Assembly: GCF_002162355.1 (NCBI RefSeq)
Contig: NZ_CP021434.1
Span: forward strand, 2,791,001-2,855,000
Length of the DNA: 64,000 nucleotides
Direction of reading: 5' to 3'
Origin: Tumebacillus avium
Lineage (GTDB): Bacteria > Bacillota > Bacilli > Tumebacillales > Tumebacillaceae
Shown: piece by piece, positions 1 to 64,000 of the stretch
How positions within the stretch are numbered: position 1 is the first letter of the stretch
How the letters are laid out: every line of letters starts with the position of its first letter
Notes under the pieces: model-generated
What the model saw: only the letters and a program-made list of their open reading frames with translations
Told to the model about the DNA's origin: nothing
The model's database searches: none
Translations under genes and position numbers: made by a program

Positions 1-24
1 CGCCAAACGCCAAGGGGTCTTTTT

Positions 25-2217
25 ATGAAACGAAACGTGATCTTGATGCTACTGCTGTTGTGTTCGCTGCTGCTGCCGGGCACGGTCAGCGCCGCCCCTG
101 ACCAACCCCGCAAGCCCGACAAAAAAGTGGTGATCGTCGTCATCGACGGGCTTTGGCAAGGCGCGATGTCCGCGTCGGCGACCCCCAACCTGACCCGCCT
201 GCAGCAGATCGGGGCGGTTGGCGTGATGAATCACAACACGCTGGGCAGGAAAAACGATGTGAACACCTACCTGACGATCGGGGCCGGATCGAAAGCGAGT
301 GCGCCGCTCGAGTTCGTCCGCGCCTACGGTCTTCAGGAGCAGGTGCGGGAAGAGCAGCGCCCCGTGACGGGCCGTGAGCTGTACCTCCGCCATTTCGGCT
401 ACGAGCCGCAGGGGGAACTGGTCGTGCCGCAGATTCCGCAGATCAGAGCGGCCGCGCAAAACGCGAACTACACGCTTTTGCCGGGACAGCTCGGCGATGC
501 GGTGCATGATCTCGGCGGCAAGACGGCGGTGCTTGGCAACACCGACCACGGCACACAGGCGCATCGCCCGGCCGCCTTGATCGCGATGGACAGCACAGGC
601 AGCGTGGACAAAGGGTCGCTGCACAACGTCTTGATCGCCGACGGGACGCGTCCGTTTGGGGTGCGGACCGATTACAAAGCCCTGCACGAACAGTTTTTGA
701 AAGTCCAAAGTGACGCCGACCTGATCGTGCTGGAGACGGGCGATGCCGGACGGGTGCATGCGATGCGCGACCTGATGACCCATGAGCAGGCGGAACGCGC
801 ATACCGGCAGGCGATCGAGGAAGCGGACGGGCTGATCGGCGATCTCTTGCCGCAGGTCGGCCCCGATCTGCTGCTCGCCGTAGTCTCGCCCGACAACAAC
901 CCGCTGCCCGTCGCGCCTACACTGTCCCCGGTGATCCTCGCGGGCGGGGGGATTCCGCCCGGCAGCCTGCTCACGTCGGGGACGACCAAGCGGGAGGGAC
1001 TGATCGCCAACTATGACCTGGCGCCGACTTTTGTGCAGGCGCTGGGCGGCGACCCGAAGGACTATTCGTTCCTCGGACAGCCGGTCACCGCGCAACCGGT
1101 GCAGGAGTCGGTCGATGCCCAAACACAGCTCGACAGCATCGTGGACAATATGCTTCTGCCCAGCGGCATGCGCCGCCTGCTCGTCCGCCCGTGGCTGAAC
1201 ATCTGGATCGGGGCGGCGGCCTTGATCTTGTTCGGCACGATCTTTCGCCAAGCCTGGCTGCGCTATGTCACCCCGCTGGCGGAGCTCTTGCTGATCTTCC
1301 CTTTGGTCTGGCTGTACGTGCCGCTCCTGAATCCGCAGACCGGGCAGGAGATCACGATGTACACGGCACTGCTCGCGATCGGAGCGTGGGGCGGACTGCA
1401 ACTGATCCGCCAGCCTTTGCAGCGCTTTGGCGTGCTGGCCGGGCTGACCGTCGCCACGCTGCTTGGGGACATGCTGCTCGGTGCGCCGCTGATGAAAGAA
1501 TCGGTGTTCTCCTACGACCCGGTGGTCGGCGCGCGCTACTACGGCATCGGCAATGAGTACATGGGCCTGCTGCTCGGTGCCGCGCTGCTCCTGCTCAACG
1601 CCTTGCTTGCGCTCTATCCGGGCAAAGGGAAGTGGGGCACCTTGCTGCTCTTTTTCGCGATCGTCTGCCTGTTCGCTGCACCGTCGTTTGGCACCAATGC
1701 GGGTGGCGCGATGGCGGCGGCGATCGGCGGGTCGTATGCGTTTTTGCAGGTCTGCAACGTGCGGATGACTTTGAAGAACTGGCTGTGGATCGGCGGCGGG
1801 GCGGTGTTTGGACTGGCGCTGTTGTTCGCTTTGAACTTTGGCGGCGAACAGACGCACATCGGGCGGGCGACGGCGCTCGTCATCGGCGGCAACTTCGGCG
1901 AAGTCTGGCAAATCCTCGAGCGCAAGGTCGAGCTCAACCTGCACCTGCTGCGCGTCTCGGCATGGGGCAAGCTGTTGCTGCTGTTCATTGCCACCTTGCT
2001 CGTGTGGCGCATTCGCGGCAGACGGACGCCCTTTTTGCTGCACAACTTCAAGACGCAGCTCGTCACGGCCGGGGCGGCTTTTCTGGTTAATGACTCCGGC
2101 GTGGTGGCGGCGGCGATCATCCTGCTTTTTGCAGTGGTGCCGCTGCTGAGCATTAGGGAACAGAATTTGGACATACTACCGACTGAACAGGCTCCACAAG
2201 AATGGACTACGAGGTGA
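25..2217 (+). CDS. Secreted/membrane alkaline-phosphatase-superfamily-like protein
   Basis: 730-residue protein. A signal peptide (MKRNVILMLLLLCSLLLPG..., likely cleaved near residue 23) is followed by an extracellular domain of about 360 residues that resembles the alkaline phosphatase/sulfatase fold: a leading IVVIDG strand with a metal-type Asp, a TPNLTRL segment and a later NTDHGT segment. From about residue 385 the protein becomes a string of roughly ten hydrophobic segments containing the motif RYYGIGNEYMG. AAGGGG lies 8 nt before the ATG. The last codons overlap the ribosome site of korA (GAGGTGA includes this stop), so the two genes are probably translationally coupled. Substrate is unknown. 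The fold assignment is by motif only; a phosphate-transferring or hydrolysing enzyme acting at the outer membrane face is an inference. Confidence 0.7.
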   Translation: MKRNVILMLLLLCSLLLPGTVSAAPDQPRKPDKKVVIVVIDGLWQGAMSASATPNLTRLQQIGAVGVMNHNTLGRKNDVNTYLTIGAGSKASAPLEFVRAYGLQEQVREEQRPVTGRELYLRHFGYEPQGELVVPQIPQIRAAAQNANYTLLPGQLGDAVHDLGGKTAVLGNTDHGTQAHRPAALIAMDSTGSVDKGSLHNVLIADGTRPFGVRTDYKALHEQFLKVQSDADLIVLETGDAGRVHAMRDLMTHEQAERAYRQAIEEADGLIGDLLPQVGPDLLLAVVSPDNNPLPVAPTLSPVILAGGGIPPGSLLTSGTTKREGLIANYDLAPTFVQALGGDPKDYSFLGQPVTAQPVQESVDAQTQLDSIVDNMLLPSGMRRLLVRPWLNIWIGAAALILFGTIFRQAWLRYVTPLAELLLIFPLVWLYVPLLNPQTGQEITMYTALLAIGAWGGLQLIRQPLQRFGVLAGLTVATLLGDMLLGAPLMKESVFSYDPVVGARYYGIGNEYMGLLLGAALLLLNALLALYPGKGKWGTLLLFFAIVCLFAAPSFGTNAGGAMAAAIGGSYAFLQVCNVRMTLKNWLWIGGGAVFGLALLFALNFGGEQTHIGRATALVIGGNFGEVWQILERKVELNLHLLRVSAWGKLLLLFIATLLVWRIRGRRTPFLLHNFKTQLVTAGAAFLVNDSGVVAAAIILLFAVVPLLSIREQNLDILPTEQAPQEWTTR

Positions 2218-2222
2218 CATAC

Positions 2223-3953
2223 ATGACGAACGAATTCACCTGGAAAGTGGGCGGAGCTCAAGGCGAAGGGATCGACTCGACAGGCGAGATTTTGTCGACC
2301 GTTCTCACCCGGATGGGGTATTACATATTCGCATACCGCCACTTCATGTCGCTGGTCAAAGGCGGCCACACCAACTACAAAATCAGAGCGAACAACGTGG
2401 AGCAAGTCGACTATCATGGCGACACGCTCGATATTTTGATCGCGTTTGACCAAACGACGATCGACGAAAACGAATACGAGCTGATCGAGGGCGGCATCAT
2501 CCTGCATGACGCGAAATTCGAAGGCCAAGCGAAGCGCACCGACTTGAAAGTCTGCTCGGTGCCGATGTCGCAGATGGCGAAAGACCTCGGCAACGTGATC
2601 ATCAAAAACATGGTCGCAGCCGGCGCTTCCTGCTATGTGCTCGATATCGACCCGGAGAATTTCTACGAGCAGATCGAATCGCAGTTTGGCAAAAAAGGCG
2701 CGGAGCTGGTCGAGCTGAACAAGACCGCGTTTAACAAAGGCTACGACTATGTCAAAGAAAACTATCCCGATGTGCGCCGTCCCGTGCCGCCGGCGACCAA
2801 ACCGGCCTCCCCGCGCCTGTTGATGACCGGCAACGAGACGACCGGCGTTGGCGCTTTGGCTGCCGGCTGCCGCATCCTCGCCGCTTATCCGATCACCCCG
2901 GCGACGGAGATCATGTATTGGCTGCTCGGCAACATGAAAGATTTTGGCGGTAAAGTGCTGCAGGCGGAAGATGAGATCGCAGCCTGCATCATGGCGATCG
3001 GCGCGAACTATGCGGGCGTGCGCTCGATGACCTCGACCTCCGGCCCCGGCCTCTCGCTGATGATGGAAGCGATCGGCATGGCGGGGATCTCCGAGACGCC
3101 GCTCGTCATCGTCGACGTGCAGCGCGGCGGTCCGTCGACCGGCCTGCCGACCAAGCCGGAGCAGTCCGACTTGAACGGCGCGCTCTGGGGCTCGCACGGC
3201 GAGATTCCGCGCGTCGTGCTGGCGCCGACGTCGATCGAAGACTGCTACTACCAGACGTTTAACGCGTTCAACATCGCGGAGAAATACCAGTGCGTGGTCA
3301 TCGTGCTGAGCGACCTGTTCATCGGCATGAACAAGATGACTTTGTCGGACATCGACGTGACCCGCTTTGCGGTCGACCGCGGCGAAATTGTGTCGCAAGA
3401 GACGCTTGATCAGTTGGAAAAAGGCGCTTTTAAACGCTATGCGATCACCGATTCCGGCATCTCGCCGCGCTCGTTCCCGGGCATGAAAAACGGCCGTTAC
3501 TGCGCTTTGACCAACGAGCATGAAGAGACCGGCCTGGAGATCGAAGATGTGCCGATGCGCGAGGCGCAGATGAACAAGCGCTTTGGCAAGATGGCGCCGC
3601 TGGAGCGTGAAGTGAACGAGTGGGGTGTGGAATACACCGGCCCGGATGCGCCGGATGTGCTGATCATCGGCTTTGGCTCGACCAAAGCGCAGATCTCCGA
3701 AGCGGTGAAAACGATGGAAGGCCAGTCGGTCGGCCATCTGCAGTTGCGCTGCATGATGCCGTTCCCGAAAGATGCGGTCAGATCGCGCATCGAGTCGGCG
3801 AAGCGCGTCGTGATCATCGACCACAACTATACCGGCCAGTTGACCGGGCTGATCCAGCGCGAGATCGGCTTCCATGACAAGACGGAAACCTTGAAGAAAT
3901 ACAACGGCAATCCGTTTACCGTAGGCGAAATTGTTTCCTATGTGAAGGGGTGA
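2223..3953 (+). CDS. korA: 2-oxoacid:ferredoxin oxidoreductase, subunit alpha (copy 1)
   Basis: 576-residue KorA-type subunit in which the gamma domain is fused in front of the alpha domain, as in Bacillus and mycobacterial enzymes. The gamma domain opens with WKVGGAQGEGIDSTG. The alpha (pyrimidine-binding) domain starts near residue 200 and carries AAYPITPATEIMYWL and SGPGLSLMMEAIGMAG. With KorB it oxidatively decarboxylates a 2-oxoacid such as 2-oxoglutarate to an acyl-CoA while reducing ferredoxin. The ATG at 2223 is chosen because GAGGTGA sits 5 nt upstream; an in-frame ATG at 2202 has no good ribosome site. korB follows after 7 nt. It is the first of three paralogous pairs in the window. 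Family certain; substrate (2-oxoglutarate, pyruvate or another) not readable from sequence. Confidence 0.93.
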   Translation: MTNEFTWKVGGAQGEGIDSTGEILSTVLTRMGYYIFAYRHFMSLVKGGHTNYKIRANNVEQVDYHGDTLDILIAFDQTTIDENEYELIEGGIILHDAKFEGQAKRTDLKVCSVPMSQMAKDLGNVIIKNMVAAGASCYVLDIDPENFYEQIESQFGKKGAELVELNKTAFNKGYDYVKENYPDVRRPVPPATKPASPRLLMTGNETTGVGALAAGCRILAAYPITPATEIMYWLLGNMKDFGGKVLQAEDEIAACIMAIGANYAGVRSMTSTSGPGLSLMMEAIGMAGISETPLVIVDVQRGGPSTGLPTKPEQSDLNGALWGSHGEIPRVVLAPTSIEDCYYQTFNAFNIAEKYQCVVIVLSDLFIGMNKMTLSDIDVTRFAVDRGEIVSQETLDQLEKGAFKRYAITDSGISPRSFPGMKNGRYCALTNEHEETGLEIEDVPMREAQMNKRFGKMAPLEREVNEWGVEYTGPDAPDVLIIGFGSTKAQISEAVKTMEGQSVGHLQLRCMMPFPKDAVRSRIESAKRVVIIDHNYTGQLTGLIQREIGFHDKTETLKKYNGNPFTVGEIVSYVKG

Positions 3954-3960
3954 GCGAACA

Positions 3961-4821
3961 ATGGCGACTTTAGCAGATTTCAGGTATGAGAAAGCGACCT
4001 GGTGCCCGGGCTGCGGCGACTTCACCGTGCTGGCATCCCTGCAGCAGGCATGTGTCAAAATGGGTCTGGAGCCGGAAGACGTCTGCTGCGTATCGGGCAT
4101 CGGCTGCTCGGGCAAGATCTCGCAGCACTTTGGCTCTTACGGGTTCCACACGCTGCACGGGCGTTCGCTCCCGACGGCGCAAGGCATCAAGATGGCCAAC
4201 CAGGAGCTGACCGTCATCGCAGCGGGCGGCGACGGTGACGGCTACGGGATCGGCATGGGGCATTTCATCCACGCCTGCCGCCGCAATGTCGACATCACCT
4301 ATGTGGTCATGGACAACCACATCTACGGCTTGACCACCGGCCAGTCTTCGCCGACATCGAAAAAAGGCTTCAAGACGAAAACCACTCCGGCCGGCGTGGC
4401 CGAAGAGCCGGTCAAGCCGCTGGAACTGGCGATGACCGCAGGCGCTTCGTTTGTGGCGCAGGCGTTCTCCGGCGACTTGAAGCAGATGACCAACATTTTG
4501 GTCGAAGCGATGCAGCACAAAGGCTTCTCGCTGGTCAACATCTTCTCGCCGTGCGTGACGTTCAACCGCGTCAACACGTATGAGTGGTTCAAAGAGCACA
4601 TCGTCAATTTTGACGAGATGGACTATGACCGCTCCGACAAATACGAAGCGATGCGCCGCGTGCACGAAGCGGAAGGCGTCTGCACCGGGATCATCTACAA
4701 AGAAGACCGCCCGGCGTTCCACGAAGTGGTGCTCGGCGCGACTGAGCATGGCACCGTCCGTGAAAAACTGGAGCTGTCGCATGAGCAGATGTCTTCGCTG
4801 CTCAACCAGTTCCGCCGTTAA
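3961..4821 (+). CDS. korB: 2-oxoacid:ferredoxin oxidoreductase, subunit beta (copy 1)
   Basis: 286-residue thiamine-diphosphate-binding beta subunit. The N-terminal WCPGCGDF gives Cys15 and Cys18, followed by GIGCSGK (Cys49) and a later SPCVTFN cysteine; these match the [4Fe-4S] ligands of the family. The ThDP/Mg motif is GGDGDGYGIGMGHF. Full length for the family. It starts 7 nt after korA with GGGGTGAGC as ribosome site and ends before a strong terminator shared with the convergent peptidase gene. Function is to bind ThDP, attack the 2-oxoacid and pass electrons through the cluster to ferredoxin. Confidence 0.93.
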   Translation: MATLADFRYEKATWCPGCGDFTVLASLQQACVKMGLEPEDVCCVSGIGCSGKISQHFGSYGFHTLHGRSLPTAQGIKMANQELTVIAAGGDGDGYGIGMGHFIHACRRNVDITYVVMDNHIYGLTTGQSSPTSKKGFKTKTTPAGVAEEPVKPLELAMTAGASFVAQAFSGDLKQMTNILVEAMQHKGFSLVNIFSPCVTFNRVNTYEWFKEHIVNFDEMDYDRSDKYEAMRRVHEAEGVCTGIIYKEDRPAFHEVVLGATEHGTVREKLELSHEQMSSLLNQFRR

Positions 4822-4833
4822 GTCGTTACGCAG

Positions 4834-4863
4834 AAAAAGACCACCCGTGAGGGTGGTCTTTTT
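4834..4863. terminator. Bidirectional intrinsic terminator after korB
   Basis: AAAAAGACCACCC and GGGTGGTCTTTTT form a perfect stem around a GTGA loop. It lies between the convergent korB and the first C39-like peptidase gene and has A- and T-tracts on both sides, so it can stop both. Confidence 0.92.
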
Positions 4864-4871
4864 GCTGTGTA

Positions 4872-5453
4872 TTAGTTGGTGATGGTGTAAACGCCGTAGC
4901 CGGTGAAGGAAGAGTAGGAGTAGGAACCGGTCGAGTAGTTCGGATCGTTCACGTAGAACGTGGTGCCGCCGTTGTGGCCGGTCAAGAGCACCCAGTGCGA
5001 GCCGCCGCGAACTTGGCCGATGATCGCCTTGTTGCCGTTGTTCAGGTAGGTGCGCAGGGTAGAAGCTGCGATCGAATCATAGCCGTAGTAGCGGCCTTGG
5101 AAAGAGATGCGGTTGTTCAGGTTCTCCAGTGCGCCCCACACCAGCAGGTTGCCGGAGTAGCCGCCGTGGTTTTTCAGCCAGGTGTTCAGACGGCCCGGTT
5201 GTGCCGGATCGCCTGCGATCTGGATGCCTTTGTGACGCAGCGCCATCGCGACGGAAGTCACGGTGCAGCCTGCTTGAGCCAGCGTTGCGCCTCCGCCCAT
5301 CAGGTTGTCGCCCCACGGGGATTCATATTGCTTAAACATCGGTGCGTTAAAGGCAGCTTCTGCTGTCTGCGGAGCTACGAGGCCCGGCGTGACAACCGTT
5401 GCGGTCAGAACCGCTGCCGACAATGCCAGGGAAGTGATCAACTTTTTAAACAT
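4872..5453 (-). CDS. Secreted C39-like (papain-fold) cysteine peptidase, paralogue A
   Basis: 193-residue exported protein. Signal peptide MFKKLITSLALSAAV... ends near AEAA (about residue 34). The mature part has the layout of the C39_2-like papain fold: Gln42 in KQYESPWG, catalytic-type Cys63 in AGCTVTSVAMAL, His153 in GSHWVLLTG and Asp170 in VNDPNY. AGGAGG lies 9 nt before the ATG. It is one of three neighbouring copies, closely similar in sequence, each with its own promoter. Peptidase or transglutaminase-like amide chemistry outside the cell is inferred; target (cell wall, peptide or protein) unknown. Confidence 0.8.
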   Translation of the reverse strand: MFKKLITSLALSAAVLTATVVTPGLVAPQTAEAAFNAPMFKQYESPWGDNLMGGGATLAQAGCTVTSVAMALRHKGIQIAGDPAQPGRLNTWLKNHGGYSGNLLVWGALENLNNRISFQGRYYGYDSIAASTLRTYLNNGNKAIIGQVRGGSHWVLLTGHNGGTTFYVNDPNYSTGSYSYSSFTGYGVYTITN

Positions 5454-5498
5454 AGGTAGTTACCTCCTAATTGGAATTATATTTTTAATGGTTTCTGT

Positions 5499-5532
5499 TG
5501 ATAGACTATCACGAATTAATAATGCGAGTCAA
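5499..5532 (-). promoter_or_regulatory. Promoter with overlapping palindrome for peptidase A
   Basis: On the minus strand TTGACT (5532-5527), a 16-nt spacer and GATAGT (5510-5505) form a plausible sigma-A promoter. The -10 overlaps the palindrome TGATAGACTATCA (5499-5511), which recurs at the same place before paralogue B. Confidence 0.5.
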
Positions 5533-5553
5533 TAAATAATATGTAAAAAAATA

Positions 5554-5588
5554 AAAGAGAGCGTACTTCCACAGAAGCCCGCTCTCTT
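5554..5588 (-). terminator. Terminator after peptidase B
   Basis: AAGAGAGCG and CGCTCTCTT arms with an imperfect middle; on the minus strand it is followed by a T-rich run. It closes the transcript of the 5605-6183 gene. Confidence 0.75.
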
Positions 5589-5604
5589 CGGCCAATGGCG
5601 ACAC

Positions 5605-6183
5605 TTAGTTGATGGTGTAGATGCCGTAGCCGGTGATCGAGGAGTAGGAGTACGACGTGGTGCTGTAGCCCGGGTCGTTCACGTAGAACGTGGTGCCGCC
5701 GTTGTGGCCGGTCAGGAGCACCCAGTGCGAGCCGGAGCGGACTTGCGCGATGACCGCTTTGTTGCCTGCGTCGAGGTAGGAGCGCAGGGTGGAAGCAGCT
5801 ACCGACGTGCCGCCGTAGTAACGGCCTTGGAAGGAGATGCGGGAGGACAGTTTCGGAACTGCGCCCCACACGAGCAGGTTGCCGGAGTAGCCGCCGTTCG
5901 ATTTCAGCCAGGAGTTCAGGTTGCCCGGGTCGGCAGATGCGCCGCTAACGAGGATGCCTTTGTGGCGAAGCGCCATCGCCACAGAGGTGACGGTGCAGCC
6001 GGATTCGGACATCGTGTCACCGCCGCCCATCAGGTCATCGCCCCACGGGGAGGAGTATTGCTTGAACAGCGGCGCGGAGAAGGAAGCTTCCGCCGTTTGC
6101 GGAGCTACCAGCGCCGGAGTGACAACAGCAGCAGTCATAACAGCGGCAGACAATGCGATAGATGTGATCAATTTTTTAAACAT
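5605..6183 (-). CDS. Secreted C39-like cysteine peptidase, paralogue B
   Basis: 192-residue paralogue of the preceding peptidase. It has the same signal peptide pattern (MFKKLITSIALSAAVMTAAV...) and the same catalytic layout: KQYSSPWGDD, SGCTVTSVAMAL cysteine, GSHWVLLTGHNGG histidine and VNDPGY aspartate. It is closer to paralogue C than to A over the TMSESGC and LVWGAVPKLSSRI stretches, suggesting B/C is the more recent duplication. AGGAGG is 9 nt before the ATG. Secretion is clear; substrate is not. Confidence 0.8.
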   Translation of the reverse strand: MFKKLITSIALSAAVMTAAVVTPALVAPQTAEASFSAPLFKQYSSPWGDDLMGGGDTMSESGCTVTSVAMALRHKGILVSGASADPGNLNSWLKSNGGYSGNLLVWGAVPKLSSRISFQGRYYGGTSVAASTLRSYLDAGNKAVIAQVRSGSHWVLLTGHNGGTTFYVNDPGYSTTSYSYSSITGYGIYTIN

Positions 6184-6228
6184 AATTATGAACCTCCTAA
6201 AGAAAAATATGATTTTGGAACGTTCCGC

Positions 6229-6262
6229 TGATAGACTATCATGAATGAATAATCCTAGTCAA
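6229..6262 (-). promoter_or_regulatory. Promoter with overlapping palindrome for peptidase B
   Basis: Minus-strand TTGACT (6262-6257), 16-nt spacer, GATAGT (6240-6235). The palindrome TGATAGACTATCA at 6229-6241 overlaps the -10 exactly as in paralogue A. Confidence 0.5.
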
Positions 6263-6320
6263 TAAGAGAAAAATAAAATATGTAAACATAATATTGTTAT
6301 ATTATGTGACAAATATAAAA

Positions 6321-6350
6321 TAAGGCGAGCTTCCGAAGAAGCCCGCCTTA
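6321..6350 (-). terminator. Terminator after peptidase C
   Basis: TAAGGCG-GCTTC and GAAG-CGCCTTA arms around a short loop, followed on the minus strand by T-rich sequence. It ends the 6369-6947 transcript. Confidence 0.75.
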
Positions 6351-6368
6351 TACTGGTTGAAGCTGGAA

Positions 6369-6947
6369 TTAGTTGATGGTGTAAACGCCGTAGCCGACGA
6401 TGTCGGAGTAGTTGTAAGTGGTTTGGGAGTAGCCCGGATCGTTGACGTTAAATACGGTGCCGCCGTTGTGGCCGGTCAGCAGTACCCAGTGGCCGCCGGA
6501 GCGAACGTTTGCGATGATCGCCTTGTTGCCTGCATCGAGGTAGGTGCGCAGGGTGGAAGCTGCGATCGAAGTGCCGGACGTGTAACGGCCTTGGAAGGTG
6601 ATGCGGGAGGACAGCTTCGGAACCGCGCCCCAAACGAGCAAGTTGCCGGAGTAGCCGCCGTTCGATTTCAGCCAGGAGTTCAGGTTGCCCGGATCAGCAG
6701 CGAGGCCGGATACGGTGATGCCTTTGTGACGCAGCGCCATCGCGACAGAAGTGACGGTGCAGCCGGACTCGGACATGGTATTGCCGCCGCCCATCAGGTC
6801 ATCGCCCCACGGGGAGGAGTATTGCTTGAACAGCGGTGCGGAGAAAGCAGCTTCCGCCGTTTGCGGAGCCACCAGCGCCGGGGTAACAACAGTTGCGGTC
6901 ATAACAGCAGCAGACAACGCGATCGAAGTAATCATTTTCTTGAACAT
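6369..6947 (-). CDS. Secreted C39-like cysteine peptidase, paralogue C
   Basis: Third member of the tandem family, 192 residues from the MFKK start. An in-frame ATG two codons earlier (6953) is also possible; MFKK is preferred because both paralogues start there, at the same distance from AGGAGG. Signal peptide, KQYSSPWGDD, SGCTVTSVAMAL, GGHWVLLTGHNGG and VNDPGY are all kept, so the catalytic triad is intact. The divergent part is the YTSGTS and YNYSDIVG region, which may set specificity. Confidence 0.8.
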   Translation of the reverse strand: MFKKMITSIALSAAVMTATVVTPALVAPQTAEAAFSAPLFKQYSSPWGDDLMGGGNTMSESGCTVTSVAMALRHKGITVSGLAADPGNLNSWLKSNGGYSGNLLVWGAVPKLSSRITFQGRYTSGTSIAASTLRTYLDAGNKAIIANVRSGGHWVLLTGHNGGTVFNVNDPGYSQTTYNYSDIVGYGVYTIN

Positions 6948-7002
6948 TTTCATTTAACCTCCAAAAAAATAGTTATATAGTGAGTTCATCTCTTAATTGG
7001 AG

Positions 7003-7030
7003 AGTATCATGAATGCTAGATTGCTGTCAA
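7003..7030 (-). promoter_or_regulatory. Promoter of peptidase C
   Basis: Minus-strand TTGACA (7030-7025), 16-nt spacer, GATACT (7008-7003): same architecture as the other two copies, but the palindrome over the -10 is broken (GATACTCTCC). The rest of the AT-rich gap 6954-7158 shows no further gene. Confidence 0.5.
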
Positions 7031-7133
7031 TAAATACGATTATATTTTACTAGATTTTCATAATAGAAAAAGTTACACTGGATACAATTTGATAATTTTA
7101 TATAAATATTTAGTTTTATTATATAAAATACAA

Positions 7134-7155
7134 AAACCGCCCAAGTGAGCGGTTT
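7134..7155 (-). terminator. Terminator after LysR gene
   Basis: AAACCGC and GCGGTTT arms around an 8-nt loop immediately after the LysR stop on the minus strand, followed by a T-rich run (TTTTTG...). Confidence 0.65.
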
Positions 7156-7158
7156 CAT

Positions 7159-8025
7159 CTAATAATGTTCGACGATCCAGGTCAAAAATTGTTGGAAGTC
7201 CTCATCTTTTGCTTTGTGTTTCGGATAGGCGATCAGCGTCGGACGGGCCAAAGCCCCTTCGGCGATATCGTGAGCCGTAAGCAATCCGGCTGCTGTTTCT
7301 TCGCGGATCACCCGTTCCGGGAGCATCGCAACGCCGAGATTTTGGATCACCATCTGTTTGACGGCGCTGAAGGAGTCCAGTTCCATGATCACATTCGGGA
7401 ACACGCCGCGTTCCAGCAAAAAGCGGTCGACACGCTGGCGAAACGGTGCGGAGGAATCGCCAAACATGATCATCTCCTGCGCGCCCCAGTCGGCAAATCC
7501 GCTGAATGTGCGGCCCCAGCGATGCTCGGACGAGACGATCAGCACGATCCGGTCGCTGGGCAGGTCGAGCTGCAACAGCTGCGGATGATAGACTTCGCTG
7601 CCGAGCACCGCCAGGTCGGCCATCCCGGTCAACAGCGCGGTGATCGATTCTTCATACAGCGTCGATTTGACATAGCAGCGCAGGTCGGGGTGGTTTTTGC
7701 GGTATTCGCCGAGCAGCCGGGGCAACTCGTAGGAAGCAAACGCTTTGCCGGCGGCGATGGTCAGCGGTTTGCGCGCCGAGGTGTCCTGGGTAAAAGAGCG
7801 GATCTGCTCGACGATGCCGGTGGCGACCGGGACGAAGCTCCGGCCTTCGGGTGTCAGCGTGACGCCGTTGGCGGTGCGGACAAACAAGCTGACATTGAGC
7901 TGCTTTTCTAACTGTTTCAAACGGTGCGTGACGGTCGACTGCGCTAAAAACAGCGTTTCGGCCGCCTTGTTGATCGAGCCAAAGCGGGCGATCATCAGAA
8001 ACATTTCAAGATTCTCAAGATTCAC
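7159..8025 (-). CDS. LysR-family transcriptional regulator
   Basis: 288 residues with an N-terminal winged helix-turn-helix (MNLENLEMFLMIARFGSINKAAETLFLAQSTVTHRLKQLEKQL) and a LysR substrate-binding domain from about residue 90. It is divergent from an MFS exporter starting 123 bp away. By the usual LysR logic it probably senses a small molecule and controls that transporter and itself. The effector cannot be deduced. Confidence 0.88.
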   Translation of the reverse strand: MNLENLEMFLMIARFGSINKAAETLFLAQSTVTHRLKQLEKQLNVSLFVRTANGVTLTPEGRSFVPVATGIVEQIRSFTQDTSARKPLTIAAGKAFASYELPRLLGEYRKNHPDLRCYVKSTLYEESITALLTGMADLAVLGSEVYHPQLLQLDLPSDRIVLIVSSEHRWGRTFSGFADWGAQEMIMFGDSSAPFRQRVDRFLLERGVFPNVIMELDSFSAVKQMVIQNLGVAMLPERVIREETAAGLLTAHDIAEGALARPTLIAYPKHKAKDEDFQQFLTWIVEHY

Positions 8026-8055
8026 GGGACAGGATCACCTTTACTTATCGAAATT

Positions 8056-8085
8056 TTGAATCACTCCTTATCAGTATTCTATAAC
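8056..8085 (+). promoter_or_regulatory. Candidate promoter of the MFS gene
   Basis: TTGAAT (8056-8061), 18-nt spacer and TATAAC (8080-8085) in the LysR/MFS divergent gap. A LysR operator is expected here but was not identified with certainty. Confidence 0.45.
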
Positions 8086-8148
8086 ACAGCACCTAAAAAG
8101 TGGAGTACGATACAAAACAAGAGGGAAAGTCAACGGGAGGGAATCATC

Positions 8149-9375
8149 ATGCATCGTATTACAGCTTATTTTCGCGCTTATCATCCGATCGTGCATTCGA
8201 TATTGCTCGGCACCTGTATGGCGCGGTTTGCTTCCGGCATGAGCATGCCGTTTCTGTCGCTGTATCTGGCGCGAGAATTGTCGCTCAGCCCGGTCTTGAT
8301 CGGGGCGACGATCGGACTTGGCATGTTTTGCGAGATGATCGGAGGTTTTATTGGCGGCACGCTGTCCGACCGTTTCGGGCGCAAGCGGATCATGATGACG
8401 GCGCTGTACTTGTGGGCGCTGGTCTTCAGCTGTTATGCATTTGCCACCGAGTTCTGGATGTTCCTGCTGCTCACCGCCTTGCAAGGCTTAAGCCGCGCGT
8501 TTTATGAACCGGTCGGACAGGCGCTGCTCAGCGACCTGACCCGGCCGGAGCAGCGATACCGAGTGTTTACGCTGCGCTATACGTATAACAACCTCGGCTG
8601 GGCGATCGGACCGATCATCGGCGCGCTGCTTGGCATGTCGGCCGGCGCGGCCGCATTTCTGATCACCGGCGGCGTTTACCTCATCTATGCGTTCATCATG
8701 CAAGGGATGTTCGCCCGCTTTGACATCTCCCAACTGCAGGGTGCGGGCAAGGAAGAAGTCACGTTCCGCAAGGCGGCACGGACGGTCTGGGGAGATAAAG
8801 CCCTGCTGATGTTTATCCTGGGCAGCATCATGGGCACGCTCTGCTATTCGCAGATCACAACCAACCTTTCGCAGCACGTCGGCGGGCTGCAAGGAGGCAT
8901 CACGCTGTTTGGGGTGCTGCTGACGGTCAATGCGGCGGTCGTCGTGTTGCTGCAGTTGCCCTTGTCCTCGTGGGCGGAAAAACGGACGCCGCTGCAGACG
9001 ATCTGGATCGGCAACCTGTTTTACGCCGCCGGTTTTGTTGGATTTGCCATCGCCGACAGCTGGGCCGGCATGATTGCGGCGATGGCGGTGTTTACGATCG
9101 GGGAAGTGCTGTGTTTCCCGGCGGGGAGCATCCTGCTCGACCGCCTGGCGCCGGAGGGGATGCGCGGAACGTATTTTGGCACGCAGAGCTTCAAATACTT
9201 CGGCACGTCGATTGGCCCATGGCTTGGCGGCACCGTGCTGGTCGGGGCGGGAGCAGAAGCGTTGTTCCTCGGGGCGGCGCTGGTGGCGCAGGTCGGCACG
9301 CTGTTTTACTGGCTCGGCCAGCGCCGGGCGGGCAATTTGTTTGGACAGCAGCAGCAAAAAACACCCTCTCTGTAG
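8149..9375 (+). CDS. MFS transporter
   Basis: 408 residues from the ATG at 8149, which has GGGAGG 8 nt upstream; the frame is open back to 8056 without a ribosome site. About twelve hydrophobic segments. The loop motif GGTLSDRFGRKRIMMTALY between segments 2 and 3 is the MFS signature (motif A), and LGWAIGPIIGALLG matches a drug:H+ antiporter-like motif. Probably a proton-driven exporter under the divergent LysR regulator. The stop codon lies inside the loop of the downstream terminator. Confidence 0.85.
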   Translation: MHRITAYFRAYHPIVHSILLGTCMARFASGMSMPFLSLYLARELSLSPVLIGATIGLGMFCEMIGGFIGGTLSDRFGRKRIMMTALYLWALVFSCYAFATEFWMFLLLTALQGLSRAFYEPVGQALLSDLTRPEQRYRVFTLRYTYNNLGWAIGPIIGALLGMSAGAAAFLITGGVYLIYAFIMQGMFARFDISQLQGAGKEEVTFRKAARTVWGDKALLMFILGSIMGTLCYSQITTNLSQHVGGLQGGITLFGVLLTVNAAVVVLLQLPLSSWAEKRTPLQTIWIGNLFYAAGFVGFAIADSWAGMIAAMAVFTIGEVLCFPAGSILLDRLAPEGMRGTYFGTQSFKYFGTSIGPWLGGTVLVGAGAEALFLGAALVAQVGTLFYWLGQRRAGNLFGQQQQKTPSL

Positions 9376-9387
9376 AGAGGGTGTTTT
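9356..9387. terminator. Bidirectional terminator
   Basis: AAAAAACACCCTCTC and GAGAGGGTGTTTTT arms around TGTA; it contains the MFS stop codon and lies just before the end of the convergent lipoprotein gene. Confidence 0.9.
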
Positions 9388-9398
9388 TGTTTGTGTTT

Positions 9399-9941
9399 TT
9401 ACTTGCCTTGTTTCGTTTCCGAGCCCGTCTTTTTCCACTGTTCGCCTTCCAGCTTGTAGCGGTCGAGGACGAGGTCGCCGTTTTTGCGCTTGGCGCCGAT
9501 GGCGAATTCGGAAGCGTCGCCGCTCAGGAAAATGCCCGGTGGGAGGTCGTCCTGCTGCCAATTGATGTCGGCCATCGCTGCCGAGATCGCCGTCGCCAGC
9601 GCCATGCGGTGCGGCTCGTCGATGCCCAGTTCGAACTTGCCAAGCGCGATGGCGCTCAAGTGCAGCGGAGAGATCATCTTGAAGGAAGTCAGGCCAAACG
9701 CTTCCTTGATCTCCTTGTGCGACGCTTCGGTCGACTCGGGCACTCCTTCGCCGGTCGCGCCGGTGTTGGTGTCGCCGCTTTGCGGGCTGCCCTGATTGCC
9801 TTGGCTGCCGTTGAGGTCGGGCGTGGTCGCTTGCGGTTTATCGTTCGTTGCCTTGTTTTCTTCGGTTTGTTTGTCGCCGCAGCCGGTCAGTGCCGAGACG
9901 CACAGCGCGGTGATCAGAAGTGTAGACAGTGCTTTTTTCAT
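9399..9941 (-). CDS. Putative lipoprotein of unknown function
   Basis: 180 residues. The lipobox LTGC after a short hydrophobic stretch (MKKALSTLLITALCVSALTGCG) indicates lipid anchoring at Cys21. A Pro/Gly/Asn/Thr-rich linker follows to about residue 70, then a folded domain of about 110 residues that I do not recognise. AAGGGAAGGAG precedes the ATG. Confidence 0.7.
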   Translation of the reverse strand: MKKALSTLLITALCVSALTGCGDKQTEENKATNDKPQATTPDLNGSQGNQGSPQSGDTNTGATGEGVPESTEASHKEIKEAFGLTSFKMISPLHLSAIALGKFELGIDEPHRMALATAISAAMADINWQQDDLPPGIFLSGDASEFAIGAKRKNGDLVLDRYKLEGEQWKKTGSETKQGK

Positions 9942-10020
9942 AGGTTATCTGCTCCTTCCCTTTGTCCAAGTTATCATATCAGACGGGGGAAGAGCAAGCG
10001 AACGCCCGCTTAGAGATTGC

Positions 10021-11055
10021 TTAAAGCCCGATGCGGATCTTAAAGAATCCGGCATCGCGAAACGCCTGGTACAAGATGACCAGAGCCGGGCCCACGACCA
10101 GCCCGACAAAACCAAGCACCATAAAGCCGAGGTACATCGAGATCAGCGTGGCGAGCGCCGAGATGCCCAGCGAATTGCCGAGGATCTTCGGCTCGATGAT
10201 GCGGCGGAAGACGATGATCACGACATAGAGGATGAAGAGCCCGATGCCAAGCGTGTTGTTCCCGGTGACAAACGCGTAGCCGGCCCACGGCACGATCACC
10301 GCTCCGGTGCCCAGCACTGGCAGCACGTCGACGATGACGATGATCAAGGCGACGGCAAGCGCGTATTTGACCCCGAGGATCCACAGCCCGATCAGCACAA
10401 GGTCGTAGGTCAGAAAAGAGATCAAGATCTGCGCCTGCAAAAAGCCGATGATCGCCCGGTTGAGATTCTCCAGCACGAGGCGGACTTTCGGCTGGGTGTC
10501 TTCGGTGAACAGTTCGAGGAACTTTTTCGCCAGCGCCGGCAAGTCGAGCGAAAACAGGAACAAGGCGACGATGTACACGACGGTGACGACCATCAGGTTC
10601 GGCAGCGAGGAGATCAGCCCGACCAGCCCGTTGAGCAGGTTGATCGTCAGGTCGTTTAAGGAAGCGAACGTCTTGTTCAGCGTGGTCTGCAGGTTCTGCG
10701 CGGAAGAAGGCGGCAGCGTGGCGAAATACGCCTGCATCTCAGCCGCCCATTCGCGCACCGGGTCGGCCATGTCAATCACCACGCGGGGCAGCCACTGCGA
10801 CAGTTCGACCACTTCGATGACGATGCGTGTTGTGATGAAAAACAACAGTCCGCCAAAGACCAGCAGGAAGCTGGTAAACGCCAAGATCACCGCGTAGATG
10901 CGCTTCAGCCGCAGCCCGCGCTGGATGATCTTCACGACCGGTTCCAAGATGATGGCGGTGACCAAAGCGAGCACGATCGGCACGCTGTGCGGCAGGATGA
11001 AATACCCTGCGACGACCAAAAGCAGGATCCAGAGAGCTTTCAGGTAAGGATTCAT
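10021..11055 (-). CDS. AI-2E/YtvI-family membrane protein
   Basis: 344 residues, six to eight hydrophobic segments, with a central amphipathic region (about residues 70-150) and the family pattern near the C-terminus (LGNSLGISALATLISMYLGF, GLVVGPALVILYQAF). This matches the AI-2E transporter/YtvI family; YtvI members are induced in sporulation in Bacillus. It lies 47 bp after a second, related gene on the same strand, so the two form a tandem pair. Confidence 0.78.
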   Translation of the reverse strand: MNPYLKALWILLLVVAGYFILPHSVPIVLALVTAIILEPVVKIIQRGLRLKRIYAVILAFTSFLLVFGGLLFFITTRIVIEVVELSQWLPRVVIDMADPVREWAAEMQAYFATLPPSSAQNLQTTLNKTFASLNDLTINLLNGLVGLISSLPNLMVVTVVYIVALFLFSLDLPALAKKFLELFTEDTQPKVRLVLENLNRAIIGFLQAQILISFLTYDLVLIGLWILGVKYALAVALIIVIVDVLPVLGTGAVIVPWAGYAFVTGNNTLGIGLFILYVVIIVFRRIIEPKILGNSLGISALATLISMYLGFMVLGFVGLVVGPALVILYQAFRDAGFFKIRIGL

Positions 11056-11102
11056 CGCGGTCTCCCTTTCTCAGGTGCGTGTCTCTCTCTATCACTATAT
11101 GG

Positions 11103-12197
11103 CTATTCTTTTTTGTTCTTGTCCGAAAAATCATCATCGACAAGGAAGTCGAACGCCCGCACTTTGAGCAGCGACGTAAAGGCGATGATCAAAAACGGCG
11201 CAAGCAGCACACCGACGAATCCGATCGCCTGATACCCGGCATACATGACGACCAGCGTGACCAGCGGGTCGAGGCCGATCGACGAGGCGAGAATCTTCGG
11301 TTCGAGCAGTTGGCGGACGGCGACGATCAGCCCGTAGACGATGAGCAGCCCGATGCCAAGCTTGACGTTGCCGGTGATGAACATATAGATCGCCCACGGC
11401 ACGAACAGCGACCCTGTGCCAAGCAGGGGCAGGATGTCGAGAAACGCGGCCAGCAGCGAAAGGGAGAAGGCGTAGTCGACGCCCAGGATCAACAGCCCGA
11501 TCAGCACCTGGCAGAACGTGATGAAGATGAGGATCGCCTGGGCGCGGACATAGCCGAACGTGGCTTTGCCGAGGTCGTCGAGGACGACGTCGCCTTTTTC
11601 GCGGACGCTCGGATTGACGAGACGGAAAAAGCGGCGCTGCCAGAGCGGGAAGTCTTTGGAGAGAAAATAAGCGATCAGCAGCGACAAGAGGAAGATCGTC
11701 ACGGCGCTGGGGACTTGTCCGATCCAGTGCAGGACGTTTTCCGAGATGCCTTTGCCGATGTTGCCAAGCACGGTGCCGAGCTTGGCGAGGTTGTCGCGCA
11801 CCTTTTCGCTCATCTCGGGGGACAGCGTGGTGTAGAAGGCGACCGCCTGATGGAGCAGTTCCTCGCCTTTGCCGACCAGCCCGCGCGCCATGCCGGGCAC
11901 GCGTTCCGAGAACTGGGCCAGCTCGATCATCAGCTTGGCGGCGAGCAGCAGCAACAGCGCCGCACCGCCGCCGAAAAATAAGATCAGCGTGGTAAACGCG
12001 GCGACCCAGCGCGGGAACTTCAACTTGATCAACAGCTTCACCGCCGGTTCGATCAGCACGGCGATCAGCAGACCAAACACCAGCGGCAGGAAAAACGGCA
12101 ATGCAAACCGCAGCCCCGCCCAGACCAGCCAGCCAAACACGAACCACAGCGCCAGATTGATCAGGGCGAAGCGGTGTTTCATCACAAATGAAAGCAT
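11103..12197 (-). CDS. Sporulation integral membrane protein YtvI-like
   Basis: 364 residues, paralogous to the downstream neighbour. Hydrophobic N-terminal pair, a charged middle (about residues 80-150), then FLLSLLIAYFLSKDF and LASSIGLDPLVTLVVMYAGYQAIGFVG, features of the YtvI branch of the AI-2E family. Length fits YtvI (about 370). GAGGAG is 7 nt from the ATG. Role in sporulation is inferred from family membership. Confidence 0.78.
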   Translation of the reverse strand: MLSFVMKHRFALINLALWFVFGWLVWAGLRFALPFFLPLVFGLLIAVLIEPAVKLLIKLKFPRWVAAFTTLILFFGGGAALLLLLAAKLMIELAQFSERVPGMARGLVGKGEELLHQAVAFYTTLSPEMSEKVRDNLAKLGTVLGNIGKGISENVLHWIGQVPSAVTIFLLSLLIAYFLSKDFPLWQRRFFRLVNPSVREKGDVVLDDLGKATFGYVRAQAILIFITFCQVLIGLLILGVDYAFSLSLLAAFLDILPLLGTGSLFVPWAIYMFITGNVKLGIGLLIVYGLIVAVRQLLEPKILASSIGLDPLVTLVVMYAGYQAIGFVGVLLAPFLIIAFTSLLKVRAFDFLVDDDFSDKNKKE

Positions 12198-12305
12198 AGA
12201 TCCGCTCCTCTTCTTTAGAAAATCTCTTTAGGTAAAGGATACCAAAAATCGAAGTCCCATGCCATGACAAGGCCGGGAACGATTTCTGAACATTCAATAA
12301 ATCAG

Positions 12306-12344
12306 TTGATTTTCAAATCTATTTATGGCATATTAGTGCCATAA
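12306..12344 (+). promoter_or_regulatory. Promoter with perfect inverted repeat before the small precursor ORF
   Basis: TTGATT (12306-12311), 17-nt spacer, CATATT (12329-12334). A perfect 8-bp inverted repeat, TTATGGCA-6 nt-TGCCATAA (12323-12344), covers the -10, as expected for a repressor operator or a symmetric regulator site. Confidence 0.55.
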
Positions 12345-12379
12345 GAAGATTTAATTACTTTTATAGGGAGGAATTGACA

Positions 12380-12493
12380 ATGGAAAAAAACATGTTCGAC
12401 CTCGACCTGCAAGTGACATCCGCAGAAGTGGTGACGCCCGATGGAACTGGCATCCCGATTTCCACCGGGTATGAGTGCCTGACCATCCAATAA
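12380..12493 (+). CDS. Orphan lanthipeptide-like precursor peptide (37 aa)
   Basis: Short ORF with an excellent ribosome site (AGGGAGG 8 nt before the ATG), its own promoter with operator, and its own terminator. The peptide starts MEKNMFDLDLQVTSAEV; the FDLDLQV block looks like the F-N/D-L-D leader box of class I lanthipeptides (compare FNLDLV in nisin, FDLDVV in subtilin). The C-terminal part, GIPISTGYECLTIQ, carries Ser, Thr and one Cys, so at most one lanthionine ring could form. No lanB, lanC, lanP or lanT gene is in the window. It could be an orphan precursor modified in trans, a decayed relic, or an unrelated small protein. Confidence 0.6.
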   Translation: MEKNMFDLDLQVTSAEVVTPDGTGIPISTGYECLTIQ

Positions 12494-12497
12494 GCAT

Positions 12498-12533
12498 AAA
12501 AAAGACCCCGTTTACGCAACGGGGTCTTTTTTT
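12498..12533 (+). terminator. Terminator of the small precursor ORF
   Basis: AAAGACCCCG and CGGGGTCTTT arms with a T-run of seven, starting five bases after the stop of the 37-codon ORF. Confidence 0.9.
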
Positions 12534-12558
12534 ATGCCAAGTATTTGGCGCGTCTCGC

Positions 12559-12699
12559 TTACTTATACGCGATGTTTTGCGAAATGTTCGCGAGTGCCTC
12601 GATCAGGTTGTCCATGTAGCCTGCAATGCTCCACAGTGAGGCTGCAATCACCACTAAGCTCGCGACTTTGATGTAGGCGAGGATCTTGTCGGCTTTCAA
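12559..12699 (-). CDS. Small hydrophobic protein (46 aa, TTG start)
   Basis: Starts at TTG 12699 with AGGAGG 6-7 nt upstream, 15 nt after the stop of the peroxiredoxin gene, so it is probably its downstream operon partner. The sequence begins MKADKILAYIKVAS, has one strongly hydrophobic stretch (about residues 12-28) and ends SQNIAYK. It could be a single-pass membrane peptide, an amphipathic bacteriocin-like peptide, or a regulator of the upstream gene product. I recognise no family. Confidence 0.55.
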   Translation of the reverse strand: MKADKILAYIKVASLVVIAASLWSIAGYMDNLIEALANISQNIAYK

Positions 12700-12714
12700 C
12701 GAGATTCCTCCTTT

Positions 12715-13185
12715 TTATGCCAGTGCTTTGGCGTCGGCCAGCACGGATTCGATGTGGCCTTTGACTTTTACTTTCGGGTAGACCTTGGCGATGTTACCTT
12801 CCTTGTCGATCAAGAAGGTGGTGCGCTCGATGCCCCAGAACTTTTTGCCGTACATGCTTTTTTCTTTCCAGACGCCGTACAGCTCGCTCACTTCGTGGTT
12901 CTCGTCGGCGAGCAGCAGGAAGGGCAGGCTTTCTTTTTCAATAAACTTCAGGTGGCGCTTGACCGGGTCGGGCGAAACGCCGACGATCACCGTGTCGGAC
13001 GCTTCAAATAACTCGTGCGCATCGCGGAAATCGCAAGCCTGGGTCGTACACCCTGGCGTCATATCCTTTGGATAGAAGTACAGCACGACATTTTTGCCGC
13101 GCAGGTCGCTCAGTTTTACAGGTTCGCCGTTGCTCGCCGGGAGCGTGAAGTCGGGTGCAAGGGCGCCGGTTGTGATCTCTGCCAT
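12715..13185 (-). CDS. bcp: Thioredoxin-dependent thiol peroxidase (BCP/PrxQ type)
   Basis: 156-residue peroxiredoxin of the BCP/PrxQ group. The active site is FYPKDMTPGCTTQACDF, with the peroxidatic Cys in PGCT and a resolving Cys five residues later, the atypical two-cysteine arrangement of PrxQ. It reduces hydroperoxides with electrons from thioredoxin in the cytoplasm. Full length. A 46-codon ORF follows 15 nt downstream. Confidence 0.93.
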   Translation of the reverse strand: MAEITTGALAPDFTLPASNGEPVKLSDLRGKNVVLYFYPKDMTPGCTTQACDFRDAHELFEASDTVIVGVSPDPVKRHLKFIEKESLPFLLLADENHEVSELYGVWKEKSMYGKKFWGIERTTFLIDKEGNIAKVYPKVKVKGHIESVLADAKALA

Positions 13186-13206
13186 GATAACTCCTCCAGT
13201 CCTAAA

Positions 13207-13623
13207 TTACCGCTCTTGATGAAGCAGCCCGTGCAGCATATCGGCCACGTCGCCTTGGAGCAGGTCGGAGTCGGGCTCCGCTTCCATAATGCGCTTCAGC
13301 TCATACGCCGCTTCCAGCGTGTACATCTTCTCCGCCGCCTGACGCGTCTTGGCGTTGGAGACCGAATCAAGGTACGGGTGGAACGCGACATAGCCGAGCT
13401 CCACGCGCGGCAGGAAGTGGGTCGCCACCACTTTCTTCAAAGCGTTCAGGCACATCCACTCGCGGCCCAGCGTCTCTTCGAGCGCCGGATTGAGCGTGGT
13501 CTCCCCGGTGCCTTCCGCCGGACGGGGCATGCCGTTCCAAGTTTCCATCAGGTTGAGCAGGTCTTGCTGCTGTTCTTGGTTCAGTCGGTCAAACAGGTAG
13601 ATCAGTCGGTCATGTTTATTCAT
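13207..13623 (-). CDS. Conserved-looking protein of unknown function (138 aa)
   Basis: The ATG at 13623 (MNKHDRLIYLFDRLNQEQQQDLLNLMETW...) is preferred because AAGGGGTCC precedes it; the open frame upstream to 13842 has no ribosome site and runs into the divergent HD gene. Highly charged, mostly helical by composition, no signal peptide or membrane segment. It lies just upstream of bcp on the same strand (21-bp gap). Function unknown. Confidence 0.6.
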   Translation of the reverse strand: MNKHDRLIYLFDRLNQEQQQDLLNLMETWNGMPRPAEGTGETTLNPALEETLGREWMCLNALKKVVATHFLPRVELGYVAFHPYLDSVSNAKTRQAAEKMYTLEAAYELKRIMEAEPDSDLLQGDVADMLHGLLHQER

Positions 13624-13807
13624 CGTTCTTAGGACCCCTTTGAACGGAAGTAGTTTGGGTAAGTCAAATTTCATTATAGAAAAGTTTGGTGAAAAAAACC
13701 ATGCCTCTCGGAAAAGACTATCGGAAAAGACTACCTTTAGATTATGTGATTTCCAAAGACTTATGATATTCTTTCCACATACGGCACAAGAGCTACGGGA
13801 GGATTTT

Positions 13808-15076
13808 ATGATCGAATGGGTCGATAAAGAAAAAGTGTTCAAAGATCCGGTGCATGACTACATCTATGTGCAAGACCGCCTGATTTGGGATCTGATCAAC
13901 ACGCGCGCCTTTCAGCGCCTGCGCCGCGTCAAGCAGCTCGGCACCTCGTTTTTGACTTATCACGGAGCCGAACACAGCCGTTTTACGCATTCGCTGGGCA
14001 CCTATGAGACGATGCGCAAGGTGCTGTCCCATTTTGACCGCAACTTCGGCTGGCCAAGCGATGACCGCATGCGGCTGCTGGCGCTGTGCGCTGCCCTCCT
14101 GCACGACATCGGGCACGGCCCGTTTTCGCATACGGTGGAAAGCGTGTTTCAGTTCCACCACGAGACATGGACGCAGCGCATCCTGATCGAAGACCCGGAA
14201 GTCAGCCGGATTTTAATGCGGGTCGATGAAGACTTCCCGCAGGACGTGGCTGATGTGATCGCCAAAAAGGACAAGTTCCCGCTGGTCGTCAAACTGATCT
14301 CGTCCCAGCTCGACGTCGACCGCATGGACTATCTGCTCCGCGACGCGCTGAACACCGGCGTCACGTACGGAACGTTTGAACTGGAGCGGCTGATCCGCGT
14401 CATGCGCCCGGAAGGCAACGACGTGGTAGTGAAAAAGTCGGGCATGAAGACGGTTGAGCAGTACATCCTCGCCCGCTACTTTATGTATTCGCAAGTCTAC
14501 CTGCACCCGGTCACCGTCGGCAGCGACGTGCTGCTGCGCCATGTGGTGTCCCGCGTGAAAAAGCTGTGGGATCGCGGCGATGCCGTCTATTTGGTCGATG
14601 AATTAAAGCCGTTTCTGTCCCGCAAGGCCGACGAGATCTCGGTGGCCGAATATCTGGAGCTCGACGAAGGCGTGATGAACTACACCTTGCAGCGCTGGAC
14701 CCGCGCCGAAGACCCGATCCTGCGCGATCTGTCCGACCGCTTTGTCAACCGCCGCCTGTTTGGCTCGGTCGATACGCGGGAGCTGAAAGAGGTCGAACGG
14801 CAGACGATCCGTGAGATGTTCCGCGCCAACGGCTTGAATCCGGACTATTACCTGTCGTTCCAGACGGCGACGACGGGCGGCTACCACATGTACAAACAAG
14901 GCATCAAACTGGTCGAGGAGAGCGGCCGCCTGCTGGATGACATCTCCAAATACTCCGGCCTGGTGCGCTCCTTGCAGCCGGAATCGAAATTCCGCATCTT
15001 CTGCCCGAAAGAAGTGCTGCGCGGCGAAGGAAAATACAAGCCGATCCGCGGCTGGCTGGATGCGCTGAGGGATTAG
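13808..15076 (+). CDS. HD-superfamily phosphohydrolase (YwfO-like)
   Basis: 422 residues from the ATG at 13808, which has GGGAGG 5 nt upstream. The HD signature is spread as in dGTPase-like enzymes: EHSRFTHSLGTYETM, then ALLHDIGHGPFSH, then QLDVDRMDYLLRDA. These supply the His/Asp metal ligands. Homologues hydrolyse nucleotides or nucleotide-derived phosphates. It precedes a Cof-type phosphatase by 20 bp, and the pair is probably co-transcribed. Confidence 0.85.
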   Translation: MIEWVDKEKVFKDPVHDYIYVQDRLIWDLINTRAFQRLRRVKQLGTSFLTYHGAEHSRFTHSLGTYETMRKVLSHFDRNFGWPSDDRMRLLALCAALLHDIGHGPFSHTVESVFQFHHETWTQRILIEDPEVSRILMRVDEDFPQDVADVIAKKDKFPLVVKLISSQLDVDRMDYLLRDALNTGVTYGTFELERLIRVMRPEGNDVVVKKSGMKTVEQYILARYFMYSQVYLHPVTVGSDVLLRHVVSRVKKLWDRGDAVYLVDELKPFLSRKADEISVAEYLELDEGVMNYTLQRWTRAEDPILRDLSDRFVNRRLFGSVDTRELKEVERQTIREMFRANGLNPDYYLSFQTATTGGYHMYKQGIKLVEESGRLLDDISKYSGLVRSLQPESKFRIFCPKEVLRGEGKYKPIRGWLDALRD

Positions 15077-15096
15077 AGAGAGGGGAACTTTACACC

Positions 15097-15927
15097 ATGA
15101 ACTACAAAATGCTGGTATCGGATATCGACGGGACATTGCTCAACTCGGAAGGCCGCCTGACCGACGGGGTAAAACAGGCGGTGCGCGACCTGCATGAGCA
15201 AGGCGTGATCGTCACGCTGGCCACCGGGCGCAACTTGCGCGGCGTGCTGCCTTTGATCGAGGAATTGGGCGTCAGCGTCCCGGTCATCCTCGGCAACGGC
15301 ACGGTGATCGCCGATCCGCTGAAGCGGGAGACCCTGTTGCACCGCCCGCTGCCCCATGCGACGGCACATAAACTGATCGACGTGATCCGCGGGCATGGCC
15401 TGTGGTCGAGCGTGTTTGTGCACACGTTTGAAGGAATCGATACCTATTATGACCGCGATCCCGGCTTTGACGCAGCCTACCTGTTCGTCAACCGCGACCC
15501 GAACATCTCGAAGCAGGTCGACGACTTCCGCACTGTGACCGGCGTTGATCCACTGAAAGTGCTGTTGATCGACACGCCGGACAAAGTGTATCCGCTGATC
15601 GAAGACTTGAAGAAGATCGACGACCATAAGTTCAACATGTTTGTCTCGACCTATGATTTTCCGGGCTACGTCTTCCTGGAGATGTTCGATCACGCGTCGA
15701 GCAAAGCGTCGGGCATCGACCACCTGGCTCAGGAATTTGGCATCACGCCGGCCGAAGTGGTCGCCGTGGGGGACAATGCCAACGACTTGGAGATGATTCG
15801 CTATGCCGGGCTTGGCGTGGCGATGGGACAAGGCGTGGACGAGCTGAAACAGGCGGCCGACTGGACGACGAAAAGCAACGATGAAGACGGCGTCGCTTAT
15901 TTGATCCGCGAACGGATGTTAAAGTAA
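15097..15927 (+). CDS. Cof-type HAD-IIB hydrolase
   Basis: 276 residues. HAD motif I is SDIDGTLL (nucleophile Asp), motif II TLATGRN, the catalytic Lys lies in the KASGIDHL region and motif IV is VAVGDNANDLEMI. The C2B cap sits between about residues 85 and 190. Such enzymes dephosphorylate sugar phosphates, flavin or pyridoxal phosphates; the exact substrate is open. Confidence 0.9.
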   Translation: MNYKMLVSDIDGTLLNSEGRLTDGVKQAVRDLHEQGVIVTLATGRNLRGVLPLIEELGVSVPVILGNGTVIADPLKRETLLHRPLPHATAHKLIDVIRGHGLWSSVFVHTFEGIDTYYDRDPGFDAAYLFVNRDPNISKQVDDFRTVTGVDPLKVLLIDTPDKVYPLIEDLKKIDDHKFNMFVSTYDFPGYVFLEMFDHASSKASGIDHLAQEFGITPAEVVAVGDNANDLEMIRYAGLGVAMGQGVDELKQAADWTTKSNDEDGVAYLIRERMLK

Positions 15928-16014
15928 ATTCTTTAGTTTGAAAGAAGGGTAAATTTCGCACGTGTAGAATACTCTGATGGGACTAAAGTCGTGGGGCAAA
16001 AGGGGCGTTCCATC

Positions 16015-17997
16015 ATGAGACAATCAATCACTGCCAAAATTTTAGTTACAATCTTATCTACGCTAATCGTCCCGCTGTCGATCGCGGGGTTCTGGTTTTA
16101 TTTTGATCTGCAAAACAGCTTGAAAACAATCGAGTCGGAGCGCGGGGTCAGCAACTTGACGGCCGCGCACCAGATGTTCGATTTCATCGGTTCGCAGATG
16201 TCTTCCAATGCGAAGACAAATGCGTACTGGGAAGAGCATCACACCGCGATCGCCGAAGGAGACACCGCCTTCCTGGAAGACAGCGTGCTGTCGGTGATCG
16301 ACGTGGTGGTTTCCTTGTCTTCGGTCTATGTGGCCGATCTGGACGGCGAAGTGCTGGCCAAACAGGAGCATCAGCCGCTCAATCTGGACAGCCAGTTGCC
16401 GAAGATGATCGAACAAATGGGCAAAGAGATGAGCCTGACCGGGCTGGTGCGCTCGGAGCGCGGCCTGCAGATGGTCACCTTGTCGAAAGTCACCAACGAA
16501 GAGGGGACGGCACAGCCCAATGGCGTGCTGATGTTCACCCGCGATGTGAACGAGAAGTTCCTTGAGACGGTGCAGGAGGTCAACAAGACGGACATCACCG
16601 TGTTTGACGGGGAGAAGGTCGTCTCGACCAATTCGGCTTTCGACCAGAGCACAGCAGCCGCCTTGGCGCAGCAGGTCAAGGGATCGGCTGAGCCGCAGGT
16701 GTTGTCGACCGCTTCCAAGCAGGGGCAGCATACGGAGAGCGCGGATCAACTGCTCGACATCTATGGGCAGCCAATCGGATTTTTGGCGACGGAGACGATC
16801 TCGCAGACCGGCGCACAGCTGCGCGAGAAGCTGCTGTTCACCGCTGCGGTGGCCGGCGTGCTGCTCTTGGGGATCGGCGGTCTGCTCGCGGTGCTGTTCT
16901 ATAACTCGCTGTCCCGTCCGCTGCGCCGCATCGGCGGCGAGATGGCGCGGGTGGCATCGGGCGACCTGACGAACAGCAAGGAAGCGGTTCTGCTGACCGG
17001 CAGCAAGCGTCAAGATGAGATCGGCGAGATCACGCAGGCGTTTCTGGCGATGCGTGACGGGCTGCGCACGCTGGTCCAAGGCGTGCATGAAGGCTCGTAC
17101 CATCTGTCGGAGAACTCGCGGGAATTTGCCGCTTCCACCGAAGAGGCGCGGGGTTCGCTGCAGATGATCGCGGCATCGGCGGAAGATATCCGCTCGCTGG
17201 TCGACCGCACGTTTGAGCGGGTCGGCGAGGCGGCCGGACATCTCGACACGCTGTCCGATCAGGCGCAGATGATCTCCGGCCATGCTGAGACGGCTGTAAA
17301 TGCGGCCGGACAGATGAAGGCGGCGGCGGGAGACGGGCAGCAGCTCGTCGACCGTTCGATCGGGACGATGGGGGAGATCTCCCAGTCTTCGCAGGAGAGC
17401 GAACAGAAAGTGCTGGCGCTGCAGTCGGTCGCCGAGGAGATCATCCTGATGGTCGACCGGATCAAAGCGGTCTCCAAGCAGACCGGGATGCTGGCGCTGA
17501 ACGCTTCGATCGAAGCGGCGCGGGCGGGAGAGCACGGGCGAGGATTTGCCATCGTGGCGAGCGAAGTGGGCAAGCTGTCCGACCAGACCCGTGTGACGAC
17601 CGAGGAGATCGAAGTGCTCGTCGAGCGGATCAAGCACAGCGTGCTCGACGTGGGCGAGACGACGGGGCTCTTGCGCCACCGTCTGGCGGACGGAGTGGAC
17701 GCGGTGCAGGCCACCGGTTCGGCGTTTGCGGAGATCTTGCGCCACATCGGCGCGGTCGAGGGCCAGATCGCCCAGATCCGCCGGGAAGCGGGCAAGCAGG
17801 AAACGATCACCGAGACGGGGGCGGAAGCGGTGTTTGGCGTCAAAGAGATGGCGTCCGAAATGGTCGCCAGCGTCGAAGAGACCACCGCCGCCACCGAAGA
17901 GATGGTCGCGATGGTTCACACCATCGCCGAAAACTCGAACAGCCTCGCCGATCTCGCGGAAGAACTCCAAGAGAACGCCGGGAAATTCAAAATGTAG
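16015..17997 (+). CDS. Methyl-accepting chemotaxis protein
   Basis: 660 residues from the ATG at 16015; a GTG at 15991 is in frame but lies before the AAAAGGGG ribosome site. Membrane segment near residues 8-30, an extracellular sensor of about 240 residues, a second membrane segment (LLFTAAVAGVLLLGIGGLLAVLF), a HAMP domain (SRPLRRIGGEMARVASGDL) and a cytoplasmic signalling domain with the conserved hairpin LALNASIEAARAGEHGRGFAIVASEVGKL. It relays ligand binding to CheA/CheW. Ligand unknown; no che or fla genes nearby. Confidence 0.92.
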   Translation: MRQSITAKILVTILSTLIVPLSIAGFWFYFDLQNSLKTIESERGVSNLTAAHQMFDFIGSQMSSNAKTNAYWEEHHTAIAEGDTAFLEDSVLSVIDVVVSLSSVYVADLDGEVLAKQEHQPLNLDSQLPKMIEQMGKEMSLTGLVRSERGLQMVTLSKVTNEEGTAQPNGVLMFTRDVNEKFLETVQEVNKTDITVFDGEKVVSTNSAFDQSTAAALAQQVKGSAEPQVLSTASKQGQHTESADQLLDIYGQPIGFLATETISQTGAQLREKLLFTAAVAGVLLLGIGGLLAVLFYNSLSRPLRRIGGEMARVASGDLTNSKEAVLLTGSKRQDEIGEITQAFLAMRDGLRTLVQGVHEGSYHLSENSREFAASTEEARGSLQMIAASAEDIRSLVDRTFERVGEAAGHLDTLSDQAQMISGHAETAVNAAGQMKAAAGDGQQLVDRSIGTMGEISQSSQESEQKVLALQSVAEEIILMVDRIKAVSKQTGMLALNASIEAARAGEHGRGFAIVASEVGKLSDQTRVTTEEIEVLVERIKHSVLDVGETTGLLRHRLADGVDAVQATGSAFAEILRHIGAVEGQIAQIRREAGKQETITETGAEAVFGVKEMASEMVASVEETTAATEEMVAMVHTIAENSNSLADLAEELQENAGKFKM

Positions 17998-18002
17998 CGC
18001 AC

Positions 18003-18031
18003 AAAAGGCACGGGAGACTCCCGTGCCTTTT
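18003..18031 (+). terminator. Terminator after the chemoreceptor gene
   Basis: AAAAGGCACGGGA and TCCCGTGCCTTTT arms with GAC between them, starting five bases after the stop. Confidence 0.88.
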
Positions 18032-18050
18032 GCTGTGCAGAATTGCCTGC

Positions 18051-18088
18051 GAAAAAGGCACACCGGCAGTTTCGCCTGTGTGCCTTTG
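18051..18088 (-). terminator. Terminator after the HAD hydrolase gene
   Basis: AAAAAGGCACAC and GTGTGCCTTT arms; oriented for the convergent minus-strand gene, whose stop is at 18100. Confidence 0.7.
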
Positions 18089-18099
18089 TGCGTGTGAAC

Positions 18100-18942
18100 T
18101 TACTTGCCTGCGTTGGTGATGAACGGGAGCGCCTGCTCCATCGAGGTGACGCGCTCGTCGCATTCCCAGCCTTTGCCGATGCCGTGCGGGTCGATGTAGA
18201 CGGTCTGGCAGCCGAGCTCAAACGCCGGGAGGATCTCGTTGACCCAGTTGTCGCCAACGGAGAGGAACCCTTCGTACGGCAGGTCAAACTGCTCTTTGAT
18301 CCGCGCAAAAACGCCTTTGGTGCCGGACGGCTTGCGGGCGGTGAACACTTTCAGATCAAACGAATCGAGCAGGCCGAGCTTCTCGAGAATCTTGGTCGAA
18401 TCCACTTCCGGCGAGTTGGTGACCAGCACCTGCTTCACGCCGCCCGCGCGGGACGCCGAGATCGCTTCGATCAGCCCCGGGATGCGGTTCATGTGGAAAT
18501 CCGGCCCCATCATAAACTCGCGGGTCGCGAGGAACGCTTCGCTCGTGCCGGCATCGGTCAGCCCGTAGTGGCGCGCCATGCAGCCCGGCACCCACCACAT
18601 GTCGCCGATCGAAAACATGTCTTCGAGGTTGACGGTGACCTTCTCCGGGTACAGCCGCTCCACTTCCTCCTTGGGAAGCGGCGTGCCGTCCCAGTGGAAC
18701 GCCTCCGATACATCGCCTTTTAACTGCACCAGAATCAAATCGCGGTTGGCATCATATGTACGTCCAATGCGCAGCGGGTGCTTGTCCTCCAGCGCCGCAT
18801 CATATTCGGCCTGGAACTTCGCCTGCACATCTTCCGGCAAACGCTTCTTCAGCTCGTTTGCGTAGTAGTCAAAGTGGTGAGTGTCTTCATAAAGCGTGCC
18901 GTCCAAATCATAGACGATCAGGTTGACGCGTGAAAGATCCAT
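18100..18942 (-). CDS. HAD-family hydrolase
   Basis: 280 residues from the ATG at 18942, placed after AAGGAAGGGAT; an upstream in-frame start at 18984 lacks such a site. HAD motif I is IVYDLDGTLYED; motif II is VLVTNSPEVDS (a Ser/Thr after the strand); the Lys region is KPSGTKGVFARI and motif IV SVGDNWVNEILPA. The long helical cap lies between about residues 20 and 150. A phosphatase of unknown substrate, pyrimidine nucleotidase-like in layout. Confidence 0.85.
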   Translation of the reverse strand: MDLSRVNLIVYDLDGTLYEDTHHFDYYANELKKRLPEDVQAKFQAEYDAALEDKHPLRIGRTYDANRDLILVQLKGDVSEAFHWDGTPLPKEEVERLYPEKVTVNLEDMFSIGDMWWVPGCMARHYGLTDAGTSEAFLATREFMMGPDFHMNRIPGLIEAISASRAGGVKQVLVTNSPEVDSTKILEKLGLLDSFDLKVFTARKPSGTKGVFARIKEQFDLPYEGFLSVGDNWVNEILPAFELGCQTVYIDPHGIGKGWECDERVTSMEQALPFITNAGK

Positions 18943-19047
18943 TTGCACAATCCCTTCCTTTCCTGTTCCCTTATTATAACGCAAATGTCGAATCTGAATC
19001 AGTCAACCGAGAAAAACGTCGAAAAACTACAAAGTTTGTCTTTCTTT

Positions 19048-19061
19048 TGAAAGCGCTTTTA
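19048..19061 (+). promoter_or_regulatory. cre-like (CcpA-type) sequence
   Basis: TGAAAGCGCTTTTA differs at one position from the TGWAANCGNTNWCA cre consensus and contains the palindrome AAAGCGCTTT. It lies 110 bp before phnC, next to TACAAT at 19064. Carbon-catabolite control is possible but unproven. Confidence 0.35.
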
Positions 19062-19170
19062 GATACAATGGTACTTGCCTTTCCATGGATACAATCCCCT
19101 TTTGCAAGCTCATACTACGTGGTATCCATCACTACTGAAACCTTAGACCGAAATGAAAGTTGGGAAGAGA

Positions 19171-19950
19171 ATGATCGAATTTAAGAACGTGAAAAAAGTA
19201 TATCCCAATGGGACTGTCGGCCTGGATAATATCAATCTGACCATTCATCCGGGTGAATTCGTGATCATCGTCGGGCTCTCCGGCGCGGGTAAGTCGACGC
19301 TGCTGCGCTCGATCAACCGTCTGCATGAGATCAGCGAAGGCGAGATCTTGATCGACGGCGAGTCGATCACCAGAGCAAAAGGTGCTGAACTGCGCCGCTT
19401 CCGCCGTGACATCGGCATGATCTTCCAGAGCTTCAACCTCGTCAAGCGCGTGTCAGTGATCCGCAACGTCCTCTCCGGACGCGTCGGCTACCACGGCACC
19501 ATGCGCACCCTGCTCGGTCTCTGGCCGAAGCGCGATGTGGAACTGGCACTCGATGCACTCGATCGCGTCAACATCAAAGAAAAAGCGTATGCGCGCGCCG
19601 ACGAACTGTCCGGCGGCCAGCAGCAGCGCGTCTCCATCGCTCGTGCCTTGGCACAGGAAGCGAAGATCATTCTCGCGGACGAGCCGGTCGCATCCCTTGA
19701 CCCGCTGACCACCCGTCAGGTTATGGACGACCTGAAGCGCATCAACCGCGAGCTCGGCATCACCACCGTCGTCAACTTGCACTTCCTCGACCTGGCACGC
19801 GAATACGGCACCCGTATCATCGGCCTGCGCGCCGGCAAAGTCGTGTTTGACGGCCCGGTGGAACAGGCGACCGACGAGGTGTTCTCCGACATCTACGGTC
19901 GTCAGATCAAGAAAGACGAGCTTCTCGGCGCTGTGGAGGAAGGCGTATGA
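19171..19950 (+). CDS. phnC: Phosphonate-type ABC transporter, ATP-binding protein
   Basis: 259 residues from the ATG at 19171 (GGGAAGAG upstream); the in-frame ATG at 19153 has no ribosome site. Walker [13 protein letters not shown]-loop region [12 protein letters not shown], signature [15 protein letters not shown], Walker [14 protein letters not shown] and the H-loop near VNLHFLDLA. The early [11 protein letters not shown] and the distinctive linker after [10 protein letters not shown] are those of PhnC. It powers import through the two following PhnE-type permeases. Its stop overlaps the next start (ATGA). Confidence 0.9.
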
Positions 19951-20729
19951 GCAAGCAGCAAAAAAACATCAAAGCTCCATCAAAACTGAAATATACGATC
20001 ATCTTTCTGATCCTCGCTGTGCTGTACGTGTTCTCCTGGCGCGGCGTGGATGCAGACATCGGTGAGCTGATCGAAGGCCTGCCGAACATCGGGAACATGA
20101 TGGCGCAGCTGTGGCCGCCCGATTTCGAGTATTTCATACAAATCCTCGATCCGATGCTCGAGACGTTGCAGATGGCGATTCTCGGGACGACGTTTGGCGC
20201 GATCCTGTCGATTCCGATCATCTTGCTCTCCTCGAACAACATCTTTGGCAAACGCGTAACGACGATCACCCGTTCCTTTCTGAACGTAGTTCGTACGATT
20301 CCGGAGCTGTTGTTTGCCGGTATCTTCGTTGCAGTCGTCGGCCTTGGCCCGTTCGCGGGCGTGCTCGCTTTGACCTTGTTCTCCTTCGGTATCATCGCCA
20401 AGCTGTGCTATGAGTCGGTGGAGACGATCGATCCGGGCCCGCTGGAAGCGATGACCGCCGTCGGCGCAAACAAAATGCAATTTATCAGCTTTGCCGTCGT
20501 GCCGCAGGCACTGCCGGCGTTTATGGCCTATCTGTTCTATACGTTCGAAGTCTGTGTGCGCGCATCTGCGATCCTGGGTCTCGTCGGCGCTGGCGGGATC
20601 GGTCACGTGCTGAACACGGCGCTGGCGATGTACCAGTACACACACGTTGCTTCGATCATCTTGTTCACGCTTGTCATCGTTATCGTCATCGATACGGTCA
20701 GTACTAGAATCCGGGAGAAACTGCTATGA
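19947..20729 (+). CDS. phnE: Phosphonate-type ABC transporter permease 1
   Basis: 260 residues, about six membrane segments. The coupling motif (EAA-like loop) is seen in [30 protein letters not shown], followed by [23 protein letters not shown], typical of PhnE. It overlaps phnC by four bases and the second permease by four bases, so the three genes are translationally coupled. Confidence 0.9.
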
Positions 20730-21538
20730 GCCAACAACAAAAAGCATTGGCAGCGCCGCCGAAGACGCTCGGTCAGAAAATCAAACTCGTTTTGTACATC
20801 ATCTTCTTCATCGTCCTCTACACCTGGTGTTTCTCGGGGATGGAAGTCGATGTCACCAAAGTTCGCGAATCCCTGCCGGTAGCAGGCAACATCATCTCCG
20901 GCATCTTCCATGTCGAATGGCCGTTTGTCACTGAAGATGAAGGCGTTATCGACAACATGTTCATGACCTTGGCGATCGCCCTGCTTGGCACGACGATCGC
21001 AGCGACGCTGGCCATTCCGTTTGGCTTCCTCGCCGCCACGAACATGAGCAAGAAAAACCGCTGGGTCTCCTCAGTCGGCAAGCGCATCCTGAACGTCATC
21101 CGCACCTTGCCGGAACTGATCGTCGCGATCATCTTCATCGTTGCGGTCGGCCCGGGCCCGTTTGCCGGGGTCTTGGCGATCGGTTTCCACTCGATCGGGA
21201 TGATCGGGAAGCTGTACTCCGAAGCGATCGAAAACATGGACGAAGGTGCGATCGAAGCGATGACCGCGTCGGGCGCCAACCGCATCCAAATCATGTGGTT
21301 TGCCGTCCTGCCGCAGGTGCTGCCGGAGTTCATGTCCTACGCGCTCTACAAGTTCGAGATCAACGTTCGTGCCGCATCCGTACTTGGTATGGTTGGCGCA
21401 GGCGGTATCGGTACGCCGCTCCTGTTCGCGTTGATCGGCCATGACTGGGACCGCGTCGGTGCGATCCTCGTCGGGATCATCGTCGTCGTTATGCTCATCG
21501 ACTACCTGTCCGGCTCGATCCGCAAACGTCTTGTCTAA
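20726..21538 (+). CDS. phnE: Phosphonate-type ABC transporter permease 2
   Basis: 270 residues, paralogous to permease 1. It has IEAMTASGANRIQIMWFAVLPQVLPEFMSY and FEINVRAASVLGMVGAGGIGTPLL. The two permeases would form the heterodimeric channel. No phnD-type binding-protein gene precedes phnC or follows here, so the solute receptor must be elsewhere. Substrate could be phosphonate, phosphite or phosphate ester. Confidence 0.9.
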   Translation: MSQQQKALAAPPKTLGQKIKLVLYIIFFIVLYTWCFSGMEVDVTKVRESLPVAGNIISGIFHVEWPFVTEDEGVIDNMFMTLAIALLGTTIAATLAIPFGFLAATNMSKKNRWVSSVGKRILNVIRTLPELIVAIIFIVAVGPGPFAGVLAIGFHSIGMIGKLYSEAIENMDEGAIEAMTASGANRIQIMWFAVLPQVLPEFMSYALYKFEINVRAASVLGMVGAGGIGTPLLFALIGHDWDRVGAILVGIIVVVMLIDYLSGSIRKRLV

Positions 21539-21549
21539 ATTGTGAACTG

Positions 21550-21581
21550 AAAAGCCTGGTCCTTAGCGGGCCGGGCTTTTC
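21550..21581 (+). terminator. Terminator after the phn operon
   Basis: AAAAGCC-GG and GG-GGCTTTT imperfect arms around TTAGC, eleven bases after the phnE stop. Confidence 0.65.
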
Positions 21582-21658
21582 TCATCCGGGAAGAGTGGCG
21601 GATGCAGGACAAGTAGTCTACAATAAGATGGTACATATCTAAAAGGGGGCTTTTCGCT

Positions 21659-21937
21659 GTGTCCGGTACGTTTATGCTGTTTACTTGGGGCGTTGCGATC
21701 ATCTCGGCGCTGATTGCCACGTTTTCACTTAAAGCACCGCGTGTGCTTTCGATTATCTTAGGCGTCATCCTGGCGCAAGGTTTGATGTTTGCAGGCGGCC
21801 ATATGCTGCACCTGGACTTTGGGCCGATCATCGACATCGGCGGCACATCGACACCTGTTGTGACCGACATCGTCCTCGCGCTGGTCGGCGCATTCCTGGG
21901 CGCATTTCTCACAAAGGCGTTCCGTCGCGGACGCTAA
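21659..21937 (+). CDS. Small membrane protein of unknown function (92 aa)
   Basis: GTG start at 21659 with AAAAGGGGG about 9 nt upstream and TACAAT at 21619 as a possible -10. Three hydrophobic stretches (about residues 5-22, 28-48 and 66-85) and a basic C-terminus (KAFRRGR). It lies 32 bp before an MFS gene on the same strand, so may be co-transcribed with it. No family recognised. Confidence 0.65.
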   Translation: MSGTFMLFTWGVAIISALIATFSLKAPRVLSIILGVILAQGLMFAGGHMLHLDFGPIIDIGGTSTPVVTDIVLALVGAFLGAFLTKAFRRGR

Positions 21938-21969
21938 CCTGCAAGCAGGCTAGAAAGGGTGTTTAGAGG

Positions 21970-23136
21970 GTGAACAAAAAAGCATTGGGCATTTTGTTTG
22001 CGGTCATGTTCCTGGTCATGCTGGGATTTGGCATCATCATCCCGGTCATGCCGTTCTTCGCGGAAGAACTGGGAGCTTCGCCGTTTGAGATGGGGCTGTT
22101 GATGGCTTCCTACTCGGTGATGCAGTTTCTGTTTGCACCGTTTTGGGGCGGCGTATCCGACCGGATCGGCCGCAAGCCGGTCATCCTGATCGGCATCTCC
22201 GGTCTGTCGTTGTCGTTCTTCCTCTTTGCGATGTCCGACCAGCTCTGGATGCTGTTCGCATCGCGGATTATCGCCGGGTTCCTGTCGTCGGCAAACATGC
22301 CGACCGTCATGGCCTATGTGGCGGACATCACGTCGCCGGAGAATCGGGGCAAAGGCATGGGCATGATCGGCGCATCGGTTGGACTTGGCTTTATCTTTGG
22401 TCCGGCGATCGGCGGGATCTTCTCCGCTGAAAGCTATGCGACGCCATTCTTCATCGCCGGTGTTGTCTCGGCCATCACGTTCCTGTTTGTCCTGTTTGTG
22501 CTCAAAGAGTCGCTGCCGCCTGAAAAGCGCCTGCAAAAAGGGCAAGGCGGATCGCGCTGGGCGGCATTCTCCGGCTCGCTGTCGATGCTCTACGTGCTGA
22601 TGTTCTTCGTCTCCTTCTCGCTGGCGGCGCTCGAAGGCACGTTCGCCTACTTCGCAGCGGAGAAGGCGGGACTGGACACGGTGCATCTCGGCTACATCTT
22701 CATGATCATGGGGCTGGCCGGCGCGTTTGTGCAAGGCGGTCTGGTCGGACGCCTGATCAAGCAGCGCGGCGAGGGCATGGTGATCCAGCTTGGGCTGTTG
22801 ATCTCGGCGATCGGCTTTGGCCTGATCCTGCTCACCAACTCGTTTTGGACGGCCGCATTGTTCCTTTCCATCTTCGGCATCGGCAACGGGCTGATCCGTC
22901 CGGCGGTGTCCGCGCTGATCACCAAGCGCACGACGGTTGGACAAGGGCAGGCAACCGGGCTGCTCTCGTCGTTCGAATCCTTGGGCCGCATCGGCGGACC
23001 GCCGCTGGGCGGCGCGGTGTACGCCTTGTCGATTGGCTATCCGTACATCGCAGGGATCATCTTGTCTGTGCTGGCGTTTGTGATCTATCGCATCTATGTG
23101 GCACGCGCAGGCGAAGCAATACCTGCCAACTCCTAA
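21970..23136 (+). CDS. MFS multidrug-type efflux transporter
   Basis: 388 residues with a GTG start; AAAGGG lies about 10 nt upstream. Twelve hydrophobic segments. Motif A is GGVSDRIGRKPVILIG; motif C of drug:H+ antiporters is seen in GASVGLGFIFGPAIGG, and the N-terminal LGFGIIIPVMPFFAEELGAS is typical of TetA/Bmr-like exporters. Substrate unknown. The preceding small membrane protein may belong to the same unit. Confidence 0.88.
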   Translation: MNKKALGILFAVMFLVMLGFGIIIPVMPFFAEELGASPFEMGLLMASYSVMQFLFAPFWGGVSDRIGRKPVILIGISGLSLSFFLFAMSDQLWMLFASRIIAGFLSSANMPTVMAYVADITSPENRGKGMGMIGASVGLGFIFGPAIGGIFSAESYATPFFIAGVVSAITFLFVLFVLKESLPPEKRLQKGQGGSRWAAFSGSLSMLYVLMFFVSFSLAALEGTFAYFAAEKAGLDTVHLGYIFMIMGLAGAFVQGGLVGRLIKQRGEGMVIQLGLLISAIGFGLILLTNSFWTAALFLSIFGIGNGLIRPAVSALITKRTTVGQGQATGLLSSFESLGRIGGPPLGGAVYALSIGYPYIAGIILSVLAFVIYRIYVARAGEAIPANS

Positions 23137-23137
23137 T

Positions 23138-23175
23138 AAAAACCCGCGCTCTGCAGTTTGCAGGCGCGGGTTTTC
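23138..23175. terminator. Bidirectional terminator between the MFS and DedA genes
   Basis: AAAAACCCGCGC and GCGCGGGTTTT arms with an inner CTGCA/TGCAG extension. Confidence 0.9.
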
Positions 23176-23187
23176 TTATCTTGTCTT

Positions 23188-23808
23188 TTAATGTGCGAAT
23201 CGGGTGCGCAGGTTCTTGAAGATAAACCAGAGCACAGCGAGGATGATCAGTCCCAAAATGCCATAGGAGAACGGCTTGATGTAAGGTTCAACAGCGTGCC
23301 AGTTGGCGCCAAGCTTAAAGCCAGCCCAGGTCAAGGCAACGTTCCACGGAATGCAGCCGATGAACGTAAAGATGGTGAATTTCCAGAAGTTCATTTTCGC
23401 GATGCCGGCCGGCAGCGAGATGAACGTGCGGATCACGGGCAGGTTGCGTCCGAAAAACGCGGCCCAGTCGCCATATTTCGCAAACCAGCGGTCGGCGGTG
23501 TGGATATGCTTTTCGTTGATCAGGATGTATCTCCCGTATTTCATCAGGAAGGCGCGCCCGCCGCTTGCTCCGATCCAGTAGGTGAGCACGGACCCAACCA
23601 AGTTGCCGAAAACACCGGCCCAGACAACCGGCCAGAACGACAGCAGGCCTTTTTCTGCCATAAAGCCGCCGTACAGCATGATGACTTCACTCGGGAGCGG
23701 GATACAAGCGCTTTCAATCAGCATCCCCCAGAAGATCCCCCAGTGTCCGAAGGCTTCAATCAGCCCTGTCGCAATGGCGGCGAGCCATTCGATCAATGCA
23801 TGCAGCAT
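23188..23808 (-). CDS. DedA-family membrane protein
   Basis: 206 residues. The family features are IESACIPLPSEVIMLYGGF near the N-terminus, GNLVGSVLTYWIGASGGR, the conserved FFGRNLPVIRTFISLPAGIAKMN loop and GCIPWNVALTWAGF. DedA/SNARE-associated proteins act in lipid flipping and envelope homeostasis (undecaprenyl phosphate or phospholipid transport in several species). Confidence 0.92.
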   Translation of the reverse strand: MLHALIEWLAAIATGLIEAFGHWGIFWGMLIESACIPLPSEVIMLYGGFMAEKGLLSFWPVVWAGVFGNLVGSVLTYWIGASGGRAFLMKYGRYILINEKHIHTADRWFAKYGDWAAFFGRNLPVIRTFISLPAGIAKMNFWKFTIFTFIGCIPWNVALTWAGFKLGANWHAVEPYIKPFSYGILGLIILAVLWFIFKNLRTRFAH

Positions 23809-23844
23809 GTGTACAATACCTCGCTTGTCTTGTCAGTCTCCTTC

Positions 23845-24843
23845 CTATTGTACACACTTTTTAAGCGGATTTGCCCATTTTTGCAAAAATTCACGAGTCT
23901 GATACATTTCTTGCAAAGCGGGCTGCCACTTGCGCAGACACTTTTGCAGGGGACGGTCCGGCTGGGTGATGTACTTGCGGATTTCTTTGTAGGCACTGTG
24001 CGGGAAAGACAAGAGCGCCAGCAGCACGTCGATCTCTTCCGGATCGACCGGGCGCTGCTCCTGATAGGCACGGAACACCTCGAGCGCGGCGTCCGGCGAC
24101 CAACTGCAGGCGGGCAACACGTCTTGGAACAGGTTGGCGAGATCCTGCACGGGCACATCGAGCCGGAAGCCGTCGAAGTCTATGAGAGCGACGGCGCCGC
24201 TCTGGTCGACCGAGAAGTTTTCCGCTTTGATGTTGCCGTGCACCAGCGTCGGCACCACGTCCACGTCGCGCGCCAGCCGCTCATAGGCGGATGCTTGCAG
24301 CCGTTGCGCAGCTTCTGCTGCCTGGGCGAGAATCTGTGCACTGTCCTTGTTGATCATTTCTTCAAATTCATTCCGGGAGGTTGAGAGCGAAGCAAAGAAC
24401 TCTTGCAGTTCTTCCGTCCGTTCGGCAAAGCGCCGGGCCCACTTGCCGGAGAAGTTCTGGGGCTTGGCGACAGGAGGGAAGGAGAGGCCTTTTGACGCGT
24501 GATGGAACCCGCCGAGCGTGGCGGCTGCGGTCAGCCACTCCGCATGCGATGAAGCATCCAGCGGACGGCCGACCCATGCGGTCAGGAAAAAGTGGCCGTG
24601 TTCGGTCTCGACGACCGGGTTGCCGTATAAGGTGGGGATTAGGCGCGGCGTGCCGGTGAAACCTTGCTTCCAGAGATATTCGATCGCGTAGTAGTCGAAG
24701 AACAGCCGGCCCAGCCCATGTTTGCCGCGCTTCAGGCAAAAATCGCCTTGCACCGTCTCGGCGCGCCAGACGGGACCTACCGCTGTCACCTTTTCCACGG
24801 CGAGCTGCCAATGCGTTTCGAGCAACCGTTTGACAGGAACCAA
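23845..24843 (-). CDS. CotS-like spore coat/kinase-fold protein
   Basis: 332 residues using TTG 24843, preceded by GGAGGTGA at 7 nt; an ATG at 24969 has no ribosome site and lies in AT-rich leader. The fold is aminoglycoside-phosphotransferase-like: glycine-poor lobe with FCLKRG Lys, GFHHASKG, then VPTLVHGNIKAENFSVD and ALIDFDGFRLDVPVQDLA. Length and pattern match the CotS/YutH spore-coat group. The usual catalytic Asp of the HGD motif is Asn here (HGN), so it may be a pseudokinase. Coat role is inferred. Confidence 0.72.
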   Translation of the reverse strand: MVPVKRLLETHWQLAVEKVTAVGPVWRAETVQGDFCLKRGKHGLGRLFFDYYAIEYLWKQGFTGTPRLIPTLYGNPVVETEHGHFFLTAWVGRPLDASSHAEWLTAAATLGGFHHASKGLSFPPVAKPQNFSGKWARRFAERTEELQEFFASLSTSRNEFEEMINKDSAQILAQAAEAAQRLQASAYERLARDVDVVPTLVHGNIKAENFSVDQSGAVALIDFDGFRLDVPVQDLANLFQDVLPACSWSPDAALEVFRAYQEQRPVDPEEIDVLLALLSFPHSAYKEIRKYITQPDRPLQKCLRKWQPALQEMYQTREFLQKWANPLKKCVQ

Positions 24844-25036
24844 GTGACGCTCACCTCCGAATTCTATTTTGCAGGAATTTTTACATTTTATTGCGAACTC
24901 AACAGGAAAATTATTATGATCTGCGTATACTTGTCCTGCTCTGGCATATCTGTTATAGTAGGTTAGCATGTGTATTCAGGATGTATCTGGTACTCAATCT
25001 GTTTACAAGAGCTAGAAAAAGTGAGGGAAGACTTAC

Positions 25037-26284
25037 ATGAGCATATTAGGAACTCTGGCGGATGGTGCGTTTATTGCACTTCAAGGTTTGACGGGTGCTT
25101 TAAGTGCTTATCAGGTTGGCGTGTCCCTTTTCGGCATTCGCAAGCCGAAAGATACGATTACCCATGCTCCGGCGAAGTCTTTTGCGATCTTCGTCGCGGC
25201 GCACAATGAAGCAGAGGTTATTGAACCCCTGATCGAGAACCTGCAGCGTCTGGATTATCCGAAAGAGCTCTACGATATCTTTGTCATCTGTGACAACTGC
25301 ACCGACAACACGGCTGAGATCGTGAGAAATGCCGGTGCCATCGCTTTTGAACGTTTCGATGATACGAAGCGCGGCAAAGGCTTTGCGATTGAGTGGATGC
25401 TGGAGCGTCTGTGGGAGCAAGAGAAACAATACGATGCTGTTGTCATGTTTGACGCTGACAACCTGGCAGCCAAAGACTTCTTGATTCATATGAACGAGAA
25501 GCTGATGCGCGGCGACCGCGTCATCCAAGGCTACCTGGACACCAAGAACCCCAACGACTCTTGGATTTCCGTCTCCATGGCGATCTCCTACTATTTCACC
25601 AACCGCATGTGGCAGCTCGCGCGCTACAACTTGGGCCTTTCCAACGCTCTGGGCGGCACGGGGATCTGCATCGACACCGATCTGCTCAAGGAAATGGGCT
25701 GGGGCGCTCACTCCTTGACGGAAGACGTGGAGTTTACGGCTCGCTGCGTACAGCGCGGGATCTACCCGACCTGGGCGCATGACGCGAAAGTATACGATGA
25801 GAAGCCAAACACGATGAAAGCATCGTGGAACCAGCGCCTGCGCTGGATGCAGGGTCACTTCGACTGCGCATCCCGCTACTTCTGGCCGCTGCTTGGCAAG
25901 AGCATCAAGAACCGCAACTGGGCGATGCTCGATGCGGCGCTCTACCTGTTCCAGCCGATGCGTCTGTTGATCATTCTCGTCACCTCGATCATCTTGTACC
26001 TGCAACTGGTCATGCCGTCCTGGTGGGCGGTCACCGACGTGCAGCGCGTCTTGCTGCCGACCGAATATTGGGTGCTGGTCAATGCGTTGCTCTACGCACA
26101 GCTTCCGCTTTCGATGTACTTGGAGAAAGCGAATTGGCGGGCGTATGCCGCACTTATCATCTATCCGATCTTCCTGATTTCCTGGTTCCCGATCACGCTG
26201 GTTGCTTTCTTTACGAAAAACAACAAGACGTGGAGCCACACGGTGCATAACCGCGCCATCCGTCTGGATGAGTTGAGCAACTAA
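25037..26284 (+). CDS. Family 2 glycosyltransferase (processive type)
   Basis: 415 residues. N-terminal membrane segment, then a GT-A domain: FVAAHNEAEVIEPLIENL, nucleotide-binding ICDNCTDNTAEIV, the DXD-like MFDADNLA, catalytic SLTEDVEFTARC and the product/acceptor motif QRLRWMQGHF. Three C-terminal membrane segments follow. This layout is that of processive synthases of hyaluronan/N-acetylglucosamine-polymer or sphingolipid type. It stands alone with its own terminator, and the product is unknown. Confidence 0.88.
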   Translation: MSILGTLADGAFIALQGLTGALSAYQVGVSLFGIRKPKDTITHAPAKSFAIFVAAHNEAEVIEPLIENLQRLDYPKELYDIFVICDNCTDNTAEIVRNAGAIAFERFDDTKRGKGFAIEWMLERLWEQEKQYDAVVMFDADNLAAKDFLIHMNEKLMRGDRVIQGYLDTKNPNDSWISVSMAISYYFTNRMWQLARYNLGLSNALGGTGICIDTDLLKEMGWGAHSLTEDVEFTARCVQRGIYPTWAHDAKVYDEKPNTMKASWNQRLRWMQGHFDCASRYFWPLLGKSIKNRNWAMLDAALYLFQPMRLLIILVTSIILYLQLVMPSWWAVTDVQRVLLPTEYWVLVNALLYAQLPLSMYLEKANWRAYAALIIYPIFLISWFPITLVAFFTKNNKTWSHTVHNRAIRLDELSN

Positions 26285-26288
26285 AAAC

Positions 26289-26317
26289 AACACCCCCCGC
26301 GAAAGCAGGGGGTGTTT
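26289..26317. terminator. Terminator after the glycosyltransferase gene
   Basis: ACACCCCC-GC and GC-GGGGGTGT arms around GAAA, just after the stop; the convergent YunC gene ends 30 bp downstream. Confidence 0.85.
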
Positions 26318-26347
26318 CTGTGTATCCTTTGTGGGGAAAGGTATATA

Positions 26348-26677
26348 TTACTGCACCGGATTGTCTTCGTCGAGTCCGAGCAGGATGGTGATGGCGTCAC
26401 GGCCGGTCGTGCCGGGGACGATGCCCAACTCCTGCGCTTTGAGCGTGGTCGATTCCAGCGGTGCTGCAAGCAGTTCGTCGAGCGTTTTGACGCCGACCGC
26501 GCGTCCGGCGATGATCCCGCGACTGGCCAGCTTTTCGTTGAGCAGCCCGACATCGAGTGCGCCGCACATGATATACCCTTTTTCGGTCGTGACCATCACG
26601 AGATTGGTCTTGGGCAAAGTGACCGAGATCCCAAGCGCGATGCGATCACCAAATTGGATAGGGATGACGTTGATCAT
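26348..26677 (-). CDS. YunC-family protein (DUF1805)
   Basis: 109 residues from the ATG at 26677, preceded by AAGGAGGAGT. The sequence NVIPIQFGDRIALGISVTLPKTNLVMVTTEKGYIMCGALD matches the YunC/DUF1805 family, a small alpha/beta protein of unknown biochemical role in Firmicutes. Divergent from the radical SAM gene at 26759. Confidence 0.85.
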   Translation of the reverse strand: MINVIPIQFGDRIALGISVTLPKTNLVMVTTEKGYIMCGALDVGLLNEKLASRGIIAGRAVGVKTLDELLAAPLESTTLKAQELGIVPGTTGRDAITILLGLDEDNPVQ

Positions 26678-26758
26678 CAGACTCCTCCTTGTCAAAAATG
26701 CATTTCTGTATCACGATATGATCAGCGTGGTAACACTATGAGTTCGCGGAGGCAAGAA

Positions 26759-28543
26759 ATGAAAATCGTACTCGCTACTTTGAATGCCAAATACATACAT
26801 GCATCGCTCGCGCTGCGCTATTTGCGGGCGTTTGCCCAAACTGATTTTCCGAACATCGATCTGTGTGAATACACGATCAAAGACCAGCCGATGAACGTGG
26901 TCGCCGACATTTACAAGCGCAAGCCTGATGTGATCGGCTTCTCGTGCTATATCTGGAACATCGAAGAGACGATTCCGATCATCGAGATGCTGCGCAAAGT
27001 GCTGCCCGATGTAAAAATTGTCCTCGGCGGCCCGGAAGTCTCTTATGACACGGAAGAATGGATGGAGCGGATTCAGGCGGCCGACGCGATCGTCATCGGC
27101 GAAGGGGAGAAGACGTTCCACCACCTGCTGCAAGAGTTCAGCGGAGCCGGCCAGTTGGAGACGGTGCAGGGGATTGTCTACCGCAATGAAGAAGGGAAGC
27201 CGAAACGCTCCTTTTTCCGTGAAAAATTGGAGCTGGATGAGATCCCGACCCCTTTTGCCGATGAAGACATCCCGACGCTGACCAACCGCGTGGTGTATTT
27301 TGAAGCGTCGCGGGGCTGTCCGTTCTCCTGTTCGTATTGCTTGTCTTCGATCGAGACCGGCGTGCGCTATTTTGACATCGAGCGCACGAAGCGCGATCTG
27401 TTGCGCTTGGTCGAAGGCGGCGTGAAGACGGTGAAGTTTGTGGACCGGACGTTTAACATCCACATGCGTTATGCCTTGCAGATCTTTGAGTATCTGATCG
27501 AGCTGCACCAGACGCACAAGGACGTGGTGTTCCAGTTTGAGATCACCGCCGATATTTTGAAGCCGCGCGTGGTGGAATTTTTGGCTGAACATGCGCCGCC
27601 GGGGCTGTTCCGCTTTGAGATCGGCGTGCAGTCGACCAACGATGTGACCAACGAGATCGTCAACCGCAAGCAGAACTGGGAGAAGCTGACCAACACCGTG
27701 CTTGGCGTGAAAGCGACCGGCAAGATCGATCAGCATCTGGACTTGATCGCCGGCCTGCCGCAGGAGGACTACCACTCGTTTAAGAAGACGTTCAATGACG
27801 TGTTTGCGCTCGAGATCGAGGAATTGCAGCTCGGTTTCTTGAAAATGCTGCGCGGGGTTGGTGTGCGGCTTGATGCGGACAAGTACGGGTATCTCTTTAT
27901 GGACAAGGCGCCGTACGAGATTTTGAGCAATGATGTGCTGCCGTTTGATGATGTGATTCGGATCAAGCGGGTGGAGGATGTGCTGGAGAAGTATTGGAAT
28001 GCGCACCGCACCAATCGCACGGTGCGCTATCTGGTGGGCGAAGAGTTCCCGTCGGCGTTTGATTTCTTCCAGGACTTTGGCGACTACTGGGAGGAGCAGG
28101 GCTGGAACCGCATCGGGCATCAGGTGGAAGACCTGTTCCGCCGCTTGCTGGCCTTTTTGCAAGTGCGCGGGCTGAAGCGTGAAGATCTGGTGCTGGGCTT
28201 GATGAAGATCGATTATCTGATCGGCTTTAAAAACAAACCGCGCGGCATCTGGTGGGAGCGGACGCTGGAGAAAGCGGAAGCGCAGCAGTACATTCAGGCC
28301 GTTGTGGCCAGACCGGAGCTGCTCGGGGAGCAGTGGGCGCGTTTAGGGCTCAGCGAGCAGGAGATTCACAAGCATTGCCTCTTGGAGACGGTGCCGTTCC
28401 AACTGCTCGATGAGAAGGGGATGGCGTTTGAGCCGGGCGAAGAGCATCTGCTGATCACCTATTATGAGCCGGGGCAGAAGCAGGAGCCGCAGTTTTTCAC
28501 CTGTGCGCGGAGCAAGGTGGAGCTCAGCTCTGTGAAAAGTTGA
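26759..28543 (+). CDS. B12-binding-domain radical SAM protein
   Basis: 594 residues from the ATG at 26759 (GGAGG at 6 nt). The N-terminal cobalamin-binding-type Rossmann domain (KPDVIGFSCYIWNIEET, VLGGPEVSYD, VIGEGE) is followed by a radical SAM core with the cluster motif ASRGCPFSCSYCLSS. A C-terminal extension of about 150 residues (DUF4080-like) ends the protein. Members modify or methylate unactivated carbons; the substrate is unknown. No maturation partner is adjacent. Confidence 0.87.
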   Translation: MKIVLATLNAKYIHASLALRYLRAFAQTDFPNIDLCEYTIKDQPMNVVADIYKRKPDVIGFSCYIWNIEETIPIIEMLRKVLPDVKIVLGGPEVSYDTEEWMERIQAADAIVIGEGEKTFHHLLQEFSGAGQLETVQGIVYRNEEGKPKRSFFREKLELDEIPTPFADEDIPTLTNRVVYFEASRGCPFSCSYCLSSIETGVRYFDIERTKRDLLRLVEGGVKTVKFVDRTFNIHMRYALQIFEYLIELHQTHKDVVFQFEITADILKPRVVEFLAEHAPPGLFRFEIGVQSTNDVTNEIVNRKQNWEKLTNTVLGVKATGKIDQHLDLIAGLPQEDYHSFKKTFNDVFALEIEELQLGFLKMLRGVGVRLDADKYGYLFMDKAPYEILSNDVLPFDDVIRIKRVEDVLEKYWNAHRTNRTVRYLVGEEFPSAFDFFQDFGDYWEEQGWNRIGHQVEDLFRRLLAFLQVRGLKREDLVLGLMKIDYLIGFKNKPRGIWWERTLEKAEAQQYIQAVVARPELLGEQWARLGLSEQEIHKHCLLETVPFQLLDEKGMAFEPGEEHLLITYYEPGQKQEPQFFTCARSKVELSSVKS

Positions 28544-28632
28544 TGAAGATCTGCTAACTTGTCTTGCCAGAGGGCCATGTGCAGTGGTATGTATGAAGGT
28601 GGAGTTTTTGTGAAAGGGGTTCGACCCGCCAC

Positions 28633-29268
28633 ATGCGTAAAAATGGTTCCTGGCTGATTTATCCGTTGTTTTTTATCGCGCTGATGTGGGCGCTGCATAC
28701 GCTGACGAAAAATTTTATGACCGATCCGGAGTTCTCGAAGTTTCTGATGTACAAGACGATAGGCGATGGCTTTAATCAGGAGTTGTGGACGGTGCTGATC
28801 CGGGTGCACATCATCCTGGCGGTGACGGCGATTCTGGCCGGGCCGCTGGGGTTTGTGAAAAAAATTCGGGTGAAGCGTCCGGCGCTGCACCGGATGATCG
28901 GCAAGGTGTATATCGGCTCGATTCTGTTGAATGTCCTGCCGGCGCTGTATGTCGCGCTGCATGCGACCGGCGGTCTGATCGCCACGGTGGGCTTTTTCCT
29001 GCTCACCGCCGTCTGGCTATACGCGACGGTGAAAGCGTACACCACGATCCGCAAGCGGCAGGTGGAAGCGCACCGCCGCTGGATGATCCGCAGCTATGCG
29101 GTCACCTTGGCCAATAACACCTTGTACGTCGTCAACCTCGTCCTGGACAAGGCGTTTGGCCTGGAATATGTCCCCGCGTACGTCATCGCCGTCTGGTCCT
29201 GCTGGATGATCAACCTCTTCGTCGCCGAAGGGTACCTGAGGTTGCGCCGAAACGGACAAGCCGCGTAA
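28633..29268 (+). CDS. DUF2306-type membrane protein
   Basis: 211 residues with five to six hydrophobic segments. Conserved His-containing loops (RVHIILAVTAILAGPLGFVKK, RPALHRMIGKVYIGSI, EAHRRWMIRSYAVT) match the DUF2306 family, sometimes proposed to bind heme. AAAGGGG lies about 12 nt before the ATG. It starts 89 bp after the radical SAM gene. Function unknown. Confidence 0.75.
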   Translation: MRKNGSWLIYPLFFIALMWALHTLTKNFMTDPEFSKFLMYKTIGDGFNQELWTVLIRVHIILAVTAILAGPLGFVKKIRVKRPALHRMIGKVYIGSILLNVLPALYVALHATGGLIATVGFFLLTAVWLYATVKAYTTIRKRQVEAHRRWMIRSYAVTLANNTLYVVNLVLDKAFGLEYVPAYVIAVWSCWMINLFVAEGYLRLRRNGQAA

Positions 29269-29285
29269 GAAAAGCGAACTTGCCC

Positions 29286-29360
29286 GCGACATGCGACATG
29301 CGACATGCGACATGCGACATGCGACATGCGACATGCGACATGCGACATGCGACATGCGAT
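29286..29360. repeat. Ten-copy 7-bp tandem repeat (GCGACAT)n
   Basis: Ten perfect copies of GCGACAT run from 29286 to 29355, followed by a partial GCGAT. It lies in the convergent gap between the DUF2306 gene and an XRE regulator, so no gene is disrupted. A candidate variable-number locus. Confidence 0.95.
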
Positions 29361-29375
29361 CAGGTCTGCGGTAAA

Positions 29376-29410
29376 ACAAAGACGCGCTCATTTATGAGCG
29401 CGTCTTGTTT
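29376..29410. terminator. Bidirectional terminator
   Basis: AAGACGCGCTCA and TGAGCGCGTCTT arms around TTTA; the stop codon of the XRE gene lies in the loop. Confidence 0.88.
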
Positions 29411-29799
29411 TTGATGCGGGTCTGTACGGTATGTTCCAACTCGCGAATGACTGCTTCGCGTTCCTCATCGGGGACTTGCAGGAGCATGTCCGGCAGCGTC
29501 AGGAGGAAGTGCTGAATCTCCTCGGGATACGCATGTGCCGCCGCGGGCGTGACTTTGTAAACGGCCTGGTCTTCTTTCACCAGAGCCTCGTCGGTGCGGC
29601 CGAGCAGGAAGTCGTACGTGACGTCGAAGAAATCGGCGATCTTCTCTAAGGTGTCAAGGCGCGGAATGCGCTCGTCGTTCTCTTCGCTGTTTTCATAATG
29701 CGAGATCGAGGTGCGGTCGATGCCGACCTCTTTGGCCAGCGTCTCCTGGGACAGCTTTCTGTCTTTGCGGAGCGCTTTCAAACGCTGCGGAAAACCCAT
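29392..29799 (-). CDS. XRE-family transcriptional regulator
   Basis: 135 residues from the ATG at 29799; a GTG at 29811 is in frame but abuts the AGAAGG ribosome site. Helix-turn-helix of the Cro/CI type: FPQRLKALRKDRKLSQETLAKEVGIDRTSISHYEN, then PRLDTLEKIADFFDVTYDFLLGR. The C-terminal 60 residues are acidic and helical. It is divergent from a second XRE gene at 29972. Confidence 0.85.
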   Translation of the reverse strand: MGFPQRLKALRKDRKLSQETLAKEVGIDRTSISHYENSEENDERIPRLDTLEKIADFFDVTYDFLLGRTDEALVKEDQAVYKVTPAAAHAYPEEIQHFLLTLPDMLLQVPDEEREAVIRELEHTVQTRIKNKTRS

Positions 29800-29971
29800 G
29801 GCTTTGTTCACCTTCTCTTGATGAAGTGCTGTCTTTCATCTTATCATTCGTTGTGCGGAATAAAAACTGTGCGCCTAACGCACTTGCTTATTGACAGTTG
29901 CGAAGCGGAAAACGTATGATAGTTTGTAAGAGGTGCGAGATAAGCACAACACTTTGGAGGTGTGTTTTCCC

Positions 29972-30205
29972 ATGACGACCGAATTGCGCGCACGGCAAAG
30001 GCTGATCAATGCACGAAAAGGAAAACGGATGACGCAGGAGCAACTGGCAGCAGCGGTTGGCATCACACGCGCCTACCTCGCCAACATCGAACGGGGGAAA
30101 CACGCTCCGTCGCTGCGGGTGGCATTTGAACTGGCCCGCGTGCTCGACGGGAAACTGGAGGATCTTTTTTTGGAAGACAGAGTGCGGAATACGCACAATA
30201 TGTAA
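29972..30205 (+). CDS. Small XRE-family regulator
   Basis: 77 residues from the ATG at 29972, with GGAGGTG 10 nt upstream. Essentially only the helix-turn-helix: LINARKGKRMTQEQLAAAVGITRAYLANIERGKHAPSLRVAFELARVLDGKLEDLF. Close to the YgzD/Rgg-free minimal repressor type. The divergent 172-bp gap with the neighbouring XRE gene could hold shared operators. Confidence 0.85.
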   Translation: MTTELRARQRLINARKGKRMTQEQLAAAVGITRAYLANIERGKHAPSLRVAFELARVLDGKLEDLFLEDRVRNTHNM

Positions 30206-30277
30206 ATGGGATGAAATTTACGATAGTAGAACTACAGATCTAAGTTTAACATAAAAGAGAGCGCAAAGGATATAATT

Positions 30278-30306
30278 TTGCTTTCCGAAACGTTTTCGGA
30301 CATGAT
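30278..30306 (+). promoter_or_regulatory. Promoter whose spacer is a perfect palindrome
   Basis: TTGCTT (30278-30283) and CATGAT (30301-30306) are separated by exactly 17 bp, which form TCCGAAA-CGT-TTTCGGA. It lies 47 bp before the M42 peptidase start and looks like an operator placed between -35 and -10. Confidence 0.5.
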
Positions 30307-30352
30307 ACTATGGTAGTGCGTTACATGGGGAAAGAAAAGGGGGCTTTTTGAG

Positions 30353-31429
30353 ATGGATGAACAAACCAAGATGATAAAAGAACTCTGCGATACGGACGGC
30401 ATTCCCGGTTTTGAGCGCGAAGTGCGCAACAAGATGCGCGAACTGCTGACTCCTGTGTCCGATGAGATCATCACCGACCGCATGGGCGGCATCGTCGGCA
30501 AGAAGACCGGAGATGCTAACGGGCCGAAGATCCTGTTTGCCGGCCACCTCGACGAAATCGGCTGGATGGTTACATATGTTACATCGAAGGGCTTCCTTCG
30601 CTTCCAACCGATGGGCGGCTGGTGGGCGCACGTGGTTTTGGCACAGCGCGTGAAGATCAAGACCCGCACCGGCGAAGTGCTGGGTGTGGTCGGCTCCAAG
30701 GCGCCGCACGCTCTCCCTGCGAAAGACCGCGAGCGCGTGCTGGAATTCAAGGAGATGTTCATCGACGTCGGCGCAACTTCCAAAGAAGATGTCGAAGAGA
30801 TGGGCATCCGTCCGGGCGACATGATCGTGCCGATCTCCGAGTTCACCACGATGCGTAACGGCGACGTTTGGGTCGGCAAAGCGCTCGACAACCGCGCAGG
30901 CTGCGGTCTGGCGGTCGAAGTGATGCGCCGTCTGCAAAACGAATCGCACCCGAACATTCTGTTTGGCGGCGCGACCGTACAGGAAGAGATCCAGCTGCGC
31001 GGCGCAGGCGTCCTCGCCAACCTCGTTCAGCCGGACATCGCGTTTGCGCTCGACGTTGGCGTGGCGTACGACACCCCGGGTTTTGAAGGCTACCAGCAGT
31101 CTTGCAACTTGGGCGAGGGTCCGCTCAGCTTCATCTACGACACCTCGATGATCCCGAACGTGCCGCTGCGCGACCTCGTGCACGACACGGCGAAGGAACT
31201 CGGCATCAACCTGCAGGTCGATGCGCTGACCGGCGGCGGCCAGGACGGCGGCAAGTTCCACATCTCCAACCACGGCGTGCCGACGATCGCACTGGGCTTT
31301 GCGACCCGTTACATCCACTCGCACACCGCGCTGCTGTCCAAAAAGGACTGGGAGCAGGCGGCAGATCTGCTTGTCGCGGTGATTAAAAAGCTCGACCGCA
31401 AAACGGTGGACGCGATTCATAACTGGTAA
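30353..31429 (+). CDS. M42-family metallo-aminopeptidase
   Basis: 358 residues. Metal ligands and catalytic residues follow the M42 pattern: FAGHLDEIGWMV (His), GKALDNRAGCGLA (bridging Asp), TVQEEIQLRGA (Glu general base and ligand), FALDVGVAYD (Asp) and TRYIHSHTALLS (His). AAAAGGGGG precedes the ATG. A cytoplasmic, dodecameric peptide-trimming enzyme in known relatives (YsdC/YtoP/FrvX). Preceded by a promoter with a palindromic spacer. Confidence 0.92.
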   Translation: MDEQTKMIKELCDTDGIPGFEREVRNKMRELLTPVSDEIITDRMGGIVGKKTGDANGPKILFAGHLDEIGWMVTYVTSKGFLRFQPMGGWWAHVVLAQRVKIKTRTGEVLGVVGSKAPHALPAKDRERVLEFKEMFIDVGATSKEDVEEMGIRPGDMIVPISEFTTMRNGDVWVGKALDNRAGCGLAVEVMRRLQNESHPNILFGGATVQEEIQLRGAGVLANLVQPDIAFALDVGVAYDTPGFEGYQQSCNLGEGPLSFIYDTSMIPNVPLRDLVHDTAKELGINLQVDALTGGGQDGGKFHISNHGVPTIALGFATRYIHSHTALLSKKDWEQAADLLVAVIKKLDRKTVDAIHNW

Positions 31430-31445
31430 GTTTCGCGGCTCCAGC

Positions 31446-31478
31446 AATCCCTTATCCTTTCGGATGAGGGATTTTTTT
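31446..31478 (+). terminator. Terminator after the M42 peptidase gene
   Basis: AATCCCTTATCC and GGATGAGGGATT arms around TTTC, followed by eight T. Confidence 0.88.
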
Positions 31479-31519
31479 TATTTTGCCCATACTACGTGGG
31501 GAAAGGGGTGACGTTCTCG

Positions 31520-31999
31520 TTGGGTGTTCTGGACAATTACCCGCTGGTCGCTGCGCTCACGGCGATCGTGACCGCTCAGTTGATCAAGATTCCGCTGCAC
31601 TTTTTGTTTCACCGCGAGTGGGACTGGAAGCGATTCGTTGGCACAGGCGGCATGCCGAGTTCGCACTCCGCAGGGGTGACGGCGCTGGCGTCGGCGGTGG
31701 GCTATCAGCAAGGGCTGGATTCGGCGTTTTTTGCGCTGGCGGTGATCTTAGGCTTGATCGTGATGTACGATGCGATGGGCATCCGCCGTCATGCCGGCGA
31801 GCAGGCGATCGCAATCAATGATTTGGAAACGGCGTTTGACCAGCATATTGAAACGGACGACCCGGAGTTTTCCCGCCGCCAGCTGCGGCGCAAGAAAAAG
31901 CAGCTCAAAGAACTGCTTGGCCACCATCCGATCGAAGTGGCGGGCGGGGCGGCGTATGGGATTGCCCTCGGGATCGCGCTGCACTGGCTGTATTTTTAG
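31520..31999 (+). CDS. Divergent PAP2-family protein (YuiD-like, DUF212)
   Basis: 159 residues using the TTG at 31520, about 9 nt after AAAGGGGTGA; the in-frame GTG at 31496 precedes that site. Motifs GTGGMPSSHSAGVTALA and YDAMGIRRHAGEQA are those of the divergent PAP2 (acid phosphatase/vanadium haloperoxidase-related) family; SSHSA would hold a catalytic His. Three membrane segments. It precedes the spore photoproduct lyase gene by 18 bp. Confidence 0.88.
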   Translation: MGVLDNYPLVAALTAIVTAQLIKIPLHFLFHREWDWKRFVGTGGMPSSHSAGVTALASAVGYQQGLDSAFFALAVILGLIVMYDAMGIRRHAGEQAIAINDLETAFDQHIETDDPEFSRRQLRRKKKQLKELLGHHPIEVAGGAAYGIALGIALHWLYF

Positions 32000-32017
32000 A
32001 GCAAAGGAGTTTTCCTG

Positions 32018-32998
32018 ATGACGCGTTTTGAGCCTGATTTGGTCTTCTTCGAACCAAAAGCGCTCGAGTACCCGGTCGGAGATGCGTTGTATCGCCGTTT
32101 TAAAGCCACCGATATCCCGATCAAAGTCACCTCATCCCATAACCGCGTGACCGGGATTCCGGGCGATACGCCGTCCAAAGCGTACGCCAATGCCAAACGG
32201 ACGCTGGTCGTTGGCGTCAAGCGCACGATGAAGCTGGACACGTCAAAGCCCTCGGCCGATTATGCCCTGCCCGTCTCGACCGGGTGCCCGGGACATTGCC
32301 ATTATTGCTATCTGCAGACGACGATGGGCAAGAAGCCGTACGTGCGGGTCTACGTGAACATCGACGAAATTCTCGACAACGCGCAAAAATATATCGACGA
32401 GCGGGCGCCGGAAATCACCACATTCGAAGCAGCTTGCACATCCGATCCGATCGCAGTGGAGCATCTGACCGGCAATTTGAAGCGGATGATCGAGTTCATG
32501 GGCGCGCAGGACCTGGCGAAGTTACGTTTTGTCACCAAATACGACGATGTTGATCACCTGCTGGATGCCAAACATAACGGCAAAACGCGGTTTCGTTTTT
32601 CGATCAACTCGCGTTATGTGATCAAAAATTTTGAGCCGGGCGTCGCGCATTTTGATTCGCGGATCGAAGCGGCCGGCAAAGTGGCGAAAGCGGGCTATCC
32701 GCTGGGCTTTATCGTAGCTCCTTTGATCATCTATGACGGCTGGGAAGACGGGTATGCGGAGCTGTTCGAACGCCTGAGCCGGGAGCTGATCCCGGAAGCG
32801 AAGCAAGACCTGACGTTCGAGTTGATCCAGCATCGCTTCACGGCGACGGCAAAGCGGATCATTTTGCAAAATTACCCGGCGACGAAGCTGGAGATGGACG
32901 AAGAGAAGCGCAAATACAAGTACGGAAAATACGGACGGGGCAAGTGGGTCTATCAAGGCAGCGATGCGGACAAGCTGAATCTGCATCTTCGGGGCTGA
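32018..32998 (+). CDS. splB: Spore photoproduct lyase
   Basis: 326-residue radical SAM enzyme that repairs the thymine dimer-like spore photoproduct during germination. The cluster motif is STGCPGHCHYCYLQT (CxxxCxxC). The additional Cys in EAACTSDPIAVEHL corresponds to the H-atom-donor cysteine of SPL. The C-terminal KRKYKYGKYGRGKWVYQ is characteristic. No splA gene precedes it; it probably shares a transcript with the upstream DUF212 gene. Strong evidence for an endospore former. Confidence 0.93.
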   Translation: MTRFEPDLVFFEPKALEYPVGDALYRRFKATDIPIKVTSSHNRVTGIPGDTPSKAYANAKRTLVVGVKRTMKLDTSKPSADYALPVSTGCPGHCHYCYLQTTMGKKPYVRVYVNIDEILDNAQKYIDERAPEITTFEAACTSDPIAVEHLTGNLKRMIEFMGAQDLAKLRFVTKYDDVDHLLDAKHNGKTRFRFSINSRYVIKNFEPGVAHFDSRIEAAGKVAKAGYPLGFIVAPLIIYDGWEDGYAELFERLSRELIPEAKQDLTFELIQHRFTATAKRIILQNYPATKLEMDEEKRKYKYGKYGRGKWVYQGSDADKLNLHLRG

Positions 32999-33054
32999 TT
33001 GAGGAATACTTTCCACAGGCCAAAATTGAGTATTTCACTTAGGAGGATGCGGAA

Positions 33055-33366
33055 ATGGCAGAACGAGACGGCATCCGAAATGCCCTGATGGCAGAGTTTG
33101 AAGCAGCAACCGATGAAAGTTTTACCTATAAGAACCGATGGGGGGACGACAAAGTGGAAGAAAATCAAAATGTGATTGAAAAAGGCCTCGACGCAGCGCG
33201 CCAGGCGGCGCAAGAGGAAGGCATGCAAAACAAGGTGGAAGAGCTGGGCAGCCAGCTGCAGCAAGGCGTGAACACCGGCCGCAAAGACGAAGACGGCAAC
33301 GGCCAGCCGCTGGCTGCTGCCCAAGACGGCTTCCGCGCCGATTACGACGACAGCTCCAACGTCTAA
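33055..33366 (+). CDS. Small hydrophilic protein of unknown function (103 aa)
   Basis: AGGAGG lies 7-8 nt before the ATG. Acidic, Gln/Asp/Asn-rich, no membrane segment or signal peptide; a helical centre (VIEKGLDAARQAAQEEGMQNKVEELG) could form a coiled coil and the C-terminal 35 residues look disordered. It lies 56 bp after splB, so a spore-related role is conceivable but not shown. It ends at a terminator shared with the convergent micro-ORF array. Confidence 0.65.
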   Translation: MAERDGIRNALMAEFEAATDESFTYKNRWGDDKVEENQNVIEKGLDAARQAAQEEGMQNKVEELGSQLQQGVNTGRKDEDGNGQPLAAAQDGFRADYDDSSNV

Positions 33367-33376
33367 GCCAAAACAG

Positions 33377-33409
33377 AAAAAACGCCTTCTCCGAGGAGAA
33401 GGCGTTTTT
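33377..33409. terminator. Bidirectional terminator closing the micro-ORF array
   Basis: ACGCCTTCTCC and GGAGAAGGCGT arms around GA, flanked by A5 and T5. It ends the 33055 gene on one side and the six-ORF array on the other (last stop at 33415). Confidence 0.93.
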
Positions 33410-33414
33410 GTTTC

Positions 33415-33456
33415 TTAGAACTCGATAGTGATGGTGATTTTGATGTTGCGCTCCAT
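33415..33456 (-). CDS. Micro-ORF 1 (MERNIKITITIEF)
   Basis: Thirteen codons and TAA. GGGGTGAC lies 4 nt before the ATG. Uses GAG for both Glu codons and ACT for Thr10. It is the promoter-distal copy, right before the terminator. Confidence 0.8.
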   Translation of the reverse strand: MERNIKITITIEF

Positions 33457-33509
33457 GAATGTCACCCCAATTCTATGATTCAAATTTTAAATCAGGACGG
33501 GAATAAGTT

Positions 33510-33551
33510 CTAGAATTCGATAGTGATGGTGATTTTGATGTTGCGCTCCAT
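33510..33551 (-). CDS. Micro-ORF 2 (MERNIKITITIEF)
   Basis: Same peptide; second Glu is GAA, Thr10 ACT, stop TAG. GGGGTGAC 4 nt before the ATG. Confidence 0.8.
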   Translation of the reverse strand: MERNIKITITIEF

Positions 33552-33603
33552 GAATGTCACCCCAATTCTGTTTTTTAAATTTTAAATCAGGACGGTATAA
33601 GTT

Positions 33604-33645
33604 CTAGAATTCGATGGTGATGGTGATTTTGATGTTGCGTTCCAT
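33604..33645 (-). CDS. Micro-ORF 3 (MERNIKITITIEF)
   Basis: Same peptide; both Glu codons GAA, Thr10 ACC, stop TAG. GGGGGTGAC 4 nt before the ATG. Confidence 0.8.
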   Translation of the reverse strand: MERNIKITITIEF

Positions 33646-33694
33646 GAATGTCACCCCCGGTCGTTTATTTATGTTAAATCAGGACGGTTAGGTT

Positions 33695-33736
33695 CTAGAA
33701 TTCGATGGTGATGGTGATTTTGATGTTGCGCTCCAT
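33695..33736 (-). CDS. Micro-ORF 4 (MERNIKITITIEF)
   Basis: Same peptide; Glu2 GAG, Glu12 GAA, Thr10 ACC, stop TAG. GGGGGTGAC 4 nt before the ATG. Confidence 0.8.
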   Translation of the reverse strand: MERNIKITITIEF

Positions 33737-33785
33737 GAATGTCACCCCCGGCAAGTTATTTTATTTAAACCCCGGTAATTAAGGA

Positions 33786-33827
33786 TTAGAATTCGATGGT
33801 GATGGTGATTTTGATGTTACGTTCCAT
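33786..33827 (-). CDS. Micro-ORF 5 (MERNIKITITIEF)
   Basis: Same peptide; Glu2 GAA, Arg3 CGT instead of CGC, stop TAA. The ribosome site is GGGGTGAAAATTC: one extra base compared with other copies, which puts the GTG out of frame and supports the ATG as the true start. Confidence 0.8.
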   Translation of the reverse strand: MERNIKITITIEF

Positions 33828-33886
33828 GAATTTTCACCCCTTAGCCCCATATTTCGTTTCTTTTTTTAGAATGCTTTGAATTAGTT

Positions 33887-33928
33887 CTAGAATTCGATGG
33901 TGATGGTGATTTTGATGTTGCGCTCCAT
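33887..33928 (-). CDS. Micro-ORF 6 (MERNIKITITIEF)
   Basis: Promoter-proximal copy, same peptide, stop TAG. Ribosome site AAGGGGGTG 6 nt before the ATG; the leader sequence differs from the other five (CCACAC instead of ACATTC). Confidence 0.8.
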   Translation of the reverse strand: MERNIKITITIEF

Positions 33929-33978
33929 GTGTGGCACCCCCTTACATGTTAAGCTGTCTCGTAAGTGTTAACCTGCTG

Positions 33979-34047
33979 TTGACTACATTCTGGCATGAAA
34001 ATAGTTTAAACGCAAGTATTTTCTGAAAAATTTATTTGCGTTATAAT
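33979..34047. promoter_or_regulatory. Divergent promoter region between the micro-ORF array and the MFS gene
   Basis: Minus strand: TTGCGT (34015-34010), 17-nt spacer, CAGAAT (33992-33987) for the array. Plus strand: TTGACT (33979-33984), 17-nt spacer, TAGTTT (34002-34007), and a further TATAAT at 34042-34047, for the MFS gene. Inverted half-sites AACGCAA (34009-34015) and TTGCGTT (34036-34042) overlap the array -35 and the MFS -10. The overlapping layout suggests joint control. Confidence 0.4.
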
Positions 34048-34137
34048 AGTTTCATAGTCAAGGCGGTAGTAAATAACTTTAACGTACATCGAGTAAAGTG
34101 AAAATTCTGACTAAAAATGATTCTAAAGAGGGGACTT

Positions 34138-35397
34138 ATGATGGCTAACGTACAAACCAACACTTCGCTGCCCGAACCCAAACCGATGGGTTACAAAGAG
34201 TTACTTTCGATCCGTCATTATCTTTATCTATTAGGAGCACAGTTTGTCTCTGATTTAGGAGAAGGGGTTTATCGGCTGGCCTTGGCCTGGGCGATGCTGC
34301 AGATGACCGGATCGGCGTTGATGATGTCCACCGTGCTGGTGGCGCAGATGGTGCCGGCGATCATCTTTGGGATCTTTGCCGGGGTCATGGTCGACCGGGG
34401 GAACAAGCGCAAGTATATGCTGCAAGCCGACTTTTACCGGGGACTGGTCGTGGCGGCCGTCGTGGCCTTGTGGTATCTGGAGTGGCTGCAGCCGTGGATG
34501 CTGATCGTGGCTTCGGTGATCCTCGCTTCCTTTACGGCGTTCTTTACGCCGGCCCGCTCGGTGGCGGTGCGCTTTCTGGTGCCGGATCACGCGCTGATGC
34601 AGGCGAAGTCGCTGTCCTCCTCGACCAATACGATCGTCTCGCTGGTCGCTCCGGCGCTGGGCGGACTGCTGGTCGCTATCGATATGGGGCTGGCGTTTCT
34701 GGTCAACGCGGTGACGTTTTTCCTGTCGCTGCTCCTGATCTCCTTGATTCGCAACGAAGAGCTGACCAAGGTCGTCGAAGGCAAACTGAACTTCGCAATC
34801 TTTAAGAAAAGCCTGCAAGAAGGCTACAAGACGATCATGGGCAATCCAACTTTGAAATCGCTGGTCTATTATGTGGTGCTGCTCAACCTCTTGCTGGCGC
34901 CAAGCGGTGTTTTGATTCCGATGTATGCGTTTCAGGTGTCCGACATGGGCGCGACCGGCTTGGCCGTGTTTGAGATCACCTATTTTGCCGGGGTGCTGCT
35001 CGGGTCGATCGCCCTTGGCTACCTGACGCGCTGGCCGAAGATCGCGCTGGTCATCACGGGGATCGTGCTTTTGCTGGTGGCGTTCCTGGCGCTGGCGTTT
35101 GTGGAGAACTTCTACATCGCAACGGTGCTGATGCTGGTGCTGGGTCTGGGCACACCGATGACCAACGTGCCGCTGTCAACGATGTTCGCATTGAAAGTGC
35201 CGCGCGAACTGCTGGGGCGCGCGTCGAGTGCGATCGGGATTTTGACGATGACGTCCGCACCGCTGGCCTTGTCCTTGTCCGGGTCGGTGCTGGCGATGGT
35301 GTCGATCAGCGAGTTCTTCATGTACATCAGCGGATTTGGCCTGCTGCTCGTCGTGATGATGCTGCTCAATCCGGTGATTCGCAAATCGGAAGCGTAA
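34138..35397 (+). CDS. MFS transporter (enterobactin/macrolide exporter-like)
   Basis: 419 residues from the ATG at 34138 (GAGGGG 4 nt upstream; the next ATG at 34141 is equally possible). Twelve hydrophobic segments. N-terminal FVSDLGEGVYRLALAWAML, the motif-A-like GIFAGVMVDRGNKRKYMLQADFYRG and FFTPARSVAVRFLVP are typical of the MFS_3/Mef/EntS-like group. It faces the micro-ORF array across a shared promoter region, so it may export the peptide or protect against it; this is inference. Confidence 0.85.
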   Translation: MMANVQTNTSLPEPKPMGYKELLSIRHYLYLLGAQFVSDLGEGVYRLALAWAMLQMTGSALMMSTVLVAQMVPAIIFGIFAGVMVDRGNKRKYMLQADFYRGLVVAAVVALWYLEWLQPWMLIVASVILASFTAFFTPARSVAVRFLVPDHALMQAKSLSSSTNTIVSLVAPALGGLLVAIDMGLAFLVNAVTFFLSLLLISLIRNEELTKVVEGKLNFAIFKKSLQEGYKTIMGNPTLKSLVYYVVLLNLLLAPSGVLIPMYAFQVSDMGATGLAVFEITYFAGVLLGSIALGYLTRWPKIALVITGIVLLLVAFLALAFVENFYIATVLMLVLGLGTPMTNVPLSTMFALKVPRELLGRASSAIGILTMTSAPLALSLSGSVLAMVSISEFFMYISGFGLLLVVMMLLNPVIRKSEA

Positions 35398-35407
35398 TCT
35401 GTGCGAC

Positions 35408-35442
35408 AAAAACACCTTGCCCTCTACAGGCAAGGTGTTTTA
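35408..35442 (+). terminator. Terminator after the MFS gene
   Basis: AAAACACCTTGCC and GGCAAGGTGTTTT arms around a CTCTACA loop. Confidence 0.9.
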
Positions 35443-35500
35443 TTTTGTATAATCGACTTATGTTTGGAAGACAGTATGGAGTAAAAAGGAGTCTAGTGCA

Positions 35501-36667
35501 GTGGGAAAAGTGTTGATGACAGCTTTAACGATCCTCTTGGCGGCCGGAGCGGCCGGATGCAGCGCAAACGGCGCGCCGAATCCGAACACGCAGATCAAGA
35601 CGCCTGACGTGGTGAAGAATCCGCCGCAGCAGGAGCAAGAGCCGGAAGCGGTGACCACGCAGGCGACGGTGGCGGCGATCGGAGATATTTTGATTCACTC
35701 GTCTTTGTACAAAGATGCGCAGACGGCAAATGGCGGCTATGATTTCCGCTATCAGTTTGAGCTGGTCAAGCCGTATCTGCTCAAGCCGGACCTGGCGATC
35801 GCCAACCAGGAGACGATGATCGGCGGCGTGGAGGTCGGCTTGTCCGATTATCCGATGTTCAACTCGCCGCAGGAAGTGGGCGATGCGCTGAAAGATGCCG
35901 GGATCGACGTGGTGTCGATCGCGAACAACCACTCGCTCGATGCGGGGGAGGCGGGGATTCGCAGCGCCTTGCAGCATTGGAATGAGCTGGGGATTCCTTA
36001 TGTCGGGGTCTATGCCTCGCCCGAAGACCAGCAGCAGATTCGCGTGGTCGAGAAAAACGGGATTACGTTTGCGATCTTGTCGTACACGTACGGAACAAAC
36101 GGGATTCCGGTGCCGGAAGGAAAAGACTATCTGGTCAACCTGATCGACCCGGAGCAGATGAAAGCGGCCGTGCGGGAAGCGAAAAAGCAGGCCGACGTGG
36201 TGATCATGAACCTGCATACGGGCAATGAGTATCAGCGCCAGCCAAGCGATGAGCAAAAAGCTTTGGTGCGGGAGATGACCAAAGAAGGCGTCGACATCGT
36301 GCTGGGGCATCATCCGCATGTGCTGCAGCCGGTGGAGTGGATCGACAATGGTGATGGGCGTAAGTCGTTTGTGGTCTATTCCCTGGGCAATTTCATCTCC
36401 GGACAAGATGAGATTTACCGCGAGATCGGCGGCATTTTGGAGCTGGACGTGGAGAAGGTGACCCAAGGCGACGAAAAGACGATCACCTTGAAAAATCCGG
36501 CCTTCCTGCCGGTCTGGACGCACAAGCGCAACTGGCGCCAATACAAAGTGTATCCGCTCGCCGAGGTGACTCCCGAACAGCTGCCGAAAAGCAAGGAGCT
36601 CTACGAGGAGATCAACACCCACATGAAGCAATGGGTGCCGGAGCTGAAGAATACGCTCCCTAAGTAA
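35501..36667 (+). CDS. CapA-family lipoprotein (PGA-capsule-type metallophosphoesterase fold)
   Basis: 388 residues, GTG start with AAAAGGAG about 10 nt upstream. Lipobox AAGC (Cys21) after a short hydrophobic stretch, then a Pro/Gln-rich linker. The catalytic-domain motifs are those of CapA: AAIGDILIHSSLY, AIANQETMIGG, SIANNHSLDAG, IMNLHTGNEY and VLGHHPHVLQPVEW. CapA homologues act in poly-gamma-glutamate capsule assembly, but no capBC genes are adjacent, so the role here is open. Confidence 0.88.
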   Translation: MGKVLMTALTILLAAGAAGCSANGAPNPNTQIKTPDVVKNPPQQEQEPEAVTTQATVAAIGDILIHSSLYKDAQTANGGYDFRYQFELVKPYLLKPDLAIANQETMIGGVEVGLSDYPMFNSPQEVGDALKDAGIDVVSIANNHSLDAGEAGIRSALQHWNELGIPYVGVYASPEDQQQIRVVEKNGITFAILSYTYGTNGIPVPEGKDYLVNLIDPEQMKAAVREAKKQADVVIMNLHTGNEYQRQPSDEQKALVREMTKEGVDIVLGHHPHVLQPVEWIDNGDGRKSFVVYSLGNFISGQDEIYREIGGILELDVEKVTQGDEKTITLKNPAFLPVWTHKRNWRQYKVYPLAEVTPEQLPKSKELYEEINTHMKQWVPELKNTLPK

Positions 36668-36742
36668 ATCATCTACTTATTAAGTAATAGAGGCTATTAT
36701 GTAAGAGTCTATATTATATGAAGAAACACGTTTTATACTACA

Positions 36743-36782
36743 CAAAAAACACCTCTGCCTTATGCGGGCGAGAGGTGTTTTT
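36743..36782. terminator. Bidirectional terminator
   Basis: AAAAAACACCTCT and AGAGGTGTTTTT arms around a CCTTATGCGGG-type loop, between the CapA gene and the convergent 36784 gene. Confidence 0.85.
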
Positions 36783-36783
36783 G

Positions 36784-37032
36784 CTATTCGCGCTCGATTT
36801 TGTCGAGGACGACAGAAAGGGCGAGGGCGCGGGATGTGGTGAGGTTGCTCCCGTAGACGATCAGCTTGTCCCCGTCGACCGGGGTGCCGATGGCGTAGAA
36901 TTCGCCTTTGAGATTCTCGTAGACTTCGATGTTGAAGTCGCCTTTTTCCGTTTGGTACTCATAGATTTCTTTGCGCAGCAGGGTGCCGCCCTCGGGGACT
37001 TCCGTTTCGGTCCATTCTTTTGGCATTTGCAT
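36784..37032 (-). CDS. Small protein of unknown function (82 aa)
   Basis: ATG at 37032 chosen, 9 nt after AAGGGGTG; the in-frame GTG at 37044 abuts that site. Acidic protein (MQMPKEWTETEVPEGGTLLRKEIYEYQ...) with alternating strands, no membrane segment. Its stop is two bases from the terminator. No family recognised. Confidence 0.6.
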   Translation of the reverse strand: MQMPKEWTETEVPEGGTLLRKEIYEYQTEKGDFNIEVYENLKGEFYAIGTPVDGDKLIVYGSNLTTSRALALSVVLDKIERE

Positions 37033-37135
37033 GCAAACATTCACCCCTTCGAGAAAATTGTTTTGCGCTGGAAGAAGGGAAGAGCGAATAGCTCTTCCTT
37101 TTTTAGTTTCGTTCTTTTTTAGTTCAGTTGCTCTT

Positions 37136-37612
37136 TTAGATGAGTTTGTACATCATCAGGTCATCGACATACTGCCCGTTGAGGAAAAATTCCTGCACGA
37201 GACGCCCTTGCTCGATGTAGCCGCAGCGCTTGTAGAACTCGATGGCGCCAGAGTTGGTCGCCAGTACGCGCAGTGCGACTTTGCGCTTGCCTTCCCGGAG
37301 CGCCTTGTCTTCGATCGCTTGCATCAGTTGGCGGCCAACGCCTTTGCCTTGATAGTCAGGGTGTACGGCGATCGACAGCTCGGCCACATGATCGTTGCTC
37401 GGCAGGCCGGTCGGGTTGCGGCTTTGCACATAGCCGCAGACCACACCTTCAGATTCGGCGACGATTTGCGAGCCGGGCGGGCAGCGGTCCAGATATTCTT
37501 CGGTCGAGTTCCAGCTGTTGTCGGAGACTGCGCTGTCGGTCGACCAGGCGATGTTATCGAGGGCGACCAATTGTACCGCATCTTCAGCAGTGGATGGACG
37601 AATGATCAGCAT
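37136..37612 (-). CDS. GNAT-family N-acetyltransferase
   Basis: 158 residues. Acetyl-CoA-binding motif A is ELSIAVHPDYQGKGVGRQLMQAIEDKA and motif B VLATNSGAIEFYKRCGYIEQGR. AAAGGAGG precedes the ATG. Substrate unknown. Divergent from the MidA-led cluster. Confidence 0.9.
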   Translation of the reverse strand: MLIIRPSTAEDAVQLVALDNIAWSTDSAVSDNSWNSTEEYLDRCPPGSQIVAESEGVVCGYVQSRNPTGLPSNDHVAELSIAVHPDYQGKGVGRQLMQAIEDKALREGKRKVALRVLATNSGAIEFYKRCGYIEQGRLVQEFFLNGQYVDDLMMYKLI

Positions 37613-37676
37613 CAGGAAATACCTCCTTTATGTTACAATAACGGTAATCGAGTGGTTCGGAAAGGGGTTATTTTTG

Positions 37677-38831
37677 ATGAGCGCTGTGGTGCGCGAACGG
37701 CTGGCAGAACTTTTGTCCGCCCAAGGCAAGCTGACCTTTGCGGAATTTATGGATACAGCATTGTATCATCCGACGGCGGGCTACTACAACCGCCCGGAGA
37801 TGACGATCGGGCCAAGGGGCGATTTCTACACATCGCCGATGGTGCATCCGATCTTTGGCGCCTGTGTGGCGCGGCAGGTCTGGCAGATGTGGAATCTGCT
37901 CGGCAAACCCGATCCGTTTTTCGTGCTGGAGATGGGGGCTGGCGTCGGCACGATGGCAGTCGATTTCCTGCGCATGGCGGAGCGCGATGCGGCGTTTTAC
38001 GCGGCGGTGCGCTACCACATCGTTGAGCAGGGGGCGGCGCTTCGCGGGAAGCAGCAGGCTGCCGTGGAAGGGGCCGGGCATGGGAACAAAGTCGAGTGGT
38101 TTGAGACGCTGCAGCAGGTGCCGTGGGGACAGGTTGGGGTGATTTTCAGCAACGAGCTGTTCGACGCCTTGCCTGTGCACCGGCTGGGCAAGACGGATGA
38201 CAGCTATGTGGAATTTTACATCGCGGCGGACGGTGGGGGCTACCGCGAAACGGCGGGGGAGCTGTCCGACCCGAATTTGCTGAAGCTGGTCGATGCAGAG
38301 ACGCTTGAGCTGCTGCAGCCGGGCGAGCGCTTTGAAGTCTGTCCGGCGGCGGGTGAAGTGATCGAAGCGATGGGGAGCTTGCTGGAACAAGGCTTTGTGC
38401 TGACCATCGACTACGGCAATCTCGCGCCTGATGTACACTTGCGCCACCGCAAAGGGACAGGTGTGCGGGCGTTTTGGAAGCAGAAGCTGGTCGAGCCTCT
38501 GGAGCAGGTCGGCGAGCAGGATTTGACGGCCGATCTGGACTTCTCGCTTTTGATCCGGCGCGGGGAGAATGCAGGGCTGTACGAGGTTGGTTTTACCGAT
38601 CAGATGCATTTTCTCGGCGGCAACGGCTTCTTGCAAAAAGTCGCCGAGCTGCAGAAGCGGGCGCGGGAGAAGATGGACCTGATGGCCGATGAAGAGCTGC
38701 ACAAAATGCTGGCGCTGTTTATGCCGCAGTCGCTGGGCGAAGTGTTTAAAGTGCTGATTCAGGTCAAAGGCCTCGAAGCGGCGCAGCTAAAAGAGAAGCT
38801 GGGGGCTCTGACATTTTCACTGGATGAGTAG
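37677..38831 (+). CDS. MidA/NDUFAF7-family SAM-dependent methyltransferase
   Basis: 384 residues from the ATG at 37677, with AAAGGGG about 9 nt upstream; an open frame reaches back to 37518 inside the divergent GNAT gene. Family features: FAEFMDTALYHPTAGYY, GDFYTSPMVHPIFGACVARQ, SAM-binding VLEMGAGVGTMAVDFL, IFSNELFDALPVHRL and LTIDYG. In mitochondria the homologue methylates an arginine of complex I; the bacterial target is not known. First gene of a five-gene cluster to 41976. Confidence 0.88.
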   Translation: MSAVVRERLAELLSAQGKLTFAEFMDTALYHPTAGYYNRPEMTIGPRGDFYTSPMVHPIFGACVARQVWQMWNLLGKPDPFFVLEMGAGVGTMAVDFLRMAERDAAFYAAVRYHIVEQGAALRGKQQAAVEGAGHGNKVEWFETLQQVPWGQVGVIFSNELFDALPVHRLGKTDDSYVEFYIAADGGGYRETAGELSDPNLLKLVDAETLELLQPGERFEVCPAAGEVIEAMGSLLEQGFVLTIDYGNLAPDVHLRHRKGTGVRAFWKQKLVEPLEQVGEQDLTADLDFSLLIRRGENAGLYEVGFTDQMHFLGGNGFLQKVAELQKRAREKMDLMADEELHKMLALFMPQSLGEVFKVLIQVKGLEAAQLKEKLGALTFSLDE

Positions 38832-38851
38832 GACACAGGAGGGCCGGTACG

Positions 38852-39418
38852 TTGGAGAGAAAGACGTTGTTGATCGATATGGACTCGGTGATCGTCGACC
38901 TGATGAGCGAATGGTTTCGCCGCTACAATGAGGAGCATGGCGATGATCTGACGGTGGAGCGGATCGAGTGCTGGCAGACGGAAAAGTATGTGAAGCCGGA
39001 GTGCGGCACGAAGATCTATGACTATCTGGATGCGCCGGGCTTGTTTCGCGGGCTGAAGCCGCTCCCGCATGCGTTGGAAGTGCTGGAGCGGCTGGCGAAG
39101 GTGTATGACATTCTGATCGTGACTTCTTCGCGGACGTTTGCGTACACGGAGAAAGAGCAATGGGTGGAGGAGCATCTGCCCTTTATCGGCAAAAGCAATC
39201 TGATCTTTGCCCATAAAAAGGACAGGATTCGCGGCGATCTGCTGTTTGATGATGCGCCGCACAATCTGGAAGCATTTCTGGCGACGGGCCGGCCGGCGGT
39301 CGCGATGGACTATCTCTATAACCGCTCGGTCGATGTGCCGCGCGTGTCCGGGTGGCTGGCGTTTGAATCGTTTCTTGCCGGGCGAAAGTGGGGGAGCGAG
39401 GGTGAACAGGCAACGTGA
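38852..39418 (+). CDS. 5'(3')-deoxyribonucleotidase-like HAD phosphatase
   Basis: 188 residues, TTG start with AGGAGGG 8 nt upstream. HAD motif I is LLIDMDSVIVD (Asp nucleophile and Asp acid/base), motif II LIVTSSRTF, a Lys in AHKKDRIRGD and motif IV LLFDDAPHNLEAF. This is the NT5C (dNT-1-like) pattern acting on deoxynucleoside monophosphates. The end overlaps the next gene by 17 bases. Confidence 0.85.
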   Translation: MERKTLLIDMDSVIVDLMSEWFRRYNEEHGDDLTVERIECWQTEKYVKPECGTKIYDYLDAPGLFRGLKPLPHALEVLERLAKVYDILIVTSSRTFAYTEKEQWVEEHLPFIGKSNLIFAHKKDRIRGDLLFDDAPHNLEAFLATGRPAVAMDYLYNRSVDVPRVSGWLAFESFLAGRKWGSEGEQAT

Positions 39419-40349
39419 TGTGGTGATTCTCGGCGGCGGTCCGGCAGGCATGACCGCCGCGCTATGGTGCAAGCGGCTGGGGCTGTCGCATCTCCTGCTG
39501 GAGTCGCAGGAGTCGCTGGGCGGACAGCTGTTTGCGATCCACAATGAAGTGATCGATTATCCGGCCGTGCCGGTCAAGAGCGGCGCGGAACTGCAGGAGA
39601 AATTTGCCGCGCATGTGGAACTGCTTGACTGTGAGATCGAGTGCGGCGTGTCGGTGCGCGAGGTGAATCTGGCTGAGCGCTTCTTGACGGTCGGCAAGGA
39701 GGGCGGCGAGGAAGCGCGGATCGATTTTCACGGGCTGATCGCAGCGACCGGGGGTGCGGAGCGCAGACTTGGCGTGCCCGGCGAGCAGGAGATGATCGAC
39801 CGTGGCGAAGTGTATTCGGCGACGCGCGACCGCGAGCGTTTTGCCGGCAAGCGGGCTGCTGTTGTCGGCGGCGGCGACCGGGCGTTTGAAGGCGCGCTGC
39901 TTTTGGCCGAGCGCGGGGCGGACGTGGTGTTGATCCACCGCTCCGGACAGTTTAAGGCGCGGGAGGAATTTTTGCATCCGGTGCTGGCCCATCCGAAGAT
40001 CGAGATCGTGACTGATGCCCGGGTGGAGCGGATTTACGGAGCGGAGCGGGTCGAGGGCTTGGACGTGGCGTTACAAGACGGCACGGTGCAGCGGTTGGAT
40101 GTGGCGGGGCTGTTTGTGCGGATCGGTGTGGAGCCGAACTCGCATTTGCTGCGCGGACAGGTCGAGACCGATGCGGAAGGCTATCCGCTGGTCGATGCGA
40201 CCGGGCAGACCAGCGTCGCCGGCGTGTTTGCCGTCGGCGACCTTTGCACGCGTCCGCTGTATTCGGGCATCGCGTCGGCGGTGGGACAGGCGATGGTGGC
40301 GGCGAAGCAGTTGTCGCTGTATGTCGAGCAAAAGGGGGCGGAGCTGTGA
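39402..40349 (+). CDS. Thioredoxin-reductase-like FAD/NAD(P)H oxidoreductase lacking the CxxC
   Basis: 315 residues, GTG start inside the end of the previous gene (GGGGGAG upstream). FAD motif VVILGGGPAGMTAALWCKRL, the NAD(P)H motif VVGGGDRAFEGALLLAERGADV and a C-terminal VFAVGDLCTRPLYSGIASAVGQAMVA. Where thioredoxin reductases have the redox CATC, this protein has VYSATRDRERF, so it cannot work as a classical thioredoxin reductase. It may act like ferredoxin-NADP reductases of the YumC type, although its NAD(P) domain is closer to TrxB, or on another thiol-free acceptor. Confidence 0.82.
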   Translation: MNRQRDVVILGGGPAGMTAALWCKRLGLSHLLLESQESLGGQLFAIHNEVIDYPAVPVKSGAELQEKFAAHVELLDCEIECGVSVREVNLAERFLTVGKEGGEEARIDFHGLIAATGGAERRLGVPGEQEMIDRGEVYSATRDRERFAGKRAAVVGGGDRAFEGALLLAERGADVVLIHRSGQFKAREEFLHPVLAHPKIEIVTDARVERIYGAERVEGLDVALQDGTVQRLDVAGLFVRIGVEPNSHLLRGQVETDAEGYPLVDATGQTSVAGVFAVGDLCTRPLYSGIASAVGQAMVAAKQLSLYVEQKGAEL

Positions 40350-40837
40350 GGTACGAATTTGCAGGTTCATATCCTGGCCAGCAGGTGCGGCTGAGCTTTG
40401 ACCGCTGCGATTTTCAGGAGGCCGGGTATGTGCTGGTCTTTGCTTTTTATCAAGGGCAGCTGGTGATGACCCGCCATCAGAAGCGGGGCTGGGAGATCCC
40501 CGGCGGCACGCGGGAGCAGGGCGAATGGACGGTGCAGACGGCGATTCGCGAAGTGTATGAGGAGACGGGCGCCGAAGTGTGCGCCATCGAGCCGATTGGG
40601 CAATATGTGATCGAAGCGGACGGCGTGGCACTTTGGATCAAGACGATCTATGTCGCTGAGATTGCCGAACTGCATCCGCTGCCCGCCGGGTTCGAGACGG
40701 AAGAAGTGCGCCTGTTTGACGAGCCGCCGACGCCAGAGGAAGTGAAGGCAGGAGCGGAGTACAGCTTGATTCTGAAAGATGACGTGTACGCGCACGCGTT
40801 GGAGCGGGTGCGCGGGCATCGCTTCAGCACGAGGTGA
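40346..40837 (+). CDS. Nudix hydrolase
   Basis: 163 residues, GTG at 40346 overlapping the previous stop (GTGA) with AAAGGGGGCGGAG upstream. The Nudix box is GGTREQGEWTVQTAIREVYEETGAEV (GX5EX7REXXEEXG), which binds Mg and hydrolyses nucleoside diphosphate-linked compounds. Located in the tight five-gene cluster with a nucleotidase, it could help in nucleotide-pool cleaning. Confidence 0.9.
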   Translation: MRYEFAGSYPGQQVRLSFDRCDFQEAGYVLVFAFYQGQLVMTRHQKRGWEIPGGTREQGEWTVQTAIREVYEETGAEVCAIEPIGQYVIEADGVALWIKTIYVAEIAELHPLPAGFETEEVRLFDEPPTPEEVKAGAEYSLILKDDVYAHALERVRGHRFSTR

Positions 40838-40842
40838 GCGGT

Positions 40843-41976
40843 ATGGCGCAACTGTGGCAAGGGTTGACGGCAGAAGAGTGGGACACGCCGCAGGTGGTCG
40901 TGCATCGCGGACGGCTGCAGGATAACATCGCAAGCATGGCGGCGTTTGCCCGGCAGCATGGCGTGCAGGTGCGGCCGCATGTGAAGACGCACAAGACGTG
41001 GGAGATATTCGCGATGCAGCAGGCGGCCGGCGCGGTCGGGCTGACTTGCGCCAAGCTCGGCGAAGCGGAAGTGTTTTTGCAGCGCGGGGTGAAAAGTGTG
41101 CTGGTCGCCTATCCGCTGGTCGGGACGCGCAAGCTGGAGCGGCTGTTTGAGCTCATGACGCGTTTTCCGGCGGCGGAGGTGCAGACGATCGTCGACAGCC
41201 CGGAACGGGCGGCAGAGCTCGCGCAGGCGGCCGCAGCACAGGGTGTCGAGCTGCCGGTCTGGGTGAAGGTGGACTCTGGACTGCGCCGGGTAGGTGTATC
41301 GCCCGGAGCGCCTGCTGCCGAACTGGTGCGGGAGGTGCGCAAGTTGTCCGGTCTCCGTCTGCTCGGCTTGTTGACGCACGCCGGACATGCCTACGGAGCG
41401 GCGTCGTATGAGCAGGTCGCCGAGATCGGTGCAGCCGAGGCCGGGTGCCTGCTGGAGACGGCAGAACTGCTGGCGGCGGAAGGTGTGACCGGGCTTGGCA
41501 TCAGCGTCGGCTCCACCCCGACCGTCAAGGTGTCGGGTGCAGTGCCGGGCGTGACGGAGATTCGGCCGGGCAACTATGTGTTTTACGATGCGACGCAGGT
41601 CCGGCTCGGGGTGGCGACGCCGGAGCAGTGCGCCTTGCGCGTGCTGACCCGGGTGGTGGCGCGGCCGGAAGCAGGGCGGATCGTCATCGACGCCGGAGCG
41701 AAAACGCTGGCGCTCGACAAAGGCGCACACGGCAGCGACGCTGTCGCCGGACACGGGCTGATCGTCGGGCATGAAGGCGCGGTAATTGAGCGTTTGTCGG
41801 AAGAGCACGGCGTGGTGCGAATCGCTGAGGACAGCCCGATTCGCGTTGGCGATGTGCTGGAGATCATCCCCAACCATTCCTGCCCGGTGGCGAATCTGAC
41901 CGATGAGCTGACAGCGATCGGCGAGGATGGAAGTTTGGAAACGTGGAACGTGATCGCACGAGGAAAAATGAGATAA
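40843..41976 (+). CDS. D-threonine aldolase/alanine racemase-fold PLP enzyme
   Basis: 377 residues from the ATG at 40843 (GAGGTGAG 4 nt upstream); a GTG at 40834 overlaps the Nudix stop and is less likely. PLP Lys in VRPHVKTHKTWEI, phosphate-binding GISVGSTPTVK and a C-terminal metal motif IPNHSCPVANL (His and Cys ligands) are those of the DSD1/D-threonine aldolase family. It splits D-beta-hydroxy amino acids, or dehydrates D-serine. Last gene of the cluster, followed by a terminator. Confidence 0.88.
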   Translation: MAQLWQGLTAEEWDTPQVVVHRGRLQDNIASMAAFARQHGVQVRPHVKTHKTWEIFAMQQAAGAVGLTCAKLGEAEVFLQRGVKSVLVAYPLVGTRKLERLFELMTRFPAAEVQTIVDSPERAAELAQAAAAQGVELPVWVKVDSGLRRVGVSPGAPAAELVREVRKLSGLRLLGLLTHAGHAYGAASYEQVAEIGAAEAGCLLETAELLAAEGVTGLGISVGSTPTVKVSGAVPGVTEIRPGNYVFYDATQVRLGVATPEQCALRVLTRVVARPEAGRIVIDAGAKTLALDKGAHGSDAVAGHGLIVGHEGAVIERLSEEHGVVRIAEDSPIRVGDVLEIIPNHSCPVANLTDELTAIGEDGSLETWNVIARGKMR

Positions 41977-41978
41977 AG

Positions 41979-42013
41979 AAAAACCGCCGACTTGTGGGAG
42001 TCAGCGGTTTTTT
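41979..42013. terminator. Bidirectional terminator
   Basis: AAAACCGC-GACT and AGTC-GCGGTTTT arms around TGTGGG, followed by T7; the convergent acyltransferase gene ends at 42017. Confidence 0.88.
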
Positions 42014-42016
42014 TAT

Positions 42017-42697
42017 TTACGGCACCCATTGCACTTCGTCTTTGATCACGCGCGCCGGATTGCCGCCGACCACCGCGTTTGGCGGCACGTCTTTGGTGAC
42101 GACCGCGCCGGCTGCGATCACCGCGCCATCGCCGATGGTGACGCCTTTCATGATCGTGGCGCGGGAGCCGATCCAGACCCGGTTGCCGATGGTGATCTTC
42201 TTGGTGTTCACCGCGCCTTCCGCGATGCGGTGGAAGTCGGTGTCCATCACCTGCACGTCCCAGGAGATCGCGCAATCGGTGCCGATCACGACTTCTGTCT
42301 TCACGATCAGCTTGGAGTTGGCGGTGATGTAGCTGCGGTCGCCGATCGTCAGTTTTGCGCCCGGCCCGACGAGGACGCGCACGCCGGGGCCAAAGCGGAC
42401 TTTGCCGTCGATGTTCAGCACGCCGCCGGCACCGACCTGCATGACATTGCGGTCGATGCCCTCTTGTCCGTTTTGGCCGATCTGCGTGTCGAGACGGCCG
42501 ACGATCAGCTGTTCGCGGACGATGACGGTCGCCGTTTTCGCGATGCTCCAGCGCGTTTTCCAGTGTGTGAAAACGATCAGGGGCATCGAGTATCGCTTGG
42601 TGATGCGGCCTGTCCAGTAGATGCTTTTTATATAGTTCAGGGCGTCCCCTGTGATCAGTCGCTGAAAGACTCCGAGGAGCCGTGTTGCAAAACCCAA
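42017..42697 (-). CDS. Hexapeptide-repeat (left-handed beta-helix) acyltransferase
   Basis: 226 residues, TTG start with GGGGAGGAA 8 nt upstream. The second half shows hexapeptide turns: [88 protein letters not shown]. The HRI following MDTDF provides the catalytic-type His. WbbJ/maltose acetyltransferase-like; probably modifies a sugar of a surface polymer. Confidence 0.88.
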
Positions 42698-42752
42698 TGC
42701 TGATTCCTCCCCTTTTTTAGATCGAACTTTATCAGTATACCATGTTGGAGTG

Positions 42753-43994
42753 CTAGAAAAGGGGCAGTTTCTCGAACGATGCTCCTAAAATGTCTTGAGA
42801 CGGCGCGCCAAGCGAACCTTCGAGCAGGGTGGCATACACGGAGCGGAAGTCGACCGTGTAGCGCAGATTGCCGTCCTCGAGCTTGGTGAGGCTGGGCATT
42901 TCACCGTACAGACCGCCTTTGACCCGGCCGCCGAGGACGAGCACAGGCGCTGCGGTGCCATGGTCGGTGCCTGCCGAGGCGTTTTCTTTCAGCCGTCTGC
43001 CAAATTCCGAGTAGACGACCACGGTGACTTTATCGGCCAGCCCGCGCTGCTCCAAGTCCTGGTAAAAAGCGGACAGGGCGGCGTCCACCTCCAGCAGCAG
43101 GCGGGCGTGCTGGCCTTTTTCCTGCGCATGGTCGTCAAAGCCGCCATGCTGTGTGAAATACGCTTTCGAGCCCACGCCCGCCCCGATGAACTGGCCGATC
43201 AGCTGCAGATTTTGCGCCAGCGGCGATTTGTCCGCATAGAGCGGGGAGTCGTGCTGCTGGCTCAACTTGGTCTGCACGCGGTCGGAAGCGGTGAGCGCCG
43301 ACGCGCCTTTGGCCTGCACGAGGCGCAGCGTTGTCGTGTCGGTCGCCTGGTACATGCCGCGCAGCGCCTGCTGGCGCAGATCGCGCTCCTGCTCCCGGAA
43401 GCGGGTGAGCATCAGTTGGAACGCTTCGACGTTTTCGATCGCCGGAACCTCGTGTTTGGCAGCTGCAAAAATTTTCGAAGGCGCGCCGACCGTAACCGCT
43501 GCGAGCGGATTGTTGGCGGTCGGCTGGCTGAGGTCGAGATAGCGCCCGAGCCAGCCGGTCGTCATGTCGGTGCGCTCCGGCGCCGCCGTCTGCCAGATCT
43601 CCAGCGAGCGAAAATGCGAGCGGCTGGGCTGCGGATAGCCGACACCGTTGATGATGGCGAGCCGTCCCTTGTCATACAGCTTCTTTAGCCCTTTGAGACT
43701 GGGGTGCAGCCCCAGAGTGTTGTTGAGCAGCAGCACTTCGCGCTGCTTGAGGGCGAGCGTCGGGCGGTTGTCATAGTAGGTGCCATAGCCGTAGGGGACG
43801 ACCGTGTTCAGGCCGTCGTTGCCGCCGGAGAGCTGGACGACAACTAGAAAGTTGTCGCGGGCGGTCGGCGGTGACAGCGCCGGAACCGCCTCGTCCGCCT
43901 GCATCTGCTCCCACTGGTACCAGCCGACAGGGCCGGCGAGGGAGAGCAGGAGGAGGGCAGCGCCGCCTTTTTTCAAAAATTCGCGTCTATTCAT
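42753..43994 (-). CDS. DUF1501-family protein with Tat-like signal
   Basis: 413 residues from the ATG at 43994; TTG at 44000 is also possible. A twin-arginine signal [22 protein letters not shown] leads the protein. The core shows [73 protein letters not shown] and [30 protein letters not shown], the DUF1501 pattern related to the sulfatase/alkaline phosphatase fold. Exported folded through Tat. It follows a DUF1800 gene (19-bp gap); the two families regularly occur together. Confidence 0.88.
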
Positions 43995-44013
43995 CTGCAA
44001 GGGGCCCTCCTCG

Positions 44014-45285
44014 TTATAATGTTTGAGCTTCCGGCGAAATGAACAGCAGGTGCAGAAGCCCGCGCAGCTTTTTCTCGCCGGTCGCTTTCGTTTGTTTGAG
44101 ATAGTGTTCGATCTGCCCGCGCGTCTGCTTGGACAGGTCTTGCAGACCGACCCGCTTCAGGCAGAGATCGAGCTGTTCGGCTGACGGCCAGCCTTGCAGC
44201 GGGACATTTTCCGCCATCACTTCCGCGTAGTTGAAGCGGGCAAACATCATCGACGAGGACAGCCAGGCCGCACCCGACGGCCAGCCCGCTACATTGGGCG
44301 GATCAAAAAGATCCTGCCCCATCAGGTGCAGCGCCTGCAAGGTCATCATCTGGTGCTTCTCCTGCAGCTCCAGGCCGGGGAAGAGGCCCAAGATGCCGAT
44401 GATGTATTCGACCGGGCTTTTCACCCGTGCCCGATAGGCGCGGTCCGAATAAAACGCTTCCGAGTTGAACATGGCGCGAAGCAATGCTGTGAGCTCGAAG
44501 TTGCTCTTGGTAAATGCATCGATCACCGGCTTCAGCACATGCGGCTCGGGGTTCGGATAGGTGAAATACTCCCACAGCTTCGTCGCGAGCAGCTTCGCAC
44601 AGGCCGGGTGTCTGACGAGTATTTCGAGCGTTTCCTGCAAGTTGTAATCGCCGCTCTTGCCAAGGATCGTTTTCCGTCCCTCATCGTGATTGAATTCGGA
44701 AAAGGTCACCGTCTGCGGGCCCAGCGGGTCTTTGCGGTTCAACCGCCAGCCGGTCAAAGCGCGGGCCGCTTCTTGCACGTCCCGTTCGGTGTAGTTGCCG
44801 ACGCCAAGCAGAAACAATTCCATCAGCTCGCGGGAAAAATTTTCGTTTGGTGCCGCTTTGATATTTGCGTTGTTGTCCAGCCAGATCATCATCGCCGGGT
44901 CGATCGACACCTCATAAGCGAGCTTGCGAATGTTCCCAAGGGCATGGCGGCGCAGAAGCATATTTTGCCGGGCCATAAAATCGGGCCGCTTGACCTTCTG
45001 GATGCCCGAGGTGAAATGCCCGTGCCAAAACAAGGTCATCTTCTCCTGCAAGGGATGCTTGGACTTCATCATCTGCCCAAGCCACCACAAGGTCAGATCC
45101 TGCACCTCGTTTTTCTCCCAGATCATGCTCATCGGCGGCTGGGGCGCCTCGGGCGGCGCGGTCAGAATCTGCTCGACCACCGCAGCGACCCGCCTGCTTT
45201 TGGCGACTGTTGTGGTGCCTGGCGCTGCAAATCCTGTCCGCCGCAGCAAATGCGCAATCTTCGCTTCCTCTGTCGCCAACCGCAA
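44014..45285 (-). CDS. DUF1800-family protein
   Basis: 423 residues, TTG start with AAAGGGGGT about 9 nt upstream. Motifs AHLLRRTGF, WWLGQMMKSKHPLQEKMTLFWHGHFTSG, MARQNMLLRRHALGNIRKLAYEVSIDPAMMIWLDN, NENFSRELMELFLLGVGNYTE and FDPPNVAGWPSG are diagnostic of DUF1800. No obvious signal peptide. Function unknown; possibly works with the adjacent Tat-exported DUF1501 protein, and the pair is co-transcribed. Confidence 0.88.
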   Translation of the reverse strand: MRLATEEAKIAHLLRRTGFAAPGTTTVAKSRRVAAVVEQILTAPPEAPQPPMSMIWEKNEVQDLTLWWLGQMMKSKHPLQEKMTLFWHGHFTSGIQKVKRPDFMARQNMLLRRHALGNIRKLAYEVSIDPAMMIWLDNNANIKAAPNENFSRELMELFLLGVGNYTERDVQEAARALTGWRLNRKDPLGPQTVTFSEFNHDEGRKTILGKSGDYNLQETLEILVRHPACAKLLATKLWEYFTYPNPEPHVLKPVIDAFTKSNFELTALLRAMFNSEAFYSDRAYRARVKSPVEYIIGILGLFPGLELQEKHQMMTLQALHLMGQDLFDPPNVAGWPSGAAWLSSSMMFARFNYAEVMAENVPLQGWPSAEQLDLCLKRVGLQDLSKQTRGQIEHYLKQTKATGEKKLRGLLHLLFISPEAQTL

Positions 45286-45324
45286 TGGGCTCGACCCCCT
45301 TTATCGTTGTCTCCATCATAATAC

Positions 45325-45354
45325 AAAAAAGGCGACCTTTACAGGTCGCCTTTT
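45325..45354 (-). terminator. Terminator after korB copy 2
   Basis: AAAAGGCGACCT and AGGTCGCCTTTT arms around TTAC, downstream of korB copy 2 on the minus strand and before the DUF1800 start. Confidence 0.88.
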
Positions 45355-45378
45355 GCAGAAAATTCGCCGATTTAACTC

Positions 45379-46248
45379 TTACGCGAATTCCTTCATGGAT
45401 TTCAGGAAGTCCTCTGCGGAGAGGGTGATGTCATGGTGTACGATTGCTTGCTCACGGTAGCCCGGGATCAGGTCTTCGTACGCCTTGATCTCTTCGTTGC
45501 GGTAGATGATGCCTTTAACCAGACCGCGCTTCTCGGTGATCGTGGTGATCGCCTGGATGCGGTTGGTCGGGTCGTAGCCTTCCACCTCGTCGAGGTTGGT
45601 CAGGTTTTCTTTGTACCAGTCGTAGGTGTTCACCTTGTTGTAGGTGACGCACGGCGAGTACACGTTGACCAGCGAGAAGCCTTTGTGCGCGATCGCTGCC
45701 TTGACGATCTCAGTCATCTGCTTGATGTCCGAGGAGAAGGATTGCGCGACGAAGCCTGCGCCCGCTGCCAGTGCCACTTGGGTCGGGATCAGCGAGTTCT
45801 CGATGTTGCCTTCCGGAGTGGACTTCGGGTTCTTGAAGCCGTGTGCGGAAGTCGGGGACGTTTGACCTTTGGTCAGACCGTAGATCTGGTTGTCCATGGT
45901 GATGTAGGTGATGTCCATGTTGCGGCGTGCCGCATGCATGAAGTGGTTGAGGCCGATACCAAAGCCATCGCCGTCGCCGCCGGAAGCGATAACAGTCAGG
46001 TCGCGGTTGGCCAGTTTCACACCTTGTGCCACCGGCAGGGAACGGCCGTGGATGGTGTGGAAACCGTAGGAGTTGATGTAACCGGAGATACGGCCGGAGC
46101 AGCCGATACCGGAGATGACAGCACACTCTTCCGGCTCTTTGCCGAGTTCAGCCAAAGCGCGCTGAATCGCAGCTTGAACGGAGAAGTCGCCGCAGCCCGG
46201 GCACCAGTTCGGACGGACGTTGTTACGGAAATCTTTTACTGTTGCCAC
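45379..46248 (-). CDS. korB: 2-oxoacid:ferredoxin oxidoreductase, subunit beta (copy 2)
   Basis: 289-residue beta subunit. Cluster cysteines in NWCPGCGDF (Cys16, Cys19), GIGCSGR (Cys50) and SPCVTYN; ThDP motif GGDGDGFGIGLNHF. It differs from copies 1 and 3 in GLNHF for GMGHF and in a longer C-terminus (ITLSAEDFLKSMKEFA). It starts 2 bp after korA copy 2. Confidence 0.93.
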   Translation of the reverse strand: MATVKDFRNNVRPNWCPGCGDFSVQAAIQRALAELGKEPEECAVISGIGCSGRISGYINSYGFHTIHGRSLPVAQGVKLANRDLTVIASGGDGDGFGIGLNHFMHAARRNMDITYITMDNQIYGLTKGQTSPTSAHGFKNPKSTPEGNIENSLIPTQVALAAGAGFVAQSFSSDIKQMTEIVKAAIAHKGFSLVNVYSPCVTYNKVNTYDWYKENLTNLDEVEGYDPTNRIQAITTITEKRGLVKGIIYRNEEIKAYEDLIPGYREQAIVHHDITLSAEDFLKSMKEFA

Positions 46249-46250
46249 TG

Positions 46251-47981
46251 TTAGTTCATCTCCTTAATAAAGTTGTAGATCTCAGACGGAACAAACGGGT
46301 TGCCGTCGTATTTGACTTGGGACTTGAGGTCGCCTTGGATGCCGTTGAAGCGCATGATGTTCAAGAGCTGGCCGGTCGCGTTGTTCTCGATGACGAGAAT
46401 TTTCTTCGCGCGGTTCACATAGTTTTGAACGGATGCGGTCGGGAACGGGTTGAGAGCCTTGATGTGCAGGTGGCCGACTTTTTGGCCTTCTGCGTGCAGG
46501 CGCTCCATCGCTTCCCCGATCAGGCCCGCGGTGGAGCCGACGCCGATCAGCAGCAGATCGTAATCATCATTGCCGTCGAAGGAGAAGGAGTTCGGCAGTT
46601 CGAGACCTGCCAGTTTGCCAAGGCGCTTATCCATCATCTTGATACGGATGCCCGCATCCTCGATCGGACGGCCGACTTCGTTATGCTCGACGCCGGTCAC
46701 GTGGTGGATGCCGCCTTTTTGGCCCGGGAAGACGCGCGGAGAGATGCCGTCTTCGGTGAACTTGTAACGCTTGAACAGTTCGCCTTCCGGAGTTGCAGCC
46801 AGATCTTCAGCGGTAGCCAGGTTGCCGCGCTCGATGGTGATCTTGCTGTGATCAAAAGGTTCAACGGTCTGGTCGGCCAGGGACAACGCCAGGTCGGTCA
46901 GAACGATGGTCGGAACTTGGTATTTGTCTGCCAGGTTGAACGCTTCAGCGGTCATGTAGAAGCATTCTTCCGCATTGGACGGGGAGAGAACGATCTTCGG
47001 GATCTCGCCGTGCGTGCCCCACAGAGCTGCATACATGTCGGACTGCTCATGTTTGGTCGGCATACCGGTGGACGGACCGCCGCGCTGGGTGTCGAAGATG
47101 ACGAGCGGAGTCTCGGTGATGCCGGAGAGGCCGATCGCTTCCATCATCAGGGACAGACCCGGGCCGGACGTCGAGGTGCAGACGCGGGAGCCGCCGAAGG
47201 AAGCGCCGATGCACATGGTGAGCGCAGCGATCTCGTCTTCGGTCTGCAGCACGTGGCCGCCGACTTTCGGCAGTTTCTTGATTAAGTATTCCATGATATC
47301 GGATGCAGGGGTGATCGGGTAGGCCGGCATCAGGCGCACGCCTGCTGCCAGGGAGCCAAAGCCGCACGCATCGTTACCGGTCAGGAACAGGCGTTCCTTG
47401 CCGTCGCCCGGTGCCAATTGCAGGTCGGACAGGTCGATGCCCTGGTCGATGATGTATTGCATGCCCGCTCGCAGAGCGTCCATGTTCGCGTTGACAACGT
47501 TTTCGCCTTTGCGCAGGAAGCGGTCCTGAATGACAGACAGGAAGGTGTCCGGGTTGATCCCAAGCACTGCTGCAGATGCGCCGACAGTAACCATCGTACG
47601 CATGATCGCCGAACCGTTGTCTTCTGCGATTTTCGTCAGCGGCACGGAGAAGAAGCGGATGTTCTTTCCTTCCGGTGCAACCGGGTTAAACTTCGCGTCG
47701 GCGATCAGGACGCCGCCGTCACGCAGTTCGTGCGCGTTGAAGTCGATCGTCTCCTGGTCAAAAGCGATCAAAATGTCCAGGTAGTCCGCATTTGCCAGGC
47801 GCTGCTTGGTTGCGATGCGGATTTTGTAGTTGGTATGGCCGCCTTTGATACGAGACGAGAAATGACGATACCCGTAGATGAAATAACCGTGACGGTTCAG
47901 AGCGGTTGCCAATACTGCACCGGTGGAGTCAATACCTTCACCTTGCTGGCCCCCAACTTTCCAAGAAAGCTGATCTAACAT
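46251..47981 (-). CDS. korA: 2-oxoacid:ferredoxin oxidoreductase, subunit alpha (copy 2)
   Basis: 576 residues from the ATG at 47981; the GTG at 47993 abuts the GAGGAG site. Gamma domain LSWKVGGQQGEGIDSTGAV fused to the alpha domain (MPAYPITPASDIMEYLI, SGPGLSLMMEAIGLSG). The ITPASD for ITPATE change and the GQQGEG for GAQGEG change set it apart from copies 1 and 3, suggesting a different 2-oxoacid. A GntR-type regulator lies immediately upstream on the same strand. Confidence 0.93.
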   Translation of the reverse strand: MLDQLSWKVGGQQGEGIDSTGAVLATALNRHGYFIYGYRHFSSRIKGGHTNYKIRIATKQRLANADYLDILIAFDQETIDFNAHELRDGGVLIADAKFNPVAPEGKNIRFFSVPLTKIAEDNGSAIMRTMVTVGASAAVLGINPDTFLSVIQDRFLRKGENVVNANMDALRAGMQYIIDQGIDLSDLQLAPGDGKERLFLTGNDACGFGSLAAGVRLMPAYPITPASDIMEYLIKKLPKVGGHVLQTEDEIAALTMCIGASFGGSRVCTSTSGPGLSLMMEAIGLSGITETPLVIFDTQRGGPSTGMPTKHEQSDMYAALWGTHGEIPKIVLSPSNAEECFYMTAEAFNLADKYQVPTIVLTDLALSLADQTVEPFDHSKITIERGNLATAEDLAATPEGELFKRYKFTEDGISPRVFPGQKGGIHHVTGVEHNEVGRPIEDAGIRIKMMDKRLGKLAGLELPNSFSFDGNDDYDLLLIGVGSTAGLIGEAMERLHAEGQKVGHLHIKALNPFPTASVQNYVNRAKKILVIENNATGQLLNIMRFNGIQGDLKSQVKYDGNPFVPSEIYNFIKEMN

Positions 47982-48056
47982 TCGTTGTTCCACTCCTCGT
48001 TGATTCGAAAGTGATTGATTTCTACAGTCTCGAATGCGCTGTCGACATGTCCAATG

Positions 48057-49022
48057 CTATTGGCGTCGTATATCTATCAAAGCGGCGCGCAACAAATTGA
48101 TCGATGCTACATCCGGCTTGTAAACAAACTCAATGATCTCCTGGCGCCTGTGCGCATACAGCTCCACTTCGCGGCGCCGTCCCGGCGAACAGATCACGAC
48201 ATCAAGCCGTGACACGATCTCCGAAACCGGCTCAGGAGTCGACAGGCCGGCAAACACTTCAATATCCAGATTGTCGATCCCCGCGTTTTTAAGCGCCAGT
48301 AATACTTTGCCCGCAAAATTGTCTGATTTACACACCAAGCCAATTTTTCTGCCCACAGGGATGCGGGCGATGCGGACGATCGTCTCAATCTGCGGATCGA
48401 GCGCGATGGCGAGCACGTTTTTGCGCACGCCAAGCAAATCTTTAACTTCATCATAATGAAAGAATGTGGTGATGACAAGGTCGGAGCTGGCCACGATTGG
48501 TTCGTAGCGGTCAAATTCCTGCCGCAGCTCATCCAAAACGATCGGTGTGATCGACACGCCGGAGTCGCCTTGGAGCCGTTTGGCAAAGTATTCGACCTGC
48601 TCGCGGTTGCATTCGATGAACGCGACCTGCACATGACGCAAAAAGTCGATCTTTTCCTTCGCCCGCACTTCGGTCAACTCCACGAACTCTTCGAGCGAAA
48701 ACCCGAGCTGCAACCCTTCCTCCATCGCAATGTCGATGATCTTCAAGAGCAGTTCTTTGCGGTTTTCCAAGCGGACAGCATCGTCGCGGTCACATACAAA
48801 AGTACCACGCCCTTGCACGGATGACAAAATGCCTTCCGCTTCAAGTTCCTGGTATGCCTGTGATACCGTATTGCGGCTGACTTGCAGCTTTTCGGACAAT
48901 TCGCGCTCCGTTGGCAGCTTGTCGCCGGCCTTCCACTCTCCGCGCTTGATCTCGGCCAGAACGGCATCCTTTACTTGAATGTAAAGGGGAATCCCGTTTT
49001 TCCGGGTGATCGGAAAAGACAT
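48057..49022 (-). CDS. GntR-family transcriptional regulator
   Basis: 321 residues. N-terminal GntR winged helix (GIPLYIQVKDAVLAEIKRGEWKAGDKLPTERELSEKLQVSRNTVSQAYQELEAEGILSSVQGRGTFV), then a large C-terminal domain of about 220 residues resembling periplasmic-binding/ABC-like effector domains, not the usual FCD or UTRA. It lies 75 bp upstream of korA copy 2, same strand, so it may govern that operon. Effector unknown. Confidence 0.85.
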   Translation of the reverse strand: MSFPITRKNGIPLYIQVKDAVLAEIKRGEWKAGDKLPTERELSEKLQVSRNTVSQAYQELEAEGILSSVQGRGTFVCDRDDAVRLENRKELLLKIIDIAMEEGLQLGFSLEEFVELTEVRAKEKIDFLRHVQVAFIECNREQVEYFAKRLQGDSGVSITPIVLDELRQEFDRYEPIVASSDLVITTFFHYDEVKDLLGVRKNVLAIALDPQIETIVRIARIPVGRKIGLVCKSDNFAGKVLLALKNAGIDNLDIEVFAGLSTPEPVSEIVSRLDVVICSPGRRREVELYAHRRQEIIEFVYKPDVASINLLRAALIDIRRQ

Positions 49023-49127
49023 TGTGCATACCTCGCGAAAGGGAGCAAGTCACCTTTCGGCACTCTTTCGTCAAAAATTTGCTTCGCCAACATTATACAC
49101 CCCCCGACCTGTTACGGAAAGTTAAAT

Positions 49128-49155
49128 TTGCAGATCGGGTAACATTTGGCATAAT
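49128..49155 (+). promoter_or_regulatory. Candidate promoter of the GDPD gene
   Basis: TTGCAG (49128-49133), 16-nt spacer and CATAAT (49150-49155), 32 bp before the ATG. Confidence 0.45.
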
Positions 49156-49187
49156 AAAGTAGAATGCCGGACAGAGAGGTGGCTCAT

Positions 49188-49931
49188 ATGCCGAAACAGA
49201 AGCAGGTGTCATTAAATCTCGCTCATCGCGGCGCATCGGGCCATGCGCCGGAAAATACGCTGGCCGCGTTTCGCCTCGCCCGCCAGATGGGCGCGGACGG
49301 ATTCGAATTTGACGTGCAGGTGACGAAAGACGGCGTGCCGGTCGTCATCCATGACGAAGCGCTGGTGCGGACGACAGGCGCGTCAGGCTATGTGTTCGAC
49401 TACACCTTCGAGGAGATCAGGCGTCTCGATGCCGGGTCCTGGTACGGCGAGCAATTTCGCGGGGAGAAGATTCCGTCCTTGGAGGAGGTCTTCGCGGAGT
49501 TTGGCGATCTGGTGCTGAACGTCGAGTTGAAGAATTCTTACTACGCTATGCCGCAGTTGGAAGAGAAAACGATCGGCCTGATTCGAAAGTACAAGTTGGA
49601 ACAGCAGGTGATCGTCTCGTCTTTTCACCACATGTCTATGCAGGAGCTGCACAGGTTGGCACCCGATCTCAAAACCGGGCTGCTCTACGACTGTGTGCTG
49701 GTCGATGCGGTCGCGTACGCCAAACGCCTTGGCGCATCCGCCTTGCACCCGTTCTTTGGGACGGTCAAGCCTGATTTGGTCGCAGAGGCGCATGCGGCAG
49801 GGCTGATGGTGAACGTGTGGACGGTGAACGATGAAATGCATATGCGCCTCTGTGCGCAGGCCGGGGTGGATGCGATCATCACCAACTATCCGGATCGACT
49901 GCGAACGGTTTTGAACTCGGTTTTGGATTGA
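49188..49931 (+). CDS. Glycerophosphodiester phosphodiesterase
   Basis: 247 residues from the ATG at 49188 (AGAGAGGTGG upstream); the ATG at 49164 precedes the ribosome site. GDPD motifs: NLAHRGASGHAPENTLAAF (His-Arg and Glu), FEFDVQVTKDGVPVVIHDEALVRTT (Asp and catalytic His), LNVELK (metal Glu). Hydrolyses glycerophosphodiesters to glycerol-3-phosphate and an alcohol. No signal peptide, so cytoplasmic. Confidence 0.92.
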   Translation: MPKQKQVSLNLAHRGASGHAPENTLAAFRLARQMGADGFEFDVQVTKDGVPVVIHDEALVRTTGASGYVFDYTFEEIRRLDAGSWYGEQFRGEKIPSLEEVFAEFGDLVLNVELKNSYYAMPQLEEKTIGLIRKYKLEQQVIVSSFHHMSMQELHRLAPDLKTGLLYDCVLVDAVAYAKRLGASALHPFFGTVKPDLVAEAHAAGLMVNVWTVNDEMHMRLCAQAGVDAIITNYPDRLRTVLNSVLD

Positions 49932-50031
49932 ACTCAATCTAGTAAATTAAATGCTGTTGATAGACTATATAATAGGAAGCTATCGGATTCAACCGCAGCT
50001 TTGGACTAAAACTTTTCAAGCCAATGTGCAG

Positions 50032-50060
50032 AAACACCCGTCGCGCGGACGGGTGTTTTT
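50032..50060 (-). terminator. Terminator after the CotF-like gene
   Basis: AAACACCCGTC and GACGGGTGTTT arms around GCGCG in the convergent gap after the GDPD gene. The gap also holds an AT-rich stretch with TATAAT near 49966 that serves no visible gene. Confidence 0.82.
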
Positions 50061-50078
50061 ATATGTTTCATCGTTGGG

Positions 50079-50432
50079 TTATTGTTGATAGGGGAACTGT
50101 CCCTTGTAGTTGGAAAATTGGTTGTAGGCCAGCGCCACGGTGTCGAGCGGCTGCTGCGGCAGTTTGTACCAGCCGAGGTTGAACATCTGCTCAAAGGCGG
50201 CGCGCTGGGCGTCGTGCGTATTGATGAGAATCTGTTTCACCGTGTCGTAGAGTTCACGGTGCGAAAATTCATTGAGCGATGTGTTGTAGCCTTGCGTCAT
50301 GTATTTTTCGGTGGCAAGCACATCGTTCAGCCGGTCGCGGTCGTTCATCTCCGGCCCTTTCACGCGCGGCAAGTTGCCTTTTTGCTGGGACATCATGATG
50401 TGTTCCTGGCTATTGGTCGGCAATTGATGCAT
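50079..50432 (-). CDS. CotF-like spore coat protein
   Basis: 117 residues. The core NDRDRLNDVLATEKYMTQGYNTSLNEFSHRELYDTVKQILINTHDAQRAAFEQMFNLGWY is typical of the CotF/ferritin-like coat family; Gln/Pro/Tyr-rich C-terminus. It follows the Gln-rich 50457-50735 gene by 24 bp and likely shares its transcript. Confidence 0.82.
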   Translation of the reverse strand: MHQLPTNSQEHIMMSQQKGNLPRVKGPEMNDRDRLNDVLATEKYMTQGYNTSLNEFSHRELYDTVKQILINTHDAQRAAFEQMFNLGWYKLPQQPLDTVALAYNQFSNYKGQFPYQQ

Positions 50433-50456
50433 ACCAATCCCCCCTTTTTTCGATCG

Positions 50457-50735
50457 TTATTGTACGCTTTGCGGGTTGAAATATTGAAGCAGTGTGGTGT
50501 AGTGGCGCTGGTGCATTTCGCCGATCTGGGAGATCAGCTGCGCCACTTGCGGATCTTCGCATTCGCTTGCGTAGTGGGCGCATTTTTTCATCGCAAGGAG
50601 CTCCCAGGACATGTGGTCTTTGATGTAGTTGAAGTCTTTCGTCGAGAGCTGGCTGTACTGGCCGCCGAACTGCTGCTGGATCTGCTGCTTCATTTGCTGT
50701 TGCTGTTGTTGCTGCTGTTGTACTTGTTGATTCAT
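50457..50735 (-). CDS. Gln-rich small CotF-like coat protein
   Basis: 92 residues from the ATG at 50735, 10 nt after AGGAG; a GTG at 50744 is also in frame. The first 25 residues are almost all Gln (QQVQQQQQQQQQMKQQIQQQ), then a helical domain (DFNYIKDHMSWELLAMKKCAHYASECEDPQVAQLISQIGEMHQRHYTTLLQYF) resembling CotF helices. Probably a spore-coat or mother-cell protein encoded with the downstream CotF-like gene. Confidence 0.75.
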   Translation of the reverse strand: MNQQVQQQQQQQQQMKQQIQQQFGGQYSQLSTKDFNYIKDHMSWELLAMKKCAHYASECEDPQVAQLISQIGEMHQRHYTTLLQYFNPQSVQ

Positions 50736-50833
50736 AAGTCTCACGCTCCTTTTCCTCCTTACTATGGACAGCTTTTTTCAGCGGAATGAGTTGTATATAA
50801 TGGACGAAGAGACGCGAAATGGAGGAAGTGCCA

Positions 50834-51274
50834 ATGCCGTTTCACACCGGATTTCTCGGCAAATACGACAAGCGATATTACGAGGTCTATAAAAGCCCCG
50901 ACCCGATTGATCTGAAAGAGCTGGCCAAGCAGACTGAGCATCCTGCGAAATGCCGAGTGCTGATGACAGAAGAAGGCGAGCTGTACGCTTTTACCATCGA
51001 ATTGCTCCACGACCTCGCTGTGGCTGAGCTCGATGAGGAAGGAATCTCGGTCGTGTGCTTTTTCGATGATAATAAATTAGAAGTCGCCGACCTCGGAGAC
51101 TTGGAGATCGACGACATGAAAGCGGCTGTCAAGCGCGCGGAAGCAGGGTTTCGCAACATGGGATTTCGTGACGAGACCAGCGTGCGATTCGTGTTAAATC
51201 AAGGGCTTTGGGGCGATGAAACCTGCACTTTTCACGAAGTTGTCAACGGTGATTGGAAAAAAGTTCGCACGTAA
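50834..51274 (+). CDS. Protein of unknown function (146 aa)
   Basis: ATG at 50834 with GGAGGA 7 nt upstream. TATAAT lies at 50796. Acidic, soluble, no signal peptide; strand-rich middle (LYAFTIELLHDLAVAELDEEGISVVCFFDDNKLEVADLGDLEIDD). The promoter of the next gene begins within its 3' end. Family not recognised. Confidence 0.6.
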   Translation: MPFHTGFLGKYDKRYYEVYKSPDPIDLKELAKQTEHPAKCRVLMTEEGELYAFTIELLHDLAVAELDEEGISVVCFFDDNKLEVADLGDLEIDDMKAAVKRAEAGFRNMGFRDETSVRFVLNQGLWGDETCTFHEVVNGDWKKVRT

Positions 51275-51293
51275 GCAGGAATTGCTGTATAAT
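51264..51293 (+). promoter_or_regulatory. Promoter of the DEAD-box helicase leader
   Basis: TTCGCA (51264-51269), 18-nt spacer and TATAAT (51288-51293). The -35 lies in the end of the preceding gene. Confidence 0.5.
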
Positions 51294-51326
51294 GGTTCTT
51301 TGAGTGGCACAGAGCGGGCGGGTAGC

Positions 51327-51358
51327 AGAAGAGTGCTTAAAAAAGCTCTTCTTTTTTT
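51327..51358 (+). promoter_or_regulatory. Terminator-like hairpin (possible attenuator) in the helicase leader
   Basis: AGAAGAG...CTT and AAG CTCTTCT arms with a T-run of seven, between the candidate promoter and the helicase ATG at 51416. The placement suggests premature termination control of the leader, as in cold-shock helicase genes. Confidence 0.45.
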
Positions 51359-51415
51359 CTGCACAAATGGGCATGCTGTAACCAGTAAGGTTTTTGACAA
51401 ATAGGAGGAAAACGA

Positions 51416-53176
51416 ATGGCAACATTTCAAGAGCTGAATATACGAGAAGACATCATGAAATCCCTGGAAGAAATGGGTTTTGAGCAAGCGACCCCGATCC
51501 AAACGGAAACGATTCCGATCGCCCTCGCAGGGGACGACGTAATTGGTCAGGCACAAACGGGTACGGGTAAAACCGCAGCCTTTGTCATCCCGACCTTGTC
51601 GCGGATCGATATGGATAAAAAAGCGATTCAGGTGCTGGTCATGGCCCCGACTCGCGAGCTTGCGATCCAAGTATCGGAAGAGACTTCCCGACTTGGCAAG
51701 TACTCCCGCGTAAACGTTGTGCCGGTCTATGGCGGTCAACCGATCGACCGTCAGATCAAAGCGCTGAAGCGCAACCCGCAGATGATCATCGGTACGCCGG
51801 GACGTCTGCTCGACCACATCCGCCGCAAGACGGTCAACCTGAGCGAAGTACAGGTTGTCATCTTGGACGAAGCGGATGAAATGCTCGACATGGGCTTCCT
51901 CGAGGACATCGAATCGATCCTCGCAGAGATCCCGACCCAGCGCCAGACCCTGCTGTTCTCGGCGACCATGCCGGACCCGATCCGCCGTCTGGCGGAGCGC
52001 TTCATGCACTCCCCGAAAGTGGTGAAGATCCAACCGCAAGGCGTGACTGCGCCGAAGATTGCGCAGATCTACTATGAAGTCGCAGAGAAAAACAAAGTTG
52101 ATGCGCTGACTCGTCTGCTCGATGTTGAGTCCCCGGAGCTTGGCGTCATCTTCTGCCGCACCAAAAAAGGCGTAGACGAGCTGCAGCGCGTCCTGCAGAG
52201 CCGCGGCTACCTGGCAGCTGGTCTGCACGGCGACATGACCCAGCGTGAACGCGACCAGGTCATGCACACCTTCCGTCAGAGCACGATCGACCTGTTGATC
52301 GCAACCGACGTTGCGGCACGCGGTCTCGACGTCGAAGGCGTCACCCACGTCTTCAACTATGACATCCCGCAGGACGTCGACTCCTACGTCCACCGCATCG
52401 GCCGTACGGGCCGTGCTGGCCGTGAAGGCAAGGCGCTGACCCTGATCACCCCGCGTGAGTTCAAACTCCTGCGCATGATCGAGACGGCGATTGGCAAGCG
52501 CATCCACAAGTCCTTGCTGCCGACTTTGATGGAGCTCAAAGAACGCCAACAAGCGCGCATCATGGAAAAGCTGCTCGGTGAGATCGAAGAGACCGGTACT
52601 TCGCAATTTGAAGAACTGGCATCCGAACTGCTCGCACAGCACAACTCCGTAGCGGTGCTGGCAGCAGCGCTCAAGATCATCGGCGATGACCTCGTCGGCG
52701 ATCAAGAGCTGTCCTCCATCGACATGAGCTTGTCCGAAGTCGTCGACTTCTCCAAGCGCTTCCGTGAACAGCGCGGCACCACCGGCGGAGGCGGCGGCTA
52801 CGGCAACCGCGGCGGAGGCGGCGGTTACGGCAATCGTGGCGGAGGCGGCGGCTACCGTGGCGGCGGTGATCGTCGCAGCGGCGGCGGCGGTTACAAAAAA
52901 GGCCCGGGCGGCGGCGGTGGCGGTTACAGCAAAGACCGTCGTGCTTCCGGCGGTGGTACCGGTACCGGTACCGGCGGCAGCAGCTACGGCAACCGTGAAG
53001 GCGGCGGCTACGGTGAAAAGCGTGGCGGCGGTTACGGCGAGAAGCGCAGCGGCGGCTACGGCAACCGTGAAGGCGGCGGCTACGGCAACCGTGAAGGCGG
53101 CGGTTACGGCAACCGTGAAGGCAACCGCGAAGGCAGCCGTGACGGTGGCGGCGGACGTCGTCGCACCCACTTCTAA
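51416..53176 (+). CDS. DEAD-box ATP-dependent RNA helicase (CshA-like)
   Basis: 586 residues. Q-motif GFEQATPIQTETIP, motif I AQTGTGKT, Ia PTRELA, Ib TPGRLLD, II DEAD, III SAT, V ATDVAARGLDV, VI HRIGRTGRAGR. From about residue 454 the protein becomes a 130-residue Gly/Tyr/Arg-rich tail with GGGYGNR and GGGYGEKR units, an RGG-like RNA-binding region. CshA-type enzymes unwind RNA in cold adaptation, mRNA decay and ribosome assembly. AGGAGG precedes the ATG, and a leader hairpin may regulate it. Confidence 0.93.
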   Translation: MATFQELNIREDIMKSLEEMGFEQATPIQTETIPIALAGDDVIGQAQTGTGKTAAFVIPTLSRIDMDKKAIQVLVMAPTRELAIQVSEETSRLGKYSRVNVVPVYGGQPIDRQIKALKRNPQMIIGTPGRLLDHIRRKTVNLSEVQVVILDEADEMLDMGFLEDIESILAEIPTQRQTLLFSATMPDPIRRLAERFMHSPKVVKIQPQGVTAPKIAQIYYEVAEKNKVDALTRLLDVESPELGVIFCRTKKGVDELQRVLQSRGYLAAGLHGDMTQRERDQVMHTFRQSTIDLLIATDVAARGLDVEGVTHVFNYDIPQDVDSYVHRIGRTGRAGREGKALTLITPREFKLLRMIETAIGKRIHKSLLPTLMELKERQQARIMEKLLGEIEETGTSQFEELASELLAQHNSVAVLAAALKIIGDDLVGDQELSSIDMSLSEVVDFSKRFREQRGTTGGGGGYGNRGGGGGYGNRGGGGGYRGGGDRRSGGGGYKKGPGGGGGGYSKDRRASGGGTGTGTGGSSYGNREGGGYGEKRGGGYGEKRSGGYGNREGGGYGNREGGGYGNREGNREGSRDGGGGRRRTHF

Positions 53177-53186
53177 GATTCCATCT

Positions 53187-53213
53187 GCACATCCTCCGGT
53201 TCGGGGGATGTGC
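53187..53213 (+). terminator. Terminator after the helicase gene
   Basis: GCACATCC-CC and GG-GGATGTGC arms with a short T-rich run; the helicase stop is 11 bases upstream. Confidence 0.7.
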
Positions 53214-53247
53214 TTCTTTATACGCCCAGACAAGGGGAGGAGAACTC

Positions 53248-54432
53248 ATGCAAAAGCTGGAATCCCTGCTGACCCGACTGATCGGCGAAGGTCTGCTGAC
53301 ACAGGCGACGCTGAGCAATGTCCGCCAAAAAGACCCGGCATCGTTCAACAAAGTGTCGCTCAAGCCGGTTCTGCTTAAAAATGAGCTGAAATATCAGTTC
53401 ACCTATCACTACGCCAACAAGACCACCAACGAAAATCTCTCGCCGGGCGAGACGGAGCAGAAGATTACCGGGCTCCTGCAAACGGTGTTCCGCCAAGCCC
53501 TCTTACATAGCACAGAAGCTGACCATCAAGTCCTGATCTCCAAAAAAGGCAGCGTGACTATCCTCCACCAAAAGCCGACCAAAGCAGCGGTTGAACTGTC
53601 CCACAACCGCAAGAAGAAGTATCTGCTCGAAGAAGGGAAGCCCGTCCCGTTCCTCATCGAGCTTGGCGTCATGAACAAAGAGGGCAAAGTCCTGGCCAAA
53701 AAATACGACAAGTTCAAGCAGATCAATCGCTTCCTTGAGATGCTCGACGATGTGGTGCCATACCTCCAAAAAGACCGCACCTTAAACATCATCGACTTCG
53801 GCTGCGGCAAGTCCTACCTGACTTTTGCCCTCTACCATTACCTCAAAGAAGAGCAAGGATTTGAGCTCAACGTGATCGGGCTTGACCTCAAGCAAGATGT
53901 GATCAGCCATTGCAATGCGTTGGCGGTCTCGCTCAACTACAACAACCTCAAATTCCTGCACGGCGATATCAACCAATACAACGAGCTCGACCAAGTCGAC
54001 ATGGTCGTCACCTTGCATGCCTGTGATACGGCCACCGATGCAGCGCTGGAAAAAGCGGTGCGCTGGGGGGCGGATGTGATCTTGTCGGTGCCGTGCTGTC
54101 AGCATGAGCTAAACACGCAGATCGAAAACAACACGCTCACCACCATGCTTCAGCACGGCCTGATCAAAGAGCGTTTCGCCGCGCTTGCCACCGATTCTGT
54201 CCGAGCCCAGATTCTCGATCTGGTCGGCTACAAAACCCAGCTCCTCGAGTTCATCGACCTCGAGCACACGCCGAAAAACATCCTGATTCGAGCGGTCAAG
54301 CACGACGGCAAAGCGGACCTGCAAAAGATCGCCGACAGCTATCTTGAGTTCAAAAGATTCCTGAACATCAATCCCTATCTGGAAGTTGTCCTCAAAGACA
54401 AGCTAGAACCGATCTTTTCCGCCCGCAAATAA
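53248..54432 (+). CDS. SAM-dependent methyltransferase (Methyltransf_32-like)
   Basis: 394 residues, AAGGGGAGG upstream. N-terminal domain of about 160 residues of unknown role, then a Rossmann methyltransferase domain: IIDFGCGKSYLTFALYHYL, VIGLDLKQDVISHCNALA, MVVTLHACDTATDAALEKAV, SVPCCQHELN. The CCxHE-like loop is typical for this RNA- or glutathione-type methyltransferase group. Substrate unknown. Confidence 0.85.
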   Translation: MQKLESLLTRLIGEGLLTQATLSNVRQKDPASFNKVSLKPVLLKNELKYQFTYHYANKTTNENLSPGETEQKITGLLQTVFRQALLHSTEADHQVLISKKGSVTILHQKPTKAAVELSHNRKKKYLLEEGKPVPFLIELGVMNKEGKVLAKKYDKFKQINRFLEMLDDVVPYLQKDRTLNIIDFGCGKSYLTFALYHYLKEEQGFELNVIGLDLKQDVISHCNALAVSLNYNNLKFLHGDINQYNELDQVDMVVTLHACDTATDAALEKAVRWGADVILSVPCCQHELNTQIENNTLTTMLQHGLIKERFAALATDSVRAQILDLVGYKTQLLEFIDLEHTPKNILIRAVKHDGKADLQKIADSYLEFKRFLNINPYLEVVLKDKLEPIFSARK

Positions 54433-54442
54433 CAAGCACAAC

Positions 54443-54484
54443 AAAAAAGAGCGCAGCGTCTATCCAAAGACGTGCGCTCTTTTT
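54443..54484. terminator. Bidirectional terminator
   Basis: GAGCGCA-CGTCT and AGACG-TGCGCTC arms with A6 and T6; it overlaps the end of the convergent thiO gene. Confidence 0.85.
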
Positions 54485-55593
54485 AATGAAAATGCTTCTA
54501 GATCGACCGAAGTCTCTTTCCCGGTCAGCAGTTCCGCCATCACCAACCCTGTGATCGCCGACAGCAGCACCCCGTTCCGGAAATGCCCGGATGCCACATA
54601 AAGTCCGTCGATCCCAGGTACAGAGCCGAGGTAAGGCATGCCATCCCGCGATCCCGGCCGCAACCCGGCCAGCGGTGTCGAGAAGGGGAGATCGCCAAGC
54701 GAGGGCAGCAACTCCACCGCCTGTGTAGATAAGCTCGCCAGCGAACGCAGGTTCGGCCTCCGGTCAAATCCAGCCTGCTGCTCCTCCGTCGCTCCTACAT
54801 ACACCTGCCCATTTTTCTTTGGCAAAATGTAGCACCCGTGCGTATAGATCGTAAACGGAGTCGGAGGCGAGTAGGAGTCAAGCAAAAACGACTGCCCCTT
54901 CACTGGAAAAACAGGCAGATCCAGCCCCAACTGCCGAGCCAGCAGCCCTGACCATGCTCCGGCTGCCACGATCACCCGATCCGCCCGAATCACGCCGTCC
55001 GCCGTCTTCACCCCGGCCACCGCGCCATGTTCCTGCAGGAAGCCCATCATCGGCGTGTGCTCAAAAATCCGCACCCCCAGCCGTTTCGCCGAAGCAGCCA
55101 AAGCCAGCAAAAGCTGTGGATTGCGCACCTGATGATCATCCGGCAGATACAGGGCACCATATCTCGGAGACACTAGGTCCCCCATCTCTCCGCGCAGATC
55201 TTCATCCTCAAACCACACGGCGCGCTGCCCGCACTCGGTCTGCCATCTCTGCCGTTCCAACAGGGCCGCCCGGTCATCCTCATCGACCGCGATGCGGAAG
55301 ATCCCCGGCGTGTGCAGTTCCATATCGATGCCCGAGATGTCCAGCAACTCCTCCCGCAGCTTGGGGAACAGCGCCCGGCTTTTCACGCCCAGCTCATACA
55401 TCGGGCCCGGTGCGGTCATCTCCACCTGCGCCCCGAGCATCCCGGCGCCGGCCCGCGTCGACTGCGAGCCCAGCGTTTCCTTCTCCAGCACGATCACATC
55501 GACTCCGGCCTTGGCGAGCTCATACGCGATGGCGCAACCGATCACGCCGCCGCCAACGATCAGCGTGTCCGTCTGGTGAGTTGTTCCCATCAT
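54460..55593 (-). CDS. thiO: Glycine oxidase
   Basis: 377 residues. FAD motif TLIVGGGVIGCAIAYELAKAGVDVIVLEKE, RAGAGMLGAQVE, LFPKLREELLDISGIDMEL, YLPDDHQVRNPQLLLAL and the C-terminal GLYVASGHFRNGVLLSAITG match ThiO. It oxidises glycine to iminoacetate, the nitrogen donor for the thiamine thiazole ring. It follows tenI by 15 bp; thiS, thiG, thiF and thiD are not here. Confidence 0.9.
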   Translation of the reverse strand: MMGTTHQTDTLIVGGGVIGCAIAYELAKAGVDVIVLEKETLGSQSTRAGAGMLGAQVEMTAPGPMYELGVKSRALFPKLREELLDISGIDMELHTPGIFRIAVDEDDRAALLERQRWQTECGQRAVWFEDEDLRGEMGDLVSPRYGALYLPDDHQVRNPQLLLALAASAKRLGVRIFEHTPMMGFLQEHGAVAGVKTADGVIRADRVIVAAGAWSGLLARQLGLDLPVFPVKGQSFLLDSYSPPTPFTIYTHGCYILPKKNGQVYVGATEEQQAGFDRRPNLRSLASLSTQAVELLPSLGDLPFSTPLAGLRPGSRDGMPYLGSVPGIDGLYVASGHFRNGVLLSAITGLVMAELLTGKETSVDLEAFSLKRAHVFG

Positions 55594-55608
55594 GATGACT
55601 TCCCCTTT

Positions 55609-56268
55609 CTAATAACCGCCCGGCAGCTCATGGAGCGGACGGTGTGCAGAAGCGTCCATCTTCTCCCGCAGCGCCAATGCCGCCCGTTTTGGATCGCCGT
55701 CCGCCATCACCGCCGATATGACCGCAATGCCGGCAGCGCCCGTCGCCAGCACATCCTCGATGTTGTCGGTGGTGATCCCGCCGATCGCCAGCACCGGAAT
55801 CTCCACCGCTTCGACGACCTTGCGCAATGCATCCAGCCCGCGCGGCGGGAGGCCAGGCTTCGACCCGGTCGCAAAAATATGCCCGTATGTGATATACGTT
55901 GCCCCTTGCTCCTGAGCGTCCAGCGCTTCCTCCACACTATGTACCGAGCACCCGATCCACTTTTCCGGGAGAAACAACGGTCTGGCCGATGCAATCGGCA
56001 AACTCTTCGCCGCCAAATGCACGCCGCCCGCATCTAAGGCCAGCGCCACATCCGCCCGGTCATTGATCAGGAGCCGCCCGCCTTCCTGTTGAATCAACGG
56101 ATGGATCTCCGCGCCGAGCCGAAACAGATCGAGGGCAGGGGCTGATTTATAACGAAGCTGAATCACGTCCGCGCCGCCTTGCACGGCCAGCCGAACGATC
56201 GTTTTTAACTCTTCCACCTGACGAATCCCGTCAGTTATGACATGCAATTGAAAGGCGCTTCTCGTCAT
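55609..56268 (-). CDS. tenI: TenI/ThiE-type protein (thiazole tautomerase-like)
   Basis: 219 residues from the ATG at 56268; the upstream open frame to 56349 has no ribosome site. TIM-barrel motifs DVIQLRYKSAP, LLINDRADVALALDAGGVHL, YGHIFATGSKPGLPPRGLD and AIGGITTDNIEDVLATGAAGIAVISAVM. GHIF in place of the ThiE GPVF/GP-type loop, and the partner thiO, favour TenI, which aromatises the thiazole phosphate, over ThiE. No THI-box riboswitch was found upstream. Confidence 0.8.
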   Translation of the reverse strand: MTRSAFQLHVITDGIRQVEELKTIVRLAVQGGADVIQLRYKSAPALDLFRLGAEIHPLIQQEGGRLLINDRADVALALDAGGVHLAAKSLPIASARPLFLPEKWIGCSVHSVEEALDAQEQGATYITYGHIFATGSKPGLPPRGLDALRKVVEAVEIPVLAIGGITTDNIEDVLATGAAGIAVISAVMADGDPKRAALALREKMDASAHRPLHELPGGY

Positions 56269-56443
56269 CACAAGCGACCCACTTTCTGTAGAAAGAATAC
56301 GTTCACAAAAACTGCCGCCATTGTACCATCCTGTCAAAAGAGCCGTCAATCAAGGAAGAGTCGTGCAGGGCGTGACTCCGCCGGTTTTTCTAGGTACAAT
56401 ATAGAATGGGTATTTGTTCCTATCAGAGGAGGTTTATCTTACC

Positions 56444-56878
56444 ATGTTCATCACAGATCAACATCGCACGCAGATTCGCAGCTACTTGGACGTGATGGAG
56501 AAACAAGCCGACGTTCTCCGCACCCTGAAGGAGCATGCGTCCGAAGAGTTTGCCGCACAGCCCGTGCTGCAGGCCGCTGCGGAGCGCGCCTTACATATCG
56601 CGCTGGAATGTCTCACCGACATCGGCAACATCATCATCGACGCGCTGATCATGCGCGACCCGGCGAGCTACGAAGACATCTTCCTCATTCTGACCGAAGA
56701 AGGTGTGTTCGAACAAATGTTCGGAGATCATTTCCTCGAAGCGGTGCGCTTCCGCAAAACGCTGGTGCACGACTACCGCGACCTGACTGCCGACAGCGTG
56801 TACCGCGTGGTGCAGGCGCATGCGGACGATTTTGAGTTCATCAAGGCCTCGATCGCTAAGTATGTGCAGCTGTCCTAG
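56444..56878 (+). CDS. HepT-like DUF86 protein
   Basis: 144 residues from the ATG at 56444 (AGAGGAGG about 11 nt upstream). All-helical; the motif RFRKTLVHDYRDL matches the HepT/DUF86 RX(4-6)HXY signature of the higher eukaryotes and prokaryotes nucleotide-binding RNase fold. Its usual antitoxin partner MntA is not adjacent; it resembles the stand-alone Bacillus YutE type. Toxin activity is uncertain. Confidence 0.82.
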   Translation: MFITDQHRTQIRSYLDVMEKQADVLRTLKEHASEEFAAQPVLQAAAERALHIALECLTDIGNIIIDALIMRDPASYEDIFLILTEEGVFEQMFGDHFLEAVRFRKTLVHDYRDLTADSVYRVVQAHADDFEFIKASIAKYVQLS

Positions 56879-56892
56879 GAACCGGGTGCGCG

Positions 56893-57882
56893 ATGAATTC
56901 TAACAACGGAATCACAGTCGAACACCTCAGCAAGCATTTCAAAGTGCACGAGCGTGAAGCCGGACTCAGCGGCGCGTGGAGATCTTTGTTTAACCGCAAG
57001 TTCCGCATGGTCGAAGCGGTCGATGACATCTCCTTTACGATTCAGCCGGGCGAAATCGTCGGATTCCTCGGCCCCAACGGTGCAGGCAAAACGACCACGA
57101 TGAAAATGCTCACCGGGCTCTTGTACCCAACCGCCGGCAAAATCGAAGTCGGCGGCTTCGTCCCGTTTGAGCAGAAGGCTGACTTCAAGCGCCGCATCAC
57201 CCTCGTCATGGGGCAGAAATCCCAGCTGATCTGGGACTTGCCCGCCTCGGAGACCTTTCTGGTCAACCAGGCGATCTACGAGATCCCCGATGACCAGTTC
57301 CAAGAGATCCTCGGCGAGCTGACCGACCTGCTCGACCTCACGCCTTTGCTCAAAAAGCCGGTGCGCAACCTGTCGCTTGGTGAGCGGATGAAATGCGAGC
57401 TGGCCGCGTCGCTTTTGCACCGACCCGACATCGTGTTTCTGGATGAACCGACGATCGGGCTGGACGTCAACATGCAGGAGGCGGTGCGCAAGTTTATCCA
57501 GCAGTACAACGAGCGCTTCAACGCCACGTTCCTGCTGACTTCGCACTACATGGCCGACGTGACGGCGCTGTGCAAGCGGGTGATCATCATCAACCACGGC
57601 AAGCTCTTGTTCGACGGTGACCTGGGACGTTTGGCGACCGATTTGGCTCCGTACAAAGTAGCCAAGCTGGTGCTGTCCGAGCAAGTGCCGCACAGCGTGC
57701 TGGAAAACTTCGGGGAAGTGCTGCAAAGCGACAACCTGCAAGTTTCGATCAAACTCCCGCGCGCAGACGTTTCGGCGCTGTCGGCACAAATTCTGGCGCA
57801 GCTGCCGGTGCAGGATTTTACGGTGGAAGATCCGTCGATGGAAGATGTGATCGGGCTGGCCTTTGAGAGGTCTGGAGCATGA
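56893..57882 (+). CDS. ABC transporter, ATP-binding protein
   Basis: 329 residues. Walker A GPNGAGKTTTMKMLTG, Q-loop ITLVMGQKSQLIWD, signature LSLGERMKCELAASLL, Walker B DIVFLDEPTIGLD and the H-loop SHYM. The MKCELAASL variant and the C-terminal extension are typical of the DUF990 exporters. It overlaps the following permease start by four bases. Substrate unknown. Confidence 0.9.
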   Translation: MNSNNGITVEHLSKHFKVHEREAGLSGAWRSLFNRKFRMVEAVDDISFTIQPGEIVGFLGPNGAGKTTTMKMLTGLLYPTAGKIEVGGFVPFEQKADFKRRITLVMGQKSQLIWDLPASETFLVNQAIYEIPDDQFQEILGELTDLLDLTPLLKKPVRNLSLGERMKCELAASLLHRPDIVFLDEPTIGLDVNMQEAVRKFIQQYNERFNATFLLTSHYMADVTALCKRVIIINHGKLLFDGDLGRLATDLAPYKVAKLVLSEQVPHSVLENFGEVLQSDNLQVSIKLPRADVSALSAQILAQLPVQDFTVEDPSMEDVIGLAFERSGA

Positions 57883-58688
57883 ATGCGGCGCAGCGGTTGT
57901 GTCGCGTCTATGCCCGGATGATGAAAGTGCATTGGGCGATTTTGCTCGAATATCGAGGCGATACGTTTTTCTATATGCTCGGTTCTTTTATTTCACCGCT
58001 TGTGACGCTGGCGGTCTGGCTGACCATCTCCGAAAACGGAACGGTCGGCAGCTATAGCCAGCGCGATTTTATCCTCTACTTTTTAGCTGTGATGTTTGTT
58101 TCGAGGCTGGCGGCGCATTGGGAACCGTGGGAGATGGAAGAGCGCATGCGGGATGGCTCCTTGTCCAACTATCTGCTGCGGCCGTCGGCGTATTTTCACT
58201 GGCGCTTTGCGGAGAACCTGGTCTACAAGCTGTTCTATGGCGCGCTGATGCTGGCGGCGTGGGCGATCGCCTGGCCGTTTTTTGAAGTGGTGCGGATTCC
58301 TTTGGAGCCGGGCTATCTCGCTGTCTTCTTGTCGACGGTGCTGCTGGCGGTGATGATCCGCTACATGATGGGCTTTTGCCTGTCGATGCTCGCCTTTTGG
58401 ACGACGCGGATGATGGCGATTTTCAACCTTGTCATGCTCGCCGACCAGTTTATCTCCGGGCGGATCGCGCCGTATGCGCTGTTGCCGGAGTGGGTGCAGC
58501 AGGTGTCGAACTGGCTGCCGTTCTATTGGACGATGGGTTTCCCGGTCGATGTGATCACCGGCAAAGTCACCGGCGGGGACGTGTGGTTTGGTCTCGGCGT
58601 GCAGGTCTTCTGGCAGGTGCTGTTCATCGTGCTGTATTTTGTGATGTGGAACCGCGGCATGCGGAAGTACAGTGCGGTGGGAGGTTGA
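57879..58688 (+). CDS. ABC-2-type permease (COG4587-like)
   Basis: 269 residues, six membrane segments. The pattern ILLEYRGDTFFYMLGSFISPLVTLAVW, EERMRDGSLSNYLLRPSAYFHWRF and FVMWNRGMRKYSAVGG is that of the YbhF-type exporter permeases. Co-transcribed and translationally coupled with the ATPase (ATGA overlap). Confidence 0.88.
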   Translation: MNAAQRLCRVYARMMKVHWAILLEYRGDTFFYMLGSFISPLVTLAVWLTISENGTVGSYSQRDFILYFLAVMFVSRLAAHWEPWEMEERMRDGSLSNYLLRPSAYFHWRFAENLVYKLFYGALMLAAWAIAWPFFEVVRIPLEPGYLAVFLSTVLLAVMIRYMMGFCLSMLAFWTTRMMAIFNLVMLADQFISGRIAPYALLPEWVQQVSNWLPFYWTMGFPVDVITGKVTGGDVWFGLGVQVFWQVLFIVLYFVMWNRGMRKYSAVGG

Positions 58689-58692
58689 GAGG

Positions 58693-59478
58693 ATGAAATA
58701 TTTCCGATTGCTCAAGGAGTTTATCCGCGCCGCTGTCGTCGAGGAGTTCGAGTACCGCTCGAATTTCTTCGCCAATGTGCTGGGGACGGTGTCGGGGCTG
58801 TTTTTTGCCTTGCTGACCTTACAGGTGTTCTTCCTGCAGACCGAACAGATCGGCGGCTGGTCGTTTGAGCAGGTGCTGGTGCTGCTTGGGGTGTTTAACG
58901 CCTTGAGCGGCGTCGTGAGCATGGTGCTGCGCCCGAACATTGGACGAATCGTTCAGCATATCAGAAAAGGTACGCTCGATTTCATTTTGACCAAGCCGGT
59001 GGACAGTCAGTTCTTCATCTCGTTTCGGCACATCGTCTTTTGGCCGATCACCGATGTGCTGGTCGGCTTTGGGATGATCTTATATGGCGGCTGGCAGATG
59101 GGTGTTGTCCTGTCGCCGCTGAACATCGCCTGGTTCCTGGTGATCTTTTTCGCCGCGGTGGTGACGTTGTATTCCTTGTGGTTCTTGATGATGACCTTGT
59201 CGTTTTGGTTTGTGAAAGTCGAGAACTTGACGATGGTGTTTATGTCGCTGTTTGAGACGGCGCGCTTCCCGGTACAGGTCTACAAAGGCTGGCTGCGCGT
59301 GCTCTTGACCTACCTGTTTCCCGTCGCCGTGCTGACGACCTTTCCGGCCGCAGCGTTCACCGGCGGGCTGACTTGGCACGAGGCGACGATCTCGCTGGTG
59401 ATGGCCGGTGGGTTGCTGGTGCTGTCGAGAGTGTTTTGGAAGACAGCGTTGCGCAACTACCAGTCGGCGAGCAGCTAA
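58693..59478 (+). CDS. ABC-2-type permease (COG3694-like)
   Basis: 261 residues from the ATG at 58693 with GGGAGGTTGAGAGG upstream; the previous gene ends five bases earlier. Six membrane segments, EEFEYRSNFFANVLGTVSGLFFALLTLQVF and RIVQHIRKGTLDFILTKPVDSQFFI. With the other permease it probably forms a heterodimeric exporter. Confidence 0.88.
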   Translation: MKYFRLLKEFIRAAVVEEFEYRSNFFANVLGTVSGLFFALLTLQVFFLQTEQIGGWSFEQVLVLLGVFNALSGVVSMVLRPNIGRIVQHIRKGTLDFILTKPVDSQFFISFRHIVFWPITDVLVGFGMILYGGWQMGVVLSPLNIAWFLVIFFAAVVTLYSLWFLMMTLSFWFVKVENLTMVFMSLFETARFPVQVYKGWLRVLLTYLFPVAVLTTFPAAAFTGGLTWHEATISLVMAGGLLVLSRVFWKTALRNYQSASS

Positions 59479-59496
59479 ATCTTATGTTGGGCAGGG

Positions 59497-59526
59497 AAAA
59501 AGGGAGTCATTACGACTCCCCTTTTG
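59497..59526. terminator. Bidirectional terminator
   Basis: AAAAAGGGAGTC and GACTCCCCTTTT arms; it ends the ABC operon and overlaps the convergent LysM-3D gene end. Confidence 0.85.
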
Positions 59527-60223
59527 GCCCTTCCTCCAAGATATAAACGGTTACGTTGTCTTTGACGCCAAATGTTTGTGCGTAGTTGTCATCGTTGTAG
59601 AACACGTCGATGTGATTGCCTACCACAGCGCCGCCGGTGTCTTCTGCATACCGCACGCCAATCCCCGGGATGTAGACCACGCTGTGCATCGGGATGATCG
59701 AAGGGTCGACAGCAATCGTCAAGCCTTCTTTTGCCATCCGTCCGCTGGCGGTGACTCCATAGCCCGGATCGCCCGGATGCTTGCCGGTCGACTCGAAGGA
59801 GTTGGTGTAAGCGGTGAGTTTGCAGGGCATCTTTCTACTATAGCGGTTCGGCTCACCAGATGAGGAGAGAACCATCTTATCGGCAGTTTGTGCCAGTTCT
59901 TCGCGAGACTTCGCTTTTTTCACAGTGTTGGTCGGTACATGGAGCACTTCACCGACTGTCAAGTTTTCCGGGTTGACGGTGGGATTGCGGTTGACGATGT
60001 GCTCGATCGTCGTGTTGTAGCGCGCCGCGAGCGCATAGAGCGTATCTCCCGTTTGCACGATGTGCTCGACGAGCGGCGGTTTTTGAGTCGCTGCATGAGC
60101 GACTGTGAGATGTGGAGCCGGAAGAGCTGGCGTCGCCTGTTCCGCCTCGCTTGCGGGATGGCCGCTTGCAACCAGCAACAAGATTGCGGTCAAAACGGCC
60201 ATCACCATACTTCGTGGTTGCAT
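59510..60223 (-). CDS. Secreted LysM and 3D-domain protein
   Basis: 237 residues. Signal peptide MQPRSMVMAVLTAILLLVASGHPA, one LysM domain (about residues 53-97: HIVQTGDTLYALAARYNTTIEHIV...LTVGEVLHVP) and a C-terminal 3D domain (MTAYT-like KLTAYTNSFESTGKHPGDPGYGVTASG...AVDPSIIPMHSVVYI...EDTGGAVVGNHIDVFY) with the three aspartates. Related to YocH/YabE-like stationary-phase or germination peptidoglycan hydrolases (lytic transglycosylase fold). Confidence 0.9.
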   Translation of the reverse strand: MQPRSMVMAVLTAILLLVASGHPASEAEQATPALPAPHLTVAHAATQKPPLVEHIVQTGDTLYALAARYNTTIEHIVNRNPTVNPENLTVGEVLHVPTNTVKKAKSREELAQTADKMVLSSSGEPNRYSRKMPCKLTAYTNSFESTGKHPGDPGYGVTASGRMAKEGLTIAVDPSIIPMHSVVYIPGIGVRYAEDTGGAVVGNHIDVFYNDDNYAQTFGVKDNVTVYILEEGPKGES

Positions 60224-60333
60224 GGCGATGTGTCACTCCATTCGAAGTGTAGGTTTTAAAACTTTTGTTAGCTTGCCCACCGGCAAAAAACGCTATGCGG
60301 CACCAAGGCGATTTTTTGTTGAAGGGTGTCAGT

Positions 60334-60349
60334 TATTTCCGAGGAAATA
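60334..60349 (+). promoter_or_regulatory. Perfect inverted repeat before the PLP gene
   Basis: TATTTCC-GA-GGAAATA ends 19 bp before the ATG at 60369 and just before its AAAGGGG ribosome site; may be an operator or a translation-modulating hairpin. Confidence 0.4.
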
Positions 60350-60368
60350 GTCGAAAGGGGTAGTAGAG

Positions 60369-61556
60369 ATGAAAAAGCACGATTTTAGCAAACTGGGGTA
60401 TTCGACACGAATTTTGCATGCAGGACATAAGGTGGACCCGACAACGGGATCGCATACGATGCCGATCTACCAAACGTCGACTTTCGTATTTGAAGATGCG
60501 GACCAAGGCGCAGCGCGTTTTGGCGGCACCGACCCGGGCTACAAGTACAGCCGTCTGGGCAACCCGAACACCGATGCGCTGGCTGAAAAGATCGCAGCGC
60601 TGGAGAATGCGGAAGCGGGCCTGTGCTTCGGTTCCGGCATGGCGGCGATCTCGACGGTGATGTTCCATTTGGTCAAGACGGGCGACCATGTGGTGGCGGC
60701 CGATGCGCTGTACGGCGCGACGTTTGCTCTGTTTGAAAAGACGCTGAAAGGCAAATACGGCGTGGAGATCGACTGGGTGGATACGTCCGATGTGGAGAAG
60801 GTGAAAGCTGCGATCAAGCCGAACACGCGCGTCATCTATCTGGAGACGCCGGCCAACCCGACCTTGAAGATGGCCGATATCGCGGCGATCTCTGAATTGA
60901 CCCAAGGCACCGACATCAAAGTTGTCGTCGACAACACTTTCATGTCGCCGTACTTCCAGCGTCCGATCGATCTCGGGGCGCATGTGTCGATTCACTCGGC
61001 GACAAAGTACATCGGCGGTCATGGCGATGTGGTTGGCGGGATCGCAGTCGGGTATGCGGATATCTTCAAGCCGCTGTTTGCCGATCTGAAAGAGATCGGG
61101 CCGATCATGGGGCCGTTCGATGCGTTCCTGCTCAACCGCGGTGTGCGCACCTTGGCTCTGCGGATGGAGAAGCACAACGAAAACGCGCTGAAAGTGGCAG
61201 AGTTCCTCGAAGGGCATCCGGAAGTGACAGCTGTGTACTACCCGGGCTTGAAGAGCCATCCGCAGCATGAGCTGGCGAAGCGTCAGATGAGCGGTTTTGG
61301 CGGCACGCTGTCCTTTGAAGTGAAGTCGTTCGAAAAAGGGAAGACGCTGATGAACTCGGTGAAGCTGATGCACCTGGCTGTATCGCTTGGCGATGTGCAT
61401 ACGCTGATCCAGCATCCGGCTTCGATGACCCATGCGATCATGCCGAAAGCAGAGCGCGAAGCATCGGGTGTTACAGACGGTCTGATCCGTCTGTCGGTCG
61501 GTATCGAGGATGTGGAAGACATCATCGCCGATCTGGATCAGGCGCTGCGAGCTTAA
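60369..61556 (+). CDS. PLP-dependent trans-sulfuration enzyme (methionine gamma-lyase/cystathionine-lyase family)
   Basis: 395 residues. Substrate motif MPIYQTSTFVF, KYSRLGNPNTDALAEKIAALE, SGMAAISTVM, YLETPANPTLKMADI, VVDNTFMSPYFQRPIDLGAHVSIHSATKYIGGHGDVVGG with the Schiff-base Lys in SATKY, and the C-terminal SVGIEDVEDIIADLDQAL. AAAGGGG precedes the ATG. Methionine gamma-lyases usually have Cys in the loop DALYGCT; here it is LYGATF, so cystathionine gamma-lyase or O-acetylhomoserine sulfhydrylase activity is as likely. An inverted repeat lies upstream. Confidence 0.88.
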   Translation: MKKHDFSKLGYSTRILHAGHKVDPTTGSHTMPIYQTSTFVFEDADQGAARFGGTDPGYKYSRLGNPNTDALAEKIAALENAEAGLCFGSGMAAISTVMFHLVKTGDHVVAADALYGATFALFEKTLKGKYGVEIDWVDTSDVEKVKAAIKPNTRVIYLETPANPTLKMADIAAISELTQGTDIKVVVDNTFMSPYFQRPIDLGAHVSIHSATKYIGGHGDVVGGIAVGYADIFKPLFADLKEIGPIMGPFDAFLLNRGVRTLALRMEKHNENALKVAEFLEGHPEVTAVYYPGLKSHPQHELAKRQMSGFGGTLSFEVKSFEKGKTLMNSVKLMHLAVSLGDVHTLIQHPASMTHAIMPKAEREASGVTDGLIRLSVGIEDVEDIIADLDQALRA

Positions 61557-61574
61557 CTTTTAGGTAATTTATAG

Positions 61575-61608
61575 AAAAGACCTTGGCGATTGCGCCGAGG
61601 TCTTTTTT
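61575..61608 (+). terminator. Terminator after the PLP gene
   Basis: AAAAGACCT-GGCG and CGCC-AGGTCTTTT arms around ATTG, followed by T7. The gap to korA copy 3 (61609-61818) holds TACAAT at 61740 and no other clear site. Confidence 0.88.
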
Positions 61609-61818
61609 TGCTGGAAACAGTGGTACAGATGGGTTTTACGGGTGATACGCTTTTAGACTGATCGGTACAAAAATGGGGTCGGAAGCATCAAATTCTCTTT
61701 TTTTATGCGCTAGCCTATTCTATTTTTGCTAAACTGTTGATACAATGGAACAGATGCTGTTTCTTCACTGATACAGGGTTGTTATCCATAAAGTTTGTAT
61801 AAACAGGGGTGAACCATT

Positions 61819-63585
61819 GTGATCAAAGATTTAGGCTGGAAAGTAGGCGGCGCACAAGGCGAAGGCATCGACTCCACTCAGGATATCTTTGCACTGTCTT
61901 TGTTCCGTTTAGGTTACTATGTTTCCACGTATCGTCACTTTATGTCCTTGATCAAGGGCGGTCATACGAACGGTAAGGTTCGCATCACGTCCGACATCAC
62001 CGGACACCATGGCGACGATCTGCACATTTTGCTGGCGTTCGACCAAGAGACGATCAACCACAATTTCCACGAACTGATCGATGGCGCTGTGCTGATCTAT
62101 GACACTGCGATCAAAGATGCGCAGGTTCCGGAAAACGATAAAGTCCACATCTGCCCGGTTCCGCTCACCGAAATGGCGAAAGAAGCCGGTTCTCCGATCA
62201 TGAAAAACATGGTCTCGATGGGTGTTACCGCTGCGATCATCGGCCTGACGCCGGATGATTTCCGTTCCGTTGTTGTCGACAAGTTCGGCGGCAAAGGCGA
62301 CGAGATCGTTGACAGCAACATCGCTGCGATCCAGAAGGGCTTTGATTTTGCAAAAGAAAACTTCACCGCATCGCTCGAACTGCCGGTTCGTCCGGAAGTG
62401 AAGTCGGAGCGACTGTACATCTCCGGCAACGACGCGGTATCGCTTGGCGCGATCGCAGGCGGCTGCCGTCTGCTCGCTCAGTACCCGATCACTCCGGCGA
62501 CCGAAGTTATGTACCAGATGATCAAGAAGTTCCCGCAATTCGGCGGCACTGTGGTACAGGCGGAAGACGAAATTGCAGCGGTGATGATGGCAATCGGCGG
62601 CAACTACACCGGTGTTCGCTCGATGACCGCAACATCCGGCCCGGGTCTCTCGCTGATGATGGAAGCGCTTGGTCTGGCTGGGATCTCCGAAACGCCGCTC
62701 GTCATCATCGACGTTATGCGTGCAGGTCCGTCCACCGGTTTGCCGACCAAGACGGAACAATCGGACGTGTTGACCATGATGTACGGCTCGCACGGTGAAA
62801 TCCCGCGTATCGTACTGACTCCGCGCAACGTGGAAGAGTGCTTCTTCTTTACGATGGAAGCGTTCAACCTGGCTGAGAAGTACCAGTGCCCGGTCATCGT
62901 CGCAACCGACCTGTACATGGGGATGAACAAGCAAACGGTCGAGTCGCTCGACTTCGATAAATTTAACATCAACCGCGGCAAGCTGATCTCCGACGAGCAG
63001 CTGGCTGAGCTGGAAAAAGGCGCATACAAGCGCTTTGACGTCACCGCGGAAGACGGCGTATCCTTCCGTTCCATTCCGGGCCAAAAGAACGGCCGTTTCG
63101 TTGCGATGGGTAACGAGTCTGACGAAGTGGGCGTGGAAATGGAAGAGCCGGAAATGCGCGTCTTGCAAATGGATAAGCGCGCGAAGAAGCTCGCGAACTT
63201 CAACGACCTCGCAGGCGCAGCTTACGTAGGTGCTGAGAATGCTGAACTGCTGCTCGTCGACTTCGGTTCGATGACCGGCCCGCAGCGTGAAGTGTACGAA
63301 GCTCTGGCTGCTGAAGGCGTAAGCGTTGGCCAACTGAGCATCGCTCGTCTGCTTCCGTTCCCGACGGAAGAGATCAAAGCGTACGTCAACAATGCAAAGA
63401 AAGTGCTCGTGACCGAAATGAACTCGCATGGTCAGGTGAAGAACCTGCTGAAGCAGTTCGTTGGCGGCGACCACAACAAATACGAGTCCTGCCTGAAGTA
63501 CAGCGGCGATCCGTTCCTCGTAAACGAAATCTACGCGAAGGCGAAGGCTCTTGCGGACAGCTTGAAGAAAGAGGTGACGCTGTAA
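61819..63585 (+). CDS. korA: 2-oxoacid:ferredoxin oxidoreductase, subunit alpha (copy 3)
   Basis: 588 residues, GTG start with AGGGGTGA 6 nt upstream. Gamma domain DLGWKVGGAQGEGIDSTQDIF, then alpha domain with LAQYPITPATEVMYQMI and TSGPGLSLMMEALGLAG. It is closer to copy 1 than to copy 2 in these motifs, but has its own AAAGTDE-type linker and a longer C-terminus (ALADSLKKEVTL). Stop overlaps the korB start (TAATG). Confidence 0.93.
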   Translation: MIKDLGWKVGGAQGEGIDSTQDIFALSLFRLGYYVSTYRHFMSLIKGGHTNGKVRITSDITGHHGDDLHILLAFDQETINHNFHELIDGAVLIYDTAIKDAQVPENDKVHICPVPLTEMAKEAGSPIMKNMVSMGVTAAIIGLTPDDFRSVVVDKFGGKGDEIVDSNIAAIQKGFDFAKENFTASLELPVRPEVKSERLYISGNDAVSLGAIAGGCRLLAQYPITPATEVMYQMIKKFPQFGGTVVQAEDEIAAVMMAIGGNYTGVRSMTATSGPGLSLMMEALGLAGISETPLVIIDVMRAGPSTGLPTKTEQSDVLTMMYGSHGEIPRIVLTPRNVEECFFFTMEAFNLAEKYQCPVIVATDLYMGMNKQTVESLDFDKFNINRGKLISDEQLAELEKGAYKRFDVTAEDGVSFRSIPGQKNGRFVAMGNESDEVGVEMEEPEMRVLQMDKRAKKLANFNDLAGAAYVGAENAELLLVDFGSMTGPQREVYEALAAEGVSVGQLSIARLLPFPTEEIKAYVNNAKKVLVTEMNSHGQVKNLLKQFVGGDHNKYESCLKYSGDPFLVNEIYAKAKALADSLKKEVTL

Positions 63586-64000
63586 TGGCAACTCTCGTTG
63601 ATTTCCGTGCTGAAAAACCGAACTGGTGCCCGGGCTGCGGTGACTTCACCGTTTTGGCTGCCCTGCAAAAAGCAGCTGTAAACATCGGCCTGGAGCCGGA
63701 GCAAATGGTAACCGTATCCGGTGTCGGCTGCTCCGGTAAGATTTCTCAATACATGGGTTCCTACGGTTTCCACTCCTTGCACGGCCGTTCGCTGCCGGTT
63801 GCAACCGCAGTGAAGCTGGCGAACCGCGACCTGACTGTTGTTGCTGCAGGCGGCGACGGCGACGGTTACGGCATCGGGATGGGTCACTTCATCCATGCGA
63901 TGCGCCGTAACATCGACATCACCTATCTCGTCATGGACAACCACATCTACGGCCTGACCACCGGTCAAACTTCTCCGACCTCCGATAAGGGTTCGAAGAC
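63585..64000 (+). CDS. korB: 2-oxoacid:ferredoxin oxidoreductase, subunit beta (copy 3, partial)
   Basis: The first 138 codons are in the window; the gene runs off the end. Cluster Cys15 and Cys18 in NWCPGCGDF, Cys49 in GVGCSGK, and the ThDP motif GGDGDGYGIGMGHF as in copy 1. AAGAGGTGACGC precedes the ATG. It overlaps korA copy 3 by one base. Confidence 0.92.
   Translation, partial: MATLVDFRAEKPNWCPGCGDFTVLAALQKAAVNIGLEPEQMVTVSGVGCSGKISQYMGSYGFHSLHGRSLPVATAVKLANRDLTVVAAGGDGDGYGIGMGHFIHAMRRNIDITYLVMDNHIYGLTTGQTSPTSDKGSK

Follow-up and report, generated by a model that had tools for sequence, protein, structure and literature searches.

Ultrasmall leaderless ORFs with strong ribosome sites, overlooked by annotation, are known from the LCP/SIP systems of Streptococcus and other Firmicutes, as described in excerpts of one account (PMC10518010). 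According to these excerpts, LCPs consist mostly of 8-10 hydrophobic residues, with longer exceptions, and their gene lies beside that of a RopB-type receptor (PMC10518010). The array of micro-ORFs analysed here resembles those systems in the size of its ORFs, their lack of a leader and their ribosome sites. It differs from them in having 6-19 copies that code for peptides of 13-15 residues, including E, R, N, K and T, and in that no receptor gene adjoins it, the flanks being an MFS gene, a gene for a protein of 103 aa and splB.

The PSMα operon of Staphylococcus also encodes tandem short leaderless amphipathic peptides, which have been linked to amyloid. Phenol-soluble modulins are α-helical, have distinct sequences and are longer than 13-15 residues. 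In our array, too, a single operon holds a tandem series of genes for short amphipathic peptides without leaders, a functional likeness for which no homology is claimed. In contrast to the modulins, its peptides are near-identical, 13-15 residues long and β-patterned, with a β moment of 0.59-1.01 vs an α moment of 0.07-0.19 in 10 of 10 distinct peptides.

The alternation of polar and nonpolar residues, with opposite charges at the two ends, is shared with the designed peptides of the FKFE type, Q11 and RADA16. However, those are synthetic and have no N-terminal MERN, whereas the array peptide is genome-encoded. The combination of many major units and a variant that might nucleate is also reminiscent of curli of the CsgA/CsgB type, but the array repeats are separate cistrons rather than repeats within one chain, and there is no exported repeat protein.

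In the window, i.e. the whole stretch of 64,000 nt of Tumebacillus avium DNA that was analysed, positions 33415-33928 of the minus strand hold six ORFs of 42 nt, each encoding MERNIKITITIEF (13 residues; Table 1), with start-to-start distances of 101, 91, 91, 94 and 95 nt. Genes of thirteen codons are far under annotation limits, and a peptide system of this kind would be too small for gene finders. As for copy 1, GGGG(G)TG ribosome sites are found 6-7 nt before the ATG of copies 2-6. Five sites vary among the ORFs, namely the third positions of the Glu2, Arg3, Thr10 and Glu12 codons and the stop codon (TAA/TAG). By simulation, the probability that 5/5 random changes are silent is ~4e-4 to 8e-4, the range reflecting the transition bias assumed. 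Mean identity within the array is 0.95 for the ORFs vs 0.62 for the spacers, the latter computed after trimming the 20 nt ahead of each ATG, which contain the ribosome site; copies 5 and 6 have similar spacers, though, with 94% identity over the 85-nt unit. The first-pass annotation of the window had reported six minus-strand ORFs with a period of 91-101, a single peptide, a GGGGTG-type ribosome site for each ORF, silent differences confined to these five sites and more strongly diverged spacers, all of which our analysis reproduced. With copies partly homogenised and just five variable sites, the case for selection that can be made from the window only is modest. No further copies beyond the six were found in the whole source genome by a DNA search with one unit.

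Table 1. Coordinates of the array and of its putative control elements in the window
Feature	Position	Strand	Description
Micro-ORF copy 1	33887..33928	-	MERNIKITITIEF; ATG at 33928, stop TAG
Micro-ORF copy 2	33786..33827	-	MERNIKITITIEF; ATG at 33827, stop TAA
Micro-ORF copy 3	33695..33736	-	MERNIKITITIEF; ATG at 33736, stop TAG
Micro-ORF copy 4	33604..33645	-	MERNIKITITIEF; ATG at 33645, stop TAG
Micro-ORF copy 5	33510..33551	-	MERNIKITITIEF; ATG at 33551, stop TAG
Micro-ORF copy 6	33415..33456	-	MERNIKITITIEF; ATG at 33456, stop TAA
Ribosome site of copy 1, GGGGGTG	33935..33941	-	From the sequence
Upstream block kept in all three genomes	33942..34055 (limits approximate)	-	From the alignment; presumed promoter and 5' leader
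Candidate sigma-A promoter, TTGCGT-17 nt-CAGAAT	33987..34015	-	By eye; conserved in the alignment
CodY-like box	34017..34031	.	2 mismatches to AATTTTCWGAAAATT; directly upstream of the candidate -35
Terminator hairpin, 14 pairs	33378..33409	both strands scored	Serves the array and probably also the convergent 103-aa gene

Arrays occur at the same locus in the two other members of the genus that were compared, with nine ORFs in G001 and 19 in G002; together with the six of the window's own genome (G000), this makes 34. The count for G001 is at least nine, since an N run inside its array has space for one more ORF. The DNA search, run on the window's own genome and 60 relatives (61 in all), yielded array matches in these three and in none of the 58 others. 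The ORFs of G001 encode MERNIKITVTIEF (four), MERNIKITITIEF (two), MERNVKITITIEF (two) and, in last position, MERNWSIGITITFEF. Those of G002 encode MERNGVKITVTIEF (ten), MERNGVKISITVEF (three), MERNKVTITVTIEF (one) and MRNKVTITVTIEF (three), followed by MERNWYIGIGITFEF and MERNWYIGITVTIPF as the last two. The ten distinct peptides are 13-15 residues long and have diverged yet remain similar across the arrays (MERN[IV]KIT[IV]TIEF, MERNGVKITVTIEF and MERNKVTITVTIEF), and 15-residue variants of the form MERNWxIG... close both sister arrays. In G002, the last two ORFs are preceded by a spacer of 143 nt that may be the site of a decayed unit. This gap contains, after a G-rich stretch, an extra short ORF, MISIQILNYSDFY (L017 4308-4349), which represents either unrelated sequence or a decayed unit.

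Only three ORF lengths (42, 45 and 48 nt) are found among the 34 ORFs, and length changes are therefore by whole codons. In contrast, the spacers (44, 48, 49, 50, 52, 53 and 59 nt, plus 143 and 149) and the gap between GGTG and ATG (6, 7 or 8 nt over the 34 ORFs) are variable, which indicates that the frame is kept downstream but not upstream of the ATG. MERN opens 31 of the 34 ORFs, and EF closes 33 of them. The first three copies of G002, all of which encode MERNGVKISITVEF from diverged DNA, differ at eight sites, and 8/8 are silent, for which the probability by chance is ~5e-6 or less (200,000 simulations per setting). The comparison of substitution ratios over the arrays of several genomes, proposed in the first-pass annotation, gave a pooled pN/pS of ~0.12 both between species and within, in a set of 18 distinct aligned ORFs whose pairs are not independent and from which duplicates, the three MRN ORFs and the three 15-mers were left out. 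Between G000 and G002, mean identity is 0.73 for ORFs vs 0.49 for spacers, with 0.48 for random 30-mers.

The whole-codon lengths, the pN/pS of ~0.12 and the silent-only differences thus identify the peptide as the selected product, as had been proposed from the window. We regard it as almost certain that the peptide is translated and selected, and we consider this selection to be provable from the sequence alone by virtue of the many copies and the three species. Gene conversion limited to the ORFs had been put forward as the alternative. It or recent tandem duplication does contribute, as the G002 array shows runs of near-identical units, but this leaves the conservation across diverged copies and species unexplained. 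Because of these runs, we take it that recent tandem duplication or gene conversion is also at work in the array.

The 14-pair hairpin bears out the strong terminator that had been claimed for the array end. As this terminator comes right after the last copy and the gene past it (33055-33366, 103 aa) is convergent with the array, the transcript has no other coding content. With a conserved upstream block, one terminator and only micro-genes, the array is, judging from this layout, a stand-alone operon. A bacterial operon can be made solely of the repeats of one micro-gene, and the papers searched offered no precedent for this.

The gene order common to the genomes is M42 peptidase, DUF212, splB, 103-aa gene, array, MFS and PGA_cap, the stretch fetched for G001 covering only parts of the outer genes. 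The 103-aa gene belongs to no Pfam family, and its sole NCBIfam match is below threshold. Within the order, 9 of the 14 genomes searched contain it; it adjoins splB in both the genus and the sister genus, and its product is possibly a spore protein. In G002, the MFS gene is broken, with fragments in three frames (L017 1729-2299), and splB is cut to its last 27 residues (L017 4956-5036), with no splB match in a whole-genome search at E 1e-20. The longest array, with 19 ORFs, sits in this genome with ruined MFS and splB genes; neither gene is needed for what maintains the array. We therefore rejected the idea that the system requires export through the adjacent MFS protein or a connection with splB. 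The loss of spore photoproduct lyase from G002 is unusual for a presumed spore former. The same genome has a tandem repeat, SSQVFSSLLK, downstream of its PGA_cap gene (L017 76-226, approximate limits).

Strong conservation in 3/3 genomes, including G002 with its broken MFS, marks the ~110 bp that precede copy 1. A plausible promoter had been named in the first-pass annotation; the candidate found by eye is conserved and has a TG one base ahead of its -10, but its hexamers score below the threshold of the promoter scan. The scan of 33300-34300 on both strands lists eight other promoter-like sites, vs 2.2 expected; the array itself contains such sites on each strand, three of the eight being on the strand opposite to the ORFs. 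A look by eye for sporulation sigma promoters gave none that was convincing.

The CodY-like box has 2 mismatches to the consensus in the window, 3 in G001 and 2 in G002, and 9, 169 and 29 of 3000 shuffles of the upstream region of each, respectively, were as good. It is the sole window site at <=2 mismatches (0.135 expected per shuffled window); at <=3 mismatches, two window sites were found vs 1.19 expected, i.e. no excess. Three sites in the genome have <=1 mismatch, the array's box not being among them, and the ORFs beside two of these three resemble peptidases by reading. Each of the three genus genomes encodes 2 CodY homologues above the Pfam cut-off (L089-L094), and the helix RSVIVNA[IL]RKLESAG is kept in all five that were translated (six exist). 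The second homologue of each genome is divergent, with ~130 vs 200 bits. CodY control of the array is a prediction: rich medium would keep the operon silent, and a shortage of amino acids, as cells approach stationary phase or sporulation, would open it.

All ten distinct peptides are leaderless and have a net charge of -1 to +1, and in all of them nonpolar and polar residues alternate after MERN. The observed β moment was matched by 0.2-1.1% of shuffled cores. In each of the five distinct window ORFs, codon choice tends weakly towards that of ribosomal-protein genes, as judged against a rough reference (+ strand ORFs of one 20-kb stretch, chosen by length), and background draws matched this tendency in 2-18% of cases. 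Amphipathic peptides that alternate in this manner, (FKFE)2 being one, readily give amyloid-like fibrils, according to an excerpt of the literature (PMC13063417).

We tentatively favour an operon whose many micro-gene copies mass-produce a self-assembling β-peptide and which is predicted to be derepressed at nutrient limitation, a reading that we hold to be plausible rather than probable. A single promoter would give a polycistronic mRNA of tandem 13-codon genes. Each repetition of the strong ribosome site and cistron would multiply the peptide made per transcript, and copy numbers of 6, >=9 (i.e. at least nine) and 19 would tune the dose. We infer that dosage is the most economical reading, a repeated cistron with strong ribosome sites making much of a small strand. 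The leaderless peptides would pair as alternating strands, with an I/V/I/F face against a K/T/T/E face, and K early and E late would provide opposite end charges that suit antiparallel pairing. The amphipathic β-strand MERNIKITITIEF is thus predicted to self-assemble into sheet-like fibres. The Trp-containing 15-mers that close both sister arrays may be minor subunits, perhaps nucleators; their presence in one or two copies at array ends is as expected of such subunits.

If β-assembly is true, few genetically encoded self-assembling blocks would be as small as these peptides, and their dose would be set by copy number. More doubtful is the specific proposal that the ladder of 6-19 cistrons is a genome-encoded minimal amyloid, in which the free 13-residue β-strand would be the whole block, the Trp 15-mers would nucleate as minor subunits and fibre output would follow copy number, which would grow and shrink by recombination. 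Such an amyloid would represent a natural equivalent of the ionic self-complementary peptides designed in the laboratory. The β pattern of the peptides would suit docking to a partner protein equally. No ABC exporter genes adjoin the array and, as no export system is linked to it, an extracellular fibre would have no obvious route.

Among the functions listed in the first-pass annotation (signal, RiPP precursor, toxin or structural peptide), we place a structural, self-assembling role first and a signal second, whereas the evidence speaks against a linked RiPP system and against a hydrophobic toxin. In the main rival reading, which we judge unlikely, the peptide is a leaderless signal that exits, is re-imported and switches a cytosolic receptor, the copies raising its level. 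Leaderless short ORFs with strong ribosome sites do signal in Firmicutes, according to the excerpts on the LCP class (PMC10518010), and the predicted nutrient-linked control would fit. However, the neighbours of the array are MFS, splB and a 103-aa gene without Pfam family, whereas the same excerpts place LCPs beside a RopB-type receptor (PMC10518010). In addition, G002 co-encodes at least five different peptides, which is odd for one signal, and the array peptides bear charged residues, unlike the typical LCP. Two small HTH proteins of 139 and 90 aa are encoded 3-4 kb from the array, but they are presumably too short for a RopB. Less likely still is an antimicrobial or cannibalism peptide, which would be secreted, made at starvation and act on neighbours. 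A multicopy, leaderless, amphipathic peptide under predicted starvation control could answer this description, but membrane-active peptides are usually cationic, which a net charge of -1 to +1 does not match. Moreover, the operon has no immunity gene, and its sole adjacent transporter is broken in G002.

We assign a low probability to the RNA itself being the product, either as a sponge whose recurring AUGGA/SD motifs would titrate CsrA or the anti-SD, or as a translation sink. GGGGGUG and AUGGA motifs do recur in one transcript; yet variation is silent only, lengths change by whole codons, conservation extends to the last codon, and three G002 units without GGA after AUG still keep the ORF. 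Nor was a consensus RNA structure found for the array, whose folding is no better than that of shuffles (z -1.36; 12/100 shuffles as good). That the peptides are RiPP precursors modified by enzymes encoded elsewhere is less probable again. Short multicopy precursors with Thr and Glu residues that could be cross-linked would suit such a pathway, but the peptides have no leader region, and the only radical SAM among the flanking products scanned is spore photoproduct lyase, which is nearly gone in G002. The PGA_cap protein (35501-36667) is far under the cut-off of the lasso-peptide epimerase model (62 vs 700 bits). The three promoter-like opposite-strand sites inside the array would fit an array of type I toxins under antisense-RNA repression, the least probable of these readings and a very improbable one. 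The 13-15 residues hold no hydrophobic membrane-spanning stretch, as <=11 residues follow MERN and alternate with polar ones; furthermore, the units form a single operon instead of being separately controlled, and their copy number reaches 19 in G002.

A profile of the peptides was run against overlapping genome samples at three taxonomic ranks, namely order (14 genomes), class (398) and phylum (398). Five genomes of the order matched at E up to 1, i.e. the three genus members and two at E ~0.5, with matches that fall inside long frames. The class search returned the three genus members only, and the phylum search three genomes, i.e. the window's own and two at E ~0.02. The four weak matches (E 0.02-0.6) were rejected, as none has an ATG start or MERN opening a short ORF; two of them are embedded in frames of 484 and 1285 residues. 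In four genomes of the sister genus, splB and the 103-aa gene are present but have no adjacent ORFs of this type. A two-copy pattern, blind to arrays without MERN, found 2 stretches, neither of them an array, in 84,980 species genomes, a collection that may omit records near the window. In viral contigs, it found 10 stretches, none with both matches as such short peptides. Phage and plasmid collections gave no match by distant blastn, and Rfam gave 0 matches in the window. Within the genomes sampled, the array thus appears restricted to a single genus, of which three genomes were compared. The open-licence papers searched contained no account of small peptides of Tumebacillus, of repeated short ORFs for one peptide or of these peptides. 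The array provides a recipe for finding others, i.e. tandem in-frame micro-ORFs with silent-only variation.

Other tandem repeats were noted in the window. The heptamer GCGACAT forms a perfect tandem of 10.6 copies at 29286-29359, on the 3' side of a DUF2306 gene; as its period is 7, length changes shift any frame through it. Finally, coding-looking Gly-rich tandem repeats with periods of 27, 24 and 12 are present at 52783-53152.
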